NCBI GenBank assembly: GCA_019240405.1
Contig: JAFAYL010000004.1
Span: forward strand, 62,001-126,000
Direction: 5' to 3'
Source of the DNA: Acidobacteriaceae bacterium
Lineage (GTDB): Bacteria > Acidobacteriota > Terriglobia > Bryobacterales > Bryobacteraceae
Length of the DNA stretch: 64,000 bases
The notes beneath the pieces were generated by a model that saw only the letters and a program-made list of their open reading frames with translations, made no database searches and was not told the origin of the DNA. The translations under genes and the position numbers were made by a program. Shown here piece after piece: positions 1-64,000 of this stretch (position 1 is the first letter of the stretch; each line of letters starts with the position of its first letter).

Positions 1-805
1 ACATTTTCTGAGACTCGATGTGCAGATGCTCAGAGTGCAGCCAGAATCGGGAGAACGGCCTATGGGTGATCGATTCCGATTGAGCGATTTCATTTTCATG
101 ATGGGGGAAGGCCAGATCGACGCCTCCGGCGTGAATGTCGAGCGTTTCGCCCAAGTACTTCATTGCCATCGCCGAGCACTCAATGTGCCATCCGGGCCGG
201 CCATCTCCAAGCGGCGTCTTCCAGTAAGGCTCGGCGTTCTTTCGCGCCTTCCACAGCACGAAATCGCGCGCATCGGCTTTATCGTATTCATCGATGTCGA
301 CTCGCGCGCCGCTACGAATGCCGCTGAAATCGTTGTGCGATAGCTTTCCGTATTCCGGGAAGGTGGAGATCCGAAAATACGTGGAGCCTTCGCTCACATA
401 CGTGCAGCCGTTTTGGGAGAGTTGTTGGATGGCTTCGATCATTACGGGGATGTGCTCTGTCGCCTTTACAACGTGCTCGGGCTGCTCCAGGCGAAGTTTG
501 GCTGCATCTTCAAAAAATGCTTTTGTGTAGCGCTGCGTGTAGTCTTCGAGCGACTTCCCTTCTTTCGCGGCGTTCGCGATTATTTTGTCTTCCACGTCCG
601 TGACGTTCATGACGTGCCTTAGATCGTACCCGCGATAGCGCAGCCACCGCCGCAGAATGTCTTGAAAGGTGAATGTCCGGAAGTTGCCGATGTGGACGAA
701 ATTGTAGACCGTAGGTCCGCAAGTGTACATGCGGACTGTGTTGCCGGTGAGCGGCGAAAAAGTCTCAATTTCCTGCGTAAGCGTGTTATAAAAGCGAAGC
801 GCCAT
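1..805 (-). CDS. cysS: Cysteine--tRNA ligase, 3' end cut by window edge
   Basis: Charges tRNA-Cys with cysteine in the cytoplasm. The minus-strand frame starts with ATG at 805 (MALRFYNTLTQ) and stays open to the window edge, giving about 268 N-terminal residues of a protein normally around 460-490 residues. Visible family hallmarks are the zinc-ligand CGPTVYNFVHIGN stretch with the HIGN nucleotide-binding signature, the NVTDVEDKII segment, and WHIECSAMA followed by HxGGxDLxFPHHENE-type sequence. The KMSKS loop lies beyond the edge. The gene is divergent from tgt with 87 nt between the starts, so that gap should hold both promoters. Identification is secure; only the C-terminus is missing. Confidence 0.95.
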   Translation of the reverse strand, partial: MALRFYNTLTQEIETFSPLTGNTVRMYTCGPTVYNFVHIGNFRTFTFQDILRRWLRYRGYDLRHVMNVTDVEDKIIANAAKEGKSLEDYTQRYTKAFFEDAAKLRLEQPEHVVKATEHIPVMIEAIQQLSQNGCTYVSEGSTYFRISTFPEYGKLSHNDFSGIRSGARVDIDEYDKADARDFVLWKARKNAEPYWKTPLGDGRPGWHIECSAMAMKYLGETLDIHAGGVDLAFPHHENEIAQSESITHRPFSRFWLHSEHLHIESQKM

Positions 806-892
806 CCCACTGGATCAAGACTCAATCGTAACAAGCAGTTCTGAGTTCACCACGGCCAACACTCGTTAGTTCACGCGAGAATAGAGGTTTGA

Positions 893-2032
<1,140 letters not shown>

Positions 2033-2036
2033 CGGC

Positions 2037-2357
2037 ATGCCCGACGCTCTCGTTCTGCTCCAAGCCGCGCCTTCGAGCCCCTTCGTAAGCGGTCTGTTGC
2101 CGATCGTCTTAATGATCGGAATTTTCTACTTTCTGGTGTTCATGCCCATGCGCCGGCAGCAGCGGAATCAGAAGGAAATGCTGAAATCGCTGATTGCGGG
2201 CCAAACGGTAATCACAACCGGAGGAATCATCGGGACCATCGTCACTGTTGCCGATGATACGCTGATACTGCGCGTCAAGCCTGATAACGTTAAGATTCAA
2301 GTGTCGCGCAGCGCCGTAACGAACGTAGTCAAGACGGACGAGCAGGTTAAGAAATAA
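2037..2357 (+). CDS. yajC: Sec translocase accessory subunit YajC
   Basis: Small single-pass inner-membrane protein that associates with SecDF and SecYEG. It has 106 residues with one hydrophobic segment at about residues 19-36 (LLPIVLMIGIFYFLVFMP-like), followed by the family signature MRRQQRNQKEMLKSL and a compact cytoplasmic domain GQTVITTGGIIGTIV. It lies 4 nt after tgt and 49 nt before secD on the same strand, so it is almost certainly cotranscribed with both. The assignment rests on the signature and on gene order. Confidence 0.95.
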   Translation: MPDALVLLQAAPSSPFVSGLLPIVLMIGIFYFLVFMPMRRQQRNQKEMLKSLIAGQTVITTGGIIGTIVTVADDTLILRVKPDNVKIQVSRSAVTNVVKTDEQVKK

Positions 2358-2406
2358 GCTACGGCGCGCCCGGGAACAGGCTCCGGCAACGCGAACGCAT
2401 GTAAAT

Positions 2407-4029
2407 ATGAAACGCCACTTACGCTTCAAATTCGTTTTTATCTTGGTCGTCATTCTCGTGGGTATTTACGGGATTATCGGACTGCCGCGAAGCAAAGATC
2501 AGCTTGTCGAAAACTGGCACAAGAACATTCGACTCGGGCTGGACCTTCGAGGTGGGACCTACCTAGTTCTGCAAGTTCAACAGCAGGATGCCTTCAACGC
2601 CGAAGCGGGTACGGCGAGTGAACGGCTCAAAGACGCTCTGGGCAAGGCAGCCGTTCCCTACTCCGATATCGAAGTGGCTGAAGCCAAATCGCTCGACGAC
2701 GCCAAGAACGCCGCGATTCTCGTGAAGGGAGTTCCGTCAACGCAGGCCGGCTCGTTTCGAAGCGTAGTTACGGAGCAATTCGGACAGTGGCTGCTGGCGC
2801 CATTGAACGTCACGGATTATCGCTTGACCATGAAACCCTCGGAGGCGTTGACATTATGGGGCCGAGTGCTGGCGCAAACGAAAAACACGATCGACAAGAA
2901 AATCAACGCGCTCGGTCTGAGCGAGGCGACCGTTCAGCAGCGCCGCGAGGACATTGACTCGCAGTTGTTAGTTCAAATGCCGGGAGTGGACGACCCGGGG
3001 CGGGTCAAGCAGATCATACAAACAGCCGCCGTTCTCGACTTGTACGACGTTCGTGGTGGTCCGTATGCCAGCCGGGAAGAAGCGCTCGCTCAAAACAACG
3101 GCGTGCTGCCTCCGGGTACAAGGCTCATCGGCAATAGCAGCCCGGATCCGAATACTCGCGGGGGCGGCGTGTACCTGGTTTCGCGCACGCCTATTGTGCG
3201 AGGTCCCGATATTCGCGATGCTCGACCCCAACAAGGAGATCTGCCGGCGGCCTGGGATACGGGATTTGTGCTCAGCCAGGACGCCGCCAAGCGCTTTGCT
3301 ACCTACACGGGCAGCCACGTGGGACAGCGCCTAGCCATCGTTTTGGACGGGAAAGTGCTAAGCGCTCCGCGGATCGAGAACCAGATCAGTGACACTGGGC
3401 GAATCACTGGCGCGAGAACGCAAGAGGAAGCTTCTGATTTAGCGCTCAATCTGCGCGCGGGCTCGCTTCCGGCGAGCGTGGTGTACCTTCAGGAGAACAC
3501 TGTCGGACCGTCGCTTGGGGCTGATTCCATCCGAGAAGGTTTCATCGCGGGTATCGCGGGAGTGCTGGCCGTGATCCTTGTCATGCTGATCTACTACAAG
3601 AAGAGCGGAGTTAACGCGACCCTGGCGCTGATTTTGAATGCCATCATTCTGATAGCGTGCCTAAGCTATTTCGAGGCAGTGTTGACGCTGCCCGGGATTG
3701 CGGGGATCATCCTAACGATCGGTATGGCTGTCGATAGCAATGTTCTTATTTTTGAGCGCATTCGCGAAGAGGTCCGGGCGGGCAAAACACCGCTTCCCGC
3801 GGTCGACACCGGTTTCAATAAAGCGCTGCTTACGATTATCGACACTCATGTGACGACGATTGTTTCGTGCGCCATCTTGTTTCTATTCGGCTCGGGGCCA
3901 GTGAAGGGCTTTGCCGTGACGCTGGTCATCGGCCTGGCGGCAAATGTGTTTACAGCAGTATTCGTGTCCAAGGCGATCTTCGATTGGGAGTTAACCCGGC
4001 CTCGGCCCGTAACCGCGCTCAGTATTTAA
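2407..4029 (+). CDS. secD: Protein translocase subunit SecD
   Basis: Inner-membrane RND-type subunit that uses the proton gradient to help pull exported proteins across the membrane with SecF. The 540 residues show one N-terminal membrane segment (about 8-25), the conserved GLDLRGG motif (44-50), a large periplasmic P1 region, and a C-terminal block of five membrane segments (about 380-530) with the motif IGMAVDSNVLIFERIREE. Family length is typically 500-620, so this is complete. It is followed by secF after a 100-nt gap, longer than the other spacers of this run. Confidence 0.97.
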   Translation: MKRHLRFKFVFILVVILVGIYGIIGLPRSKDQLVENWHKNIRLGLDLRGGTYLVLQVQQQDAFNAEAGTASERLKDALGKAAVPYSDIEVAEAKSLDDAKNAAILVKGVPSTQAGSFRSVVTEQFGQWLLAPLNVTDYRLTMKPSEALTLWGRVLAQTKNTIDKKINALGLSEATVQQRREDIDSQLLVQMPGVDDPGRVKQIIQTAAVLDLYDVRGGPYASREEALAQNNGVLPPGTRLIGNSSPDPNTRGGGVYLVSRTPIVRGPDIRDARPQQGDLPAAWDTGFVLSQDAAKRFATYTGSHVGQRLAIVLDGKVLSAPRIENQISDTGRITGARTQEEASDLALNLRAGSLPASVVYLQENTVGPSLGADSIREGFIAGIAGVLAVILVMLIYYKKSGVNATLALILNAIILIACLSYFEAVLTLPGIAGIILTIGMAVDSNVLIFERIREEVRAGKTPLPAVDTGFNKALLTIIDTHVTTIVSCAILFLFGSGPVKGFAVTLVIGLAANVFTAVFVSKAIFDWELTRPRPVTALSI

Positions 4030-4129
4030 GTCAAATAGGGAAGGAGTTTTGGCCGGATACTTGATCGTCAATGGGAACACTTTTGGAGAACCGGTGTCTA
4101 TTGTAATGAATGCCGGCCTGTAGAGCTCG

Positions 4130-5338
4130 ATGGAGATTTTCAAACAGACAAACTTCGACTTTCTCGGCAAGAAATGGCCATTTATCATCCTGTCATTGGT
4201 GCTCACGGCGGCTGGTTTGGTCAGCCTGGCAGTAAAGGGCGGCCCGAAATATGGAATAGATTTTAACGGCGGAGCGCTTATGGATGTGAACTTTATCAAG
4301 CGGCCTCCTGCGGAAGCGATCCGGTCCGCGCTTCGCCAGAAAATATCAGGCGAAATTGAAGTTCAGGAAGTGAGCAATTCACAAGAGGCGCTCATTTCAA
4401 CCGATGTGCGTGACGAAAGGGCGCTTCAGGTGGTTCGGGCGGATATGATTTCTACCCTGAACAGCGCCTTCAATCCGCAAAGCGGGAGCAAGCTCGACAT
4501 GAACACGGCGGGCCAAGCGGCTTTGACCGATCACTTGCGCGACGCATTCCAAAAGGCTTCCATTGCAATGTCCGACGACCAGCTCACGGCCCTGGTGAAG
4601 CGCATTACCGATTATCGTGACACGCCGCCCCGCTCCGGACTGATTCGCAATCTCGATGAACTTTCGAATGTCGCTGGTGTGACGCCGAACATCCTGAATG
4701 TCATCAAGCAGGAGTGCTGGGCGGGCAATTTCACAATTCGAAACGTAGAAATCGTGGGACCGAAAATTGGAGCTGATTTACGGCAACAGGCGATCAACGT
4801 CGTGCTCATCGCGCTCGGGGCGATGTTGATTTACATCGCCTTTCGCTTCGAGTGGATCTACGGCGTGGCCGCCGTGATTGCGGTTTTTCACGACACGATC
4901 ATCACGATTGGACTCTTTTCGATTTTCAATAAGCAAATCGATTTGACTGTTATTGCGGCATTGTTGACGCTCGTGGGTTATTCGATGAACGATACGATCG
5001 TGACGTTTGATCGGATCCGCGAAAACCTGAGGCTGCAAAGGCGCGGGTCATTCACTGAGATTGTGAATACCAGCATCAATCAGACCCTGAGCCGAACGAT
5101 TCTGACCTCTGGCCTTACCTTTCTGACTGCGCTTTCGTTGTATCTATTCGGTGGCCAGGTATTGAACGGGTTTTCGTTTGCGCTCGTGATTGGCATCATC
5201 ATCGGAACTTACTCGTCGATTTTCATTGCCAGTCCGATTTTGATATTTTGGCAGGATCTGGCGGAAAGCCGGAAACGAAAACGAAGAACGGCGGTTATTG
5301 ATAGCCGCTCACGAGGTGTAGCCAAGACAGCAAAGTAA
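4130..5338 (+). CDS. secF: Protein translocase subunit SecF, with periplasmic insertion
   Basis: Partner of SecD in the proton-driven export motor. N-terminal membrane segment at about 17-34, the GIDFNGG motif at 42-48, and five C-terminal membrane segments ending with SIFIASPILIFWQDLAE; VGYSMNDTIVTFDRIRENLR is the usual SecF signature. At 402 residues it is longer than typical SecF (about 300-325). The extra sequence lies in the periplasmic part, residues about 115-200, and contains LDMNTAGQAALTDHL and NLDELSNVAGVTPNILNVI, which read like helix-hairpin-helix segments such as those in T2SS K/ComEA proteins. The family call is certain; the nature of the insert is inference. Confidence 0.95.
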   Translation: MEIFKQTNFDFLGKKWPFIILSLVLTAAGLVSLAVKGGPKYGIDFNGGALMDVNFIKRPPAEAIRSALRQKISGEIEVQEVSNSQEALISTDVRDERALQVVRADMISTLNSAFNPQSGSKLDMNTAGQAALTDHLRDAFQKASIAMSDDQLTALVKRITDYRDTPPRSGLIRNLDELSNVAGVTPNILNVIKQECWAGNFTIRNVEIVGPKIGADLRQQAINVVLIALGAMLIYIAFRFEWIYGVAAVIAVFHDTIITIGLFSIFNKQIDLTVIAALLTLVGYSMNDTIVTFDRIRENLRLQRRGSFTEIVNTSINQTLSRTILTSGLTFLTALSLYLFGGQVLNGFSFALVIGIIIGTYSSIFIASPILIFWQDLAESRKRKRRTAVIDSRSRGVAKTAK

Positions 5339-5373
5339 GGCATTGGCGGCCCGGAGGGCCGCAGGAGGATCTA

Positions 5374-6120
5374 ATGTTTAATCAAACATTTGTGGATGGC
5401 ACGCAGAAGACGAAGAAGCCATTTACAATTCTTCTTTCGCTGATACTACAAATTTCGATTATTGGCGTGCTGATCTTGATTCCGCTAATTTACACGGAGT
5501 CTCTTCCCAGCGCTCAATTGAAGAGCATGCTGGTTGCGCCGCCACCGCCTCCGCCTCCTCCACCGCCGCCGCCTCCGGCCGCTCCCAAAGTTCAGCCTAA
5601 GCCGGTTGTCCGGCAGTTTATTGCGAACCAGTTAATCGCGCCGAAAGTAATTCCTAAAACGGTGAACAAGGTCGAAGACACGGCGCCGCCTCCCGATGCG
5701 GGTATCGGCGTGGTCGGTGGAACCGGTGAGGCAGGCGGTGTTGCTGGTGGCGTGATCGGCGGTGTTGTCGGTGGTGTTCCGAGCGCTGCGCCTCCGCCCC
5801 CGCCGCCTCCGAAAGCGAAAGCTCCGAGCGGCCCGGTCAGAGTAGGCGGCCAAGTTGCCGAAGCAAACCTCATACGCAGAGTTCAGCCTGTGTATCCTCC
5901 GCTCGCCAAGTCGGCGCGAGTGCAGGGGAGAGTAGAGTTCACCGCGACCATTAGCAAGGAAGGCAATATCGAAAATCTGACACTCGTCAACGGGCACCCG
6001 CTGCTGGTGAATGCCGCTAAAGAAGCTGTTCTGCAGTGGAAATACAGGCCGACAATGCTGAATGGTCAGCCGGTAGAAGTAGTTACTGATATCATCGTTA
6101 ACTTTACGTTGAGCCAGTAA
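5374..6120 (+). CDS. tonB: TonB energy transducer
   Basis: Links the ExbBD motor in the inner membrane to outer-membrane receptors. The 248-residue protein has a cytoplasmic start, one membrane segment (about 20-40), a proline tract of 13 consecutive prolines near residue 55 for spanning the periplasm, a Gly/Val-rich linker (GGVIGGVVGG), a second short proline run, and a TonB C-terminal domain (about 162-248) with VQPVYPPLAKSARVQGRVEF and WKYRPTMLNGQPV. An AGGAGG ribosome site lies just upstream. It heads a tonB-exbB-exbD-exbD-TPR lipoprotein run on the plus strand, so it should be the dedicated TonB for that motor. Confidence 0.93.
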   Translation: MFNQTFVDGTQKTKKPFTILLSLILQISIIGVLILIPLIYTESLPSAQLKSMLVAPPPPPPPPPPPPPAAPKVQPKPVVRQFIANQLIAPKVIPKTVNKVEDTAPPPDAGIGVVGGTGEAGGVAGGVIGGVVGGVPSAAPPPPPPPKAKAPSGPVRVGGQVAEANLIRRVQPVYPPLAKSARVQGRVEFTATISKEGNIENLTLVNGHPLLVNAAKEAVLQWKYRPTMLNGQPVEVVTDIIVNFTLSQ

Positions 6121-6165
6121 CCGGAAAGAGTTTTGAAATTTGTTCGATTCAACTAGGAGATGAGC

Positions 6166-6906
6166 ATGTTACTACAACTTCAAGTATGGGCGTTTTGGCT
6201 GCTACAGGAACAAGAGTCACTTAGCTTCGATCCTCGCACCGTGTGGGGAAACATGGGCTACATGGCTAAAGCCGTGGTGGTCTGTTTGTTCATTATGTCG
6301 GCCTGGTCGATTGGCGTGATGATCGACCGTTTGATTGCGTACAACTCAGCGAGGAAACAATCTCGAGCGTTTGCGCCCGCGGTTGCCGGCGCGTTGCGTG
6401 AAGGCAAGCTGGATGAGGCGATCAAAATTGCTGACCGGTTTAATAAGAGTCACTTGGCTAAGGTCGTCGTTGCCGGGCTTCAGGAGTTTAAGGCTCACCA
6501 GGTGAGCTCCGAGATTCCGGGTGAAGACATCGAAGCGTCGCGCAGGGCGCTTGAACGTGCCGAGGCGATCGTTCACGCAGAGCTGAAACGCGGCGTCAGC
6601 AGTCTTGCGACAATTGGCTCGACGGCACCGTTCGTTGGTCTGTTCGGAACCGTGGTCGGAATCATGAACGCGTTCAAATCGATTTCGACTTCTAAGTCGA
6701 CAGGTATCGGCGCGGTCGCCGGCGGTATTTCGGAAGCCTTGATCACCACTGCCGTGGGTTTGTTTGTGGCCATTCCCGCGGTCTGGATGTTCAACTACTT
6801 CAGTAACCGCATTGAAGCATTCGATGTAGAGATGGGTAACTCCAGCTCTGAACTTATCGATTACTTCCTGAAGCGAACTCAGCAGAGAGTGGCGCGAGGA
6901 GCTTAG
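6166..6906 (+). CDS. exbB: MotA/TolQ/ExbB proton channel protein
   Basis: Proton-channel subunit that drives TonB-dependent transport. It has three membrane segments: one near the N-terminus (MAKAVVVCLFIMSAWSIGVMI region), and two in the second half around SLATIGSTAPFVGLFGTVVGIMNAF and GGISEALITTAVGLFVAIPAVW, the classic ExbB/TolQ signature. I place the start at ATG 6166 rather than ATG 6160, because the AGGAG at 6155-6159 touches the first ATG but sits 6 nt from the second. This gives 246 residues. It follows tonB by 45 nt. Confidence 0.93.
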   Translation: MLLQLQVWAFWLLQEQESLSFDPRTVWGNMGYMAKAVVVCLFIMSAWSIGVMIDRLIAYNSARKQSRAFAPAVAGALREGKLDEAIKIADRFNKSHLAKVVVAGLQEFKAHQVSSEIPGEDIEASRRALERAEAIVHAELKRGVSSLATIGSTAPFVGLFGTVVGIMNAFKSISTSKSTGIGAVAGGISEALITTAVGLFVAIPAVWMFNYFSNRIEAFDVEMGNSSSELIDYFLKRTQQRVARGA

Positions 6907-7006
6907 CTCGAGTTGATCGTAGCAGCGAACAGAACGTTCCCTGTCTCGCCGGTAAGGCAGCAATTCAGGGAGGATCTTACTGTAGTTTTCATACGAGGAG
7001 ATCAAA

Positions 7007-7447
7007 ATGATGAAACTCAAAGCTCCGCCGGTTGTTTCTGAGATCAACGTTACACCGATGGTGGACGTGATGCTGGTCGTGCTCATCATTTTCATGGTCA
7101 TCACGCCCATGTTGTCCAAAACCATACCGGTCAATTTAGTCAAGACATACAACCCGATCAAAATGGCCGAAGCAGACAAGGAAGATGCGGTGATTGTCGC
7201 GGTAACGCGAGATGGGAAGCTCTTCATCAGTCCGGGCAATTCGCTCATCCCAGTCGACCAGCTCGGTAGTAAGGTCAAGGATCTTCAGACAAACCGAACG
7301 GACAAGACCGTTTATCTAAAGGCGGATGCAAGAGCGCGTTTTGAGAGCGTCACTGATGCAATTGATGCGCTCCGAACGGCCGGCGTGGATCAATTGGGTC
7401 TGCTCACAGAAGAGATCCAGGACAAAAAGAAGGGTTTGAATCTGTAG
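7007..7447 (+). CDS. exbD: ExbD/TolR biopolymer transport protein, first copy
   Basis: Single-pass partner of ExbB in the TonB motor. It has 146 residues, a short cytoplasmic start, and a membrane helix at about 17-40 with the essential Asp in INVTPMVDVMLVVLIIFMV; the rest is a periplasmic domain ending in TAGVDQLGLLTEEI. A GAGGAG site lies 6-7 nt before the ATG. A second, divergent ExbD follows after 25 nt. The two share the INVTP-hD-hhLVhLIIFMVITP core but have different periplasmic parts. Confidence 0.93.
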   Translation: MMKLKAPPVVSEINVTPMVDVMLVVLIIFMVITPMLSKTIPVNLVKTYNPIKMAEADKEDAVIVAVTRDGKLFISPGNSLIPVDQLGSKVKDLQTNRTDKTVYLKADARARFESVTDAIDALRTAGVDQLGLLTEEIQDKKKGLNL

Positions 7448-7472
7448 AGATTAGTGAAAAGAGGTCAGTCTT

Positions 7473-7904
7473 ATGGCAATGGCAGTTGGCGGCTCTGGCG
7501 GCGGCGCCAAAGCCGATATCAATGTAACTCCTCTGATTGATGTTTTGCTGGTGTTATTGATCATTTTCATGGTCATAACTCCATTAACCCCGAAAGGACT
7601 TGACACGCTGGTGCCTCAGCCGCCACCTCCGAATCAGCCCCCGCCCCCGCCGAATCAGGATCCGACGGTAGTGATTGAGGTCGCCAAAGATCACAGCTTG
7701 CAGATCAACGGTCAGCCTGTAGCTGAACACGACTTGCAATCTAGGTTGGAAGATATTTTCAAGACCCGCGCTCAAAAGGTCGTATTTGTGAAGGGCGACA
7801 AAGACGTGGATTATCGATATGTTGCCCAGGCAATTGACGATGCCAAAGGAGCCGGGCTTGACAAAGTAGGAATCATGACTCCGAAGGTGGAGGCAGGACA
7901 GTAG
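7473..7904 (+). CDS. exbD: ExbD/TolR biopolymer transport protein, second copy
   Basis: A second ExbD-type subunit of 143 residues directly after the first. It has a Gly-rich N-terminus, a membrane helix with the INVTPLIDVLLVLLIIFMV signature, then a proline-rich linker (PQPPPPNQPPPPPNQ) absent from the first copy, and a periplasmic domain with DAKGAGLDKVGIMTP. Paired exbD genes beside exbB occur in several Gram-negative groups. Whether the two form mixed dimers cannot be read from sequence. The TPR lipoprotein gene follows after 20 nt. Confidence 0.92.
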   Translation: MAMAVGGSGGGAKADINVTPLIDVLLVLLIIFMVITPLTPKGLDTLVPQPPPPNQPPPPPNQDPTVVIEVAKDHSLQINGQPVAEHDLQSRLEDIFKTRAQKVVFVKGDKDVDYRYVAQAIDDAKGAGLDKVGIMTPKVEAGQ

Positions 7905-7924
7905 CGGTCAAGGGGATTCAGCTC

Positions 7925-8776
7925 ATGCGAAAGTCTAAGACGTCGTCGCTGGCCTTCTGTGCCGGTTTGATCCTCCTGAGCACAGGTTGCACTAAGCTCA
8001 GAGCGCGAGACGAATTGAACAGGGGCGTTCAAGCGTACAGAAACAACAAGTATTCTGACGCAGTGAATCATTTCAAACAGGCGGTAGAGCTGGATCCAAC
8101 GAATGAGAGCGCCCGGCTCTACTTAGCTACGTCGTACATGATCCAGTGGATTCCTGGAGCCGACGCTCCGGATAACAAAAAGAACTTCGACATGGCTCAG
8201 CAGACGTTCGAGCAGGTCTTGCAAAAGGATCCGAAAGACAAACTTGCGCTGGCCTCGATGGCTTCCATGGCCTACCAGAACGCGTCAGCGGGCACCCCAG
8301 AGCAGAAGACCGCAGCTTTGGACCAGGCAAAGAAATGGAACGAGCGTCGAATCGAAGTCGATCCAAAAGATCCCGAGCCCTATTACTACTTGGGCGTAAT
8401 TGATTGGGCTCAGGCGTTCACACCACTTCAGACGGCTCGCGTCGATCTCCACATGAAAGCCGATGATCCGGGACCGATTAAGGATCCGAAGATCAGAGCC
8501 GACATGAAGACTAAGTACGAGCAGATGATCGAGGACGGCATCGGAGATTTGAAGAAATGCCTGTCACTCGACAAAGAGAACGAGGATGCTATGTCGTATT
8601 TGAACCTCCTGCTTCGCAAGAAGGCCGACTTGGAGGACACGCCCGAAGCGGCGAAGGCTGACATAGCTCAAGCGGAAGACTGGTCTAACAAGTCGCTCGA
8701 TATGAAGAGAATCAAGGCGACTCGCCCTGCTCCCACAGGCAAGAAGAAAAAGGGAGAACAAGCCGCGTCGATGTAG
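7925..8776 (+). CDS. TPR-repeat lipoprotein of the TonB/ExbBD run
   Basis: Predicted lipoprotein of 283 residues. The N-terminus MRKSKTSSLAFCAGLILLSTGC ends in a lipobox (LSTGC), so Cys22 should be acylated and +2 is Thr, which favours the outer membrane under the E. coli sorting rule. Residues about 27-230 hold TPR-like helices (YSDAVNHFKQAVELDPTNESARLYLA and similar, FEQVLQKDPKDKLALASMA). The tail is basic (GKKKKGEQ). It ends the tonB-exbB-exbD-exbD run and converges on mqnC with 7 nt between stops. A scaffold role for the motor is inference from position only. Confidence 0.8.
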   Translation: MRKSKTSSLAFCAGLILLSTGCTKLRARDELNRGVQAYRNNKYSDAVNHFKQAVELDPTNESARLYLATSYMIQWIPGADAPDNKKNFDMAQQTFEQVLQKDPKDKLALASMASMAYQNASAGTPEQKTAALDQAKKWNERRIEVDPKDPEPYYYLGVIDWAQAFTPLQTARVDLHMKADDPGPIKDPKIRADMKTKYEQMIEDGIGDLKKCLSLDKENEDAMSYLNLLLRKKADLEDTPEAAKADIAQAEDWSNKSLDMKRIKATRPAPTGKKKKGEQAASM

Positions 8777-8783
8777 GACGCGC

Positions 8784-9815
8784 CTAATTCAAGAAGTAAG
8801 TTCTATACAGTGTATCCCGCTGTCTGGGTATAAATCCGGCATCGCGGATTAGTCTGCGCAGTTGCTCTTCCGTAGCGCGATGATGCGTTCCCGCGGCGGA
8901 GACAACATTTTCTTCAATCATGATGCTGCCGACATCATTTCCGCCGAAGCGGAGGCCTAACTGGCAAATCTTGAGACCGGGCGTTACCCAAGAAGTTTGG
9001 ACATTCGCAATATTGTCCAAATAGAGCCTCGACAAAGCGAGCATCTTCAAGTATTCGACTGCAGTCGCTTCCTGTTTGACAAAACGTCCCAGCGAGGTGT
9101 GCTCACGCTGAAAAAACCACGGAATAAACGCGGTAAACCCGCCTGTCTCTTCCTGGATCCGCCTGACAATCTCGAGATGATTCAAGCGATGTTCGATTGT
9201 CTCGCCCGTTCCGAACATCATCGTTGCCGTGGTGCGCAGCCCCAAAGAATGCGCGGTTTTGTGAACGTCGATCCATTCCTGAGTGGAGCACTTTAACCTG
9301 CTGATCCGGTGACGAACCGCGTCGTCGAGAATCTCGGCTCCGCCTCCGGGAATAGAATCGAGCCCGGCATCGCGCAGCCGGGCAATCGTATCACGAAGGT
9401 TAAGGCCGCTCACCTCGGCGATGTTGACGATTTCGGGTGCGGAAAAACAATGGCACCAAATGGTGGAATGCGCTTTGATTGCGCGGAGCAGGTCCTCATA
9501 CCATTCGATTTTCAGATCTGGATGGAGGCCGCCCTGCATCAGTATCCCTGTGCCTCCGAGATCGATCGTTTCCTGGATTTTCGCGAGAATGAGCTCGGTC
9601 GGCAGGATGTAACCCTCTTTGTGTCCGAGCGGCCGATAGAACGCACAGAAGCTACAGTATTCTGTACAGAAATTCGTGTAATTGATATTGCGATCGATGA
9701 TGTAACTGACGACGCCCTCTGGATGATGCTTTTTGCGGATGGCATCGGCCTCCATGCCTAAGGCGACCAAGTCATCGCTGTGAAACAGGTCGGCGGCTTG
9801 CTTTCGAGTAATCAT
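8784..9815 (-). CDS. mqnC: Cyclic dehypoxanthinyl futalosine synthase (radical SAM)
   Basis: Radical SAM enzyme of the futalosine menaquinone pathway that closes the ring of dehypoxanthine futalosine. Its 343 residues carry CTEYCSFCAF (the CxxxCxxC iron-sulfur site), GGTGILMQGGLHPDL, GLDSIPGGGAEIL and GNDVGSIMIEENVVSAAG, all typical of MqnC. The frame is open further upstream, but ATG 9815 gives the normal N-terminus MITRKQAADLF, 7 nt after the mqnA stop; a longer start would overlap mqnA. MqnE is a close relative, but the pairing with mqnA and the C-terminal motif favour MqnC. Confidence 0.93.
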   Translation of the reverse strand: MITRKQAADLFHSDDLVALGMEADAIRKKHHPEGVVSYIIDRNINYTNFCTEYCSFCAFYRPLGHKEGYILPTELILAKIQETIDLGGTGILMQGGLHPDLKIEWYEDLLRAIKAHSTIWCHCFSAPEIVNIAEVSGLNLRDTIARLRDAGLDSIPGGGAEILDDAVRHRISRLKCSTQEWIDVHKTAHSLGLRTTATMMFGTGETIEHRLNHLEIVRRIQEETGGFTAFIPWFFQREHTSLGRFVKQEATAVEYLKMLALSRLYLDNIANVQTSWVTPGLKICQLGLRFGGNDVGSIMIEENVVSAAGTHHRATEEQLRRLIRDAGFIPRQRDTLYRTYFLN

Positions 9816-9822
9816 TGTCCTC

Positions 9823-10626
9823 TTACGCGCGAAAAGCGAGAGCAGTATGGGGACAGAGATCCGCGAGATCGAGGAAGGCGCGTAATCCCCGCTTCTCGTT
9901 TGTGCCAAGCTCAAAGCGAATATGCTCGCGGAGATACCGGGTCGCGAGCAATTCGGGGATTTGGCGGCTCGATGATTCGCGTTCGACAATTTCTTGAATC
10001 CTAGCTTTGCCAAACTCGTATGATCCGAGCGTCACCCTTTGGAGAGAGTCAATGGGGATGCCCGGCTTACCTGCCCAGGCTGCAAACACCATTGGTAGGC
10101 CGGTCAAGGCCATCCACTCAGCTCCCAAATCCAGCCATTCGTAGGGCGTGTCCTGGGGCGCAATTCGCAACGCCGGATCTCCTATGATTAGCGCGGCCTC
10201 AGACGTCGCAAGCATTTCATCCAAGACCGGCTCTTCGAGCGTAAAACGCGGCTCAACACCATAGCGCTCGCGCAGAATGACGCGCGCAAGCTCGATAGAC
10301 GTTCTAGACCCAATGTCGCCAGCCACACTGTGGACCCGCTTCCAGGGCACTCGGGAGAACAGAAGAATGCTTCGCACGGGACCGGAGCAGCTTATGCCCA
10401 CACCGGGAACGATCTCAAGCTCTTGACGGGCGATCTCGGCAACGGGCACCAGGCCGATCTGCACTCGTTCCTGCTCTACTTCCGCAGCGCAGACGGATGG
10501 AATAGCGAACGAGAGTTCAACTCGCTCTCGCTCTGCTCCATGGAGCATGCCCCAAATGAGCGGAACAGTGTTCAAGTAACTCACCGCTCCAACGCGAATC
10601 TTGGAACTGTTCCGGATCAAATACAC
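9823..10626 (-). CDS. mqnA: Chorismate dehydratase
   Basis: First step of the futalosine route, converting chorismate to 3-[(1-carboxyvinyl)oxy]benzoate. It has 267 residues with a periplasmic-binding-protein fold but no signal peptide. Family motifs are RVGAVSYLNTVPLIWGM, QIGLVPVAEIA, DIGSRTSIELARVIL and ALIIGDPAL. The given start is GTG at 10626 with no clear ribosome site, so the exact start is uncertain by a few codons. mqnC follows immediately, and queE lies 29 nt upstream. With the UbiD-family protein at 27174 it indicates menaquinone synthesis by the futalosine pathway. Confidence 0.93.
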   Translation of the reverse strand: MYLIRNSSKIRVGAVSYLNTVPLIWGMLHGAERERVELSFAIPSVCAAEVEQERVQIGLVPVAEIARQELEIVPGVGISCSGPVRSILLFSRVPWKRVHSVAGDIGSRTSIELARVILRERYGVEPRFTLEEPVLDEMLATSEAALIIGDPALRIAPQDTPYEWLDLGAEWMALTGLPMVFAAWAGKPGIPIDSLQRVTLGSYEFGKARIQEIVERESSSRQIPELLATRYLREHIRFELGTNEKRGLRAFLDLADLCPHTALAFRA

Positions 10627-10655
10627 AGTCTATCGGAAGACTAAAGCAGGTCCAG

Positions 10656-11339
10656 CTATACGCCGCGCCTATCGCCCCACAGATCGATATGCAGGCGGGG
10701 GCTGTAACGGTAGCCGCTTTTCTTGCAAATTTCGGCCAGCCAGAGACCTCGCTGGCGTAGCGAATCTCGATCGGTTCCTTCGGGCATAAGGACGATGCGG
10801 CCAGATTCCGCGGACAGCGCATTCCTCATTTCATCGATCTCACCTAAATCGTTTGCTGACGTGACCACAAACTTGAGTTGATATTCGTACTCGCGCATCA
10901 AGCGGCGCAGGATCTCCGGCTGACATCGTAAGCGTTCGTGATGCGCTGCCCACCGGCCCGCGTCCCGATTGTCGGGAACGGAATTTGAGAGCTTCGGGCT
11001 GATGCTCATCAGATCACAAGCAACGGAGGCGTAAACGGTCCCAGCAGTCTCGATTGTGATGTGAAATCCTGATTCGCGGAGTTTGAGCGTGAGGTCCACG
11101 ATCTCCGGAGCGATCATCGGCTCGCCTCCTGTGATCACAATGTGCTTTGTGTCGAAGCCAGCGATCCGCGGCAGAATCTGCTCGACTGAGATCTCTTTTC
11201 CTTCAGGATTCCAGGACGTGTATGGCGTGTCGCACCAGGTACAGCGCAGGTTGCACCCAGATGTCCTGACGAAAATGGAAGGCACGCCAAGCAGGACACC
11301 TTCACCCTGCAGCGAATAAAAGATCTCCGCGATTTTCAC
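10656..11339 (-). CDS. queE: 7-carboxy-7-deazaguanine synthase
   Basis: Radical SAM enzyme turning 6-carboxytetrahydropterin into 7-carboxy-7-deazaguanine for queuosine. It has 227 residues. [14 protein letters not shown] is the family start, CNLRCTWC carries the CxxxCxxC cluster site, then DTPYTSW and VITGGEPMI follow. The start is GTG at 11339, sharing four bases (GTGA) with the queC stop, so translation is probably coupled. This queE is the full-length form. Confidence 0.94.
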
Positions 11340-12082
11340 GACAAGGATTGGAGGGCGGCTGCTAGGGCGGGATCGGTTATGCCCGCTTCAGCAAAACCCT
11401 TGCTTCGCAACAAACATGAATCGCATGCGCCGCAAGGCCGCCCGCTCTCATCTGGGTCGTAGCAACTATGGGTCGAAGCGAGATCCACGTTGAGCTCAAC
11501 GGCCTTGCGAACGATCTCAGCTTTGGTCATTCGTATCAGCGGCGCGTGAATTGTGACCTGAGTCCTGCCTTCGACCCCTGCTTTGGTGGCGAGGTTGGCC
11601 ATTGTTTCGAATGCTCGAATAAACTCGGGGCGGCAGTCCGGATAACCCGAATAGTCAATCGCGTTGACTCCGATAAATATGTCTGAAGCGCCCACCACCT
11701 CTGCATAAGCGAGAGCGAACGACAAGAAAACGGTGTTGCGCGCAGGCACGTACGTTGGCGGAATTCCGCGGCGATGTGTATCCCACGCGACCTGCGCCTC
11801 CCCTGCTTGCGCTTTTGGCACTTCCATGTCGCTTGTGAGGGCAGAGCCTCCAAATGCACGCAGATCTATCTTCACAGTGCGGTGTTCTTCAGAACCGAGC
11901 CTTCTTGCAACCAAAGCGGCGGACCGAAGCTCGATCGCGTGCCGCTGTCCATAGTCAAAGGACAAGCAGTAGCAGGCAAAACCTTGCTCGCGAGCGATGG
12001 CGAGGCAAGTGGCAGAATCGAGACCCCCGCTCAACAGGCAGATTGCTTTCCTGGTAGAACTTCTCGCAGCCACTTTGCTCAT
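11336..12082 (-). CDS. queC: 7-cyano-7-deazaguanine synthase
   Basis: ATP-dependent conversion of 7-carboxy-7-deazaguanine to preQ0. It has 248 residues with the PP-loop [16 protein letters not shown] near the N-terminus, [10 protein letters not shown], and a C-terminal zinc site in [22 protein letters not shown]. Start ATG at 12082 comes one base after the xseA stop. queD and folE are not in the window, so the full preQ0 route cannot be confirmed here, but tgt at 893 and queC-queE give both ends. Confidence 0.95.
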
Positions 12083-12083
12083 C

Positions 12084-13439
12084 TCATTCTGCTGGTCTTA
12101 TTTCTGAGACCAATGCGCTAAGTTCTCCCCGGTGTAGCCGGACTCGAAGCTCTTCGCCAGATGAAGCCTCGGCCGCGGACCGCAGAATATGCCGTTCCGC
12201 ATTTTCGACGATCGCATAACCGCGCGCCAGCACGGCTAGCGGACTCAGTTGCGCCAAACGAGCGTGGACCGTCTCATGCCGGCGGCGGCCCCGCGAAATT
12301 CGCGTTTCCATGCTCTTGGCCATCTGTCCCGCCAAGAGTTCTTGCCTGTGCCGGTTACGCGCGAGACACAATCGCAAATCGCCGGCCTGCAGACGCCTCA
12401 CTGAGGCACCCAGTCGGCCAGCCAAAACTTGAATCAACCGCCGCTGCGTTGTGCGAAGCCGAAATTCGAGATCGTCTAGGGCTTGTGCTCGCTTGGCAAC
12501 CGCTCGATGGAGCAATGTAGCTGCGCGAGCTGTTCCGCGATGCTGCAAATCGCGTGAGCACGTAAGGACTCGATAGCGTATGGATTGCGCCGCTTTCGCG
12601 CGGTGAGCTGCGATTTGCTCGAGTAAACTCGCACGCGTGCAAATTACAATTTCGGCCGCGGCGGATGGAGTCGGCGCGCGATGATCGGCCGCGAAGTCTG
12701 CGATAGTGAAATCCGTCTCGTGACCAATTGCCGAAACAATGGGCACCTTCGATGCGACGATCATTCGGGCTACCGCCTCTTCGTTGAACGTCCACAGGTC
12801 TTCGAGCGAGCCGCCTCCTCGCGCGAGAATCACAACCTCCGCCCAGGCTCTTTCGCTGAAATATTTCAGGGCACGACAGACTTGCTCGACCGCTCCCTCA
12901 CCTTGCACTTGCGCCGGAAAGATACGCACATGGATACCCGGGAATCGCCTCTCAAGGATTTGCAGCATATCGTGAAGGACAGCTCCCGACAGAGAAGTCA
13001 CAATGCCGACCCGCCGTGGCAGTTTGGGCAAAGCGCGTTTCCGCGCCTGTTCAAAGAGTCCTTCAGCAGAAAGCTTCTTTTTCAACTGCTCGAATGCAAG
13101 CTGCAGCGCGCCCGCGCCCTGGGGTTGAAGCAACTCGATAATGAGTTGATATTCTCCCCGCGCCTCGTAGACTTCCAGATTTCCTCGCGCGATTACGGCC
13201 AGACCGTCCCGAGGCTTGAACCGGGCGAGCCTTGCGGCGGTTTTGAACAACGCGCATTTCAACTGGCTTTGCGCGTCCTTGAGGCAGAAGTAATAGTGAC
13301 CGCTGCTCGCAGCGCGGCAGCCTGAGATTTCTCCCGCTACCCAAATGCCCCGAAACTCTGTTTCGAAAAGACCCTGAATGGCGGAGTTCAATTCGCTCAC
13401 TTGAAAAACTCGCCGCTCGAACCCGAGTGACAGTTTCAT
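12084..13439 (-). CDS. xseA: Exodeoxyribonuclease VII large subunit
   Basis: Large subunit of the single-strand exonuclease that degrades DNA in both directions. ATG 13439 gives 451 residues beginning [21 protein letters not shown] 13472 would add 11 residues of no conserved character, and neither has a strong ribosome site. The OB-fold domain spans about 10-105 ([24 protein letters not shown]). The catalytic domain contains [32 protein letters not shown] and [31 protein letters not shown]. No xseB is seen next to it. It is divergent from glnA. Confidence 0.95.
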
Positions 13440-13597
13440 CTGCCCGGTTTCCCTGTTTGTTCTCGGTTGCATCCGTAAATACCAGTTTCGACCATCCAGC
13501 TATTGCTCTCTGCGGGAACGATCCGCTATTCTAGCGACTTATTGGGAAACGCCTCGTTTGCGTCTGTTCCCCAACCACCAACTAAAAGGAAGGAAGC

Positions 13598-15007
13598 ATG
13601 ACCCCACAGGAAGTTTTGGAGTTTGCAAAGAAGAACGACGCGCGGCAGATCGACCTGCGCTTCACAGATCTCCCCGGTCTGACTCAACATGTCTCGTATC
13701 CGATCACTCAACTCGAGGAGAGCTCATTTGAAGACGGGTTCGGGATCGATGGCTCGAGCATTCGAGGCTGGGCTGCCATCAATGAGAGCGACATGCTCCT
13801 GATTCCTGACGCGGCAACTGCATTCATGGATCCTTTCGCCGAAACTCGCACGCTTGTCATGCTGGGCGACATTCTCGATCCGATTACACGCCAACATTAC
13901 GATCGCGACCCGCGTTGGATCGCGAAGAAAGCCGAGTTGTTTTTGAAAAACAGTGGCTTGGCCGACATTGCATATTTCGGCGCCGAGGCCGAATTCTTCA
14001 TTTTCGACAACATCCGGTTCGACCAAAACCAGCACAGCGGTTTTTACTACATCGACGCCGAGGAAGGGAGATGGAACTCGGGCCGGGAGAATAACAATTT
14101 GGGTTATCGCCCCAGATACAAGGAGGGCTATTTCCCCGTTCCTCCCACCGATCACTACCAAGACCTGCGAAGCGAGATGGTGGCAACCATGCTCGAGTGC
14201 GGCTTGAACGTGGAATGCCATCACCACGAAGTAGCGACAGGCGGGCAGTGTGAAATCGATCAAAAATTCGACACGCTCGTGAAGTCCGCCGATAACATGG
14301 TCCTCTACAAATACGTTGTGCGGAACGTGGCATACCAATATGGAAAAACGGTCACGTTTATGCCCAAGCCTATATTTGGCGATAACGGGAGCGGGATGCA
14401 TACGCACCAGAGCTTGTGGCGCAACGGAACACCGCTATTCGCCGGAGATAATTACGCAGGCTTGAGCCAGATGGCGTTGTGGTACATCGGCGGCTTGCTG
14501 CGCCATGCGCGCGCTCTCTCTGCGATCATTGCGCCAACCACAAACAGCTATAAACGCTTGGTGCCCGGCTATGAGGCGCCTGTCAACCTGGCTTACTCGC
14601 GGCGCAACCGCTCTGCGGCCGTTCGGATTCCGATGTACTCCAACAGCCCGAAATCAAAACGGGTAGAGTTCCGTCCCCCAGACGCGGCGTCGAATCCTTA
14701 TCTAGCGTTCGCGGCAATGATGATGGCAGGACTCGATGGCGTGATGAACAAAATCGATCCCGGGGAGCCGCTCGATAAGGATATTTACGATTTATCACCG
14801 GAGGAAATGAAGAACGTGCCTTCGATGCCTGCCTCTCTCGATGAAGCGCTGACTTGTCTTGAAGAAGATCACCAATTCCTCACAAAAGGCGACGTATTCT
14901 CGGAGGAATTAATCGAGACGTTCGTCTCTTACAAGCAGAAAGCGGAGGCAGAAGCGGTCCGGCTCAGGCCTCACCCTTACGAGTTTGCTCTCTATTATGA
15001 TATTTGA
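13598..15007 (+). CDS. glnA: Glutamine synthetase, type I
   Basis: Makes glutamine from glutamate, ammonia and ATP. The 469 residues match the dodecameric GSI type. Signatures are [26 protein letters not shown], the ATP-site segment [20 protein letters not shown], and [11 protein letters not shown]. The [10 protein letters not shown] stretch contains the Tyr that is adenylylated in GSI-beta enzymes. A strong AAGGAAGG site precedes ATG 13598. It appears monocistronic: xseA is divergent with about 160 nt between starts, and 540 nt of non-coding sequence follow. Confidence 0.97.
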
Positions 15008-15549
15008 GTCAGAAAACGGAACACAGGTAGAAATGCGAGGTCCGAACTCAGTTCTTTTGCCGACTGTTTCGTTGACAGAAAAGACCTGATACTCTTTCGA
15101 GGTCCAGTAATGGGGCCCAGCATGTTATTTCCTTCAGATGTAACCCCAATAGCTATGCTGGATACGCTAGCCGATTCGGTCGAATTGAGTTGGTTTTTGT
15201 TGTAACGAACCCTTCGTATATTCGTGTTGTCGCCCACACAGCAAGCCATTTTGATCGCCTGAAATGATAGACCTGCGCGCTTTTTTTTGATATGATTACC
15301 CCTTCCTTGTGTTACCTGTCTTTCCGGGGCTAGCCGAGCGCGTTTCGGGGCAGTAACGAAACGGGATCAACGGGCCGACACTCAGGAAACTGTTCTGAAA
15401 TCGGAACAACCAGCACGCGTTTATGGTAAGCTCACCTCAAAGGCGTGGGTAACTCCACTGGCGAAGGAGCCACGCAAGTCAGGTCACCGTAAACCGCAGC
15501 GCAGATTACGTTCTCCGACGCCGATTTTGAAAGCGCTTCAACCCATCGC
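15008..15549 (+). other. Gene-poor structured leader between glnA and the XRE regulator
   Basis: 542 nt with no convincing gene. Inverted repeats seen by eye: CCAGCAT/ATGCTGG at 15117-15123/15155-15161; CGTTTCG/CGAAACG at 15341-15347/15357-15363; TGTTC/GAACA at 15391-15395/15404-15408; and a two-part hairpin at 15443-15475. A run of eight T at 15281-15288 follows a weak GCGCGC stem and could be a poor terminator for glnA. The last three structures lie in the presumed 5' leader of the regulator gene starting at 15550. An 84-codon open frame on the minus strand (14995-15249) has no support. Confidence 0.5.
15443..15475 (+). ncRNA. Candidate structured RNA element in the XRE gene leader
   Basis: A stem GCGTGG (15443-15448)/CCACGC (15470-15475) carries an asymmetric GTAA bulge (15449-15452), then a CTCC/GGAG stem (15453-15456/15466-15469) with loop ACTGGCGAA, followed by AAGTCAGG. 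The 3' part CCACGCAAGTCA loosely recalls the conserved ACGCAAAGCC of c-di-GMP-I (GEMM) riboswitches, but the GGCAAACC half and the second GEMM stem are not matched. A leader structure acting in cis on the regulator gene 75 nt downstream is the simplest reading. Riboswitch identity is not established. Confidence 0.3.
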
Positions 15550-16332
15550 ATGGAAGAACCAGGTCAAAAACTCAGGCGAGCTCGCGAAAAACTTCATTTG
15601 AAATATCGGGACGTAGAAGAGGCAAGTCAACGGATAGCGAACCGGAGAGATAACGACGAGTTTCTCATTCGCCTGAGCCGGCTCGCTGATATCGAAAATA
15701 AAGGCACGGTCCCGACCGTATATCGTCTGTATTCTCTTTGTGCGATCTACCGGCTGGATTTTGCTACGGTTCTGCGGTGGTACGGAATTGAGCTCGGAGC
15801 GCTTGCCGCAGATGCGCTAACCACTCCTATTTCGGATACCCATCGAATCGAATTAAAACCCTCGGATACCGGGCACATTGCTTTCCCTGCTGAGTTAAAC
15901 GAGCACGTTGACCTCCGGCAAACTTCGTACCTGAGCAGGCACATCCATCGCTGGGGCAAGTTGCCGTTGGTTTTTACAAACTCGCTCGATTTGCGCAATC
16001 ACTGCTATGGATTCATGGGTACGGAGGACTGGTCGATGTATCCCGTCATTGCTCCGGGTTCCTTTCTTCAGGTCGATGAAAGCAAGCGGCGAATTTCAAC
16101 CGAAGGATGGTCTCACGAATTAGAGCGGCCTATCTACTTCGTCGAACATCATCGCGGATATCGCTGCGGCTGGTGCGCGATGCGGGATGGCAGGCTAATT
16201 GTCCAGTCACATTCCACATCGCATGTTCTACCGGACGTTTTCCGGTTTCCTGGCGACGCAGAAATCGTGGGACAGGTTGTCGGAGTCGCTATGAGGTTGG
16301 ATCTGGGGAAGCGACGCCATACACGTTCTTAA
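15550..16332 (+). CDS. XRE-type helix-turn-helix protein with S24/LexA-like C-terminal domain
   Basis: Predicted DNA-binding regulator of 260 residues. Residues about 5-75 read as an XRE-type HTH (GQKLRRAREKLHLKYRDVEEASQ, then LADIENKGTVPTVYRLYSLCAIYRLD). Residues about 150-255 resemble the beta-rich S24/LexA fold: GFMGTEDWSMYPVIAPGSFLQVD is like the GxSMxPxxxxGD segment. I see no convincing catalytic Lys, so self-cleavage is doubtful. The 3' end overlaps the opposing gene at 16289 by 44 nt. Its targets are unknown; palindromes near 16744 and 16896 are possible operators. Confidence 0.65.
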   Translation: MEEPGQKLRRAREKLHLKYRDVEEASQRIANRRDNDEFLIRLSRLADIENKGTVPTVYRLYSLCAIYRLDFATVLRWYGIELGALAADALTTPISDTHRIELKPSDTGHIAFPAELNEHVDLRQTSYLSRHIHRWGKLPLVFTNSLDLRNHCYGFMGTEDWSMYPVIAPGSFLQVDESKRRISTEGWSHELERPIYFVEHHRGYRCGWCAMRDGRLIVQSHSTSHVLPDVFRFPGDAEIVGQVVGVAMRLDLGKRRHTRS

Positions 16333-16747
16333 GCAGGCCCAGAATTGCTTCGAAGTCGGAGACGTGCTTTTTTCGTTCCGGACCTTGGATTGAGGCAGGA
16401 ACAAGATTCTTGTACGGAGTGAGCCGCAGCCATGCATCGATGAGTTCCGATTTATCCACTTGATCGATGCTTGCGATATAAAGCTCTACATCGGCCTTTT
16501 TCTTTTCTAATGGATAACCAATCCATTCCCTGAATATTGCCTCGTGGCGGGCCTTCAACACTTGGCTCGCTTGTACACTCAGGGAAGTGGTATTCGCACC
16601 ATAGTGCTCGTATCGCCCGGTGTCGGGGTTCCTGAGACCAGCCAAATAGACGAGTCTGCCGTACGAAGTGCGGATGTGAGAAAGGTCTCGGAGCCACAGA
16701 TCAGATAAAATTTCCCGATCCGTTGCCCCGCCCGTGAATGTCCGCAT
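16289..16747 (-). CDS. Conserved-looking protein of unknown function
   Basis: 152 residues, not recognised. The sequence is soluble, mixed and charged, with no signal peptide or membrane segment: it begins MRTFTGGATDREILSDLWLRDL and has helical stretches such as VQASQVLKARHEAIFREWIG. It runs against the regulator gene and overlaps its last 44 nt. The start codon lies inside a 14-nt palindrome GCATTTAAAAATGC (16744-16757), and no ribosome site is visible. The alternative, a chance open frame, is less likely given its normal amino-acid composition, but I cannot exclude it. Confidence 0.5.
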   Translation of the reverse strand: MRTFTGGATDREILSDLWLRDLSHIRTSYGRLVYLAGLRNPDTGRYEHYGANTTSLSVQASQVLKARHEAIFREWIGYPLEKKKADVELYIASIDQVDKSELIDAWLRLTPYKNLVPASIQGPERKKHVSDFEAILGLLKNVYGVASPDPTS

Positions 16748-16757
16748 TTAAAAATGC
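16744..16757. promoter_or_regulatory. Palindrome over the start codon of the 16289-16747 gene
   Basis: GCATTT-AA-AAATGC is a perfect 6+6 inverted repeat covering the ATG (complement of 16745-16747). It could be an operator or an mRNA hairpin that hides the start. No direct evidence for either. Confidence 0.35.
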
Positions 16758-16895
16758 TTTAAATAAATCATACACGGATAAATCCACTCTTCAAGAGGCA
16801 CTGGTACCAATAGGACTAGGACCGTTCTGTTCACGGAAAACATGGGACTTAGATACTCGGAAACCTAACAGGTAAGCTATCGTACAGTAGGGAAG

Positions 16896-16919
16896 ATTAA
16901 AGGAAAATCTACCTTTAAT
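16896..16919. promoter_or_regulatory. 8-bp inverted repeat upstream of the repeat-peptide gene
   Basis: ATTAAAGG (16896-16903) and CCTTTAAT (16912-16919) are perfect inverted repeats with an 8-nt spacer, ending 19 nt before the peptide ATG. An A+T-rich dyad at this place suits a regulator operator; the nearby XRE protein is an obvious candidate binder. A small mRNA hairpin is the alternative. Confidence 0.4.
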
Positions 16920-16938
16920 TCAGAAAAACGGGACCTAT

Positions 16939-17163
16939 ATGAGACTAGTAATTTCAACATCTTTTCTAATTATCAGCCTGTTTGGCACTGCACAAGCTAA
17001 ATCGTCGAATGGAGCTGTGCTTCCAACGGGCCATACCAACGAACCGATGGCAGTAGCGGACTCGCCGATTCCGGATCCGCACAGCAAGCAGTGCCCGCAG
17101 CTCGTCGCAGATTCGCCGATTCCGGATCCGCACAGCAAGCAGTGTCCGTCAGTAGCGGTTTAA
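16939..17163 (+). CDS. Small exported peptide with a 15-residue tandem repeat
   Basis: A 74-residue precursor, not recognised as any known family. Residues 1-20 form a Sec signal peptide (hydrophobic VISTSFLIISLFG, then AQA cleavage site). The mature part of about 54 residues contains VADSPIPDPHSKQCP twice (residues 39-53 and 56-70), each copy with one Cys (52 and 69). GGGA lies upstream of ATG 16939. A hairpin without a T-tract follows the stop. The next gene, a membrane protein, starts 84 nt downstream on the same strand. Repeat-bearing exported precursors can be signalling, antimicrobial or structural peptides; none of these is shown here. Confidence 0.6.
   Translation: MRLVISTSFLIISLFGTAQAKSSNGAVLPTGHTNEPMAVADSPIPDPHSKQCPQLVADSPIPDPHSKQCPSVAV
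17053..17148 (+). repeat. 45-bp near-identical direct repeat within the peptide gene
   Basis: Copies at 17053-17097 and 17104-17148, separated by 6 nt, in frame (period 51 nt). They differ at only a few third-position bases near the ends and are identical across the central stretch of about 32 nt, pointing to recent duplication or strong constraint. Confidence 0.9.
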
Positions 17164-17172
17164 GCCGACCTG

Positions 17173-17189
17173 CTGCCGGTAAGCGGCAG
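17173..17189 (+). other. Hairpin after the repeat-peptide stop codon
   Basis: CTGCCG-GTAAG-CGGCAG, a 6-bp stem with 5-nt loop, begins 10 nt after the stop. No T-run follows, so it is more likely an mRNA-stabilising or processing structure than a terminator. Confidence 0.4.
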
Positions 17190-17247
17190 TAAACAGTTGC
17201 TGAGATCGCAGTTCGGCACTACCATCCTAAAGTAGTTGGTGACCGGC

Positions 17248-18045
17248 ATGAGCTGGGCGCGCCTCGCGCAAGACATCAATATCGTCCTCGGGCTCATCCT
17301 GATCATTCGCTTTTTAGTCCTTGGATTGGAGAGGGTATACCGGATCTTCTGCCTCTTCCTGGTTGTGCAATTTCTCGGCGACTTAATCGCTTTTTTGGCC
17401 TCCATTGAACCTAAGTACTTTCCTGATTACCGCCTGATTTGGATGATTAGTCGGGCCGTGGTCTGGCTTTTTACCCTCTGGACCGTCTATGCGCTACTAG
17501 AGGCCGTGTTAAGCAGCCTCCCCGGAATCCTACGATTCTCACGAAAATTACTGAATTCCGCCTTTATTCTATCCATCATCGTTGGATTGCTGAGCGCCAG
17601 GCCGGAATATTCGATATCTGGGCTGTCCGGCGAAAGCGACCCGGTGGCGCAGGCTTTAGGAGTAGCTATCGTGCTGGATCGCGTAGTATGCACCATCGCG
17701 CTCTTGGTGCTAGTGTCGATCTTAGGTTTTGTTGTTTGGTTTCCGGTAGAAATATCGAGGAACTTGATAGTCTTTACCACTGGGTTCCTCGTGTATTTTG
17801 CTGCAAAGAGTGCTCTTTTGCTCACTCGCAGTTTTTGGTCCCACGAAAGTCTTCGGCTGATCAGCAATTTGATAATGTTTATCTCGAGCGCGTGCTTTGC
17901 CTATTGGGCGGTATTTATTAATCGCGCCGGAGCGGCTGTCGCGGTGAAAATTGGGCATTCCTGGCGCCGGCATGAGCAGGATAGGCTGATCGGACAACTT
18001 GAGGCGGTGAATGCCGCATTGTTGCGCGCGGCGGCTCGCAGATGA
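17248..18045 (+). CDS. Multi-pass integral membrane protein of unknown function
   Basis: About 265 residues with roughly seven hydrophobic segments, for example INIVLGLILIIRFLVLGL, FCLFLVVQFLGDLIAFLA, MISRAVVWLFTLWTVYALLE, FILSIIVGLLS, and IALLVLVSILGFVVWF. A short charged C-terminal tail (HSWRRHEQDRLIGQLEAVNAALLRAAARR) is probably a cytoplasmic helix. No transporter or enzyme motif was recognised. ATG 17248 has GGTGA 5 nt upstream; GTG 17239 and TTG 17236 are alternatives. It follows the exported peptide gene by 84 nt and may be cotranscribed with it. A receptor or exporter role is only a guess from position. Confidence 0.65.
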   Translation: MSWARLAQDINIVLGLILIIRFLVLGLERVYRIFCLFLVVQFLGDLIAFLASIEPKYFPDYRLIWMISRAVVWLFTLWTVYALLEAVLSSLPGILRFSRKLLNSAFILSIIVGLLSARPEYSISGLSGESDPVAQALGVAIVLDRVVCTIALLVLVSILGFVVWFPVEISRNLIVFTTGFLVYFAAKSALLLTRSFWSHESLRLISNLIMFISSACFAYWAVFINRAGAAVAVKIGHSWRRHEQDRLIGQLEAVNAALLRAAARR

Positions 18046-18133
18046 GCCGGAACGAGGCGCCGACTGAAATTAAGCGTTACCCGTGCTCAATTTTGTACAT
18101 GATTTGGCCGAAAACCGAATTCCAAGGGAAAAA

Positions 18134-18186
18134 CCTAGTATTAGGTATTGAAAACCCGCTCAGTATTCTGTAGCCTAATATTACGG
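18134..18186. promoter_or_regulatory. Direct repeat CCTAnTATTA upstream of the 18195 gene
   Basis: CCTAGTATTAGG (18134-18145, itself a CCTA/TAGG dyad) and CCTAATATTACGG (18174-18186) share CCTAnTATTA, 40 nt apart, in the 149-nt gap before a TTG-started gene. Spacing close to four helical turns suits a paired binding site. Confidence 0.35.
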
Positions 18187-18194
18187 AGCAAACG

Positions 18195-18719
18195 TTGACC
18201 TCGCTTCTGTTAGTCGCGCCACTGTGCCTGTTCGGCCTTTCGGCGGCGCTGGCATGTCCGGTACTGGCAAGGCTTTACCGGAGGTGCCGAGTTGAGGAAA
18301 TTACGCCGGAGTGGTTGGAGAGTTTTTCCGTATCATCATACGAGCCCATGGAGGGCCTCCTGGCAGACGAAGATTTCAAGTTTCTGTCGCGTCAAGCCGG
18401 ATTTGATTTTTCCCTCTATCGCAAATTGAGACGTGAACGTCTTCACATCTTCCGGCAGTACTTCGGGCGGTTGGTGAATGATTTTAACCGCTTGCACCTT
18501 GTCACGCGTGTTCTCATCGCGCAAAGCGCTGAGGACCACTCGGATCTCCTCGCCAAGCTGGTTTGGCTGAAATTCCGGTTTGCAGCCACCGTCGTCCGCA
18601 CCGAGGCTAATTATCAGCTATGTTGCCTTGGCCTGAGATACCTTGCCGTGCGTTCACTGATCGCGCAGTTGGACGAGATACACGCTCACGTAACTGCCGT
18701 CTCGCTTCGGGTGGCTTAA
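18195..18719 (+). CDS. Unknown protein with an N-terminal membrane anchor
   Basis: 174 residues, family not recognised. Residues 1-22 (TSLLLVAPLCLFGLSAALACP) form a hydrophobic segment that could be an uncleaved anchor or signal. The remainder is helical and charged, with tandem amphipathic stretches (FDFSLYRKLRRERLHIFRQYFGRLVNDFNRLHLVTRVLIAQ). The start is TTG 18195, preceded by CGGAG at a good distance; no ATG lies nearby. It follows the multi-pass membrane protein by 149 nt, a gap holding a direct repeat, so it may have its own promoter. The 3' end meets the reading frame of the broken metallopeptidase. Confidence 0.6.
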   Translation: MTSLLLVAPLCLFGLSAALACPVLARLYRRCRVEEITPEWLESFSVSSYEPMEGLLADEDFKFLSRQAGFDFSLYRKLRRERLHIFRQYFGRLVNDFNRLHLVTRVLIAQSAEDHSDLLAKLVWLKFRFAATVVRTEANYQLCCLGLRYLAVRSLIAQLDEIHAHVTAVSLRVA

Positions 18720-19481
18720 AGCCCAGGCTTTAATCGATCTCAGCGGAAGTGTTAGGATAAAGCGCTTGAGGGCCGCTTTCGCGTCCTTGTATGGCTCAAA
18801 ACGTCGCTCAGCATTTCTTGAACTGGGTGGTATGCCCCTGCGCCCTAGCCTCTTTGTGATCAATTGGAAATTTCAAGTGCAACATCTCGTGGAAGAGGAC
18901 GAATTCCACGATTAATGCGGGTGCTTTCTGTGAATCCAGTAGCTTGCTTAATACAATCGCATGATGTGAAAGGTCATAGTGCCCCAAAGTGGTGCGGGAC
19001 GACTGCCTGCTCCAGCCCAGTTGAGGCCGCGCAATTGATCCATCGAAATATTGGGTGTTAAGTTTTTCGAAAATTTGCTCAAGATCATAGACGGCGCCTT
19101 TTGGGTTTCGGAGCAGCTTGCGCCCTCGCTGCCGCTTCACAAGCTGCATCGCGCGGCGAAGATCGGCTCGATTCAGATAGCGCCGATATCGAGCGAGCAT
19201 CTGAGGCGCTAGAGTCTTGCGGAAAAGTTTGGCTAAAAGAATGAATGCTAAGGCCTCTTGATCGGCGCAGGAGCGCCTTCTAATAAGTCGCTGATATAAA
19301 CCGTCAGCTCTGCCCGGTCAAACTTAATCCGGCTGTTTGCATTCGCGTATCGGCGAAAACGTATCGTGATCGGAGGAACGGGAATGTGTGGCGCGATAAC
19401 ACAAAAAGCTCTCGCGTAAATCTGCTCGATCGTCTCAAAAAAAAGAGCCGTCTCGACTTGCATCTGCCCAAAATGTAACAT
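18654..19481 (-). pseudogene. SprT-like zinc metallopeptidase, disrupted by two frameshifts
   Basis: Three minus-strand frames read as one protein. Piece 1, from ATG 19481 (MLHFGQMQVETALFFETIEQ), runs to DLLEGAPAPI and then stops at 19248. One missing base near 19261 would continue it as KEALAFILLAKLFRKTLAP into piece 2 (MLARYRRYLNRADLRRA). Piece 2 carries FHEMLHLKFP, the HExxH zinc motif, and stops at 18808 after HTTQFKKC. A second shift near 18811-18815 restores AERRFEPYKDAKAALKRF. The combined sequence has the order of SprT/M48-like peptidases found in Acidobacteria. Both breaks lie at short A runs, so sequencing error and a true pseudogene are both possible. Confidence 0.75.
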
Positions 19482-19560
19482 GGTACATCGCTCTTGGCCT
19501 ACCGATTGTAGGGCGACCCTAACGAATCCGTAGGCCAGACTAACCAAGCGAGAGGTTCTG

Positions 19561-20547
19561 TTGAGAACGGCAAAAATCACTGCGATCGGCTGCTTCGTAC
19601 CGCCCCGTGTTTTGACAAATCACGATTTGTCTCAAATGGTTGAGACCAGCGATGAATGGATCAGGGAACGGACGGGCATCCGCGAGCGGCATATTGCCAA
19701 TCCTGAGATTGCGACATCGGACATGGCTGTAGCCGCTGCCCGACAGGCGCTCTGTGAGCGCGGAATGGCCGGAGCCGAGCTCGAAGCGATTATCGTTTGC
19801 ACCGTTACGCCAGACATGATGTTTCCCTCGACGGCATGCTTAGTCCAGCACCAGCTCGGCGCACTGCGGGCTTGGGGCTTCGATCTCGTGGCCGCCTGCT
19901 CCGGATTCCTGTATGGCCTAACAACGGCGGCCCAACTCGTTGCGACCGGCGCTCACCGGAACGTCCTGGTTATTGGGGCCGACACCATGTCGCGGATCAT
20001 CGATTACACAGATCGCGGAACGTGCATTCTTTTCGGAGACGCGGCAGGAGCCTTTTTGGTCGAGTCTGGCGAGGACTCGGAAGCTTACATCGGCCATCTT
20101 CATGAAATAGACGGGTCAGGAGGCGATTTTCTGAAAATGCCCGCTGGGGGTAGCCGTCTTCCAGCCTCGCAGGAAACGGTTTCCGAGCGGCTGCACTATG
20201 TCAAACAGGAAGGGCAACAGGTGTTTAAATTTGCAGTGCGAAAGATGTACGAGATCTGCGAACGCTTGTTGGAAAAGCATGGTCTGTCTCCGCAAGATGT
20301 GAAATTGCTAATTCCGCATCAGGCGAACAAACGCATCATCGCGGCGACTGCGCAACGCTTGGGCTTGCCGGATGATCAGGTCGTCATCAATCTCGACAAG
20401 TACGGCAACACTACTGCTGGAACGATTCCCCTTGCTACGCGTGATGCAATTACCCAAAACCGGCTGAAGAAAGGGGATTTAGTGCTGTTTGCGGCCGTAG
20501 GGGCCGGCTACACAGCGGGCGCTATTTTGTGGAGGTGGGGATACTAG
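19561..20547 (+). CDS. fabH: 3-oxoacyl-ACP synthase III
   Basis: Starts fatty-acid elongation by condensing acetyl-CoA with malonyl-ACP. The 328 residues hold the full catalytic triad: Cys113 in AACSGF, His253 in PHQANKR, Asn283 in GNTTAGT. TSDEWIRERTGIRERHI and GAGYTAGAILWRW are typical. The start is TTG 19561 with GAGAGG 5 nt upstream; no better ATG exists. Its 3' end overlaps the convergent transglycosylase gene by 26 nt. No fab cluster surrounds it; fabG is 6 kb away on the other strand. Confidence 0.95.
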   Translation: MRTAKITAIGCFVPPRVLTNHDLSQMVETSDEWIRERTGIRERHIANPEIATSDMAVAAARQALCERGMAGAELEAIIVCTVTPDMMFPSTACLVQHQLGALRAWGFDLVAACSGFLYGLTTAAQLVATGAHRNVLVIGADTMSRIIDYTDRGTCILFGDAAGAFLVESGEDSEAYIGHLHEIDGSGGDFLKMPAGGSRLPASQETVSERLHYVKQEGQQVFKFAVRKMYEICERLLEKHGLSPQDVKLLIPHQANKRIIAATAQRLGLPDDQVVINLDKYGNTTAGTIPLATRDAITQNRLKKGDLVLFAAVGAGYTAGAILWRWGY

Positions 20548-21208
20548 CCCGAAGCTGGGGAGTTTTGCGAGCGGCCCTCTGTTCTCGCGCCAACTCACGT
20601 AATACCCGCACCACGTAACGTCGCGTCTCGGCGTACGGCGGAACACCACCGAACTTGGCTACGGCGGCCGGTCCCGCATTATAGGCTGCCAATGCAAGCA
20701 CCGCATCTCCCCGGTAATTCACGAGAAGATTGCGGAGATACTTGGCTCCGCCTTCCGCGTTGTCCTGTGCAGAATGCGGATTCACACCTAAATCAACCGC
20801 TGTTCCAGGCATGAGCTGCATCAGCCCGAGCGCGCCTTTGGGCGAGACAGCTTGCTGGTTCAGGCCAGATTCCACCCGCGCAACGCTGCGCACAAATTCC
20901 GGAGGAAGCCCCTGGCCAAGAGCGGCGTTTGCGAGAAGCTTTTCGGGCGATTCTGCGGGAACGTCGGATCGCAACCCTGAGGCTCTCGTCGGGGCTGATT
21001 CATCGGCGACGAGCTCTATGCGCGCGATTGCGGACGCCGGCAGCTCCAGTGTGCCGTTAGCGGTTTGTAGCACCATGGTCTCGTTCTGCTCGGCGTGCGA
21101 CTGGGCCTCCAATTGAAAGCCGCTTGTCAAAAAGACGAGTTCTTTAGCGAAACCAGGAACAGCGGACAGAATGCAAAGCAAAAGCGCACAGAGGCGTGGA
21201 ACCATCAT
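20522..21208 (-). CDS. Lytic transglycosylase, SLT domain
   Basis: Exported peptidoglycan lyase of 228 residues. Signal peptide at about 1-21 (LCALLLCILSAVPGFA). Residues about 25-70 form a small beta-rich domain (GFQLEAQSHAEQNETMVLQTANGTLELP). The SLT domain at about 90-200 has the catalytic Glu in VARVESGLNQQAVSPKGALGLMQLMPGTA and the later motifs GGAKYLRNLL and ALAAYNAGPAAV. It overlaps fabH convergently, and a small unknown gene lies 9 nt upstream on the same strand. Confidence 0.9.
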   Translation of the reverse strand: MMVPRLCALLLCILSAVPGFAKELVFLTSGFQLEAQSHAEQNETMVLQTANGTLELPASAIARIELVADESAPTRASGLRSDVPAESPEKLLANAALGQGLPPEFVRSVARVESGLNQQAVSPKGALGLMQLMPGTAVDLGVNPHSAQDNAEGGAKYLRNLLVNYRGDAVLALAAYNAGPAAVAKFGGVPPYAETRRYVVRVLRELAREQRAARKTPQLRASIPTSTK

Positions 21209-21217
21209 GCAACCCAG

Positions 21218-21463
21218 TCAGATGCCAGCCGCAGCACGCTTTACGCGTATTTCGATGGGTTCCGGGGCCGGCGTTTCCAGAAGCATCATTTCTTGCTCAA
21301 GCAATGTTGATGATAACAAAGTCTTTCCTGCAAGATCAGCGATGCGGGTGTTATCTCCGTAGCGGGCCGACAACAGATCAGAAACATACTTCAACTGCTT
21401 TTTAATGTCGGCAACGTATCGACTGACGGCAGTGTGCTCGTCCCGGCTCAAGGGGTACTGCAC
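21218..21463 (-). CDS. Small unknown protein upstream of the transglycosylase
   Basis: About 81 residues, function unknown. The start is placed at GTG 21463, because AAAAGGAG ends 5 nt before it; the longer TTG frame (21481) would put that ribosome site inside the gene. The sequence is helical with charged and leucine-rich stretches (VADIKKQLKYVSDLLSARYG, LAGKTLLSSTLLEQEMMLLE), without signal or membrane segment. It sits 9 nt before the transglycosylase gene and is probably cotranscribed. Confidence 0.6.
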   Translation of the reverse strand: MQYPLSRDEHTAVSRYVADIKKQLKYVSDLLSARYGDNTRIADLAGKTLLSSTLLEQEMMLLETPAPEPIEIRVKRAAAGI

Positions 21464-21573
21464 GTACACTCCTTTTAACAATCAGCTTTGTGGGGCTAAA
21501 CGACATTGTCACACAAATATTCACTATTTGCCAATGGAAAAATCCCTAGGGGACGCTAGGATGTAGCGAGATC

Positions 21574-22797
21574 ATGGGCCAGGTTACGAAGCTAACGTGC
21601 AGCCGCTGTGGAAATCTATTCAAGCCAAATCAAGCCCTGAATTTATGCGGCTGCGGGGGGCCCTTGCTGGTCGACTATGACTTACCCCACATTCGTCAGC
21701 ACTGGCGCAAAGAGGATCTCGCTGGGGCGCTCGGCGTGATGTGGCGTTACGGCCCTGTGTTGCCCTGCGAGCCGGAACAGGCGGTAACTCTTCAGGAAGG
21801 CTGGACCCCTTTGGTTCGGGCGGCTCGGCTCGAACCTCAGATCGGCGCCCGCAAGCTCTGGATTAAGGACGAAGGGCGCAATCCGACCGCCTCATTCAAG
21901 GCGCGTGGGCTTTCCTGCGCCGTGAGTATGGCAAAAATATTGGGGGAAACCAAGTTAGCCATTCCTTCGGCGGGTAACGCCGGGAGTGCGCTTGCCGCAT
22001 ACACTGCCGCTGCGGGTCTCGAGGCCCACATCTTCATGCCGTCCGATGTGCCACAGTCCAACTTTGTCGAATGCAAATCATTCGGCGCCCGCGTGACGCT
22101 CGTCGATGGACTGATCAGTGACTGCGGCCGACTCGTCGCCGAACGGAAACAGCGAGAGGGCTGGTTTGAAGTGACCACCTTGAAGGAGCCTTACCGCATC
22201 GAAGGGAAAAAGACGATGGGGTACGAAGTTGCCGAGCAGTTTGAATGGCGCGTTCCCGAAGCCATTCTCTATCCGTGCGGCGGCGGGGTGGGTTTGATTG
22301 GTATGTGGAAAGCATTCGGCGAGTTGGAACAACTCGGATGGATCGACAGCAAGCGCCCAAAGATGATCGCGGTGCAAGCTGCCGGATGCCAGCCCATCAC
22401 ACGCGCCTTCGAGCAGAATGCATCCGAGAGCACGCCATGGCCTGATGCCTATACAATCGCGAGCGGCTTGCGTGTGCCGAAACCGCTCGGAGATGCTTTG
22501 GTGCTCAAGGCAGTTCGAGAAAGCGGCGGTACTGTAATTTCGATCTCCGATGAGGACATGTTAGATGCCGCGCTTTTGCTTTCCGAAAAAGAAGGAATCT
22601 TTCCGGCCCCCGAAGGTGGGGCGTGCGTCGCCGCAACTCGAAAGCTGATTGAGACGGGCTTTCTGGAGGCAGACGATCAGATCGTGATTTTGAACACCGG
22701 ATCGGGGCTGAAATACCTGGAGGCTTACTCGACCCGGTTCCGGCGGCACAGCGCCGCGGAGCAAGACAAATTAGGCGGTCTAATAACGCCGCGCTAG
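21574..22797 (+). CDS. thrC: Threonine synthase
   Basis: PLP enzyme making threonine from O-phosphohomoserine. It has 407 residues. An N-terminal zinc-ribbon-like part (Cys9, Cys12, Cys25, Cys27) is followed by the fold-type II core with the PLP lysine Lys109 in NPTASFKARG, SAGNAGSALAAYTAAAG, PCGGGVGLIGMWKAF and LNTGSGLKYL. This is the shorter archaeal/plant-like threonine synthase class. Single gene; no thrA or thrB in the window. Cysteate synthase-type relatives exist, but threonine synthase is the best fit. Confidence 0.88.
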   Translation: MGQVTKLTCSRCGNLFKPNQALNLCGCGGPLLVDYDLPHIRQHWRKEDLAGALGVMWRYGPVLPCEPEQAVTLQEGWTPLVRAARLEPQIGARKLWIKDEGRNPTASFKARGLSCAVSMAKILGETKLAIPSAGNAGSALAAYTAAAGLEAHIFMPSDVPQSNFVECKSFGARVTLVDGLISDCGRLVAERKQREGWFEVTTLKEPYRIEGKKTMGYEVAEQFEWRVPEAILYPCGGGVGLIGMWKAFGELEQLGWIDSKRPKMIAVQAAGCQPITRAFEQNASESTPWPDAYTIASGLRVPKPLGDALVLKAVRESGGTVISISDEDMLDAALLLSEKEGIFPAPEGGACVAATRKLIETGFLEADDQIVILNTGSGLKYLEAYSTRFRRHSAAEQDKLGGLITPR

Positions 22798-22932
22798 CGA
22801 GGTCTCAATATCCGAGCGTATGGCAGTATAGGAGTAGTCAGTTTGGAGTTGTCGGTTTTCCTCTTGGTATCACTCAGTTGATGGTCCCATCCCGGTTTCC
22901 AGCATTTCCGAACAACAGTTAAGGAGAGATAA

Positions 22933-23250
22933 GTGACAAAGCTTTTCGTAGGGAATCTGCCCTACAAGGCTACCGAAGCCGATTTACAGGCGTTCTTCGA
23001 AGAAGCAGGCGTTCATGTGGACAGCGTGAACATTCTTCGCGATCGATTCAGTGGTGAAGCCAGGGGATTTGGCTTCGTGGAGATAAACGACGACAGCGTG
23101 GCGACTCAGGCAGTTCAGACGTGTAACGGAAGAGCGCTTATGGGGCGAGCGTTAGTGGTGAACGAAGCTCGTCCACCCGAGCGGCGGGAACGCGCTCAGG
23201 GCGGCGGCGGACGCCAGCGCGATTTCGGCGGCAGCAAGAATCGTTGGTAA
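22933..23250 (+). CDS. RRM-domain RNA-binding protein
   Basis: Single RNA-recognition-motif protein of 105 residues: RNP2 is KLFVGNLPY at 3-11 and RNP1 is RGFGFVEI at about 44-51. A Gly/Arg-rich tail (QGGGGRQRDFGGSKNRW) follows. The start is GTG 22933, preceded by AAGGAGAGATAA. The 135-nt gap after thrC suggests its own promoter and a long leader. Such proteins in bacteria are often linked to cold response; that is family knowledge, not shown here. Confidence 0.9.
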   Translation: MTKLFVGNLPYKATEADLQAFFEEAGVHVDSVNILRDRFSGEARGFGFVEINDDSVATQAVQTCNGRALMGRALVVNEARPPERRERAQGGGGRQRDFGGSKNRW

Positions 23251-23259
23251 TCCGAGCCG

Positions 23260-24408
23260 CTAGGAACGCGCGTCCTGAACGCGGCCTTTCCACTCCCCTC
23301 CGACTCCTTTCCAGTATTGAAATGCGGAGCGCAGAGTCGCTCCCATATAGAAACACGCGACAAGCGGAAGAGACAGACTCCACGCAATGGATCGCGTATA
23401 GAATCGCGAAGCGGGCAGATACGCTGTCGACATCATGGCCCAGGCCAGCAGCCCTAAAACGATCTCGGCAGGTCGGCCTGTCAGGAGGAGCAGCGGCGGG
23501 AGTACGTAAGTGAAAAACAAGCCGAGGAGAACGGCTGCAAGCAGTAGCGGCGAGTGTCGAAGCTGTTTGAAAGCCGTGCGTGACACCATCCGGCCAATTT
23601 CGTGAAAGGTTCGATAAGACCGGACGCTGTAAACCGTGCTTGTCAGCCCCATCCAAATGCGGCCACCGGTTCGTTTGATTTCCCGCGCAAGGGCGCAGTC
23701 ATCGATGACTTCATTTCTGATGGTTGTTAACCCGCCGATTCTTCGCAACGCGTCTGGCCGAAGAAGTATGCAGCCGCCCGCCGCACCGGCAGCTTTGTGG
23801 TTCGGTGATGTAATCCATCTCGGTGGATAGAGTTTCAAGAAGAAGAACAGAAACGCCGGAATCAGCGCTTTTTCGGCAGCGCTCGTACACGCCAGTTTGA
23901 CCATATACGAGGTGAGATCGTACCGGCCGGCTTCGGCGATTGCGACAAGCTCTTCGGTCGTATTCGGTCCGTGGACAATGTCGGCATCAGTCAGCAGCAG
24001 ATAATCTGGCGCATGCTTTTCGGCTTCGGCAATCCCTTGCGAAAGCGCCCATGGCTTGCCTGTCCAGCCCGCTGAAAGCGGCTGCCCTCGAATAATTGTG
24101 AGCGAGTCCAATTTTCCCGCTCGCTCAGCGGCGGTGGCAGCGATCTCCGCCGTGCGGTCGACACTGTTGTCATCAACAAGAAAAATATGTATCGGCGAGG
24201 GGAACTGCTGATGAAACAAAGACGTGAGTGCTTGCGCGATTGCATTTGCCTCGTTTCTCGCCGGAATGACAACGGCGATTCGCTTCGCAGTGGGTGTCGG
24301 CAAATCTGCCGGCGCGAACTGCTTCGATATTCGCCAGAACCCGCCTCTCAAGAACAGGAGATAAATCCAAACCAAAACCGGAATCACAGCGCCTGCAGCC
24401 AGCAACAC
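23260..24408 (-). CDS. hpnB: Hopene-associated family 2 glycosyltransferase HpnB
   Basis: Membrane-bound GT2 enzyme of 382 residues. An N-terminal membrane segment is followed by the GT-A core: AVVIPARNEANAIAQALTSL, LVDDNSVDRTAEIA, LTDADIVHGPNT (the DxD-type site), AGAAGGCILLRPDALRRIGG, and VIDDCALAREIKRTGGRIWMGLT. Two or more C-terminal membrane segments follow. The HpnB subtype is judged from this motif set; no squalene-hopene cyclase or other hpn gene is in the window. The start is GTG 24408, 14 nt after the aguA stop, so it closes a fabG-aguB-aguA-hpnB run. Confidence 0.78.
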   Translation of the reverse strand: MLLAAGAVIPVLVWIYLLFLRGGFWRISKQFAPADLPTPTAKRIAVVIPARNEANAIAQALTSLFHQQFPSPIHIFLVDDNSVDRTAEIAATAAERAGKLDSLTIIRGQPLSAGWTGKPWALSQGIAEAEKHAPDYLLLTDADIVHGPNTTEELVAIAEAGRYDLTSYMVKLACTSAAEKALIPAFLFFFLKLYPPRWITSPNHKAAGAAGGCILLRPDALRRIGGLTTIRNEVIDDCALAREIKRTGGRIWMGLTSTVYSVRSYRTFHEIGRMVSRTAFKQLRHSPLLLAAVLLGLFFTYVLPPLLLLTGRPAEIVLGLLAWAMMSTAYLPASRFYTRSIAWSLSLPLVACFYMGATLRSAFQYWKGVGGEWKGRVQDARS

Positions 24409-24422
24409 GGCTTTGCTTGCTT

Positions 24423-25484
24423 TCAGGCAGGCTGCTGCTGCGTCATGCAGTGCAAGGTGCCCAACCCAAGTACAAGATCCCTCGCCCCGATTCCGATAAT
24501 CTGGCGATTCGGAAATAATTCCGTGAGCTTGTTAAGAGCCACGCGATCGTTCGGGTCATTGAACGTCGGCACCAGCACAACCCGATTTGCGACGTAGAAG
24601 TTCGCGTAACTTGCGGGTAGCCGCTGGCCACCGAAGAAAACCGGTTCGGGCATGGGCAGCGTCTCGATGCGCAGAGATTCGCCACGCTGATCGCGCATTT
24701 CGCGGAGCAGCGCAAAATTTTCTTTCAGTGGCTCGTAATTGGGGTCCGACGCGTCTTGCTCGGTCGCGATAGCGATGGTCCGGCTGTCCGTGAAACGCGC
24801 AAGATCGTCGATGTGCCCGTGAGTATCGTCCCCGGCGATTCCATTTTTCAGCCAGAGAGTGCGGGGCGCGGCCAGATAATTAGCAAATACTTGCTCGATA
24901 TCATCGCGTGTGAAGCCCGGGTTACGGGCTTGCACCGCACTCAGCAAGCATTCTTCTGTTGTTAGAATCAATCCCGCGCCGTTTACGTCAATACTGCCGC
25001 CCTCGAGCACGACGCGCTTGCTGTTCCACTCAGGCGTCCACATCGGAATTCCAAGCTGGGGCGCTAATACCTCTGTGACGGCGTCATCAAATGTTGAGTT
25101 CTCATACTTAGCCCATCCGTTAAATCGCCAATTCAAAATGGCTCGTTCGCCACGCGCATTGCGAAGGAACATCGGGCAGTAATCACGTGTCCAACTGCGG
25201 TCTGTAGCGACCTGCAAGAACTCGACATTGTGCATTTCAACATGGCATTTATCAAGCACCACGCGAGCGCACTGCTCCACCACCGCGTCGCGAACAAGAA
25301 TACGCACTTTTTCTACACGCGCGAGATGCCGGACGACTTCGCCGTACACCCACGGAATTGGCTCGAATTTACCCGGCCAATCACCCTCCTCATTGGGCCA
25401 CGCGAGCCAAGTTGCTTCCTGCTCCTCCCATTCGGCGGCCACTCGGAAACCGAGCTGCGCTGGACATTGTCCCCGATGCTGCAT
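24423..25484 (-). CDS. aguA: Agmatine deiminase
   Basis: Converts agmatine to N-carbamoylputrescine, first half of a putrescine route from arginine. It has 353 residues with EWEEQEATWLAWP at the N-terminus, DRSWTRDYCPMFLRN, EGGSIDVNGAGLILTTEECLL, GDDTHGHIDDLARF, and the C-terminal catalytic Cys in LGTLHCMTQQQP. aguB, the next enzyme of the route, lies directly upstream with 3 nt between genes, which supports both calls. Confidence 0.95.
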   Translation of the reverse strand: MQHRGQCPAQLGFRVAAEWEEQEATWLAWPNEEGDWPGKFEPIPWVYGEVVRHLARVEKVRILVRDAVVEQCARVVLDKCHVEMHNVEFLQVATDRSWTRDYCPMFLRNARGERAILNWRFNGWAKYENSTFDDAVTEVLAPQLGIPMWTPEWNSKRVVLEGGSIDVNGAGLILTTEECLLSAVQARNPGFTRDDIEQVFANYLAAPRTLWLKNGIAGDDTHGHIDDLARFTDSRTIAIATEQDASDPNYEPLKENFALLREMRDQRGESLRIETLPMPEPVFFGGQRLPASYANFYVANRVVLVPTFNDPNDRVALNKLTELFPNRQIIGIGARDLVLGLGTLHCMTQQQPA

Positions 25485-25487
25485 TGG

Positions 25488-26399
25488 TCAACCCAGCCAT
25501 CGCTGGGCAATGGGCGCATACGCGTCGATACGCCGGTCGCGCAAGAACGGCCAGTTCCGGCGCACTTCATCCATCTGTTTGGGATCGCACTCCACCACAA
25601 GAACTTTTTCTTCGTCTGGTCCCGCCTGCGCTAACACCCGGCCAAATGGATCCGCAACAAACGAGTTGCCCCAAAACTCTAATCCGCTTTCCTGAGATCC
25701 TTCGTATCCCGTGCGATTCGCTGCTGCCACGAATACGCCGTTGGCAATAGCATGCGCCCGCTGGATCGTTCGCCAAGCATCCAACTGGACTTCGCCGTAC
25801 TGAGCTTTTTCGGAAGGATGCCATGCGATAGCGGTGGGATAGAAGAGCACCGTTGCACCCTGCAAGCTCGTGATTCGAGCGCCTTCGGGATACCACTGAT
25901 CCCAGCACACTAGCACGCCGATTCGCGAGTAGCGCGTTTCAAAACTTTGAAACCCGAGATCGCCCGGAGTAAAGTAGAACTTTTCGAAATACAGCGGATC
26001 ATCCGGGATGTGCATCTTTCGATACAGCCCAACGAGGGAACCATCTGCGTCCAGCACTGCCGCCGTGTTGTGATATAGGCCTGGCGCACGCTTTTCAAAG
26101 AGCGATGCGATGATCGAGACCTGCAGCTCTTTTGCTACGCCGCCGAGGGCTTCAGTCGCCGGACCGGGTATGGTCTCAGCCAGCTCGAATAACTCTGCAT
26201 TCTCTTCCCTGCAGAAATACTCCGATCGGAATAATTCCGGTAAACAGATAATCTCCGCACCACGATTCGCCGCTTCATGGATGCGCTCGATGGCCTTGCG
26301 CAGATTTGCATTGGGATCGGTTGAGCAGGACATCTGCACGAGTCCGATCCTGAAGGCGGCATCGCGATGCGCGTGCGGTGCTGTGGCGTTCAACGGCAT
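25488..26399 (-). CDS. aguB: N-carbamoylputrescine amidase
   Basis: Nitrilase-superfamily enzyme that releases putrescine, CO2 and ammonia from N-carbamoylputrescine. It has 303 residues and the Glu-Lys-Cys triad: Glu in CLPELFRSEYFC, Lys in YRKMHIPDDP, Cys in VCWDQWYPEGAR. GLEFWGNSFVADPFG is typical of the AguB branch. It is adjacent to aguA and 4 nt downstream of fabG. The pair implies arginine- or agmatine-derived polyamine synthesis. Confidence 0.94.
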   Translation of the reverse strand: MPLNATAPHAHRDAAFRIGLVQMSCSTDPNANLRKAIERIHEAANRGAEIICLPELFRSEYFCREENAELFELAETIPGPATEALGGVAKELQVSIIASLFEKRAPGLYHNTAAVLDADGSLVGLYRKMHIPDDPLYFEKFYFTPGDLGFQSFETRYSRIGVLVCWDQWYPEGARITSLQGATVLFYPTAIAWHPSEKAQYGEVQLDAWRTIQRAHAIANGVFVAAANRTGYEGSQESGLEFWGNSFVADPFGRVLAQAGPDEEKVLVVECDPKQMDEVRRNWPFLRDRRIDAYAPIAQRWLG

Positions 26400-26403
26400 G
26401 AGG

Positions 26404-27138
26404 CTACATGTAGATTCCGCCGTTCACATCGAGTACATGCCCCGTGATAAAGCTCGCGTCATCGCTTACCAGGAATTTGACCGCATTCGCGATATCCTGC
26501 GACGTTCCCATTCGCTTCAGCGGCGTCTCCTCAATGATTCTTTGCTTAAGCTCGTCTTTGAGCCCGGTTGTCATATCCGTTTCGATGAAGCCCGGAGCGA
26601 CCGCGTTCACGGTAATGTTCCGGCTTGCTACTTCTTTTGCGATGGCCTTTGTCAAGCCGATCAGGCCCGCTTTGGATGCTACATAATTTGCCTGGCCGGG
26701 ATTCCCCATCTCACCGACAACGGAAGAAATGTTCACGATGCGTCCCCAACGTTCGCGCATCATTCCCGGCAGGACCTGTTGAATTGCATAAAACGAACCG
26801 CTTAAATTCGTCCGTAGTACGGCTTCCCAATCTTCCTCCCTCATCCGCACAGCGAGTCCGTCCTTCGTAATTCCGGCATTATTCACCAGAATCTCAATGC
26901 GTCCAAATTCTTTGACCACTTTCGCGATTCCGTTCACAATCGACTCGCTTACACTCAGGTCCATTTCGACGACCAACGTATCTGGACCGCTCGCTCGCAT
27001 CTCGGCGGCCACCGCTTCAAGCTTCTCGACGGATCGCGCGGCCAAAACCACGCGATGTCCCGCGGCCGCCAGAGCCTCAACACAGGCTTTGCCGATTCCA
27101 CGGCTCGCGCCAGTGATTAAGGCAGTCCGCTGGCCCAT
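26404..27138 (-). CDS. fabG: 3-oxoacyl-ACP reductase
   Basis: NADPH-dependent short-chain dehydrogenase of fatty-acid elongation. It has 244 residues with TGASRGIG cofactor site, NNAGITKDGL, catalytic Ser in NISSVVGEMGN, and YxxxK as YVASKAGL. The end segment SDDASFITGHVLDVNGGIYM is characteristic of FabG. It heads the minus-strand fabG-aguB-aguA-hpnB run and is divergent from the UbiD-family gene, with 35 nt between starts. Other SDR functions are possible, but the C-terminus favours FabG. Confidence 0.88.
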   Translation of the reverse strand: MGQRTALITGASRGIGKACVEALAAAGHRVVLAARSVEKLEAVAAEMRASGPDTLVVEMDLSVSESIVNGIAKVVKEFGRIEILVNNAGITKDGLAVRMREEDWEAVLRTNLSGSFYAIQQVLPGMMRERWGRIVNISSVVGEMGNPGQANYVASKAGLIGLTKAIAKEVASRNITVNAVAPGFIETDMTTGLKDELKQRIIEETPLKRMGTSQDIANAVKFLVSDDASFITGHVLDVNGGIYM

Positions 27139-27173
27139 AATTCACTCTCATGATAATGGGTGTACGGTGATTC

Positions 27174-28631
27174 ATGGCCTTCGACGATCTGCGTGAGTTT
27201 ATCCGCGCTCTCGAGAAGCAAGGAGAATTGAAGCGCGTCTGGTTTGAAGTAGATCCGTATCTTGAAATCACTCAATTCGCCGATCGCTCGGTGAAGACCG
27301 GAGGGCCTGCGATGTTATTCGAGCGGCCAAGAAATTCCAAAGTGCCCGCGGCGATTAATCTCTTCGCGAGCATGCGGCGAATGGAGATTGCTCTGGGTAT
27401 TTCAAGCGTGCAACAAATCGCCGACCGCATTTCGAGCTTTCTGCAAATGCAAAAGCCTGAAGGATTCATAGACAAGCTGAAGATGCTTCCAAAACTCGGC
27501 GAGCTGAATGCGATTTTTCCCAAATCTGTTTCGACCGGCCACTGCAAGGAAGTAATCCGCCACACAGATTTTTCACTCAGTGAGTTTCCGATCCTGCACT
27601 GCTGGCCAGGTGATGCGGGGCGTTTCATCACATTCCCCATGGTCTTCTCCAAAAATCCCGAGACAGGCAAGCGCAATTGCGGCACCTATCGAATGCAAGT
27701 CTACGATCACCGGACAACAGCAATGCACTGGCAGAAACATAAGCATGGCGCCGAGCACTACCGGCGCCTGGCCGCGGAAGGGAAAAGTACGCGAATGCCC
27801 GTTGCAGCCGCCATAGGCGCGGATCCTGCGACCATGTATTCCGCTATCCTGCCGCTCCCGCCCGATCTCGACGAAATGATGTTTGCCGGTTTCATGCGCG
27901 GCCGAGCAGTCGACATGGTGAAATGCGAGACGTCCGAACTGGAAGTCCCGGCCAATTCCGAAATTGTCCTGGAGGGCCACGTCAATCTAGGCGAGCTGCG
28001 GCGGGAAGGGCCGTTCGGAGATCACACCGGCTTCTATTCGCTCGACGACGATTATCCGGTCTTCCACATCGAGTGCATCACGCACGCGAAGAATCCTGTC
28101 TACGCGACAACCATCGTCGGTCCTCCGCCAATGGAAGATTTCTACATGGGCAAAACGATTGAGCGCATCTTTCTTCCGCTCATACGAATGCAAATCCCCG
28201 AAATCCGCGATATGTGCATGCCCGCCGAAGGAATATTTCACAACCTTGTGCTCGTTTCAATCCGCAAGTCGTATCCAGGACAGGCGAGAAAAGTGATGCA
28301 CGCCATTTGGGGACTTGGACAGGCGATGTTTAGTAAATGCATTCTCGTGGTTGACGAAGACGTGGACGTTCAAAATGTTCGCGAAGTCACGTGGAAAGCT
28401 CTGAACAACATCGATCCGGAGCGCGATATTGAATTTGTGAAGGGTCCGATCGATTCACTCGACCACGCGAGTCGTATGCCGAACTTCGGCTCAAAGATGG
28501 GCATCGATGCGACAACCAAATGGCCGTCCGAAGGCTTCACTCGCCGCTGGCCTAATGTAATTGAGATGACCCCGGAAGTAGTGGCGCGCGTGGATCAATT
28601 GTGGAAACGCGCCGGACTGGACCGCACATGA
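27174..28631 (+). CDS. UbiD-family decarboxylase, probably menaquinone (MqnL-type)
   Basis: Prenylated-FMN-dependent decarboxylase of 485 residues: MAFDDLREFIRALEKQGELKRV at the start, TYRMQVYDHRTTAMHWQKHKHGAEH, EIVLEGHVNLGELRREGPFGDHTGFYSLDDDYP containing the E-R-E type catalytic residues, and SMPNFGSKMG-like end. UbiD proteins of this length serve ubiquinone synthesis or, in futalosine-pathway bacteria, 1,4-dihydroxy-6-naphthoate decarboxylation (MqnL). Since mqnA and mqnC are in this window, MqnL is the better inference. The next gene overlaps it by four bases (ATGA). Confidence 0.82.
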   Translation: MAFDDLREFIRALEKQGELKRVWFEVDPYLEITQFADRSVKTGGPAMLFERPRNSKVPAAINLFASMRRMEIALGISSVQQIADRISSFLQMQKPEGFIDKLKMLPKLGELNAIFPKSVSTGHCKEVIRHTDFSLSEFPILHCWPGDAGRFITFPMVFSKNPETGKRNCGTYRMQVYDHRTTAMHWQKHKHGAEHYRRLAAEGKSTRMPVAAAIGADPATMYSAILPLPPDLDEMMFAGFMRGRAVDMVKCETSELEVPANSEIVLEGHVNLGELRREGPFGDHTGFYSLDDDYPVFHIECITHAKNPVYATTIVGPPPMEDFYMGKTIERIFLPLIRMQIPEIRDMCMPAEGIFHNLVLVSIRKSYPGQARKVMHAIWGLGQAMFSKCILVVDEDVDVQNVREVTWKALNNIDPERDIEFVKGPIDSLDHASRMPNFGSKMGIDATTKWPSEGFTRRWPNVIEMTPEVVARVDQLWKRAGLDRT

Positions 28632-29248
28632 TCATGGAACGGATCCCGTACATTGCAACTTCGGCTTCAGAGCGATACTCAGGCCTCCAGCTACCCGTCG
28701 GCATTCTTCTCGATAACGTGCGCAGCATGTACAATGTTGGCGCATTTTTCCGAACCGCTGATGGCGCGGGCGTCGAACGCATCTTATTGAGCGGCATTAC
28801 TGCCCGCCCTCCTAAAACAGCGATCAGCAAGACTGCGCTAGGCGCCGACGCGGTCGTGCAGTGGGAGGGAGTTGACGATCCAATAACTGCTGTCCATGAA
28901 CTCCGGACGCGAGGATATGAGATCGCGGCTATCGAAACGAGCATGTGCGCTGTCGATATTTTCGAATGGCAGCCGCAGTTTCCAGTCTTTGTTCTCTTCG
29001 GCCATGAAGTAGACGGACTCACACCGGCGTTGTTAAATTACTGCGATACGCGCGTGCGCATACCAATGCTTGGCTCTAAACACTCGCTCAACGTGGCGAG
29101 CGCGGGAGCAATTGTCATGTATGAACTGCTCCGTAAGTACCGCGCTCTCCGCGAGCCACGCAATCTAAGCTTGAACCTCGAACAGAGTCATGCAATTCCT
29201 CCGAATGCGCCCAACGCACACCGCAGTCGCTTGCACAGTTCGCTTTAA
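28628..29248 (+). CDS. SpoU/TrmH-family RNA 2'-O-methyltransferase
   Basis: Knotted SAM-dependent methyltransferase of 206 residues. Motif 1 is GILLDNVRSMYNVGAFFRTADGAGV, motif 2 VFVLFGHEVDGLTPALL, motif 3 IPMLGSKHSLNVASAGAIVMYE. ATG 28628 overlaps the UbiD stop as ATGA; ATG 28634 is an alternative two codons later. It lacks the N-terminal RNA-binding extension of RlmB. The target, tRNA or rRNA, cannot be told. Translation is probably coupled to the upstream decarboxylase, though no functional link is known. Confidence 0.88.
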   Translation: MIMERIPYIATSASERYSGLQLPVGILLDNVRSMYNVGAFFRTADGAGVERILLSGITARPPKTAISKTALGADAVVQWEGVDDPITAVHELRTRGYEIAAIETSMCAVDIFEWQPQFPVFVLFGHEVDGLTPALLNYCDTRVRIPMLGSKHSLNVASAGAIVMYELLRKYRALREPRNLSLNLEQSHAIPPNAPNAHRSRLHSSL

Positions 29249-29290
29249 AATCTAAATTGTCTTGCTCTTGCGAAGCTGAAGGCTCCTGAG

Positions 29291-30919
29291 ATGATCTCTC
29301 GCGAGCTCTTAAACGAACTTCACATCGCGCTCGCGGAGCGTCGTATCCAGGCCGGGACGACGCTTCTGGAACAGCACACGGCTGAATTCGGGTCGCTTTC
29401 ACCCGAACAGCCGCTCGCCGGCATTGCTCTCGGCTGCTTGGCCCAATGGCTCGACGTCGGTTTCGAATGCGAAGACCTGCTTATTGATCTACTGAATCGG
29501 TTCCCGATACCCTCTCGCCAGACGCTCCCTGTGTCCGACTACATTTATCTCCAGCTCGCCGAAGCGGCCATCGCGATGCGCCGAGAAGACTCGCCCGAAG
29601 CGCTGCGCCACCTCGATACGGTCTTGAGGCTCAGCAAAGAGTTGGGTGAGCTCTCTACGGTCGCAGTAGCAAGTTTTTGGAAAGCGCGTTGTTTGCGCAA
29701 AGCGGGCGAGTACGATCATGCCTTGGAGATTACGCAAAACGGAGAAGGTGTCGCAGCGCGCATCGGTCTGTCTTGCGTGGCTGCCGTTTTCCAAACCCTC
29801 GAAAGCTGGCTGTTGTTTCAAAAGGGCAAAACGAGAGACGCGGTCCGTATCCTCCAGGAGGCAGAAACTGTCCTTCGCGATACGGATGACTTCATTACTC
29901 TAGGAAACATTCAGTCCACCTACGGCCGCATAGCCCTTCGCGAGGGACGCTACGATCACGCGATGCAATATTTCGAAGCTTCGATTGATTTATTCAAGCG
30001 CCGCCCATCTCTCGAGGGCTACTTGGCCCGATCGCTGACCAACATCGCGCAGGCGAAACGTTTTTTGGCTCTCCAACTCCGGCGCACAATCGATGCCAAC
30101 TGGGAACGGCAGCGTGCCGCAAATTCCGTCGAGCAGCGTCCTGACGTGCAGCACAAAACTGGCCAATTGGAGCGCATGCACGAGTTGCTAAGGAACGCGC
30201 AAGCGGACTTGGCCGAGGCCGATGCCATTTATCAACGCACCCGCAACCATCACGGTGCCGGCAACGTGGCTGTAAATCTCGCGCAAGTCTATCTCGATCT
30301 CGGAGATTTAGACCGCGCTGAAACTAAAGCCGCCGAGGCGTTCGAGCTAGGCGCGACCAAAGCAGATTATCTTGTCATGTGTCGAGCCCGTATCGTCCAA
30401 GCGACGATCGCCAATGCGCGTTTCGAAGAGCAGATAGGGGAAAGCGAAGACCCGAGCCGCTTCGCGCAACTCGCCCATGACTGCGCGAGCGAGGCGGTCG
30501 GCCTGGCTGGACATACTGAAAACCGGCGGCTCACCGCGCAAGCGTATATCTGTCAAGGGACCACGCTAGTGAATGGTTTTTTCAACAACACCGAAGCCGC
30601 GCGGGCCTGCAGCGACCAAGCCGAAAATTATCTAGATCATGACCGCAGCGACGCCCTGTGGCAGGAACTTGCGATACTAAGATCCAGGATTCTCCGCGCC
30701 GGGGTAGAGGATCCAAATCTGCGCGCCTGGTCGCAAGGAGTAGTAGGCGACAAATCGCTTCAACGTGTGGTCGGCGAATTCGAAGAGTTGTTGATCCGTC
30801 GAGTGTGGGAGCGTGAAGGTCGTAAGATCTCAAGAGTGGCCCACCGGCTTGCTGTTTCGCCGAAAAAGGTACGCCGCGTATTGCGTCGCCTCGGATTGTT
30901 AGAAGAACAACCAAGATGA
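29291..30919 (+). CDS. TPR-rich protein with C-terminal helix-turn-helix
   Basis: 542 residues. Residues about 80-470 are TPR-like helical repeats ([64 protein letters not shown]). The last 45 residues form an HTH reading [33 protein letters not shown], close to Fis-type or response-regulator output helices. No signal or membrane segment. Its stop overlaps the glpX start as ATGA, so it is translationally coupled to gluconeogenesis genes and may regulate them. The HTH assignment is visual. Confidence 0.75.
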
Positions 30920-31971
30920 CTGGTGAGAAGCCCCCCGTCCTCGACCGCACCGGCTACGTAGCCTCAAATTCCCACGAAAGCAACCTGGAAAGGGATCTCT
31001 GCTTCCATCTCGTCCGTGTGGTCGAGGAAGCCGCGGTCGCAAGCGCGCGCACAATGGGTCAAGGGGACGCCAAGCTTTCCGATCACGCTGCCGTGCAGGC
31101 CATGCGACAGGCCTTCGAAACGGTTCCTGTCGCTGGGAATATTGTCATTGGTGAAGGCGAGCGCGATAAAGCGCCCATGCTCTATATAGGCGAACGCGTC
31201 GGCGCTCCCGATCTTCCCGGTTTCGAATATCCCGGGCTCGACATCGCGGTCGATCCCCTCGAGGGCACCAATCTATGCGCGACAGGGGCGCCCAATGCTA
31301 TCGCCGTGCTCGCTGCGTCCGAGCCGGGCGGATTGCTTCACGCACCCGACTGTTACATGGAAAAGATTGTCGCGGGACCGGCCTGCCGGGGAGCGCTTGA
31401 TCTCGACGCGCCGGTTTCGCAGAACCTGAAATCCATTGCCCGCCGCCTTGATCGCGATGTCAAGGATCTCACGATCATAGTTCTCGACCGGCCACGGCAT
31501 GCTGACCTGATCGCGAGCATCCGCCGGGAAGGCGCTCGAATTCGCTTGATCAGCGATGGCGATCTCTCGGCGGCGATTGCCGTGGCCGTTCGGGGGAATG
31601 GTGTTCACGCCGTCATGGGAATCGGCGGCGCGCCCGAAGGCATTCTCGCTGCGGCGGCCATGCGCTGCTTGCATGGCGAAATGGTAGGGCGTCTGGTCAT
31701 CAATACTCCCGAGCTTGAAGAGCGCGTCGCCAAAATGGGCATCAAGAATCCCAAACGCATCTACACAGCAGGAGATCTGGCGATCGGCAGCCACATTATT
31801 TTCGCCGCCTGCGGCATCACTGATGGAGCGCTGCTACGAGGAGTACGTTTCTTTGGCGAAGGATACCGCACTCACACCTTGGTTATGACCTCGAGCACCA
31901 ACTCCGTCCGTTTTGTCGACACCGTGCACATGCATCGCAAACCGGGGCCGCGCGGGGTCCGCCTTTATTGA
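30916..31971 (+). CDS. glpX: Fructose-1,6-bisphosphatase, class II
   Basis: Removes the 1-phosphate of fructose-1,6-bisphosphate in gluconeogenesis. It has 351 residues. Signatures are [36 protein letters not shown] with the metal-binding Glu, [42 protein letters not shown] and [19 protein letters not shown]. It is the Li-sensitive GlpX family, distinct from Fbp. It starts within the stop of the TPR/HTH gene, and pckG follows after 8 nt, so the three form one gluconeogenic unit. Confidence 0.95.
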
Positions 31972-31979
31972 GAGAGTCT

Positions 31980-33800
31980 ATGAAGACGCGCACTATGGCC
32001 CCCCCTTTGAGCCGCAACAAGCATCTCATCCGGTGGGTGGACAAGATGGCAGAGCTCACCAAGCCCGCAGCTATCCACTGGGTCGACGGCTCGCAGGAAG
32101 AAAACGATACTCTCTGCGCGCAAATGGTCGCGAGCGGTACGTTCATCAAATTGAACCAGGACCTCTGGCCGGGTTGTTTCTTAGCTCGCTCGGACCCGAG
32201 CGATGTCGCGCGAGTCGAGGATCGCACCTTCATCTGTTCGCTATCCAAGGACAGCGCCGGCCCAACAAACAATTGGGTAAATCCATACGAGATGCGGCGC
32301 AAGCTCAAGGATCTTTTCAACGGCGCAATGCAGGGCCGCACGATGTACGTGCTTCCCTTCAGCATGGGACCGATCTGCTCGCCCATGTCACAGATTGGTG
32401 TTCAGCTCACTGACTCCCCATACGTCGTTGTCAGCATGCGCATCATGGCGCGTATCGGTCTGCCGGTCTTCAAGGTGATCGACCAAGACATAAAGCGTGT
32501 CGTGCCATGCATGCACAGTGTCGGCGCGCCGCTTGCGCCGGGTGAAAGAGACGTCCCCTGGCCGTGCAATCACGAAAAATACATCGTTCATTTTCCCGAA
32601 ACGCGGGAGATCTGGTCCTACGGGTCAGGATATGGCGGCAATGCGCTGCTCGGAAAGAAATGTTTCGCGTTACGAATCGCCTCGAATATCGCACGCGATG
32701 AGGGGTGGATGGCCGAACATATGCTCATCGTCGGCATCGAAGACCCACAAGGCGAAAAGACGTATCTTGCGGCTGCATTCCCGAGCGCCTGCGGGAAAAC
32801 CAATTTGGCGATGATGATCCCGCCCAAAGGTTTCGAGGACTGGAAGGTGTGGACCGTCGGCGATGACATCGCGTGGATTAAACCCGACGAGAACGGCCAG
32901 CTACGCGCTATCAATCCCGAAGCCGGATTCTTTGGAGTAGCTCCCGGTACGTCGGAGAAAACCAATCCAAACGCCATGGCTACGTTGTCGAAGAACACTA
33001 TCTTCACAAACGTTGCACTCACTCCTGAGGGCGGTGTCTGGTGGGAAGGCATGACTGACCATCTTCCGACCGAATGTCTCGACTGGCAAGGCCAAAGGTG
33101 GACACCTCAGATCGCCAAAGAAACGGGCGCAAAGGCTGCCCATCCGAACGCCCGATTCACCGCGCCGGCTTCTCAATGCCCGACTATCGATCCCTCATGG
33201 GAGGACCCGAACGGCGTCCCGATCAGCGCATTCATCTTCGGCGGCCGCCGCGCCACCACCACGCCGCTCGTATATCAAGCCTTCAATTGGAGCGATGGCG
33301 TCTACGTGGGCGCTACGATGGGCTCTGAAACCACTGCTGCTGCCGCTGGCGCGATCGGCAAGGTGCGTCGCGATCCTATGGCTATGCTTCCCTTCTGCGG
33401 CTATCACATGGGCGATTACTTCCGCCACTGGATCAAAATGCAGCGGCGGCTCAGCATCACCCCAAAAATTTTTCACGTGAATTGGTTCCGGAAGGACGCC
33501 GAAGGAAGATTTATCTGGCCCGGTTATGGTGAAAACATGCGTGTGCTGAAGTGGATTGTTGACCGTTCCCGCAGCCGCGCTGTGGGCCGAGAGACCCCAA
33601 TCGGCTGGATGCCCCGTTATGAGGATTTCGATTGGAACGGTCTCGATTTTTCAAAAGAGAAATTCGAAGAATTACAGTCTTTCGATCCCTCCGCCTGGCG
33701 CTCGGAGCTTATTGGACAGGAAGAGCTCTTCATTGATCTGCACGACCACTTGCCGCCGGAAATGGTCTATGAGCGCGAGCTTCTGATCTGCCGTATTTGA
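31980..33800 (+). CDS. pckG: Phosphoenolpyruvate carboxykinase, GTP-dependent
   Basis: Converts oxaloacetate to phosphoenolpyruvate with GTP. ATG 31980 gives about 606 residues, normal for the GTP class. Motifs are the PEPCK-specific [13 protein letters not shown] phosphate loop, [50 protein letters not shown], and [22 protein letters not shown] at 31968 is possible, but ATG 31980 follows a GAGAG stretch. It is the last gene of the TPR/HTH-glpX-pckG unit. Confidence 0.96.
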
Positions 33801-33845
33801 CCCTGGTACTAATTCAAAGATACTAAGAAATCTTAATGTAAGTTT

Positions 33846-33883
33846 CAGGACTCTTTCACCCTAACTCTGCGAGGATAGTCCTG
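33846..33883 (+). other. Hairpin between pckG and the small secreted protein gene
   Basis: CAGGACT (33846-33852)/AGTCCTG (33877-33883), a 7-bp inverted repeat with a 24-nt loop, in the 134-nt gap. No T-run follows, so it is not a clear terminator; it could lie in the leader of the next gene. Confidence 0.3.
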
Positions 33884-33934
33884 AGAGCACGCAAGTGCTA
33901 TCACTGAAGCGTTTAACAAGGAGATATCTTTAGA

Positions 33935-34144
33935 ATGAAGAAGATCATGATCGCCGCCCTCGGGCTCTCACTGTTGCCTTGTGGAGCAATTTTCGCCCAG
34001 AACACGTCCGGCAGCACCACTCAGAGCACGACCGACACCAGCGGCAGCACTACCACCAAGAAGCATCGGAAGAGCAAGAAGAACAAGAACAGCTCGGGCT
34101 CCACGATGTCCTCGACCAGCGACACTTCAAGCAATCCGAAGTAA
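33935..34144 (+). CDS. Small exported Ser/Thr/Lys-rich protein
   Basis: 69 residues. Residues 1-21 form a signal peptide ending in a cleavage site (GAIFAQ). The mature part is almost entirely low-complexity Ser, Thr, Gly, Asn and Lys (TSGSTTQSTTDTSGSTTTKK, KHRKSKKNKNSSG) and is probably disordered. AAGGAGATAT precedes the ATG. Two hairpins follow the stop, the second with a T-tract, so it is a single-gene transcript. Similar small basic secreted proteins are frequent in Acidobacteria; no role is known. Confidence 0.7.
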   Translation: MKKIMIAALGLSLLPCGAIFAQNTSGSTTQSTTDTSGSTTTKKHRKSKKNKNSSGSTMSSTSDTSSNPK

Positions 34145-34145
34145 A

Positions 34146-34165
34146 TTAGCCGATTTAACGGCTAA
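34146..34165 (-). terminator. Hairpin downstream of the arsC-like gene
   Basis: TTAGCCG-ATTTAA-CGGCTAA. On the minus strand the 7-bp stem is followed by TTTAC, a weak T-tract, just after the stop at 34169. It may act as a weak terminator for that gene. Confidence 0.4.
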
Positions 34166-34168
34166 CAG

Positions 34169-34666
34169 TTAACGCGGTTCCGGAATAAACATTTCCGGCG
34201 CCGCGTTTTTCTTTCTGCCCGGCGGCCGGCGCTTCCCGCGAGGGTTGTCGCGCGATTCAAGCTCTGGCTTACGGTCCTTGCGCCGGAGTTCCAGAATTAA
34301 GCTCATGACCAACCGTTCGATCTCATCGCGAACCGCGAGATAGACTTCCTCACTGCGCCCGATCGGGTCCTCAATTGGCCAATCTCGAACTTCGACCGGA
34401 GGTTTAGCGGGAAGCTTTGTTCCGCTCATGTTCACAATGAGGTCAAAATTTCCAGGATTGAGAGACGCCAAATCCTTTGGGTATTGGCCGTCAAGCCGGA
34501 TGTTCTTCGCCAGCATTACCTCTTTCGTAAGCGGCTGAACGATCGCAGCGGGCGCGAGTCCGGCACTGGCCGCCTCCATCACATCGCTTCCATACGCGCG
34601 CGCAAACCCTTCAGCCATTTGGCTACGGCAGGAATTTCCAACGCACAGGAACAACACCTTCCGCAC
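34169..34666 (-). CDS. Low-molecular-weight phosphatase/arsenate reductase-like protein
   Basis: 165 residues from GTG 34666. The N-terminus RKVLFLCVGNSCRSQMAEGFARAYG is the LMW-PTP fold phosphate loop (CxGNxCRS), shared by thioredoxin-coupled ArsC and protein-tyrosine phosphatases. The general acid region reads VRDWPIEDPIG. Residues about 130-165 are a basic tail (RRKDRKPELESRDNPRGKRR) not found in ordinary ArsC. No arsR, arsB or acr3 is nearby, so arsenate reductase is not proven. The frame is open further upstream, but only this start gives the family N-terminus. Confidence 0.75.
   Translation of the reverse strand: MRKVLFLCVGNSCRSQMAEGFARAYGSDVMEAASAGLAPAAIVQPLTKEVMLAKNIRLDGQYPKDLASLNPGNFDLIVNMSGTKLPAKPPVEVRDWPIEDPIGRSEEVYLAVRDEIERLVMSLILELRRKDRKPELESRDNPRGKRRPPGRKKNAAPEMFIPEPR
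34171..34212 (+). terminator. Rho-independent terminator of the small secreted protein gene
   Basis: AACGCGG (34171-34177)/CCGCGTT (34201-34207), with an inner CCGGAA/TTCCGG stem (34180-34185/34193-34198), ending in a TTTTTCTTT tract on the plus strand. It lies inside the 3' end of the opposing arsC-like gene. Confidence 0.7.
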
Positions 34667-34711
34667 GTGACTCCAGTGTAGCCAACAATTCTGCCTCAAT
34701 AGAATGAAGCA

Positions 34712-36241
34712 TTGCGGCTGGTTCTCCTGTTCGCGCTCACGACCGCGGCTTTGTATTCGTGTTTGCTCCCGCTGTGGGAGGGTTTCGACGAGCCTTTCCA
34801 TTACGCTTATGTCGAATCCCTTGCAGCCGGCCGGCTTCCCATCCTCCAGCACACTCGAATTCCATCAGAGCTGCGAGAATCGCTCAAGCTGACTCCGGTC
34901 GGCCCGATTCTCCATCGCAGCCTTCCCGGAAGTATTGTTTATTCCGACTGGTTTGCGCTTCCACCTGAAGAGCGGTTCGCCCGCCGCAACGCTCTCGAGT
35001 CGCTCCGCTCAAAAGCAGCGGCTCAACCCTCGGATCTGATCAACTACGAAGCTCAGCAAGCGCCTCTGGCATACGCCTTGCTCGTTCCACTCGAGCTGCT
35101 GATCTCTTCCATGTCTTTGCCGCAGCGCATTCTCGTGATTCGGTTGTTTGCGGCTGGTATGTCTACCCTGCTGCTCTTCGCGGCAAGCCGCTGGCTGGCG
35201 CAAACCCTCGGCCTGGAAGGTCCCCTTCGGTTGCTTGCATTGGTATGTGTCTTCGAATCCCAGATGCTTTGGGGCAGCATCGCTCACGTAACGAACGACT
35301 GGCTCGCCATCCCTCTCGTGGTCACATTTGCCGCTTGTCTTGCTTCACTGGTTCGTACGCGGTCCTCCCAAAAGATCATTGCTCTCGGTTTCCTGCTCGC
35401 CGCAGGCTTACTCACCAAAGCCTATTTCCTGGGGTTTGTTCCGGTGTTTCTAGCTGTTCTGCTTTACAAACGAGTCTGTTCGACAATCCCGTTCCGCTCG
35501 CGCCTGTTCGCCGGTGGCATTCCCGTTCTCGTTGCCGGGCCATGGTACTTGCGCAATCTGCGCCTCTACGGAAATATCAGCGGAATTCAAGAAATCACGC
35601 GTGGCGTCACGTTTCTGCAAGCCTTTCACGCGTTCTTTCATATCAACTGGATCAGCGGTATTATCGATCTGGCCCGCTGGAGCCTGTGGACTGGAAACTG
35701 GTCGTTCGTCGCCTTTTCGCGAAACACGGTGAACATTGAACTTCTCTTACTTGCCGTGTCGTTTTGCCTTCTGCTCGTTCGATTCCGGCAGATCGCAATT
35801 TCGGAGCTATGGATATTCTTCACAATCGCGAGCTTCACATTCGCGCTCGTTTACTATACATGCGTGGCTTGGGTCGACACCGGAGGACTGGCGCAAGCTG
35901 CTGAGCCTTGGTATCCGCAGGCGATCATGCCTGCAATCTGGATACTCGCATGTCTTGGGCTAGAGCGAAACGGTAGAGTAGGCCGGTTGGTCGCAGGCGT
36001 ACTCTGCGTTGTTAGCGCGTGGATTGCAGCTCTCACCTATCTCGCAAAACTTTTTCCGCTATACGGCGGGTATCAAGTGCGCGCGACGCTTCCCGAGATG
36101 TGGAAATGGTGGACCGGAAATCCTTCCGCGCTTCTCTCAACCACGGCGCTCGCTCCGCCCAGTGTGCTTTACGCGCTCTTAATCGGGTTTCTCGCATTAC
36201 TTGTCGCGCTGAACGCAGCCATTCTTAAGAAGCTTGTTTGA
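34712..36241 (+). CDS. Multi-pass membrane protein, GT-C glycosyltransferase-like
   Basis: 509 residues with about ten membrane segments. The first periplasmic loop begins LLPLWEGFDEPFHYAYVESLAAG, which resembles the acidic (D/E)xxxH-type loop of GT-C and DUF2142-like enzymes that use polyprenyl-phosphate sugars. VAGPWYLRNLRLYGN further on is also typical. The start is TTG 34712, the first possible codon after an in-frame stop; no ribosome site is clear. It is convergent with pdxT and overlaps it by 17 nt. The substrate cannot be told. Confidence 0.65.
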   Translation: MRLVLLFALTTAALYSCLLPLWEGFDEPFHYAYVESLAAGRLPILQHTRIPSELRESLKLTPVGPILHRSLPGSIVYSDWFALPPEERFARRNALESLRSKAAAQPSDLINYEAQQAPLAYALLVPLELLISSMSLPQRILVIRLFAAGMSTLLLFAASRWLAQTLGLEGPLRLLALVCVFESQMLWGSIAHVTNDWLAIPLVVTFAACLASLVRTRSSQKIIALGFLLAAGLLTKAYFLGFVPVFLAVLLYKRVCSTIPFRSRLFAGGIPVLVAGPWYLRNLRLYGNISGIQEITRGVTFLQAFHAFFHINWISGIIDLARWSLWTGNWSFVAFSRNTVNIELLLLAVSFCLLLVRFRQIAISELWIFFTIASFTFALVYYTCVAWVDTGGLAQAAEPWYPQAIMPAIWILACLGLERNGRVGRLVAGVLCVVSAWIAALTYLAKLFPLYGGYQVRATLPEMWKWWTGNPSALLSTTALAPPSVLYALLIGFLALLVALNAAILKKLV

Positions 36242-36794
36242 CTTTTTCGACGAAGCGCTCGTGGATACGCGCATCATCCGTCAGTTCCGGATGGAACGTC
36301 GCGACCATATGCTTCCCTTGCTCGACTAGTACGGGCGAATTTTGATACTTCGCCAGGACCTTACCGTCGGGCCCCACGCGCCGGATGGCAGGCGCTCGTA
36401 TGAACACCGCTTCTGCCGGTTCTCCCTGGAGTTCAATCTGGGCGATGCGGCTATCAATCTGCCGCCCGTAAGCGTTGCGCTCGACCGTCAAATCCATCAA
36501 ACCAAGCGATTCCTGCAGCGGATTTAGTACTTCGGACGCAAGTAGAATCGCTCCTGCGCAAGTTCCGAAAATGGGCTTCTTTCTTCCGAATTCGCGAAGT
36601 GGCTCGAAAAGGTTCTCCATGTCGAGCAATTTGAGCATGGTTGTGCTCTCGCCGCCGGGAATAATGAGCCCGTCTACCTGATTCAGATCGTCGGCAGTTC
36701 GCACGTCGATGGCCTCCGCTCCTGCGCGAGCAAGAGCGTGTTGATGAGCTTCGAAATCACCTTGCAGGGCAAGCACGCCAATTCTGGGTTCCAT
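36225..36794 (-). CDS. pdxT: Pyridoxal 5'-phosphate synthase glutaminase subunit
   Basis: Glutaminase that feeds ammonia to PdxS. It has 189 residues with IGVLALQGDFEAH, GGESTTMLKLL, the catalytic Cys in FGTCAGAILLA, and His-Glu in VATFHPELTDD. It follows pdxS by 15 nt. Together with pdxS it forms the deoxyxylulose-independent PLP synthase. Confidence 0.96.
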   Translation of the reverse strand: MEPRIGVLALQGDFEAHQHALARAGAEAIDVRTADDLNQVDGLIIPGGESTTMLKLLDMENLFEPLREFGRKKPIFGTCAGAILLASEVLNPLQESLGLMDLTVERNAYGRQIDSRIAQIELQGEPAEAVFIRAPAIRRVGPDGKVLAKYQNSPVLVEQGKHMVATFHPELTDDARIHERFVEKVKQAS

Positions 36795-36809
36795 GTTGGC
36801 TGGACCTAC

Positions 36810-37697
36810 CTACCAGCCGCGCGTTTGCATCAACTCCGCTTCCTGCATCTTCGTAACGTCAAGACCGGGCATTGCTTCGCCGAGTTCCTCACTCGCTTCG
36901 AGCAGCTTGACTGGATCGCGATAGTAAGTCGCCGCTTTAACGATCGCTTTTGCACGTCTCTCCGGATCGGAGGACTTGAAGATGCCCGATCCGACAAACA
37001 CCGCCTCGGCCCCGAGTTGCATCACCAATGCTGCGTCGGCCGGTGTAGCGATACCGCCCGCTGAGAAATTCGGAACAGGCAGTTTCCCGTGCTCCGCTAC
37101 GTATTGAACAAGCTCAAGCGGCGCTTGGAGGTTCTTCGCCTCGTGGACTAGCTCCTCCTTTCCGAGAACGGTCAATTGCTTCATCTCTTTGACTATGGTT
37201 CGAATGTGGCGGACGGCTTCGACGATGTTTCCCGAACCTGCTTCTCCTTTTGTCCGAATCATGGCGGCGCCCTCGGCAATGCGCCGGAGCGCTTCACCCA
37301 GGTTCCTCGCGCCACACACAAAAGGAACTTTGAAATCGTGCTTATCAACGTGATGCTCCTCGTCAGCGGGCGTAAGCACTTCGCTCTCGTCGATGTAATC
37401 GACCCCTAAGGCTTCCAAAATGCGAGCCTCTGTGAAGTGCCCGATGCGCACCTTGGCCATAACGGGAATAGAGACAGCGCTCATGATTTCGCGGATCACG
37501 CGGATCTGTGACATGCGGGCGACGCCGCCTTCCTTGCGTATGTCAGCCGGCACGCGCTCGAGCGCCATCACTGCGCAAGCGCCGGCGCGTTCTGCAATCT
37601 CTGCATGCTCGCGGTTGACCACGTCCATGATCACGCCGCCCTTCAGCATCTCAGCTAAGCCAACTTTGAGCCGAAACTGATCATTTTGAAAGTCCAT
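36810..37697 (-). CDS. pdxS: Pyridoxal 5'-phosphate synthase subunit PdxS
   Basis: Forms PLP from ribose 5-phosphate, glyceraldehyde 3-phosphate and ammonia. It has 295 residues, the normal length, and the highly conserved [33 protein letters not shown]-type start, [34 protein letters not shown], and the catalytic Lys in that MAKVRIGH. An AAAGGAG ribosome site is well placed. It lies between the MocR-type regulator and pdxT on the same strand. Confidence 0.97.
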
Positions 37698-37725
37698 CTT
37701 GCGTTCTCCTTTGTCGATCCGTTAT

Positions 37726-39204
37726 CTATACCAAGGCAGCAGCGGGTTCAAAACTCGCTTCTTCAGCTCGCGCTTTAAGCTCCCGGGCCGCCGCTTCTCC
37801 GATAATCTGAATGCCCCGCGTAATCTGTTGGGGAGTTAATCCGCCAAAACTGATACGCAAGCCTCTCAAATGACTGCGGCGGGCAGAAAAATAACGTCCC
37901 GGCAGATAACTCACTCCGCGCTCTTGAACACGGCTGAGAAGCGTTTCGGCTTCGAGTGGCGCGGGCAGCTCCACCCATAAGCTCATTCCACCCTCGGGCC
38001 GCGTGAATTTCGTTCCGACCGGCAAGTAATTTGCACAGGCGCGGAGCACAACAATCAGCCGTTCCCGTCCCGCTCTTCGCGTCCGTTCGATGTGATGCGC
38101 AAGCTCGCCTGATTCAGCAAAGCGCAAGAGCACGGCTTGCGAAAGTTGATCCGAATGAAGATCGCTAATCTGCTTGATTTCCGCCAAGCGGCCAATTACG
38201 GCGCGCGGCGCAATCACCCACCCCACTCGCAATCCGGGAAAAGAAACTTTGGAATAGCTGCGCAAGAGAATCGTATTACCGGTCTCGTCGAGTTCCTTCA
38301 GCGTTGGCAGCGGCTTTCCGTGATACCGAAGCTCGCTATACATATCGTTCTCGACTAGCACCACTGCGAATCGCTGCGCCATCTCGACAATGCGCTTGCG
38401 ATAGTCGATCGGAATCGTGGCGCCCGTTGGATTCTGAAAGCTTGGCGTCAGAACCAGCAGCCTCGGGCGGTGCTGCTCGAGCGTCTCCTCCAAGCGAGTC
38501 ACGTCAATTCCCGATTCGCCAACTCCAACCGAGACAATGTTTGCGCCCGCGCGGGAGAAGACGCGAACCAACCCGTGGTACACCGGATCTTCGAATACGA
38601 CTGTTTCGCCACCTGGCGTAAACAAACGCGCAAGCAGATCTAAGGCCTGCTGGCATCCGTTGGTAATCACTAAATCGTCACCGTCTCGCGCGATTCCGGC
38701 TGCGTTCGCTTGTTCTAAAAGATAACGCCTCAATGGCACATAGCCGTAAGGCGAGCCAAGCTGCAGAATTTCTGCAGCTTCCGGACCTTCAATAACCTGC
38801 TTGGCCAATCGGCGGAATGGCGCAAGCGGAAAAGCGTCTTCTGCCGGCCGGGAATTCGCGAAACTGATTTCTGCTTTCTGAACGGGGTGCAGAAGATCTG
38901 ATTCAACATGTGGGAGAATCGCTTCCCAATTCATTGCTGGCTTTTCGTGGCTTTCCCGTTTAGCAACGAAACTTCCCCGCCCGACGTGACCCTCGATCAG
39001 GCCAGCTTCTTCAAGCAGGGCGTAAGCAGCCGAAACGGTGGTCCGGTTCAATCCAAGTCGCCCAGCCAATTCGCGGGTTGGCGGGAGCCGATCTCCAGGC
39101 GCAATCGCGGCGCTAGCGATGAGGTTAGTGATCCCGTTGGCAACTTGACGGTATACAGGAGTCTCCGAAGCAGGGTTTAAAGCTAAATGAAAGAGATCGC
39201 TCAA
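37726..39204 (-). CDS. MocR-type GntR regulator with aminotransferase domain
   Basis: 492 residues. The N-terminal GntR winged helix spans about 12-80 (PVYRQVANGITNLIASAAIAPGDRLPPTRELAGRLGLNRTTVSAAY). The rest is a fold-type I aminotransferase-like domain with TPSFQNPTGATIP and the PLP Lys in RSYSKVSFPGLRVGW. Its place 28 nt upstream of pdxS suggests a PLP-responsive PdxR-like regulator; PdxR is usually divergent from pdxST, whereas this gene is co-directional. The start codon is TTG 39204, without a clear ribosome site. Confidence 0.85.
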   Translation of the reverse strand: MSDLFHLALNPASETPVYRQVANGITNLIASAAIAPGDRLPPTRELAGRLGLNRTTVSAAYALLEEAGLIEGHVGRGSFVAKRESHEKPAMNWEAILPHVESDLLHPVQKAEISFANSRPAEDAFPLAPFRRLAKQVIEGPEAAEILQLGSPYGYVPLRRYLLEQANAAGIARDGDDLVITNGCQQALDLLARLFTPGGETVVFEDPVYHGLVRVFSRAGANIVSVGVGESGIDVTRLEETLEQHRPRLLVLTPSFQNPTGATIPIDYRKRIVEMAQRFAVVLVENDMYSELRYHGKPLPTLKELDETGNTILLRSYSKVSFPGLRVGWVIAPRAVIGRLAEIKQISDLHSDQLSQAVLLRFAESGELAHHIERTRRAGRERLIVVLRACANYLPVGTKFTRPEGGMSLWVELPAPLEAETLLSRVQERGVSYLPGRYFSARRSHLRGLRISFGGLTPQQITRGIQIIGEAAARELKARAEEASFEPAAALV

Positions 39205-39300
39205 TCAGCTTTGATCATACCAAATTGGACTACCGGAGCCAGTCCAATCAGCGACATTTGCTCAGATCGACTTCGGGTAGGCTACCCTAAAAACACCCGG

Positions 39301-40377
39301 ATGTACCGCACGAGCTCTCCCTTGGGCGTGGTCCTGGCGGCCTGCGCCTTGCTTTGCCTCTCGGCCGCTTACGCCCAAAAAAGAAAAAATGAGGAACCGA
39401 AGACCCAAGTCCTGCCACTGCCCAAAGAACTCCCTATGGCCTTGGCCGCAGATACGGAGAAGCTGGATTTCCACATCTCGCCATTACTCAAAACCGGCGG
39501 ACTCGCGGCGCAGATCAGGCAAAGCCTTAACGATTTGATTCGCGATACGCGCGGCGAAACGATTATCAAGCTGCGTGCTTTCGTAGCGGGTGCCGGCGAT
39601 GCCCGCCGCGTGCAGGCTCTGGTTGGGGAGATTTTTGCTGACCGGAAACTGCCGCTACCTGTTTTGAGCATTATTCAAGTCGGCGCGCTCGGCGAGAATT
39701 CCGCACAAGTGGTCATCGAGGCAGTCGTCTCGACCAAGCGAATAGTGAATCCCAACGGGCTGGCCTTTCTGGCAGGACAAACCGGCGCTTCGCTCAATGA
39801 AGCGCTCCAACGCCTTAGAGACAGCCTCGGTGCAGTCTCGGTGTCTTCCGAACGCGTATTGACCTGCACCTGCTTCACTTCGCGTATCCCGGACTTCACG
39901 TCCATCAGGTCGTCGATCTTAGGCGTTTTTCCGAACACGGCAGTAAACGTCGTACAAGCCCTTCGCGAGCCACCCAATGACGAAAGCATGTGCGAAGCTG
40001 TGGCTCAACTGGCTCAACCGCCTGCTCAAGGACCAGTTGTGTTACTAAAAAATGCGCGCGCCACACTGGTCAACTCACACCAATTGATCTTCACGGGCCT
40101 CCAGTTGACCTTTGGCAATTACCTCGACGACGCGCACGAAGCATTTGCGCGGCTGCAGCGGGCTGCTTCCGCTCTGGAAGCTACTGAAGTACCTGTAGAG
40201 GTAAACGCGTTCTCACTCGATCCCTTCACCGACTCGGCCTTGCGGAAAACCACCTCCGTCCCTTTGAGTACGTTTACTGTGCAGCCTGTCGAAGGACTTC
40301 CTGGAGTCGACGCCTCAGCGGGTATTGAGGCTGTTCTGGCGGCGCACGTGGCCACACCGGTTACTCTGGCCCGCTGA
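39301..40377 (+). CDS. Exported protein with two RidA/YjgF-like domains
   Basis: 358 residues from ATG 39301. Signal peptide MYRTSSPLGVVLAACALLCLSAAYAQ. Two successive regions read like RidA: the first ends RVQALVGEIFADRKLPLPVLSIIQVGALGENSAQVVIEAVVS, with the RidA order of variable helix then sxxqVxxL...VEIEA. The second starts GLAFLAGQTGASLNEALQRLRDSLGAVSVSSERVLTCTCF. The deaminase Arg of RidA is not clearly present. ATG 39301 is preferred over the longer frame because it alone gives a signal peptide. Confidence 0.6.
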   Translation: MYRTSSPLGVVLAACALLCLSAAYAQKRKNEEPKTQVLPLPKELPMALAADTEKLDFHISPLLKTGGLAAQIRQSLNDLIRDTRGETIIKLRAFVAGAGDARRVQALVGEIFADRKLPLPVLSIIQVGALGENSAQVVIEAVVSTKRIVNPNGLAFLAGQTGASLNEALQRLRDSLGAVSVSSERVLTCTCFTSRIPDFTSIRSSILGVFPNTAVNVVQALREPPNDESMCEAVAQLAQPPAQGPVVLLKNARATLVNSHQLIFTGLQLTFGNYLDDAHEAFARLQRAASALEATEVPVEVNAFSLDPFTDSALRKTTSVPLSTFTVQPVEGLPGVDASAGIEAVLAAHVATPVTLAR

Positions 40378-40407
40378 GTTGGCCGGTCAAGGCTAGAATT
40401 CTGCTAA

Positions 40408-41442
40408 ATGCCAACTATCGTCGCGACCTTCGGCGAGGTAATGCTGCGGCTCAGCCCGCCAGGATTCGAACGGTTTCTTCAATCGCCGCACCTCGCGGCC
40501 ACATTCGGCGGCGCGGAAGCGAACGTCGCGATTTCACTGGCGCAGTGGGATACGGCGAGCCGCTTCGTCACGGTGCTTCCCGAATCCAACGCCATCGCCG
40601 ATGCGTTCGTGGGGGAGCTGCGGCGTTATGGCGTCGACGGAACGCAAATTGTTCGAAGCCATGGGCGAATGGGAATCTACTTTGTCGAGCCCGGCGCAAA
40701 CCAGCGCTCCTCAAAAGTCATGTACGATCGCGAGAGGAGCGCCATCAACCTCGCAAAACCGGGCAGCATTGATTGGAAAACGGCACTCGAGAGTGCCACT
40801 TGGTTTCACACGACGGGCATTACTCCTGCGATCAGCGCATCGGCCGCGGAACTGGCGCTTGAAGGACTCCGAACAGCGCGAGAAATGGGCCTCCAGACGT
40901 CCTGCGATCTCAACTACAGGAAGAATCTTTGGAAATGGGGCAAGCAAGCCTCAGAAGTTATGCCTGAGCTGGTCAAGTTGGCTGATATCTGCATTGCTAA
41001 TGAGGAAGACTGCCAGAAAGCACTTAACATTCACGTCGACATCGACGTCGAATCACGGAGTCTCGAGCGAGAGAAATTTGCCGAATTAGGCGATCGCGTG
41101 CTTGCGACGTTTCCAAATCTCAAAATGCTTGCAATTACACTGCGCGAATCGAGAAGCGCGTCTCATAATCGCTGGTCAGCCTGCCTGCACACTCGCGACC
41201 AAGTGCTGCTCAGCCGGAAATACGAGATCACGCATATCGTAGACCGGCTGGGAGCGGGTGACAGCTTTGCGGCGGGGCTGATTTATGGACTTCAGCGCCG
41301 TGATGCTCCGCAAGATGCGCTCGAGTTCGCGGTCGCTGCCTCGTGCCTCAAGCATTCCGTCCCAGGCGATTTTAATCGAACTAGCGTAGAGGAAATCAAA
41401 GCTTTACTGGCTGGCGGTGGCGCTGGCCGTATTCAGAGGTGA
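40408..41442 (+). CDS. PfkB-family sugar kinase, probably 2-keto-3-deoxygluconate kinase
   Basis: 344 residues. N-terminal [18 protein letters not shown] with [14 protein letters not shown] is the KdgK-type substrate region; the C-terminal PfkB signature is [17 protein letters not shown] with the catalytic Asp. [14 protein letters not shown] is typical of KDG kinases. No KDPG aldolase or sugar transporter is adjacent, so the exact sugar is inferred from subfamily resemblance only. Confidence 0.8.
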
Positions 41443-41494
41443 GACAAGAGCGCAGGCTACAATCCTCGTTATAATTCAGAACAGGCACCCCTAC

Positions 41495-42580
41495 ATGCAG
41501 TTTTGTAAGCCGATGGTCGTGCTGGCCGTGCTCGGCGCGAGTTTACTCCTGCCCAGCGGCCTCGCCGCCCAGAACAAACCCGAAGGCAGCAGCCAAACTA
41601 CCCTTACCCTACCTCCGGCTGATCCTCCCCGCGATGAAAAGGGCAGCACGAAACCCCCGATTCGCGTCAACGTGAATGAGGTTATCGTGCCCGTAACGGT
41701 CACCGACGAAAAAGGCCGCTTCGTCTCCGATCTCGATAGAAAAGACTTCCACGTTTTCGAAGAGAACAAACCGCAAACCATTCGCTTCTTCACGCGTGAG
41801 CGAAGTCAGCCAGTCGTAATTGGATTCCTGCTTGATCTCAGCACAGAGAGCCGTATTCATTGGAAGAATTTCCAAAACGCCACGGAAGAACTAGTTCAGA
41901 ACCTGCTCACAGGCGATCCGAAATTTTCCGGCTATCTGATCACCTATTCGCAAGACGCCGAAATTGCCGTAGACACGACGAGCGACCCCGAGCCACTGGT
42001 TGAAAAAGTACGAAAATTGAAGCCGGGCGGCGGATCGGCTCTGTTCGACGCGATTTACCTGGCCTGCACTAAACGCAAACCTATCCGGGGTGAGCCGATC
42101 GACCCGCGTCGAGTGATTGTGATTGTGGGCGACGGCCACGACAACGCGAGCAAGTACTCGCTGAACCAAGTCATCGAGCTCGCGCAGCGCAATCTGGTCA
42201 CGATCTATTGCATTAGCACTCAAGCTTTCGGCTTTACGAATTCAAGTGATGACAACCTGGTCCGGTTAGCTGTCGAAACAGGCGGCCGCGTTGTTTATCC
42301 GCTTGGAGATGTTTACAAGGATACCGATGGATATCTCTCTAAGCCTTCTGATGACGGCAATTATGCGCTGACGGTGGGGATAGGCGCTTACAAATCGGCG
42401 GTTGATAACAAGATGTATCGCGCGGTCGCCGATATCGTCGGCGAGGTCACGACTCAGTACATCATCCGCTACGTATCCGATAACGACACGTCAAAAAACT
42501 ACCGGAATGTGAAGGTTGTTGTGGATCTGGCCAATGTCCGTGTGCGGGCCCGTAAGGGATATTACGCGGCTACACCGTAG
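41495..42580 (+). CDS. Secreted VWFA-domain protein, acidobacterial type
   Basis: 361 residues from ATG 41495. Signal peptide with LAVLGASLLLPSGLAAQ. RVNVNEVIVPVTVTDEKGRFVSDLDRKDFHVFEENKPQTIRFF is the hallmark N-terminal module of the Acidobacteria VWFA-related family (TIGR03436). The VWA domain begins VVIGFLLDLSTESR, with a DxSxS-like MIDAS that has Thr/Glu in place of one Ser, and later VIVIVGDGHDN. The function of this expanded family is unknown. It stands alone between a kinase and an S24 protein. Confidence 0.82.
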   Translation: MQFCKPMVVLAVLGASLLLPSGLAAQNKPEGSSQTTLTLPPADPPRDEKGSTKPPIRVNVNEVIVPVTVTDEKGRFVSDLDRKDFHVFEENKPQTIRFFTRERSQPVVIGFLLDLSTESRIHWKNFQNATEELVQNLLTGDPKFSGYLITYSQDAEIAVDTTSDPEPLVEKVRKLKPGGGSALFDAIYLACTKRKPIRGEPIDPRRVIVIVGDGHDNASKYSLNQVIELAQRNLVTIYCISTQAFGFTNSSDDNLVRLAVETGGRVVYPLGDVYKDTDGYLSKPSDDGNYALTVGIGAYKSAVDNKMYRAVADIVGEVTTQYIIRYVSDNDTSKNYRNVKVVVDLANVRVRARKGYYAATP

Positions 42581-42641
42581 CCGGGCAGCCTACCTGGGTT
42601 ATTTTCCGAACCTGCGAAAAACGGTACTCTGAAGCAGAGCC

Positions 42642-43460
42642 ATGAGCACGCCCGCACGCGTCATCCGGTTCGACGATTTCGCGCCCAAGCCGGGCGAGTA
42701 TTCGCTCTTGCAAGCAGAATTGCCCGGGCGCGGTGTCGAAACGATCGGTGTACTGCTGCTCGATCCCGCGGCTGATACCCTGCATATCCGGTTACGGCGC
42801 GATTGGGAGTCTTTCGCCAGCCCTGAGGATGCCGAGGTGCTCTCTGAATTGCAGGATGACCTGGCATCGCAAGCCCGGGAACGTGGCGGGTCGGCCGTAC
42901 TCGAGCATCTTGAAGACGTTGCGGCGCAATCCATTCGCATCACAGATCGCGAGGCAATCACGGTTAGAAATTTTGATAAGACTCTAAGTGAGTTGTATCG
43001 CGAACATGTTGGCGCGAAGGTATTATCGTTTCGAACCCACCTGCCGCGCTATTCACTGGCGGTCGCCGCCGGGCCATTTCTTACGAATCCCGAAGATATT
43101 CGGGCACACGAATGGATCGAAACGCCGCCCGATCTAAAGCTTGACGAGAATATGTTCGTCGCACAGATCCGGGGAAAGTCAATGGAGCCGCGAATTCCCG
43201 ATGGCAGTTTGTGTGTGTTTCGACGCAATGTCGTGGGGTCTCGCAATGGGCGGCTTGTGCTGGTGCGCAACTCCGAACTCGCGGATGATAATCAGTACAC
43301 GGTCAAACGCTACAAAAGCGAAAAGACGGTTACGGAAGAGGGTTTTGCTCAGACGCGCATTCGGCTGGAGAGTCTGAATCCCGCGTACCCCTCCTGGGAT
43401 CTGGACGAAGAAGAAGGAAAATACCAGATCATCGCGGAATTCGTAAGAGTACTTGAATAA
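42642..43460 (+). CDS. S24/LexA-like peptidase-domain protein
   Basis: 272 residues. Residues 1-110 form an unknown N-terminal domain (GVETIGVLLLDPAADTLHIRLRRDWE), not a recognisable HTH. Residues about 165-265 are the S24 domain: nucleophile Ser in QIRGKSMEPRIPDGSLCVF, Lys in NQYTVKRYKSEK. Both catalytic residues are present, unlike the protein at 15550. Without a DNA-binding domain it is not a LexA; a UmuD-like or self-processing role is possible. It ends 4 nt before the convergent rnr. Confidence 0.72.
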   Translation: MSTPARVIRFDDFAPKPGEYSLLQAELPGRGVETIGVLLLDPAADTLHIRLRRDWESFASPEDAEVLSELQDDLASQARERGGSAVLEHLEDVAAQSIRITDREAITVRNFDKTLSELYREHVGAKVLSFRTHLPRYSLAVAAGPFLTNPEDIRAHEWIETPPDLKLDENMFVAQIRGKSMEPRIPDGSLCVFRRNVVGSRNGRLVLVRNSELADDNQYTVKRYKSEKTVTEEGFAQTRIRLESLNPAYPSWDLDEEEGKYQIIAEFVRVLE

Positions 43461-43463
43461 AGC

Positions 43464-45761
43464 TCACGTTCGGTGTTTCCGTTTGGCGGACTTTTCTTCA
43501 AGTACCGCAAACTGCAGTTTGCGCTCCACTGTGTCGGCCCGGTCCAGCCGAACACGCACCCGGTCGCCAATAGAGTATGTTTTCCGGCTCCGTTCTCCAA
43601 TGATCTTGCGGCCGTTCTCGTGATAACGAAAGCGGTCACCGGATAACGTCTCCATGGGCACAAGACCCTCGACAAAAAGCTCGATCAGCTCCACGAAAAA
43701 CCCGAACTTTGTCGTGCTTACAATCAACGCGTCGAAATCATCGCCTACCCGATCTTCCATGAACTTGACTTTTTTCCATTCGATGAGCTCGCGCTCTGCT
43801 TCAGCGGCCCGACGCTCCGTGAACGAAGTATCGTTGCCCAGCTCATTGAGGATTCGATCCTCGAGCAGCGGCTGCGCAGTATCGATCCAGTGAGCCAGTA
43901 TCCGGTGAACGACAAGATCTGGATAGCGGCGGATCGGTGAAGTGAAATGAGTGTACGCGGCCGCGGCCAGAGCAAAGTGACCCTCATTGACATTGCTATA
44001 ACGGGCCTGTTTCAAGGAGCGCAACATGAGATAGCTCAAGATTCGCTCTTCGGGTTTTCCGGCAATCTTCGCAATCAGGCGCTGGTAGTTGCGGGATGAG
44101 ATCTTGAGGTCGTCGCGCGCAATAGTGATTTCTTTGCGAGCCTTTCGTCCGTCGCGTTTTCGGTCGCCGACAGAGAAACGCTTCACGGGGATTGCGCCGA
44201 CGCCGAGCGAGTATCCAAAATGCGCGGCGATTTCCTCGAATTCGATGACGCGGCTTGCTTCCGGCTTTTCGTGAATGCGGTACAAGGCCGGCAACCCGGC
44301 GGTCTCCAGATGCCCGGCTACAGCTTCATTGGCCGCCAGCATGAACTCTTCGATAATGCGATGCGCAATATTCCTCTCTGCCCGGGTCACGCCGATCATC
44401 TGGCCCGACATGTCGAGCTCGATATTGGTTTCCGGCATATCGAAATCAATCGATCCGCGTCTTGTTCGCTTGCGATTCAAAATCAGCGCCAGCTCTCGCA
44501 TTAGCTCGAATCGATCCGCGAGCTTGTGGTACCGCTCGCGCATCGCCGCGTCGCCTTCGAGCACTCGGAAGATGTTTGTGTAAGTCATGCGGTCGTGGCT
44601 GCGAATCACGCCACGCACAAACTCTTGCGAAACGATATCGCCTTGCCCATCAATTTCGAGCAGTGCGGAGAGCACGAGACGGTCCTCATGAGGACACAAT
44701 GAGCAGATATCGGTCGAGAGCTCGACCGGCAGCATCGGAACAGCGCGATCCGGAAAATACACGCTCGTGCCGCGGAGCAATGCTTCGCGATCGATCGGCG
44801 TTCCGGGCAATACGTAATGACTCACATCCGCAATGTGGACCTGCAACGCAAAATGTCCGTTGGACAGCCTACCCGCCCAGACCGCATCGTCAAAGTCGCG
44901 AGCCGTTTCGCCGTCAATGGTAACGATGTCGAGATGGCGGAAATCGCGGCGTCGCTCAAGCTCCGAGGAAGCAATCGAGTGGCGAACATGCCGCGCCTGC
45001 TCAATCACTTCAGGCGGAAATTCATGCGGTAAATGGTGTTTACGGATGATGATTTCGACGTCCACTCCGAAATCATCGGGATGCCCAAGAATTTCAATTA
45101 CCCGCCCAACAGCTTGTTCTCCATCCTCCGGAAATTCCAGTATCTCGAGGTTGACGATCATGCCGTCTAAGTCGTCAACTGAAGAAACCTGCAACTGTTT
45201 CGCACCCACTCGGTGGAGCGACGACCCCGCTCGAGGCAACTCCAGACCGTCCGGTATCTGGATCCATTCCCGGATCCGCTCGTCCGAGGGCACGACAAAA
45301 TTGCCTCGTTTGCGAATGCGAAACTCTCCGACTACCGTAATGTGCGCGCGCCGGAGAATGCGGATGATCTCGCCTTCCGCGCGGTTGCCGTCCCCAATTC
45401 GTGTGATTCGCACCAGCGCGGCATCCCCGTTCATTCCTTTCGCGGTTTCCCGGGGCGGCAGGAATATATCGCCCTGAATTTGTTCGCTCGCGTGCTCGGG
45501 TATAAGAAACCCAAAGCCATCCCGATGCACCGATATCCGTCCGGTCGCGTATTCGACGTTGCTGCCGACTGCTACATAATGCCCGGAGCGTAGCTCAACC
45601 ACAGCGCCCTGATCACATAAGCGGTCAAGCGCCTCTTCTAATGAATTGCGTGCTTCGCCTTCAAGTCGCAGTTCGCGAACTAATTGCTTGTAAGTGGCGC
45701 GGCCGTGGGGTAGCTTGCGTATGTGCTCGAGCAACTCTGCATCGGTAACTTGCTTGTGCAC
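43464..45761 (-). CDS. rnr: Ribonuclease R
   Basis: 3'-5' exoribonuclease of 765 residues. Order: N-terminal winged helix (about 5-70), cold-shock domains (about 75-240), RNB catalytic domain (about 260-600) with the Asp cluster in TIDGETARDFDDAVWAGR, and the C-terminal S1 domain around DALIVSTTKFGFFVELIELFVEGLVPMETL. The start is GTG 45761. It faces the S24 gene and is divergent from the adenosine kinase-family gene with 35 nt between starts. Confidence 0.95.
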   Translation of the reverse strand: MHKQVTDAELLEHIRKLPHGRATYKQLVRELRLEGEARNSLEEALDRLCDQGAVVELRSGHYVAVGSNVEYATGRISVHRDGFGFLIPEHASEQIQGDIFLPPRETAKGMNGDAALVRITRIGDGNRAEGEIIRILRRAHITVVGEFRIRKRGNFVVPSDERIREWIQIPDGLELPRAGSSLHRVGAKQLQVSSVDDLDGMIVNLEILEFPEDGEQAVGRVIEILGHPDDFGVDVEIIIRKHHLPHEFPPEVIEQARHVRHSIASSELERRRDFRHLDIVTIDGETARDFDDAVWAGRLSNGHFALQVHIADVSHYVLPGTPIDREALLRGTSVYFPDRAVPMLPVELSTDICSLCPHEDRLVLSALLEIDGQGDIVSQEFVRGVIRSHDRMTYTNIFRVLEGDAAMRERYHKLADRFELMRELALILNRKRTRRGSIDFDMPETNIELDMSGQMIGVTRAERNIAHRIIEEFMLAANEAVAGHLETAGLPALYRIHEKPEASRVIEFEEIAAHFGYSLGVGAIPVKRFSVGDRKRDGRKARKEITIARDDLKISSRNYQRLIAKIAGKPEERILSYLMLRSLKQARYSNVNEGHFALAAAAYTHFTSPIRRYPDLVVHRILAHWIDTAQPLLEDRILNELGNDTSFTERRAAEAERELIEWKKVKFMEDRVGDDFDALIVSTTKFGFFVELIELFVEGLVPMETLSGDRFRYHENGRKIIGERSRKTYSIGDRVRVRLDRADTVERKLQFAVLEEKSAKRKHRT

Positions 45762-45796
45762 TATCGAAATTATAGGAACCTGACTATATTGATCAA

Positions 45797-46279
45797 ATGG
45801 AGATCAAGGCAGTCCGTCTGACCATTCCTGAAAACGGGAACATCATCCTAGGCCAAAGCCACTTCATTAAGACGGTCGAGGACATCTACGAGGCAATCGT
45901 GAATACGTCTTCACATATTCAGTTCGGCATCGCATTCAACGAGGCCTCGGGCGATTGTCTCACGCGATTCGATGGTAATAACGAAGAGCTGAAACAAAAT
46001 GCCATTCAGAATGCTACGGCCGTTGGCGCGGGTCATGCCTTTGTCATCGCACTCCGCAATGGTTTTCCGATTAATGTGCTCGGGCGCATCCAGGCGGTAC
46101 CGGAGGTCGTGAATATTTATTGTGCAACCGCGAATCCAGTGGAGGTCGTTGTCGCCGAAACCGAGCAGGGCCGCGGAATTCTTGGCGTGATCGACGGAAC
46201 TTCACCGAAAGGCATCGAAACGGAGCCGCACGTAAAAGCGCGCATCGAATTACTGCAGAAATTCGGCTACAAACGGTAG
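45797..46279 (+). CDS. Adenosine-specific kinase family protein (PF04008)
   Basis: 160 residues, near-identical in layout to the PF04008 family first described from thermophile structures: [53 protein letters not shown], and [31 protein letters not shown]. The family name comes from weak structure-based evidence, and its biochemical role is not settled. Convergent with mtaB, 3 nt between ends. Confidence 0.88.
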
Positions 46280-46282
46280 CGG

Positions 46283-47578
46283 CTAAATAACCGGCAGCAA
46301 TGCGCGTTCACGCAAACCGATTTCGCCGACACTGCCGATCTCGAGCTCCACAATACGGTTAGGTTCGCGAGGCTGTCCCATGTGGATTTTCAGGAAATTA
46401 GTTGTCAGTGCAATCCCGTTTTGATCGAGCGTTACTGCCGAAAGCGTCTTACCGATGAAGCGGCGGCGAAATTCCAAATTCTTGCGATCCGAAAGTGCTC
46501 GTAAAACGCGAGTCCGCTCGCGACGCACTTCCACCGGTACCGGGACTCCTCGTTCAGCAGCTAGCGTCCCGGGCCGCTCCGAGTAAGTAAAGACGTGCAA
46601 GTACGTGAACGGGTGCTGCTCGATGAAATGCAGGCATTCCTTAAACTCCGCTTCCGTTTCGCCGGGGAAACCCGTCATAACATCCGCCCCAATTGCTGCG
46701 TCAGGCATCAAACGATGCGCAGTGTCGAGCCGGTTCGCGTAATGCCGCGTGCGATATTTGCGGAACATTCGTTTCAGTACGGCATCGCATCCGGATTGGA
46801 GTGGCATGTGCACGTGCTTGGCGATCCGTGGCTCACGAGCCACCAAATCCAGCAAAGCGTCGCTCCAGTCCATCGGCTCGACCGAGCTGATCCGCAAACG
46901 CTGGGCATTCGTCTCGCGCAGAATCGTATTGAGCAAGTCAACGAACCGCAGCGATTCCTGCAAATCCCGTCCCCAGCGACCGAGATTGATCCCGCTCAGA
47001 ACGATTTCCGTGTAACGTTGACCCAAATCTCGCACTTGCTCGATCACGCTTTCGGGCGTTGCGCTGCGGCTCCGCCCGCGAACCGAAGGAATAATGCAAA
47101 ACGAACATCGGTTACTGCAGCCATCCTGGACTTTTAGATTGGGCCGCGTGCGGTCTTCATAGGCATCTTTCACGCGGGTAGCGAGAAATTGCCTTTGCCC
47201 CGCCACATCGGTGACGAATATTTGCCCGTGATAATCTTCGTGACGCGCGGGAATTAAATCCGGGATCTGCGTTTTGTGCGAATTGCCGACCACCCACCGG
47301 ACGCCCTCGAGATTTGCGAGTTCATCCGGGGCGCGCTGTGCATAACATCCAGTCACAAGAATCTGAGTCTGCGGTTGTTCCCGATGGAGGCTCCGAATCG
47401 CCCTCCTGGCATCGAGATCGGCAGCGTGCGTCACGGTACAAGTGTTCAGAACCACGAGATCCGCTTCTGACGGCTTTTTCGCGGTTACGAAACCGCGCTC
47501 CTCGAGTGAAGCTTGAATCGCAGCTCCATCGGCCTGCGACGCGCGGCATCCGAAACTCTGAACGAAAATCTTCCGCAC
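46283..47578 (-). CDS. mtaB: tRNA t6A methylthiotransferase MtaB
   Basis: Radical SAM enzyme that adds a methylthio group to t6A37 of tRNA. 431 residues from GTG 47578, chosen because GGAGAG lies 6 nt upstream; the longer frame adds nothing conserved. N-terminal UPF0004 domain: KIFVQSFGCRASQADG, LNTCTVTHAADLDARR, VTGCYAQRAPDEL. Radical SAM domain: KVQDGCSNRCSFCIIPSVRGRSRS, and SGINLGRWG. A C-terminal TRAM-like part follows. The TCTVT...CRASQ pattern separates MtaB from MiaB and RimO. Confidence 0.92.
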   Translation of the reverse strand: MRKIFVQSFGCRASQADGAAIQASLEERGFVTAKKPSEADLVVLNTCTVTHAADLDARRAIRSLHREQPQTQILVTGCYAQRAPDELANLEGVRWVVGNSHKTQIPDLIPARHEDYHGQIFVTDVAGQRQFLATRVKDAYEDRTRPNLKVQDGCSNRCSFCIIPSVRGRSRSATPESVIEQVRDLGQRYTEIVLSGINLGRWGRDLQESLRFVDLLNTILRETNAQRLRISSVEPMDWSDALLDLVAREPRIAKHVHMPLQSGCDAVLKRMFRKYRTRHYANRLDTAHRLMPDAAIGADVMTGFPGETEAEFKECLHFIEQHPFTYLHVFTYSERPGTLAAERGVPVPVEVRRERTRVLRALSDRKNLEFRRRFIGKTLSAVTLDQNGIALTTNFLKIHMGQPREPNRIVELEIGSVGEIGLRERALLPVI

Positions 47579-47613
47579 GGCTCTCTCCAGTGTAAGTGTG
47601 AGGAAAATGAAAT

Positions 47614-48972
47614 ATGGCAAGAAAGAACGAGATTCCTCGGCGGCAATTTCTGACGAGCACCGCAGCCATGGCGGGCAGTTTTTTCGGCCCGAACGCTATT
47701 CTGCTCGAGCAGCCGCTTCTGGCCGTGAATGCGAAAACAGTCCCGCCAAGCGACCGCGTGCGGTTCGGCATGATTGGCGTTGGCATGCAGGGATCGGGCT
47801 TGCTCGCGAACGCGATTACGCTTCCCGGGATTGAGTGTGTTGCGGCAGCGGATCTATATGACGGGCGCCACACCTTAGCCAAAGAGATCACAGGAAATTC
47901 AAACCTGCCGGTTACGCGGCAATATCACGAATTGCTGGATCGGAAGGATATCGATTGCATTGTCGCCGCCGTACCGGATCATTGGCACCAGCGGATAGTC
48001 GTCGATACGTGCCACGCGGGCAAGGCCATTTATTGCGAAAAGCCGATGTCGCATACGATTGCGCAAGGCTTCGAAATGGTCGAAGCAGCGCACAAGAATG
48101 AGCGGATTGTCCAGATTGGCTCGCAACGCGTCAGCTCCGTTTTATGCGCCAAAGCGCGAGAACTATATCACGGCGGCGCGATCGGCGAAATAGAAATGGT
48201 AGAGCTAACCTTGGGGCGCAACGATCCAACCGGCGCGTGGGAGTATCCGCCGCCCTTCGATTTGTCACCCGAGACGCTGGATTGGGACACTTGGCTGAAC
48301 GACGCGCCGAAAATTCCGTTCGACAAATATCGTTTTGCGCGCTGGAGGTGCTGGAAAGAGTATGGTACCGGAGTGGCAGGCGATCTCATGGTCCACCTGC
48401 TCAGCGGAATGCTGTGCACCCTCGGATGGAATGAACCGCCGCGATCCGCTTCGGCCTTAGGCGGCATCTTCCGATGGAAAGACGGGCGCAACATGCCGGA
48501 CTTACAATCTGTTCTGTTTGATTATCACGGCGTGCCCGTGTATGTGCGGCTCAGCCTAGGCGCGGAGACACCCGAAGTGGCCCGGTTTATGGGTCCCCAG
48601 GGCATTCTCGAAGCGAGCGAGCAGGAGTTGCACTATTTCCCACAAACTGGGGTTGATACCGAGCCGAGCTACTACGCAAGCAGTTTTCCAGCGAAAATGC
48701 GGGCTGAATATGAGCAGCAGTGGCACGCGGAGCACGATCCCAAGCCGGGTCACGAGCCGCTCAATGAGCGGACGACCTACCGCGGCAACAGTTGGGACGA
48801 TGTCAAACCGCACCTTTGGAATTTCTTCCAGGCAGTGAAGACGCGAAAGCCGGTGATTGAAGACGCAGTCTTCGGAAATCACGCCGCAATCGCCTGCCAT
48901 ATGGCGAATGAGTCGTATTTTCGAAAACAGCCCGTCTACTGGGATGACGGCGCGAGAACGGTGGAAAGTTGA
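47614..48972 (+). CDS. Tat-exported Gfo/Idh/MocA-family oxidoreductase
   Basis: 452 residues. A twin-arginine signal (EIPRRQFLTSTAAMAGSFF) is followed by the NAD(P)-binding Rossmann fold (RVRFGMIGVGMQGSGLLANAI), AVPDHWHQRIVVDTCHAGKAIYCEKPMSHT with the EKP lysine, and the C-terminal substrate domain. Tat-exported members are common in Acidobacteria and Planctomycetes and act on sugars or sugar acids; the substrate here is unknown. It is divergent from mtaB with 35 nt between starts. Confidence 0.88.
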   Translation: MARKNEIPRRQFLTSTAAMAGSFFGPNAILLEQPLLAVNAKTVPPSDRVRFGMIGVGMQGSGLLANAITLPGIECVAAADLYDGRHTLAKEITGNSNLPVTRQYHELLDRKDIDCIVAAVPDHWHQRIVVDTCHAGKAIYCEKPMSHTIAQGFEMVEAAHKNERIVQIGSQRVSSVLCAKARELYHGGAIGEIEMVELTLGRNDPTGAWEYPPPFDLSPETLDWDTWLNDAPKIPFDKYRFARWRCWKEYGTGVAGDLMVHLLSGMLCTLGWNEPPRSASALGGIFRWKDGRNMPDLQSVLFDYHGVPVYVRLSLGAETPEVARFMGPQGILEASEQELHYFPQTGVDTEPSYYASSFPAKMRAEYEQQWHAEHDPKPGHEPLNERTTYRGNSWDDVKPHLWNFFQAVKTRKPVIEDAVFGNHAAIACHMANESYFRKQPVYWDDGARTVES

Positions 48973-49025
48973 TCCAGAGTTTAGTAATGACCTAATTAAG
49001 ACGCAGCAGGAAGGAGACGTTGAGC

Positions 49026-50279
49026 GTGACACAGAGTTTTGTGACAAGCAATTTCCGCCTTATCTTTGCTTTGGCGAGCTGTCTTGCTTTGCCCATTGCA
49101 ATTAGAGCTCAGAGCGCCGGATGCGCGGTCATGAGCACCGGACCGGGAGCTAGCCTGAATGGCTTCGTTCCGTTTAATTCGAGCAGTCTTTGGAATTTGG
49201 AAATATCGAAGGCCGCCGTAGATCCGAACTCGGGCAACATCATCCAATTCATCGGCCCAACCACAACCCTCCACCCGGATTTCGGCTCTGGAGAGTACGC
49301 GGGTTCGACGATTGGCATTCCTTATCAGGTGGAAGCTGATACTCAGCCTCGCGTCAACATACACCTCGGCGCTTACGCGGATGAAAGTGATCCTGGGCCT
49401 GCGAGTGTGCCGCGCAATGCGCTGATTGAAGGCTATCCGAACCCAGGGAACGGAGACCGCCACGTGCTGGTGCTTGAGAAGAAAGATTGCTGGCTTTACG
49501 AGCTTTATGATGCGCAGCTAAACTCCGATGGAACGTGGAATGCGGCGTCGGCGGCACTCTGGGATCTGCTCGGAAACGATCAGCGGCCATACACGTGGAC
49601 ATCGGCTGATGCCGCCGGTCTTCCCATCTTCCCTGGACTCGTTCGATACGACGAAGTCTCCTCCGGCGCAGTGAAACATGCATTTCGATACACATTACCT
49701 ACGACACGAGAAGCTTTTGTTTTACCGGCCACACATTGGGCTTCGAGCGAAACAAATCCTGACGCCCCGCCCATGGGAATGCGCCTGCGCTTAAAGGCAT
49801 CGGTCGACGTTTCGGGCTTTTCACAAACGAATCAAGTGATCCTGACAGCGCTAAAGAAGTATGGGATGTTTCTCGCCGACAACGGCAGCGGGATTTTCCT
49901 GAGTGGCGCCCCGGACAATCGATGGAACAACGATGACCTTTCAGCATTGAAGAACCTGACCGCGGCGGACTTCGAAGTAGTGAAAATGGACACGATTTAC
50001 ACGCCGGCAACTGTGCCCACCGGCCCACCGCCCGTGATCCAAAGTTTTACCGCGAAGCCCAGTTCAATATCTGCGGGAACGAGCGTTCAACTATGCTGGG
50101 CTGTCAAAGATTCTGAGTACAACATAATCGATCCAACGCTCGGCGCAGTACGTGGAGATTCGGCTGTCGTAAAGCCCACTCACACTACGACATATCTGCT
50201 CATCGCCACGAACCAATTTGGGCGCAGTTCGCGAAGCGTCACGGTCACGGTGAAAAATCCATACTGCCCGACCGGCTAG
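49026..50279 (+). CDS. Secreted protein with C-terminal Ig-like domain, function unknown
   Basis: About 417 residues. Start GTG 49026 has AAGGAG 9 nt upstream; the in-frame TTG 49020 is only 3 nt from it. Signal peptide LIFALASCLALPIAIRAQ. The middle part (NSSSLWNLEISKAAVDPNSGNIIQFIG, HVLVLEKKDCWLYELYDAQ, GLVRYDEVSSGAVKHAFRYTL, KYGMFLADNGSGIFL) is found in other acidobacterial and actinobacterial secreted proteins without assigned role. The last 80 residues read as an Ig-like fold (PVIQSFTAKPSSISAGTSVQLCWAVKD). Confidence 0.7.
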   Translation: MTQSFVTSNFRLIFALASCLALPIAIRAQSAGCAVMSTGPGASLNGFVPFNSSSLWNLEISKAAVDPNSGNIIQFIGPTTTLHPDFGSGEYAGSTIGIPYQVEADTQPRVNIHLGAYADESDPGPASVPRNALIEGYPNPGNGDRHVLVLEKKDCWLYELYDAQLNSDGTWNAASAALWDLLGNDQRPYTWTSADAAGLPIFPGLVRYDEVSSGAVKHAFRYTLPTTREAFVLPATHWASSETNPDAPPMGMRLRLKASVDVSGFSQTNQVILTALKKYGMFLADNGSGIFLSGAPDNRWNNDDLSALKNLTAADFEVVKMDTIYTPATVPTGPPPVIQSFTAKPSSISAGTSVQLCWAVKDSEYNIIDPTLGAVRGDSAVVKPTHTTTYLLIATNQFGRSSRSVTVTVKNPYCPTG

Positions 50280-50311
50280 TTGCCTCGATCCCAGATTGCC
50301 GAGAAGGTCTC

Positions 50312-52819
50312 TCAGCCGCCGATGTGCTGCAAGCAATCTGCAATCTTTTCCGGCAATTTAGTCAGATTCTCGCGGTCATTTGGGTCATCGAATGCCGTCG
50401 CCGGAATGCTCGTTACCAAAGTCTGCGATTGTTGAAAGTTATTCAGCGCAGCTTGCCAGTTTCTGTGATCTGATATCTTGTGTTTCGCTGCAATCGCTCG
50501 GTATACGTTGCCAAGCTCAAAGGAATCGAGAGCGAAATTCACAGTTTCGTCCGTATTTCGGGGATCACGCGCATGCAGCGAAGCGCCAATCGTTGAGGCC
50601 TCGCGGGTCAGTGTGAGCGCCTCAGACAGAGATCCTGCTTGAAATCTTATGACTCCAGCAATGCGGAGCACCGTCTCCAGCTCGGATTGAGCCCGGAAAT
50701 CATCCGGATCCTGCGCTGCGACCTCCCGCCGTAGTAGAATTGCGCGGTTGAGATTATCAACAGCTTGCTTCTCATGCCGTAACTCGTGCAGAGACCAGCC
50801 CAATTCAACAAGATCGAACGACAGATCCATTCGGGCAGTAGGGCTTTGCGGGTCAGCAGTCACTCGGGCTTCATCGATCTCGGCTGCCCTGCGGCCATGA
50901 GCAAGCGACTTATCAAACTCGCCCAGAGCGTAGTACACGCCGGCGATGCGCTTTTCAATAAGTGCAACATTTCGCTGAGCCTGGAATGAATTATTGTCGA
51001 GCTGCTGGATCTTGGCATACTCCGCGAGAGCCTGATTCCAGATTGGGAGCGCTTCTTTGAATTTCTGCTGCTCAGTTTCGGCGAAGGCCAAATAAAAATG
51101 AGCTAGCGCAAGATCCTTCAATCCTTGAATACCAGAACTGCTGCGGGCGATATCTTCGAACAGCGAAACCGCTTCTTTTCGGATTTCAAGTTCGCCATCG
51201 ACGCGCGCTCGGGGGGCAAGCACGGCGATGTCGTTGTCCACAAGCGCAAGCGTTCGCTCAATCTCGCGATTTCGAGGATTTTGCTTGTGCAGATCCACGA
51301 GAAGGGCACGCGCTTTGTTATAACTGGTGAGCGCTCCCTCACGATCCCCGACGTTAGCCTGCTCCAAATCACCCTGAGCCGCGCCGATTTTCATATACGC
51401 CTGCGCTAGCTCAAAGCTCAGCCCAGGATCGCGCCCGCGATTCGTCGTTAATGCGTTGAGGTATTCGAGACCGCGCGCAATCAGCAGCTCGCGCGCGCGG
51501 CTGGAACCCGGCAGATCTTCAATAGCGTCATGGAGCTCAAAGACGACCGAATGGGCTAATTTCTCGACTTGCTGGAACCGCATCTCCGCCTGTTGCTTTT
51601 CATTCCAGGCTTGTTGTTTTTCCCGCAAGACAATCACGCCCGAAATGGTGATGCCCACGAGCGCGAGGCTTGCCGCCAAGAGCGCCCAACTATGGCGCTT
51701 TGCGAATTTACTGAATCGGTAAACAAACGTATCTGGTGCTGCCTGCACGGGAAAGCCGTCGAGAAAATCTCGAAGATCCTTGCAAAATGCTTCCACTGTG
51801 GCATATCTGCGCTCGGGCTCTTTGCGAAGCGCCATCATCAGAACGTTTTCGAGATCGGACGGCACATCCGGGGCCCGCTCCCGGAGTGGGATCGGAGCTT
51901 CTTCGAGAATGGCTCGAAACGCCGCGGCTGTGCTTTCGCATTTATCGTAAGGCAGTTGGCCGCTCAACAGCTCGTACAGCAGCACGCCCAGCGAGTAGAT
52001 GTCGGTCGCTACCGTGAGAGGCTCGCCCCGGATCTGCTCAGGGCTTGCGTAGAGCGGCGTGAGCGGCACAGAAGTGGTCGTTTTTTCGGGTTGGGGATTA
52101 TCACCCAGGATTCTCGCAACACCAAAATCCAGCAGCTTCGGAACGCCTTCCTCCGTCACGAGGACATTCTTGGGCTTCAGATCGCGATGAATGATCAGAC
52201 TGGCATGGGCGTAGCTTACAGCGGAACAAACCGAAATGAACAATTCCAGCTTTTCGCGAAGTGTTAAGGAGCGGCGCTGACAGTACTTGTCGAGCGGCTC
52301 GCCTTCGACAAACTCCATTGCGTAATATGGCTGGCCCGTTTCAGTGGTCCCGCCGTCCAGGAGTCTCGCAATATTCGGATGATCGAGTCGCGCGAGGATT
52401 TGGCGCTCACGCCAGAAGAGCTTCGCAAATTTCGCCCGGTGGACGCCGTCGCCTATAAGTTTGAGGGCCACCAGACGTTCGTACTCTCCATCGTCGCGCC
52501 CAGCGAGATAGACAACGCCCATGCCGCCGCGCCCAATCTCGCGAAGAATCCGGTAGGGACCTGCGCGCCTGGGCGAGTCCGGTTGCTTCCCTCCATTCGG
52601 CAGCATGGCAGCTTCAACGCCGTTTTCCGGTAGCAGCTTTTCGGCGCGGTCAGTTAAGTTAAGGAATTCTTTTACTTCATCACGAAGAACTGTATCTCCG
52701 CGGCAGAGTTCAGTCAAAACCTTTTCGCGATCATCGGGATTCGCGTCGAGCACGCGGTCAAGAATGGACTTGACCTCTTGCCAATGCGCGGTAGTTATCC
52801 CTAGTTCGCTTTGAGTCAT
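50312..52819 (-). CDS. Transmembrane Ser/Thr protein kinase with TPR-like sensor part
   Basis: 835 residues from ATG 52819. Kinase domain at about 88-350: GRGGMGVVYL P-loop, VALKLI lysine, HRDLKPKNVLV catalytic loop, LLDFGVARIL. A membrane segment follows (SWALLAASLALVGITISGVIVL, about 375-397), then about 430 extracytoplasmic residues of TPR-like repeats (LAHFYLAFAETEQQKFKEALPIWNQALAEYA and similar). The start overlaps the sigma factor stop as ATGA, so the two are translated together. The longer frame to 52888 would run into the sigma gene. Confidence 0.93.
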   Translation of the reverse strand: MTQSELGITTAHWQEVKSILDRVLDANPDDREKVLTELCRGDTVLRDEVKEFLNLTDRAEKLLPENGVEAAMLPNGGKQPDSPRRAGPYRILREIGRGGMGVVYLAGRDDGEYERLVALKLIGDGVHRAKFAKLFWRERQILARLDHPNIARLLDGGTTETGQPYYAMEFVEGEPLDKYCQRRSLTLREKLELFISVCSAVSYAHASLIIHRDLKPKNVLVTEEGVPKLLDFGVARILGDNPQPEKTTTSVPLTPLYASPEQIRGEPLTVATDIYSLGVLLYELLSGQLPYDKCESTAAAFRAILEEAPIPLRERAPDVPSDLENVLMMALRKEPERRYATVEAFCKDLRDFLDGFPVQAAPDTFVYRFSKFAKRHSWALLAASLALVGITISGVIVLREKQQAWNEKQQAEMRFQQVEKLAHSVVFELHDAIEDLPGSSRARELLIARGLEYLNALTTNRGRDPGLSFELAQAYMKIGAAQGDLEQANVGDREGALTSYNKARALLVDLHKQNPRNREIERTLALVDNDIAVLAPRARVDGELEIRKEAVSLFEDIARSSSGIQGLKDLALAHFYLAFAETEQQKFKEALPIWNQALAEYAKIQQLDNNSFQAQRNVALIEKRIAGVYYALGEFDKSLAHGRRAAEIDEARVTADPQSPTARMDLSFDLVELGWSLHELRHEKQAVDNLNRAILLRREVAAQDPDDFRAQSELETVLRIAGVIRFQAGSLSEALTLTREASTIGASLHARDPRNTDETVNFALDSFELGNVYRAIAAKHKISDHRNWQAALNNFQQSQTLVTSIPATAFDDPNDRENLTKLPEKIADCLQHIGG

Positions 52820-53394
52820 GCGGGTTGGGGCGGATTGGCCTTCGGACGATCTAGCTCTCGCGCAAGCCATAGGCGCGCGGTTCTCCATTCGCGCTTGACA
52901 GTTTCCGGCGAGACGTTCACCACAGACGCCGTCTCCTCGATTGTGAGACCGCTGAAAAACCGAAGCTCAACGATGGAAGCCTGCCGGGGATCGATTTCCT
53001 CGAGGCGATTCAGGGCTGAATCCAAATCTTCCAGCTCGAGATCTCGCATATCTGCGAGATCCGCCTCTCCCGCAGTGACTCGCAGAGCGGCATCGCGCTT
53101 CTGTGCCGACCGTGCAACGGCGTAGTTCACCAAGATACGCCGCATCATCCGCGCGGCTACGCCGAGGACTTGCGCCCGGCTCGACCAATCGATTTTATGT
53201 TGTTGAACCAGGCGAAGATAAGCTTCGTGAACTAATGCGGTCGGTTGCAGCGTATGGCCGGGCCGTTCATGTGAGAGGTAATCCTTGGCAATGCGACGCA
53301 GTTCGTGATACAGCGCGGGCATTGCGGCGTCAAGCGCGGGCTTGTCGTCCCCCAAGACGCCGACCTTCCGCGTTGGATCGCTATCAACGGCCAT
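52816..53394 (-). CDS. ECF-type RNA polymerase sigma factor paired with the kinase
   Basis: 192 residues. Region 2 reads MPALYHELRRIAKDYLSHERPGHTLQPTALVHEAYLRLVQQ, with FxxAARxMRRILVNYARxR-like sequence after it; region 4 is LEEIDPRQASIVELRFFSGLTIEETASVVNVSPETVKREWRTARLWLARELD. This is the sigma-70 subfamily widely linked to Ser/Thr kinases in Acidobacteria and Planctomycetes (TIGR02999-like). No anti-sigma factor is present; kinase control of the sigma factor is the expected, unproven, arrangement. Confidence 0.92.
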   Translation of the reverse strand: MAVDSDPTRKVGVLGDDKPALDAAMPALYHELRRIAKDYLSHERPGHTLQPTALVHEAYLRLVQQHKIDWSSRAQVLGVAARMMRRILVNYAVARSAQKRDAALRVTAGEADLADMRDLELEDLDSALNRLEEIDPRQASIVELRFFSGLTIEETASVVNVSPETVKREWRTARLWLARELDRPKANPPQPA

Positions 53395-53439
53395 TTCTTA
53401 CGCAAGCTTAACTAAAATCGCAACTTAGGTCTATGAGAC

Positions 53440-53716
53440 GTCTACAAGGGCAGGGTTGTTGCTCATCAGATAGACGCCAAGACCTAGTAATTTTACCTGA
53501 CCCAACTGTTCCTCGTTTCTGGCGTTACCAAGTAGAGGCGATTCGTGAGCCAAAGCGTGCCCGAGTAGGTTTGGGGTGAGCTTTTCCTTCCCTCCTCCGA
53601 GCACTCGCACACGCTAGGCGTTCTTCGGTTGGAGGAGACCGAGCGCGCCGGTTTATTTCGGCTATGCTCGTGCGGCCGGCGGCCTCAAGCTCTCAAGGCT
53701 GCCGGCCTTTCTTTTT
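53440..53716 (+). ncRNA. Candidate small RNA gene ending in an orphan terminator
   Basis: The 325-nt gap 53395-53719 has no convincing gene on either strand, yet ends on the plus strand in a very strong terminator. Upstream lies folded sequence: CTCCTCC (53592-53598)/GGAGGAG (53631-53637) encloses ACGC-TAG-GCGT (53611-53621). Possible promoter elements (TTGCTC near 53459, TAGTAAT near 53485) are weak. A 6S-like or other regulatory RNA is possible, but I cannot match a known family. The 5' end is not defined. Confidence 0.35.
53674..53716 (+). terminator. Strong rho-independent terminator with no plus-strand gene before it
   Basis: GGCCGGCGGCCT (53674-53685) pairs fully with AGGCTGCCGGCC (53696-53707), 12 bp with one G-U pair, loop CAAGCTCTCA, then TTTCTTTTT (53708-53716). 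On the minus strand no T-tract follows the stem, so direction is plus. The nearest plus-strand gene upstream ends at 50279. Confidence 0.75.
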
Positions 53717-53719
53717 CGT

Positions 53720-54175
53720 CTATTGCCGATCGAAACGATCTACGCCCGAAACCGGGTTACCTTGAGCATCGGTACCCTTGAGAGTTTCTGTTAGTTCCTT
53801 TCCATCTTTGGAGACAACGAAACGGCGTGTCATGACCTGCTTGCCGCCCTTCGTATACGTGTTGATGCGCTCTCTATCGCTTACCCGTTTTGCCGTCATC
53901 GCATCAAACTGCCCTTCCTCTACGTTTGCTGCGCCTCCCCGCGCCGGAACAGTGTATTTGACTGAAAGTGGCGAACCGTCGGCGTAAGTCCCGGTGGCCC
54001 TTATGCGCAGATTCGCCCCTTCTGCTTCGATGACCAGCGTGACATCCTTTGGAGGAGTACCTTCTGTATATTTCGTGTCTTTTGGATCGAGCTTCCAAGT
54101 CCCAACGAAAGGATCCACCGCAAAGAGTGGAACTGCGAGCGAAAGAAGCGCGATTCCGCGCATAAAGTTTCGCAT
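53720..54175 (-). CDS. Small exported lipocalin-like protein of unknown function
   Basis: 151 residues from ATG 54175, which has AGGAGG 8 nt upstream. Signal peptide MRNFMRGIALLSLAVPLFAVD. The mature part is beta-rich: FVGTWKLDPKDTKYTEGTPPKDVTLVIEAEGANLRIRATGTY and alternating strand patterns to the end, which suggests a small barrel, as in other 'VGTWKLN' secreted proteins of Acidobacteria. No catalytic motif. Stands alone between the sigma factor gene and the TonB-like gene. Confidence 0.65.
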   Translation of the reverse strand: MRNFMRGIALLSLAVPLFAVDPFVGTWKLDPKDTKYTEGTPPKDVTLVIEAEGANLRIRATGTYADGSPLSVKYTVPARGGAANVEEGQFDAMTAKRVSDRERINTYTKGGKQVMTRRFVVSKDGKELTETLKGTDAQGNPVSGVDRFDRQ

Positions 54176-54277
54176 GATCAATGCCTCCTGAGTCGTGAGT
54201 ATACCGAAACGGCTAAAGAGCTATTCGGGTCATTTGCCGGGAATCGTGCGCGGAGTGGTCCAATTATCCGCCCTCGA

Positions 54278-55477
54278 TTATGGCCCGGGGTGGAAAGAAA
54301 AACGAATTACGTAGTCACTCGGGACAGGCTCCCCGTGGAGTTTCGCAGGCTCAAAACCCCACTGCCTGGCGGCCGCAATTACCTGCTGCATGAGAAGAGG
54401 CCCGCCCGGGTTCATCCGAGTCTTGGGAACGTGTGCGCTCACGACCCTACCCTTCTCGTCGATCTTGATTTCTACGTCAATCTGTGTCGGTTCAGTAACC
54501 GCTGACGATGCGAAGCTTCGAATATTCGGCATCACTTGCCTGACTGGTTTAGGAGGGCGGTATATGGACGACGTCTTCACATCTGCGTTTCTAAACACAG
54601 GAGATAATGCGGAGGTTTGCGGAGCGGGGGCCTTATTAATCGACGGCGTTTGCTGCGGATGCGCGAGCTTTGAAGCCGGCGGGGAAATCTGCTTGGAAGC
54701 GAAATCAGGCGCTTGCGGCGGCGCGAAGCTCGATGGCAAAGACCCTGCCGCCTGAACAGCCTCAAGGGGGATCTCCGGCAACACCGCGGTACGGGTCATA
54801 GCGATTGGTTTCATCCGATTCGTACTGAGGCTGGGCGTTCTTGATCGGGTGGAACGAGCAAGCTCATGCTGTGGCTGGCTCAGCGCTGAGGGGCTTCGTG
54901 TTTCCGCTGTTCTGTTTGGCGTGCTTTTGGCTTCCACAATGGTGGGAACCGGGGCCGAGCCATCGAACGTACGCACGATGCCCGTGATCAGCGGCATTCC
55001 TGGCCCATGAACCTCGAGCCGAAATGTCAAATCGTTTGACGCAGGCTTATATAGAATCGAACCATTTGACAACTCTGCGGCCGCTAAGTCGATTTCATGT
55101 TGTTGAGAGCCGTCGTGAATTGACAAAATTCCGTACTTGGCAGTACGCGACAAGGGCTGAGGGTCCCAACTCACGAGTAGCCGGTCAGCTCTAGTTTCAA
55201 CCCGCATCGACAAACGGGGCAGAGCCGCCGCGCTGGCGAGCACATTGTCACGATTCAATCGCGCGGACGCACTACCATGTAGATAAAATCCTGAAAACGT
55301 ACCGGTTGCCGCCATGACGAACATCAGAGGGACTAGCAGCCAAATCCGCCATGAAGTCGCTGTCAATTCTGCAGATAACTGGGCCGGCGCAGGGCTCGAT
55401 GCTGCAACAGCAATGGCCGATTCGTGAGCTGTTTCACTGATCTCAGACTCGCCAGGAGCAAAATCGAACGCAGCCAT
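54278..55477 (-). CDS. TonB-like membrane protein with an extra beta domain
   Basis: 399 residues. One membrane segment (about 43-66, WRIWLLVPLMFVMAATGTFSGFYL). Residues 88-156 form a beta-rich domain (RLLVSWDPQPLS, GILSIHDGSQQHEIDL, SNGSILYKPASND) that resembles residues 246-317 of the protein at 62423. A Pro/Ser/Ala-rich linker spans about 165-300. The C-terminal 80 residues are TonB-like: IDVEIKIDEKGRVVSAHVPK, ARQWGFEPAKLHGEPVPSDYVIRFSF. No exbBD nearby. It may serve a special receptor or act in envelope scaffolding. Confidence 0.7.
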   Translation of the reverse strand: MAAFDFAPGESEISETAHESAIAVAASSPAPAQLSAELTATSWRIWLLVPLMFVMAATGTFSGFYLHGSASARLNRDNVLASAAALPRLSMRVETRADRLLVSWDPQPLSRTAKYGILSIHDGSQQHEIDLAAAELSNGSILYKPASNDLTFRLEVHGPGMPLITGIVRTFDGSAPVPTIVEAKSTPNRTAETRSPSALSQPQHELARSTRSRTPSLSTNRMKPIAMTRTAVLPEIPLEAVQAAGSLPSSFAPPQAPDFASKQISPPASKLAHPQQTPSINKAPAPQTSALSPVFRNADVKTSSIYRPPKPVRQVMPNIRSFASSAVTEPTQIDVEIKIDEKGRVVSAHVPKTRMNPGGPLLMQQVIAAARQWGFEPAKLHGEPVPSDYVIRFSFHPGP

Positions 55478-55568
55478 TTAGAATCCGCTCACACGTGCTA
55501 CTTTGCCCTCAGAGAGATGCTATGGCGGTTTCAGTACCTATGGTACTGTCAAACTTACTAGCGAGGAG

Positions 55569-56618
55569 CTAATCGTGACGTGCTTCGGGCAAGCGCGCCT
55601 CCAATTCGGCAACGCGGCGCTCAAGCGCCCGGATGGTTCTCACCAATTCGGGTAGACGCGTGTAAGCCGCCGAAGCACGAAGCCATTCGCGGGAGTCGAA
55701 TGCGGGCGAGCCACTGACGATGGCTCCAGCGGGCACATCGTGCCCCACGCCGGATTGAGCCCATACAACGGCGCCCTTATGGATGGTGAGGTGTCCGGCC
55801 GAGCCGGTCTGTCCGGCCATAATTACATTCTCCTCAAGAATGGTGCTGCCTGCCAGGCCAGTCTGCCCGCAAATGATGTTATCCTCGCCAACAACGCAGG
55901 CGTGGCCGATTTGCACTAGACTGTCGATCTTGGCGCCTCGACGCACGCGAGTCTCGCCGATAGTCGCCCGGTCAACCGAGGTGAGCGTCTGTATCTCAAC
56001 ATCGTCTTCGATGACGGTGATTCCCGTCTGGACAATTTTGTATTGCCGGCCGTCGCCCGTCTTGGCGAATCCAAACCCGTCTCCGCCTACCACGACACCG
56101 TTGTGAAGCGTCACCCGATTTCCGATCCGCGTAAACTCACGAACGGAGACGTGGGAATGAGCAGTGAAATCATCTCCGATTCTGCAGCCTTCATAGATAA
56201 CAGCGTGGGCGTGAAGGACGGCCTTTGCACCGACGGTAGTGTTCTCGCCCACCACGACGTAGGGCCCGATGGACGGATTCGGCCCAATTTGTGCCGTCGA
56301 TGCGATCGACGCAGTTGCGTGAATACCGGACGAAGGCTTGGGCGGCTCGTAATAGAGAGCGAGGGCGCGGGCGAAATCGTAATACGGATTCGAAGAGACA
56401 AGCGTCGCGGCTGGCGTACCTTTGAGAGGTTCGGCGGCGATGATTGCAGATGCCCGGGAAGATGCGACCTTGGGGGCGTATTTCATATTTGCGAGAAAGG
56501 TAATTTCTCCCGGCCCAGCTTTTTCAATCGTGGACACACCGGTAATCTGGGTCGCAGGGTCGCCCACAAGCTCGCAAGCGAGGCGTTCGGCAAGTTGTCC
56601 GAGGGTGAAGGAGGACAT
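55569..56618 (-). CDS. lpxD: UDP-3-O-acylglucosamine N-acyltransferase
   Basis: Third step of lipid A synthesis. 349 residues from ATG 56618; the frame is open further upstream, but that part is unlike LpxD and runs into the FAA gene. N-terminal uridine-binding part FTLGQLAERLACELVGDP and ITFLANMKYAPKV; then left-handed hexapeptide repeats (IGPNPSIGPYVVVGENTTVG) with GGDGFGFA and QIGHACVVGEDNIICGQTGLAGS. The last 40 residues form a coiled helix (RTIRALERRVAELEARL). It implies a lipid A outer membrane. lpxA, lpxC and fabZ are not adjacent. Confidence 0.94.
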   Translation of the reverse strand: MSSFTLGQLAERLACELVGDPATQITGVSTIEKAGPGEITFLANMKYAPKVASSRASAIIAAEPLKGTPAATLVSSNPYYDFARALALYYEPPKPSSGIHATASIASTAQIGPNPSIGPYVVVGENTTVGAKAVLHAHAVIYEGCRIGDDFTAHSHVSVREFTRIGNRVTLHNGVVVGGDGFGFAKTGDGRQYKIVQTGITVIEDDVEIQTLTSVDRATIGETRVRRGAKIDSLVQIGHACVVGEDNIICGQTGLAGSTILEENVIMAGQTGSAGHLTIHKGAVVWAQSGVGHDVPAGAIVSGSPAFDSREWLRASAAYTRLPELVRTIRALERRVAELEARLPEARHD

Positions 56619-56658
56619 ACCTAAATTCAAGCAAGCTTGTGACGACTGCAGGAGGTAC

Positions 56659-57516
56659 CTAGGTCTCAGCAACCACGCGGTTGCGCAATTCGCCGATAGC
56701 AGGGATTTTGACAGCGACTTCGTCTTCAGGATGAAGGAAGCGGGGCGGCTTGCGGACAAACCCGACTCCAGCCGGCGTCCCTGTGGAGACGATATCGCCA
56801 GGTTCGAGAGTGAATACGCTTGAAAGGAATGCAATCAGATCGGGGATCTTGAAGATTAGCTCGCAGGTATTTGAGTCTTGCAAAAGCTCTCCATTGACTT
56901 GGAGCTGGATATCAAGCTCGTGCGGATCGGATATCTCGTCGGCAGTGACGATCCATGGACCCATTGGCGCGAACGTATCGAAAGTTTTTCCCATCAACCA
57001 CTGTGAAGTGGCGCGTTGATAATCACGCGCAGTGACATCGTTCACTAGGGTGTAACCAAAAACGTGCTCGCGCCAGTTGTCCGCCGGAACATTACGTCCG
57101 CCAGGCGCGATAACGAAAGCGAATTCCGCCTCATAATCAATCAAATGAGAAACCTTGGGAAGCACAATGTTTGCCTCCGGACCAATTACAGAGGTTGCAA
57201 ATTTATTAAAGATGGTCGGCACTTTCGGAATCTGCGCGCCCGTTTCCGCAGCGTGATCGCGATAATTTAAACCCACGCAGATTAATTTGCGAGGCTTTGG
57301 AATGGGCGCGAGCAATCGTACCTGTTGTAACGGGTACATGCTGGCAGACCGGGGCTCGCGGGTCAACTGCTCTGCTTTCGCGAGCCCATCGGCGCCGGAC
57401 TCAATCAACGCAAGCAGAGAGCTGAACCCGAGCGTTGATAAATCAATGATGGTCTCGGTCCCGGAAACAATGCCGGGACGAGCCTTACCTTCCGTTTCAA
57501 ACGTGACGAGGCGCAA
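56659..57516 (-). CDS. Fumarylacetoacetate hydrolase-family protein
   Basis: 285 residues. FAH core: KLICVGLNYRDHAAETG, the metal site with DYEAEFAFVI and VNDVTARDYQ, WLMGKTFDTFAPMGPWIVTADEI, and EPGDIVSTGTPAGVGF. Members act on aromatic degradation products, oxaloacetate tautomers or acylpyruvates; no pathway neighbours indicate which. The start is TTG 57516 and has no clear ribosome site. It lies 40 nt upstream of lpxD on the same strand. Confidence 0.88.
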   Translation of the reverse strand: MRLVTFETEGKARPGIVSGTETIIDLSTLGFSSLLALIESGADGLAKAEQLTREPRSASMYPLQQVRLLAPIPKPRKLICVGLNYRDHAAETGAQIPKVPTIFNKFATSVIGPEANIVLPKVSHLIDYEAEFAFVIAPGGRNVPADNWREHVFGYTLVNDVTARDYQRATSQWLMGKTFDTFAPMGPWIVTADEISDPHELDIQLQVNGELLQDSNTCELIFKIPDLIAFLSSVFTLEPGDIVSTGTPAGVGFVRKPPRFLHPEDEVAVKIPAIGELRNRVVAET

Positions 57517-57556
57517 GTTCTAATGTAAACTGCACAACGGCTCGAACGCGAGAATA

Positions 57557-59002
57557 ATGACTATGCCAACGTCATTCGATGCAATCATCATTGGCACGGG
57601 TCAGGCGGGTCCATCACTGGCGCAGCGCCTGACGAGCGCCGGAATGAGAGTCGCGGTAATCGAGCGAAAGCTGTTCGGAGGCACATGCGTCAACACGGGA
57701 TGCATACCGACGAAGACAATGGTTGCGAGCGCATACGCGATCCATCTCGCACGGAGAGGTGCTGACTTTGGATTCACCGCTCATAGCGGTGTAGCGGCAG
57801 ATATGAAGCGCGTGAAAGCGCGGAAGGATATCGTTTCAGGAGAATCGCGCAGCGGACTTGAGAAATGGCTAAAGACTATGGAGAATTGCACGGTTTTCGA
57901 GGGTCACGCGCGCTTCGAGTCTCCGCGTGAAGTGAGCGTCGGGAACGATCACCTCAGCTCCGAGCGCATCTTTATCAATGTCGGTGGACGAGCATCCACC
58001 CCGAAAATCCAAGGTTTGGAAGAGGTTCCCTTCCTAACGAACAGCTCGATGATGAATGTCGATTTCTTGCCGCGGCATCTGGTGATTATCGGCGGAAGTT
58101 ATATCGGTCTCGAGTTCGGTCAGATGTTCCGGCGCTTCGGCAGCGAAGTCACCATCATTGAAATGGGCCCGCGATTGATTCAGCGCGAAGACGCGGATGT
58201 TTCTGAAGCGATCAAGAAGATTTTGGAAGGTGAAGGCATCGAGGTTCGCTTGAATTCGAAGTGCATTGGAGTTTCAAACCGCGGCGACGGAATCGCTGCC
58301 GGAGTAGACTGCCAAAGCGGCGAGCCGGAGATTGGCGGCTCCCATCTCCTGATTGCCGCTGGCAGGCGCCCGAACACGGATGATTTAGATCTTGACAAGG
58401 CAGGCATAACCTTTGACCAACATGGCTACATTCTGGTTGACGATCAACTGCGGACGAATGTGCCGGGTATTTGGGCTCTTGGCGATTGCAATGGCAAAGG
58501 AGCGTTCACCCACACTTCATACAATGATTTCGAAATTATTGCGGCAAATCTCCTCGACAAGGACACGCGGCGAGTGAGTGATCGCATTCAGGCCTATGCG
58601 GTTTACATCGATCCGCCGTTGGGACGCGCAGGTCTTACTGATGCCGAAGTTCTTAAGAGCAGCAGGAATGCGCTGGTCGCAAAACGGCCGATGACGAAGG
58701 TGAGCCGGGCGGTTGAAAAAGGCGAAACACAAGGTTTCATGAAAATCACCGTTGATGCAGATACGCGGCAAATTCTGGGAGCAGCAATTTTGGGCACGGG
58801 AGGTGATGAAGTGATTCATTCAATTCTTGACATCATGTACGCGCGAGCCCCCTACACAGTAATTCAGCGAGCCATGCATATTCACCCCACTGTGTCGGAG
58901 TTGATCCCGACAATCCTTGGAGAACTGGAGCCGCTCGCTGAGCCGGCTCAAACTGCGAGCCCACAAGCCGTGCAACCGCGCCAGCATGAACACGTACAAT
59001 AG
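57557..59002 (+). CDS. Flavin-dependent pyridine nucleotide-disulfide oxidoreductase
   Basis: 481 residues of the mercuric reductase/dihydrolipoamide dehydrogenase superfamily. FAD site FDAIIIGTGQAGPSLAQRL, redox disulfide GGTCVNTGCIPTKTM, NAD site LVIIGGSYIGLEFGQMFRRFG, second FAD motif VPGIWALGDCNGKGAFTH, and C-terminal HPTVSELIPT. There is no N-terminal mercury domain, no C-terminal Cys pair, and no mer gene nearby, so mercury reduction is unlikely. It is an uncharacterised branch of the family. Divergent from the FAA gene, 40 nt apart. Confidence 0.85.
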   Translation: MTMPTSFDAIIIGTGQAGPSLAQRLTSAGMRVAVIERKLFGGTCVNTGCIPTKTMVASAYAIHLARRGADFGFTAHSGVAADMKRVKARKDIVSGESRSGLEKWLKTMENCTVFEGHARFESPREVSVGNDHLSSERIFINVGGRASTPKIQGLEEVPFLTNSSMMNVDFLPRHLVIIGGSYIGLEFGQMFRRFGSEVTIIEMGPRLIQREDADVSEAIKKILEGEGIEVRLNSKCIGVSNRGDGIAAGVDCQSGEPEIGGSHLLIAAGRRPNTDDLDLDKAGITFDQHGYILVDDQLRTNVPGIWALGDCNGKGAFTHTSYNDFEIIAANLLDKDTRRVSDRIQAYAVYIDPPLGRAGLTDAEVLKSSRNALVAKRPMTKVSRAVEKGETQGFMKITVDADTRQILGAAILGTGGDEVIHSILDIMYARAPYTVIQRAMHIHPTVSELIPTILGELEPLAEPAQTASPQAVQPRQHEHVQ

Positions 59003-59020
59003 CAACACCAAACCTGTTTC

Positions 59021-61060
59021 ATGAGCACACAAGCCCGGCCATTTAAACCCTTCGTCCCGGAACACCTCGAGATGCGCGAGTTGACAAAACGGGCGGTTTT
59101 GTTAGGCCTCTGCATGACCGTCATCTTGGGAGCGGCAAACGCATATCTCGGTTTGCGGGCTGGAATTACGATAGCCGCGACGTACCCTGCGGCAGTAATC
59201 AGCATGGCTGTCCTGAGAGCGTGGCGCGGTTCTCTTCTCGAAGAGAATATTGCTCGGACCAGCGGCTCGATCGGCGAAGGCGTGGCGGCTGGGGCGATCT
59301 TCACAATTCCTGCATTCCTGATTTCACACGCGTGGGCATCGCTTGGCTTCCGCGAAGCGTATTGGAAATCGACGATGCTCATCATCGTCGGCAGCGTTCT
59401 CGGCGTGCTTTTCATTTCTCTCGTGCGGCGGGTAATGGTCGAGGATCCCGAGCTTCCCTTCCCTGAATCCGTCGCGGCTTCGGAAATCCATAAAGCCGGA
59501 CAGCGCGGCGCTGAGGCCGCGAAATATCTGTTCTGGAGCATGGGTTTGGGCGGCCTAATCTTTCTGTTGGGCCGTTTTGGATTTTTCGCAGCGGATTCGG
59601 AATTCGCGGTCCGAGTCGGCCGGCTCGGTTCAACGCGTGTGCGGTTGGGAGGAGCCGGCACTAACAATATTCTGAACACCGGCGGGATTTCGACGTTCTC
59701 TGCACCTAGCGTTAGCCCTGCGTATCTGGGGGTGGGTTATGTGATCGGCGTCCGTCTTGCTGCACTGCAGTTCTCGGGAAGTGTACTCGCTTGGGGATTG
59801 ATGGTTCCGGTTCTCATCTATTTCCTTGGCCCGCAGTTGCAGAACTTCCTTCCGGCGGGCGCTGCAGGTGGTTCTTGGAGCGATGTGGCAGGCAGCGTAT
59901 GGCGATACATTGTTCGTCCAATCGCTGTCGGCGGCATGCTCGTCGGCGCGGGTTATACGCTGTTTCGGATGAGAACCAGCCTTGCTTCCGGATTAAAGCG
60001 CGGGATCGCTGATATTCGCCAGACTGCAGAAGAGAAGGCTGGATTGAGCCGTACGGAACGGTACATGAGCTCAAAGGTGGTATTCGGTCTGATCGGCTTG
60101 GTTTTCGTCGTGATGCTCGGGCTTTACGTTCATCTTTCGGGCGAAGTTGTGGGCGGCGTCGTTGCAGCAGTCGTGATGCTGATTATGGGTTTCTTTTTCG
60201 CAACCGTTTCGGGAAGCCTGGTCGGCATCATTGGCTCATCGAACAATCCGATTTCGGGTCTAACGATTTCGACACTGATCATTGCAGCCGTTTTGATGGT
60301 GGCGCTCGGCATAGCCGGGACTGGCGGTGTAGCCGCTGTTCTAGGCGTAGCAGCCGTGGTGTGTGTCTCGTCGGCGGTCGCAGGAGAGTTGTTGCAGGAC
60401 TTCAAAGTCGGTTACATTCTCGGCGGGACACCGCGCAATATTCAGGTTGCAGAGCTGATTGCAGTACTCGTAGCAAGCTTGGTCATGTACTTCCCCTTGG
60501 TGCTTCTGCACGAGGGCAATATCAAAGCGGGCGGAACCGGTTTCGGAGATCGTCAGCTTCCGGCCCCCCAGGCCGGCCTCATGGCACTTTTAGCTCAAGG
60601 CATCGTTGGCGGCGACATGCCCTGGGCGCTTGTTCTCGTTGGTATCTTCATGGGCTTCGCACTGATCATGATGCAAGTGAAAAGCCCAATGCTGGTTTCC
60701 GTGGGTATGTATCTCCCGTTTGAAACCACTGCAGCAATCTTTGTCGGCGGTCTGATCCGGTGGATGGGCGACCGCTGGGCAGAGCGCCGCGGCTACAACG
60801 AGGCGCAAAGAGCGCGTGTCGAGAACGCCGGCGTACTGACCGCTTCGGGTCTGATTGCAGGAGAAGCAATCTTAGGCTTAGTCTGGGCGGGTTTGCAATT
60901 CACGCCACCTAATATTCGTGAACACCTTCAGTTGCTCGCGCATCCATCCTATTTTGTCGGTCTCGCGGTTCTCGGAATACTCGCTTTTATCATGATTCGA
61001 AGCCCCATGACCAGCGCTGGCAGCCCTGACGAGCCCGCTCCACCGGTGGCCATGATGTAA
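59021..61060 (+). CDS. OPT-family oligopeptide transporter
   Basis: 679 residues, about 14-16 membrane segments. N-terminal FVPEHLEMRELTKRAVLLGLCMTVILGAANAYLGLRAGITIAATYPAAVISMA is the OPT family hallmark; SIGEGVAAGAIFTIPAF, SNNPISGLTISTLII, and MQVKSPMLVSVGMYLPFETTAAIFVGGLIRW follow. Family members move small peptides or metal-siderophore complexes by proton symport; bacterial ones are mostly unstudied. It begins 18 nt after the flavoprotein gene and is likely cotranscribed with it. Confidence 0.92.
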   Translation: MSTQARPFKPFVPEHLEMRELTKRAVLLGLCMTVILGAANAYLGLRAGITIAATYPAAVISMAVLRAWRGSLLEENIARTSGSIGEGVAAGAIFTIPAFLISHAWASLGFREAYWKSTMLIIVGSVLGVLFISLVRRVMVEDPELPFPESVAASEIHKAGQRGAEAAKYLFWSMGLGGLIFLLGRFGFFAADSEFAVRVGRLGSTRVRLGGAGTNNILNTGGISTFSAPSVSPAYLGVGYVIGVRLAALQFSGSVLAWGLMVPVLIYFLGPQLQNFLPAGAAGGSWSDVAGSVWRYIVRPIAVGGMLVGAGYTLFRMRTSLASGLKRGIADIRQTAEEKAGLSRTERYMSSKVVFGLIGLVFVVMLGLYVHLSGEVVGGVVAAVVMLIMGFFFATVSGSLVGIIGSSNNPISGLTISTLIIAAVLMVALGIAGTGGVAAVLGVAAVVCVSSAVAGELLQDFKVGYILGGTPRNIQVAELIAVLVASLVMYFPLVLLHEGNIKAGGTGFGDRQLPAPQAGLMALLAQGIVGGDMPWALVLVGIFMGFALIMMQVKSPMLVSVGMYLPFETTAAIFVGGLIRWMGDRWAERRGYNEAQRARVENAGVLTASGLIAGEAILGLVWAGLQFTPPNIREHLQLLAHPSYFVGLAVLGILAFIMIRSPMTSAGSPDEPAPPVAMM

Positions 61061-61334
61061 TTTTGTCCCCCGTCAAGAAGGTCATCACAGCAGTTCAAGA
61101 AATATTTACAGCAGGCGAACAAATGTTCCAACCGCCTCATTCGAATGGTTTTTATCGCGAGTGACCGTCTTGCAGTGCGCGAACTGCACCTGCGATCGAG
61201 CAAATCTTTCCGATTCAGAAGTTAGACTCCAGGTCAGAAGCGTTTAAAGAGGCGGCCGTTGTGATTGCCTTGGCGATTTCTTGAGCGAGGCAATAACTCA
61301 ACGAGCTACCTGCGCGACTCAATGAGAGGAGCAG
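61061..61334 (+). other. Intergenic gap between the OPT transporter and the Clp-type ATPase
   Basis: 274 nt without a gene. It has a small dyad GCAGT-GCGCGA-ACTGC near 61174 but no T-tract terminator. It should hold the ATPase promoter; no clear -35/-10 pair was picked out. Confidence 0.4.
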
Positions 61335-62366
61335 ATGCAATCGTACAGTTCAGCAGGCCTTGCTAAGCGTCCCCGCGTGGCAGAAGAACCCGAGGGGTTG
61401 AGCGCAAAGCTAAAAGATTTGCTTGTCGGGCAAAGTGAAGCCATTGACACAATCATCCCCTTTATCCAGATGCACCAGGCGGGACTCTCACCGGAAGGCC
61501 GGCCCATTGGCGTAATTTTGCTATTGGGACCCACCGGGACAGGCAAGACACGCACCGTGGAAGCGCTTGCCGAAGTATTGCACGGCAACAGCAAGCATCT
61601 ACTTAGGGTCGACTGCGGTGAGTTTCAGATGGAGCATGAGGTGGCGAAGCTTGTCGGCGCGCCTCCAGGCTATTTGGGACATCGCGAAACCCAACCCATG
61701 TTGACGCAGGCCAAGCTGAACAGCCTGACAAGCGAAACAAGCGACATCTCACTTGTGCTGTTCGATGAGATCGAGAAGGCGGCGCCTTCCATGACGCGAC
61801 TGCTGCTCGGAATTCTGGATAAGGCAACATTACGGCTTGGCGATAATACGAGCGTCAATTTCGAACGAACTCTTATCTTCCTGACGAGTAACCTGGGCGC
61901 GAAGGCAATTCAAAGAACAAACACGCCCGACTTCGGGTTTGAGGCCATGCTGCCGCGACCTTCGATTGAGGACACGAGAAAAGTTCAAAGTATCGGCATG
62001 GGCGCTGTCCGGCGAAAGTTTTCACCGGAGTTCGTCAATCGAATCGATTCCGTGATCACCTATAAGCCACTCGGACGAGCTGCATGTGAGCTGATCCTCG
62101 ATCAAATTTTTGCTAATTTCTCTGAGTTGATTCGGACCCGGCTCGGAATCCGCGGCTTCCGGCTGCAATGTACCCCTTCCGGACGCGATCTGCTGCTCGA
62201 GAACGGTACGAGCGTGGAATTTGGCGCTCGGGAATTGAAGAGAACGGTACAACGAAACTTCATACAACCGGTGTCGGCACTCGTGGCACAAGGCCAGGTG
62301 CCCTCGGGCAGCACGGTCATTTTGGATGCCAAGGCGGGTGAATTCAACGTTTTACTTCGCCATTAA
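61335..62366 (+). CDS. Single-module Clp/Hsp100-type AAA+ ATPase
   Basis: 343 residues, equivalent to only the second ATPase module of ClpB/ClpA. Walker A GPTGTGKT (65-72), pore loop GAPPGYLGH, Walker B LVLFDEIEKA (140-149), sensor-1 TSN (184-186), sensor-2 GARELKR near 290, and the D2-type small domain to the end. No N-domain, first ATPase module, M-domain or IGL/F loop for ClpP was seen. GAGAGGAG lies 3 nt before the ATG. A 274-nt gap upstream suggests its own promoter. Confidence 0.85.
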   Translation: MQSYSSAGLAKRPRVAEEPEGLSAKLKDLLVGQSEAIDTIIPFIQMHQAGLSPEGRPIGVILLLGPTGTGKTRTVEALAEVLHGNSKHLLRVDCGEFQMEHEVAKLVGAPPGYLGHRETQPMLTQAKLNSLTSETSDISLVLFDEIEKAAPSMTRLLLGILDKATLRLGDNTSVNFERTLIFLTSNLGAKAIQRTNTPDFGFEAMLPRPSIEDTRKVQSIGMGAVRRKFSPEFVNRIDSVITYKPLGRAACELILDQIFANFSELIRTRLGIRGFRLQCTPSGRDLLLENGTSVEFGARELKRTVQRNFIQPVSALVAQGQVPSGSTVILDAKAGEFNVLLRH

Positions 62367-62422
62367 ATGTAAATCGTGACGCGCGGTGTGCCGAGGCGCA
62401 CTGCGAAGTCCGCACACCGCCG

Positions 62423-63427
62423 TCACGAGTTGGGCTGCCATTCGGCGGATTGACTCACGGAAGTAGAGCCCGGCATATTTAACGTCAAAGTGACGCGCAC
62501 GAGCTGCGTTCGGGGCTGGTATTGAACGATTCCGAACTTCAGCTCATCCGGGCCGAGTTGAATTGTGCGATGGCTCGCTCCGTCCGAGATGACGAGCACG
62601 CCGTCGTTGGCGCGCCCGATTTCGGGCGCAGAGTGATTCCAAGATACCTTCAGAATCGGTGCGCTCCCTTCAATCTGGACGTCAAGGCGATCCCAGGAAG
62701 ACAAAACCCCATTCAGGAGCGGCCACAAAATGGCCCCAGCCGCCAAAGCTAAAACCAACAAAATGACAACAAGGGCATAACGGCGGCTACGCGCCACAGC
62801 ACTGGACGGACGCGATTGATTCCTTACCGGTTCGTAGGCGCGAGTTTCACTGAACAGGCTTGGCTGAATTTCCCGAGCGGATCTCAACGCTTTTTCACCG
62901 AACCGAAACTCGGGGACTGCTGGCTCGCTTGGTAATTGGCCATTCAGTGCCAAAAAGAACGCGGCCAGGCGCGGCTCTCGCGCTTCAATCAGCAGCACCA
63001 GATAAACCGGTTCAGTGAAATGGCCCAGAAGCAGGCTTTTGTCAGCTAAAGACGGCCTGAGCGGGCCAGGGCGAATGTGAGTTCGAAAAAATCCGACGGC
63101 AGATGCGCCCCGCTCAGTTGCCCCCTGTCGCAAAGTTGAAAAGCGTTCTTGCTCTGCAGGATCGAGCATGAAAACCGGGCCGTCCGCCGGATCTCGTGCG
63201 ATCAACTCGAACCCTTGAATGCGAAGCGTGGGCGTTGGCAGTTCTATGACTGAGCCCAGCAGTACTCCGCCGATCTCAATCGCCAACGTTTCGGCGTCGT
63301 CGATCTCACCGATCAGAGCCGGGACTAGTTGAAGCTTCAATTCGATCGCATAAGGCGAGTTATGCGGAGTCCAGCGTACATATTGCCGAGCTTCTTCGAT
63401 AGATTGTTGCTGGGAGGGTGTGGCCAT
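62423..63427 (-). CDS. JAB/MPN-like membrane protein with an extra beta domain
   Basis: 334 residues. Residues about 40-165 resemble a JAB/MPN domain: EIGGVLLGSV supplies the Glu (51), and GFFRTHIRPGPLRPSLADKSLL resembles the HxH(x7)SxxD metal motif, but with Arg115 for the first His and one extra residue before Ser126, so it is probably inactive. A linker, a membrane segment (about 217-240) and a beta-rich domain (246-317: LKVSWNHSAPEIG, GVLVISDGASHRTIQL, VQYQPRTQ) follow. That last domain resembles one in the TonB-like protein at 54278. Function unknown. Confidence 0.65.
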   Translation of the reverse strand: MATPSQQQSIEEARQYVRWTPHNSPYAIELKLQLVPALIGEIDDAETLAIEIGGVLLGSVIELPTPTLRIQGFELIARDPADGPVFMLDPAEQERFSTLRQGATERGASAVGFFRTHIRPGPLRPSLADKSLLLGHFTEPVYLVLLIEAREPRLAAFFLALNGQLPSEPAVPEFRFGEKALRSAREIQPSLFSETRAYEPVRNQSRPSSAVARSRRYALVVILLVLALAAGAILWPLLNGVLSSWDRLDVQIEGSAPILKVSWNHSAPEIGRANDGVLVISDGASHRTIQLGPDELKFGIVQYQPRTQLVRVTLTLNMPGSTSVSQSAEWQPNS

Positions 63428-63477
63428 ATATTGGCTCAGGTCTCAGCAGCAGCTCGAAACGATACACTGCTTAATGC

Positions 63478-64000
63478 TTGCCCGGCATTCTCTACGCAAT
63501 TGCGACGCCGATCGGAAATTTGGAAGACATCACGTTCCGCGCTGTTCGCATTCTTCGCGAGGAAGTATCGATAATCGCGTGCGAAGACACGCGGCAGACG
63601 CGAAAGCTGCTCGATCGGTATGAAATACGCAAGGCGCTGATCAGTTATCACGAACATAACGAAAAGGATCGGGCGCAGCAAATTGTCGTTAGTCTCGAAC
63701 GCGGGGAAAACGTTGCGCTGATCAGTGATGCAGGCACGCCTTTAGTTTCGGACCCAGGATACCGGGTGGTCAAGGCGGCAATCGAAGCCGGCTTCAACGT
63801 AGTCCCGGTACCCGGGCCATCGGCAATTCTCGCGGCCCTGATTGGTTCGGGACTAGCGACGGACGAATTCCGGTTTATCGGTTTCCTTCCTTCAAAAACC
63901 GGCGCTCGGCGGAAGGTTCTAGCGTCAATTCTGAATGAGACCGCAACTGTTGTAGCTTACGAGAGCCCGCATCGTATTCTTGAGACGCTAGCTGAGATGA
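63478..64000 (+). CDS. rsmI: 16S rRNA 2'-O-methyltransferase RsmI, 3' end cut by window edge
   Basis: Methylates C1402 of 16S rRNA. The visible 174 residues show LYAIATPIGNLEDITFRAV, CEDTRQTRKLLDRY, SYHEHNEKDRAQQIV, LISDAGTPLVSDPGYRVV and VPVPGPSAILAAL, all RsmI/YraL tetrapyrrole-methylase-fold motifs. The start is TTG 63478, just after an in-frame stop at 63472-63474; an ATG at 63474 is in the wrong frame. It is divergent from the JAB-like gene with 50 nt between starts. Confidence 0.93.
   Translation, partial: MPGILYAIATPIGNLEDITFRAVRILREEVSIIACEDTRQTRKLLDRYEIRKALISYHEHNEKDRAQQIVVSLERGENVALISDAGTPLVSDPGYRVVKAAIEAGFNVVPVPGPSAILAALIGSGLATDEFRFIGFLPSKTGARRKVLASILNETATVVAYESPHRILETLAEM

Follow-up and report, generated by a model that had tools for sequence, protein, structure and literature searches.

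Yeast alpha-factor is secreted as a multi-unit pheromone precursor, of a type that carries dibasic (Kex2-like) cut sites before the units, and is perceived by the seven-helix receptor Ste2. In bacteria, agr, ComX and Rgg/SHP are peptide pheromone systems of Gram-positives, and sensors of the 7TMR-DISM type carry a fused output domain. Acidobacteriota rank with the most abundant bacteria of soil, and searches of the open-access literature, a source that is weak for subscription journals, found no account of a peptide signal in Acidobacteriota or of the system described here.

We describe a block of five genes in a 64-kb window (the whole stretch of DNA that was analysed) that, judged from sequence, has the look of a new type of peptide-signalling system in bacteria. 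It shares with alpha-factor and Ste2 near-identical short units, drifting spacers, a precursor predicted to be secreted and a seven-helix membrane protein, and differs from them in being bacterial and in that no G protein was seen, the likeness being drawn without a sequence comparison with Ste2. Like agr, ComX and Rgg/SHP, the locus combines a small exported peptide, a membrane protein and a helix-turn-helix (HTH) regulator; unlike them, its proteins have no Pfam match to a kinase or response-regulator family, and its precursors are multi-unit or multi-gene and lie in Acidobacteriota. Bacterial 7TMR-DISM and other 7TM sensors share with the block the idea of a seven-helix membrane sensor, and RAPP/SecM loci share a signal-peptide ORF that precedes a membrane gene; the latter differ in that the peptides of our block are repeated, that the R[AG]P[PG] motif occurs in 0/135 peptide ORFs and that our membrane protein, MEM, has no Pfam match to Sec or YidC families.

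Results

The block has a fixed order, REG(+)/P152(-)/peptide(+)/MEM(+)/P174(+), seen in several families of the class (Terriglobia, Acidobacteriota). Among 60 REG-anchored loci with enough flank, P152 is found in 59, P174 in 55 and MEM in 53. Of the 299 genomes of the class, 180 match REG at E<=0.001, a portion of them weakly or partially, 148 have P152 and 53 match MEM in a single-query search, usually once per genome. A missing MEM in that search does not mean absence, because a profile search found it in 38 of 58 further loci next to REG. An earlier note on this DNA had listed a regulator, an opposing gene, a tiny exported repeat peptide, a multi-pass membrane protein and an anchored 174-aa protein, whose ORFs are all present as it gave them; the block-wide conservation was absent from that note and was found here. 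Its statement that no member belongs to a known family holds by Pfam for the rest of the block, where MEM, P174 and P152 have no match or stray matches in single members, and fails for the HTH of REG.

In 17 REG-P152 loci that lack MEM and extend at least 1.5 kb past P152, the peptide is also missing in 12. Seven f5 loci (one with just 0.5 kb of flank) hold REG-P152 and neither MEM nor peptide, and the pair thus leads a life of its own. In two genomes (G279, G293) the peptide remains beside REG and MEM sits elsewhere in the genome, and five REG loci (L127, L130, L161, L180, L197) have peptides with MEM not nearby. In an outlying class (f31, L232), the block is present and the peptide not recognisable. 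One genome has two loci bearing different peptides (L038, L059). We rejected a mobile or phage origin, given that MEM had no matches in plasmids, that REG had none in phages and that the order is kept class-wide, and a defence system, given that PADLOC returned no match. No recurring transporter was noticed in the block in an unsystematic look at the neighbours.

REG (15550..16332, + strand; 260 aa) is an XRE-type regulator whose C-terminal domain bears a conserved CxWC. The XRE-type HTH is established by Pfam on family members (E<=0.01; HTH_31 in 15/21, HTH_19 in 13/21), the match of the window's REG by itself lying under the curated cut-off (E 0.0011). Within the family, C206 and W208 are kept in 21/21 members and C209 in 19/21. 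The C-terminal domain may have an S24-like fold. Self-cleaving repressors of the S24/LexA type use the Ser of a Ser-Lys pair; at the presumed motif position (column 162), Ser is present in 6/21 REG members, the window's included, and searches gave neither a Pfam match to S24 nor a significant PDB match (best E 0.28). Of the earlier description "XRE/S24-like", the first half is thus borne out by Pfam and the second is not. The "structured leader" ascribed to the regulator was dropped: the stretch 15290-15549 has z=+0.71, with 151/200 shuffles equally or more stable, and Rfam gave nothing below E 0.5 across 14900-19600 (a single chance-level match, E 0.57).

P152 (16289..16747, - strand; 152 aa, family not known, start codon uncertain) lies tail-to-tail with REG in a 44-nt overlap; Pfam gave it no family, with one stray match in 1/38 members. 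Of the small DNA elements reported around these genes, the palindrome at the P152 start codon is present (ATTTAAA/TTTAAAT, all A+T, 7-nt arms, 16746-16764), as is the A+T-rich dyad 19 nt ahead of the peptide start (ATTAAAGG/CCTTTAAT, 8-nt perfect arms, 16896..16919), where the predicted fold of 16850-16938 is barely more stable than that of shuffled sequence (z=-0.73). Ahead of the 174-aa gene, the reported direct repeat consists of a single 11-nt pair with two mismatches.

The REG and peptide promoters are joined by a common operator, an 18-bp palindrome, TGTTCTGAAATCGGAACA, found before REG at 15391..15408 (26.1 bits, the top score in the window), with a second, degenerate copy before the peptide at 16823..16840 (16.3 bits, rank two). 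The latter starts 116 nt ahead of the peptide start codon, and in the 25 relatives printed this distance is mostly 98-120 nt. Both copies were absent from the earlier note. With a threshold of >=12 bits, the motif, which was trained on peptide promoters, is found in 79/98 of these (the training set itself), in 132/162 REG promoters vs 1.0 in shuffled sequence, and in 0/147 and 0/138 regions before MEM and P174. In the window's own genome, TKTTCNGANNTCNGAAMA has one zero-mismatch match, the 15391 site, plus five sites with one mismatch (control, one). Exact sites occur in 25/41 family genomes (reversed control, 0). The 41 genomes hold 36 in all, of which the block accounts for 19 and a single further locus for 10. 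At this further locus, in 10/41 genomes, the gene of an unrelated small basic protein lies downstream of the site, and it is this ORF that explains the site; Rfam at gathering scores (10 loci) and ARAGORN (nine of them) found no RNA gene. REG itself probably binds the palindrome.

The peptide precursor (16939..17163, + strand; 74 aa) has signal-peptide-like residues 1-20 and, later, two 15-aa units, VADSPIPDPHSKQCP, encoded on the + strand by 45-nt copies at 17053..17097 and 17104..17148. These copies are 91% identical in DNA, and of the changes between the units 4 are synonymous and 0 non-synonymous. Across the repeat units of seven precursors in fixed register, pS is 0.496 vs a pN of 0.062, and pN in the core is 0.012, a value biased downward by the motifs used in unit finding. 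In the same analysis, the figures for L199 (pN 0.36-0.40, copies unequal in length and out of frame) were disregarded, L042 was represented by four of its five genes, and L037, L157 and L178 were taken with a unit length one codon off, so that units touch, overlap by a codon or omit one. The peptide is a real gene, since its units differ at synonymous sites and hardly in protein, and its core is under purifying selection.

Sequences that weakly match the window's peptide lie upstream of MEM in G181 (E 3e-6) and G255 (E 0.004). Under a strict rule, which asks for a short ORF with a signal peptide and a Pro-rich end just upstream of MEM, 104/132 non-redundant loci have a peptide. The same rule gave 0 or 1 in eight of nine controls and 4/132 in one shuffle; its Pro-content criterion was set after the peptides had been viewed, and it fails to catch the window's own peptide. 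A looser rule placed a peptide upstream of MEM in 118/137 loci. Signal peptides were called by a hydrophobicity rule rather than a trained predictor. The two genes are thus neighbours class-wide, as the check proposed in the earlier note had asked, and its refuting case, in which most MEM homologues would lack a repeat peptide close by, was not observed, although internal repeats are found in just 28/118 peptide-bearing loci. These 28, the window's included, have an alpha-factor-like shape (signal peptide plus repeated core), a likeness of shape with no claim of homology.

Most peptide loci encode one short peptide predicted to be exported. Multiplication takes the form of near-identical units within one ORF (up to nine) or, in a few loci, of tandem genes (up to five). 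More than one peptide ORF was found in 12 loci, of which seven are true tandems by inspection (L042, L045, L055, L195, L199, L224, L227), the second ORF being doubtful in the others; L082, with two peptide genes, dropped out of the looser-rule set through the motif filter. The core recurs as spacers drift (KILPVP[DE]CWPCDD in L079, KILPVPDCWPCADD in L171). With unit starts set by hand, the preceding residue is Ala in 50/74 cases, one of A, S, T or G in 67/74 and Lys in 4/74, and dibasic (Kex2-like) sites before the units are thus not a feature of these precursors. At least two Cys follow residue 18 in 94/118 loci, with CxPC in 62/118; the window's peptide has one Cys per unit, and in 18/118 loci no Cys follows residue 18. 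These 18 include f6 loci whose units read ADGxPxPP. Directly past the peptide stop codon lies a hairpin (17171..17191, + strand), the entire 84-nt gap having z=-1.62. In 111 loci with gaps of 101-258 nt (those >260 nt were left out), the peptide-MEM gap is more structured than shuffles, with a mean z of -1.73.

MEM (17248..18045, + strand; 265 aa) begins 84 nt after the peptide, as the earlier note had it. AlphaFold2 predicts seven transmembrane helices, followed by one more helix at the C-terminus (pLDDT 92.2, pTM 0.86). The most positive charge among its loops is on ICL1, and an N-outside orientation is based on this small charge bias. Given that orientation, the model predicts a variable outside and a conserved inside, helix entropy being 2.80 in the presumed outer third and 2.07 in the inner third (p=5.6e-8). 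Foldseek gave no match at E<=0.001 (best E 0.08), and sequence comparison with solved structures none up to E 1. GPCRs make up nearly all of the 50 VIA rows listed (Z 13.5-11.4, rmsd 3.4-5.0, 178-198 residues), in a tool where helical bundles reach ~13 by arrangement alone. Of the motifs typical of GPCRs, NPxxY (helix 7) occurs in 0/58 MEM members and DRY (helix 3), in the form [DE]R[YFHWC], in 4/58. Microbial rhodopsins bind retinal through a Lys in helix 7, and in MEM no helix-7 column has Lys in more than 1/58 members. There is no room for the fused output domain of a 7TMR-DISM sensor, because the 58 members as delimited are 249-279 aa long, and no such Pfam match was found. Co-evolution of peptide and MEM beyond locus was not detected by partial Mantel tests (r=0.033, 52/200 permutations as high; with P174 also constant, r=0.067, 22/200).

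P174 (18195..18719, + strand; 174 aa) consists of one N-terminal membrane helix followed by a helical domain (model pLDDT 91.4). Pfam gave no match in 49 members, and the fold no useful match in the PDB (best E 1.5).

Discussion

We lean towards reading the block as a peptide-signalling module, with a secreted peptide, MEM as sensor, P174 as relay and REG setting the peptide supply. In our working model, REG would bind the 18-bp palindrome at two promoters, its own and the divergent one of P152 and the peptide, thereby setting that supply. The precursor would leave the cell via its signal peptide, and cuts at small residues, in most cases after Ala, would release near-identical Pro-rich cores of ~10-20 residues from multi-unit precursors. 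A core may then be sensed at the outer face of MEM, whose conserved inner face and C-terminal helix would pass the signal on to P174, in its cytoplasmic portion; P174 could in turn act on REG or P152 through a further step. That the module signals, rather than using the peptide otherwise, is what we infer. We propose, more tentatively, that Terriglobia may use fungal-pheromone-like signalling, combining a secreted, often multi-unit peptide precursor, MEM as a stand-alone seven-helix receptor with a receptor-like build (variable outside, conserved inside), a dedicated transducer and a repressor. It is then possible, and in our view just as open to doubt, that no component apart from the HTH comes from a known signalling family.

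Small, exported, fast-diverging and multiplied peptides encoded beside a membrane protein, and the presence in a single genome of two loci, L038 and L059, that differ in their peptides, would also suit an antimicrobial that harms competitors, with MEM and P174 giving protection or export. We regard this as unlikely, given the single MEM match usual per genome, the order kept across much of the class, the blanks from plasmids, phages and PADLOC, the fact that no recurring transporter was noticed, and a variable outer and conserved inner face of MEM that suits reception better than immunity. The peptide might instead be a metal- or redox-active extracellular thiol served by MEM, with the CxWC of REG sensing redox. 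The frequency of paired Cys and of CxPC, and the retention of CxWC in 19-21 of 21 REG members, speak for this; the Cys-free loci, which retain the other parts of the block, and the single Cys per unit in the window make it quite improbable.

A signal-peptide ORF with a Pro-rich end, 101-258 nt before a membrane gene and followed by structured RNA, also recalls a SecM/RAPP-like arrest peptide that would stall ribosomes and so control translation of the downstream gene. We consider this very unlikely, since R[AG]P[PG] is missing from all 135 ORFs, as many as nine near-identical units in an ORF, or five genes in tandem, fit a single stall poorly, and the core is under protein-level selection between copies. 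As to the palindrome, the identical site before the small basic-protein gene in 10/41 genomes would be expected if another repressor (e.g. LexA-like) held REG, P152 and the peptide within a wider regulon. To this we give little credence: exact sites are few, more than half of them at the block, and a site ahead of REG suits autoregulation.

Even if the signalling reading is wrong, MEM, P174 and P152 are three unnamed co-conserved families which, together with a short peptide gene family and a defined operator, are new as far as searches of the open-access literature show. If it is true, a multi-copy peptide ligand and its stand-alone seven-helix receptor would exist outside eukaryotes, and the class would possess a cell-cell signal whose ligands, with sequences predicted for dozens of species, could be synthesised.

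A conserved block of five genes

The five open reading frames of the block lie at the positions assigned to them in the earlier note. REG, a regulator (15550-16332), follows a gene ending at 15007 that we take to be glutamine-synthetase-like, and its 3' end overlaps that of P152 (16289-16747, 152 aa), encoded on the opposite strand; then come a peptide ORF of 74 aa (16939-17163), the membrane protein MEM (17248-18045) and P174 (18195-18719, 174 aa). The leader of REG, described in that note as structured, turned out not to be unusually so (z=+0.71), and the direct repeat reported before P174 exists as an 11-nt pair, with two mismatches. For none of the window's block proteins did a match pass a curated threshold of Pfam or NCBIfam; the best family lead is a weak helix-turn-helix in REG, whose C-terminal domain also has an almost invariant CxWC (C 21/21, W 21/21, C 19/21). 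Helix-turn-helix aside, the searched libraries contain no named relative of the module.

The module is real and conserved. Single-protein searches matched MEM in 53, REG in 180 and P152 in 148 of 299 genomes of the class. Within at most about 9 kb of MEM, in a set made of the window and the flanks of 57 other MEM places, 40 of the 58 loci have REG, 40 P152, 46 P174 and 22 a SprT-like gene, and in 9 of the 58 fewer than 600 nt of contig precede MEM; order and orientation are the same throughout, save for a few rearranged or distant loci. A profile recovered MEM in 38 of 58 usable REG-anchored loci, mostly picked where the single-protein search had shown no nearby MEM. When named genomes were scanned with the REG alignment, the best 80 of 300 confirmed loci, which overlap in part with the genomes of the other MEM and REG searches, all bore acidobacterial names (Bryobacteraceae, Bryobacterales, Solibacter and the like), and among the 60 of these whose right flank exceeds 3.2 kb, P152 was present in 59, MEM in 53 and P174 in 55.

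A phylum-wide draw of 297 genomes yielded REG matches in 25; full-length matches outside the class came from two genomes of a single family, f31, and one of its loci (L232) holds REG, P152, MEM and P174, with no peptide recognised at the block. In family f5, seven loci (L094-L100, the flank of L096 being only 0.5 kb) have the tail-to-tail REG-P152 pair without MEM, P174 or peptide, and the pair may therefore be the older unit.

The window's SprT-like gene, which neighbours the block (18808-19580, minus strand), is split over two frames (ORFs 18808-19200 and 19248-19580), and since its relatives in L010 and L127 are single ORFs of ~247 aa, it is broken or misassembled. SprT followed by a gene resembling the one at 19561, presumably ketoacyl-synthase-like, recurs in L127 and L169.

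The repeat peptide

The peptide ORF is a genuine gene. A strict rule asked for a start codon with a Shine-Dalgarno-like motif, Lys/Arg close to the start, a hydrophobic stretch and a Pro content of 12% or more beyond residue 20. Of 132 non-redundant loci, 104 have an ORF of this kind no more than 1 kb before MEM; the Pro threshold was chosen once peptides had been seen, and the controls therefore weigh more than the rate. These gave 0/132 for the opposite strand, 1/132, 1/132 and 4/132 for three shuffles, 0/119 before REG, 0/122 before P152, 1/116 before P174, 0/48 before SprT and 0/111 downstream. Dropping the Pro condition gave 110/132 versus 1-10 in the controls, except before P174 (27/116), because MEM itself is read there. 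A looser rule, whose rate stands without controls, found a peptide in 118 of 137 loci, including the window's own, which lacks a good Shine-Dalgarno motif and escapes the strict rule.

The window peptide consists of a signal-peptide-like stretch and two 15-residue units, VADSPIPDPHSKQCP. Mature peptides often read PxPxCxPC in the window's family (59/118 loci overall by pattern matching, with CxPC in 62/118) and ADGxPxPPxPP in family f6, and resemble DGPLPDPNSPNPP in the window's genus. Exact internal repeats of at least 8 residues occur in 28 of 118 peptide loci, nine units being the maximum (L037, L054). In seven loci, by inspection, the entire gene is repeated in tandem, in two to five copies (five in L042). 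Within a precursor the spacers drift and the core is nearly constant: units of seven precursors, compared in fixed register, differ by a pS (synonymous) of 0.496 and a pN (non-synonymous) of 0.062, the final 18 codons of four gene copies in L042 by 0.46 and 0.00, and the window's two units by four synonymous and 0 non-synonymous changes. The residue preceding a unit, with unit starts placed by the author, is Ala in 50 and A, S, T or G in 67 of 74 units from 19 precursors, which would suit a signal-peptidase-like cut. Repeats may be why the contig stops shortly before MEM in nine loci (L046, L047, L052, L058, L072, L083, L087, L088, L090). One genome, G255, has two MEM loci, L038 and L059, with unlike repeat peptides, AEIPMPDPNSPKRPTLT and ETVIPVPHCYPCNNG, both masked in parts.

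A shared operator

Among 98 peptide promoters, the word TCAGAACA occurs in 24 versus 0.7 expected, and the enriched words assemble into the palindrome TGTTCYGAAwTCRGAACA. At 12 bits or more, this operator is present in 79 of the 98 peptide promoters, its training set (shuffled, 0.2), and in 132 of 162 REG promoters (shuffled, 1.0), a test set of different DNA from the same set of loci. It is also found at 115 of 154 P152 promoters, a region common to P152 and the peptide, and is absent or rare before MEM (0/147), P174 (0/138) and SprT (1/56). The two top scores over all positions of the window lie before REG and before the peptide. REG is the putative binder of the operator, judging by its helix-turn-helix, by where it lies and by the copy of the site that its own promoter contains.

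Exact sites number 36 in 25 of 41 family genomes (reversed control, 0), the other 16 having none. Nineteen lie at the block, 7 elsewhere and 10 at one other locus (L264, L267, L269, L271, L272, L276, L278, L280, L281, L282), before a conserved small basic protein, MDVxKILxELRxER...RRRGRPP, which we take to be AT-hook-like; the two genes upstream of it are presumably transporter-like, and an extra, less perfect operator copy often lies some 80-110 nt off. The window's own genome has a single exact site, before REG, and five one-mismatch sites elsewhere (control, one).

MEM and the function of the module

An AlphaFold2 model of MEM, built with 58 sequences, shows seven helices and a C-terminal helix (pLDDT 92). 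Charges favour an N-outside/C-inside orientation, the margin per loop being small. In this orientation variability is far greater in the outer thirds of the helices than in the inner thirds (entropy 2.80 vs 2.07, p=5.6e-8), and extracellular loops likewise vary more than inner loops. The best-conserved residues, among them N172 and W220 (58/58 each) and P166 and N255 (57/58 each), are found mostly on the inner face and in the C-terminal helix. Such a pattern would be expected of a receptor with changing ligands and a fixed inner partner, and other membrane proteins may share it. Foldseek gave no significant match for MEM; with a second aligner, nearly all of the 50 matches listed were G-protein coupled receptors, at Z 13.5-11.4, values that helical bundles can reach. 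Receptor and rhodopsin hallmarks looked for in MEM were absent or rare, and stray Pfam matches (DUF2678, E 6e-4; SK_channel, E 7e-4) involved one member each. We read the modelled fold as seven-helix and no more. P174 has a single membrane helix and a helical domain, and a search for a known relative found none.

That the peptide ORF encodes an arrest peptide has some support from the RNA between peptide and MEM (17164-17247 in the window), which is more structured than shuffles across 111 loci (mean z -1.73); the repeats speak against it, and the arrest motif R[AG]P[PG] occurs in 0 of 135 peptide ORFs. A hairpin in this gap would perhaps favour the peptide over the MEM message. An antimicrobial peptide, a thiol peptide and a foreign repressor are further alternatives to peptide signalling. 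Several findings count against signalling itself: peptides occur at five REG loci that lack a neighbouring MEM, with MEM elsewhere in two of those genomes; REG-P152 is able to exist alone; the peptide is missing, under the looser rule, from 19 of 137 MEM loci; and a test for co-variation of peptide and MEM beyond that of the locus gave no clear signal.

On balance, we consider peptide signalling the most likely job of the module, at slightly better than an even chance. In its boldest form, to which we give somewhat less credence than an even chance, the module would be a bacterial counterpart of a pheromone and its seven-helix receptor.
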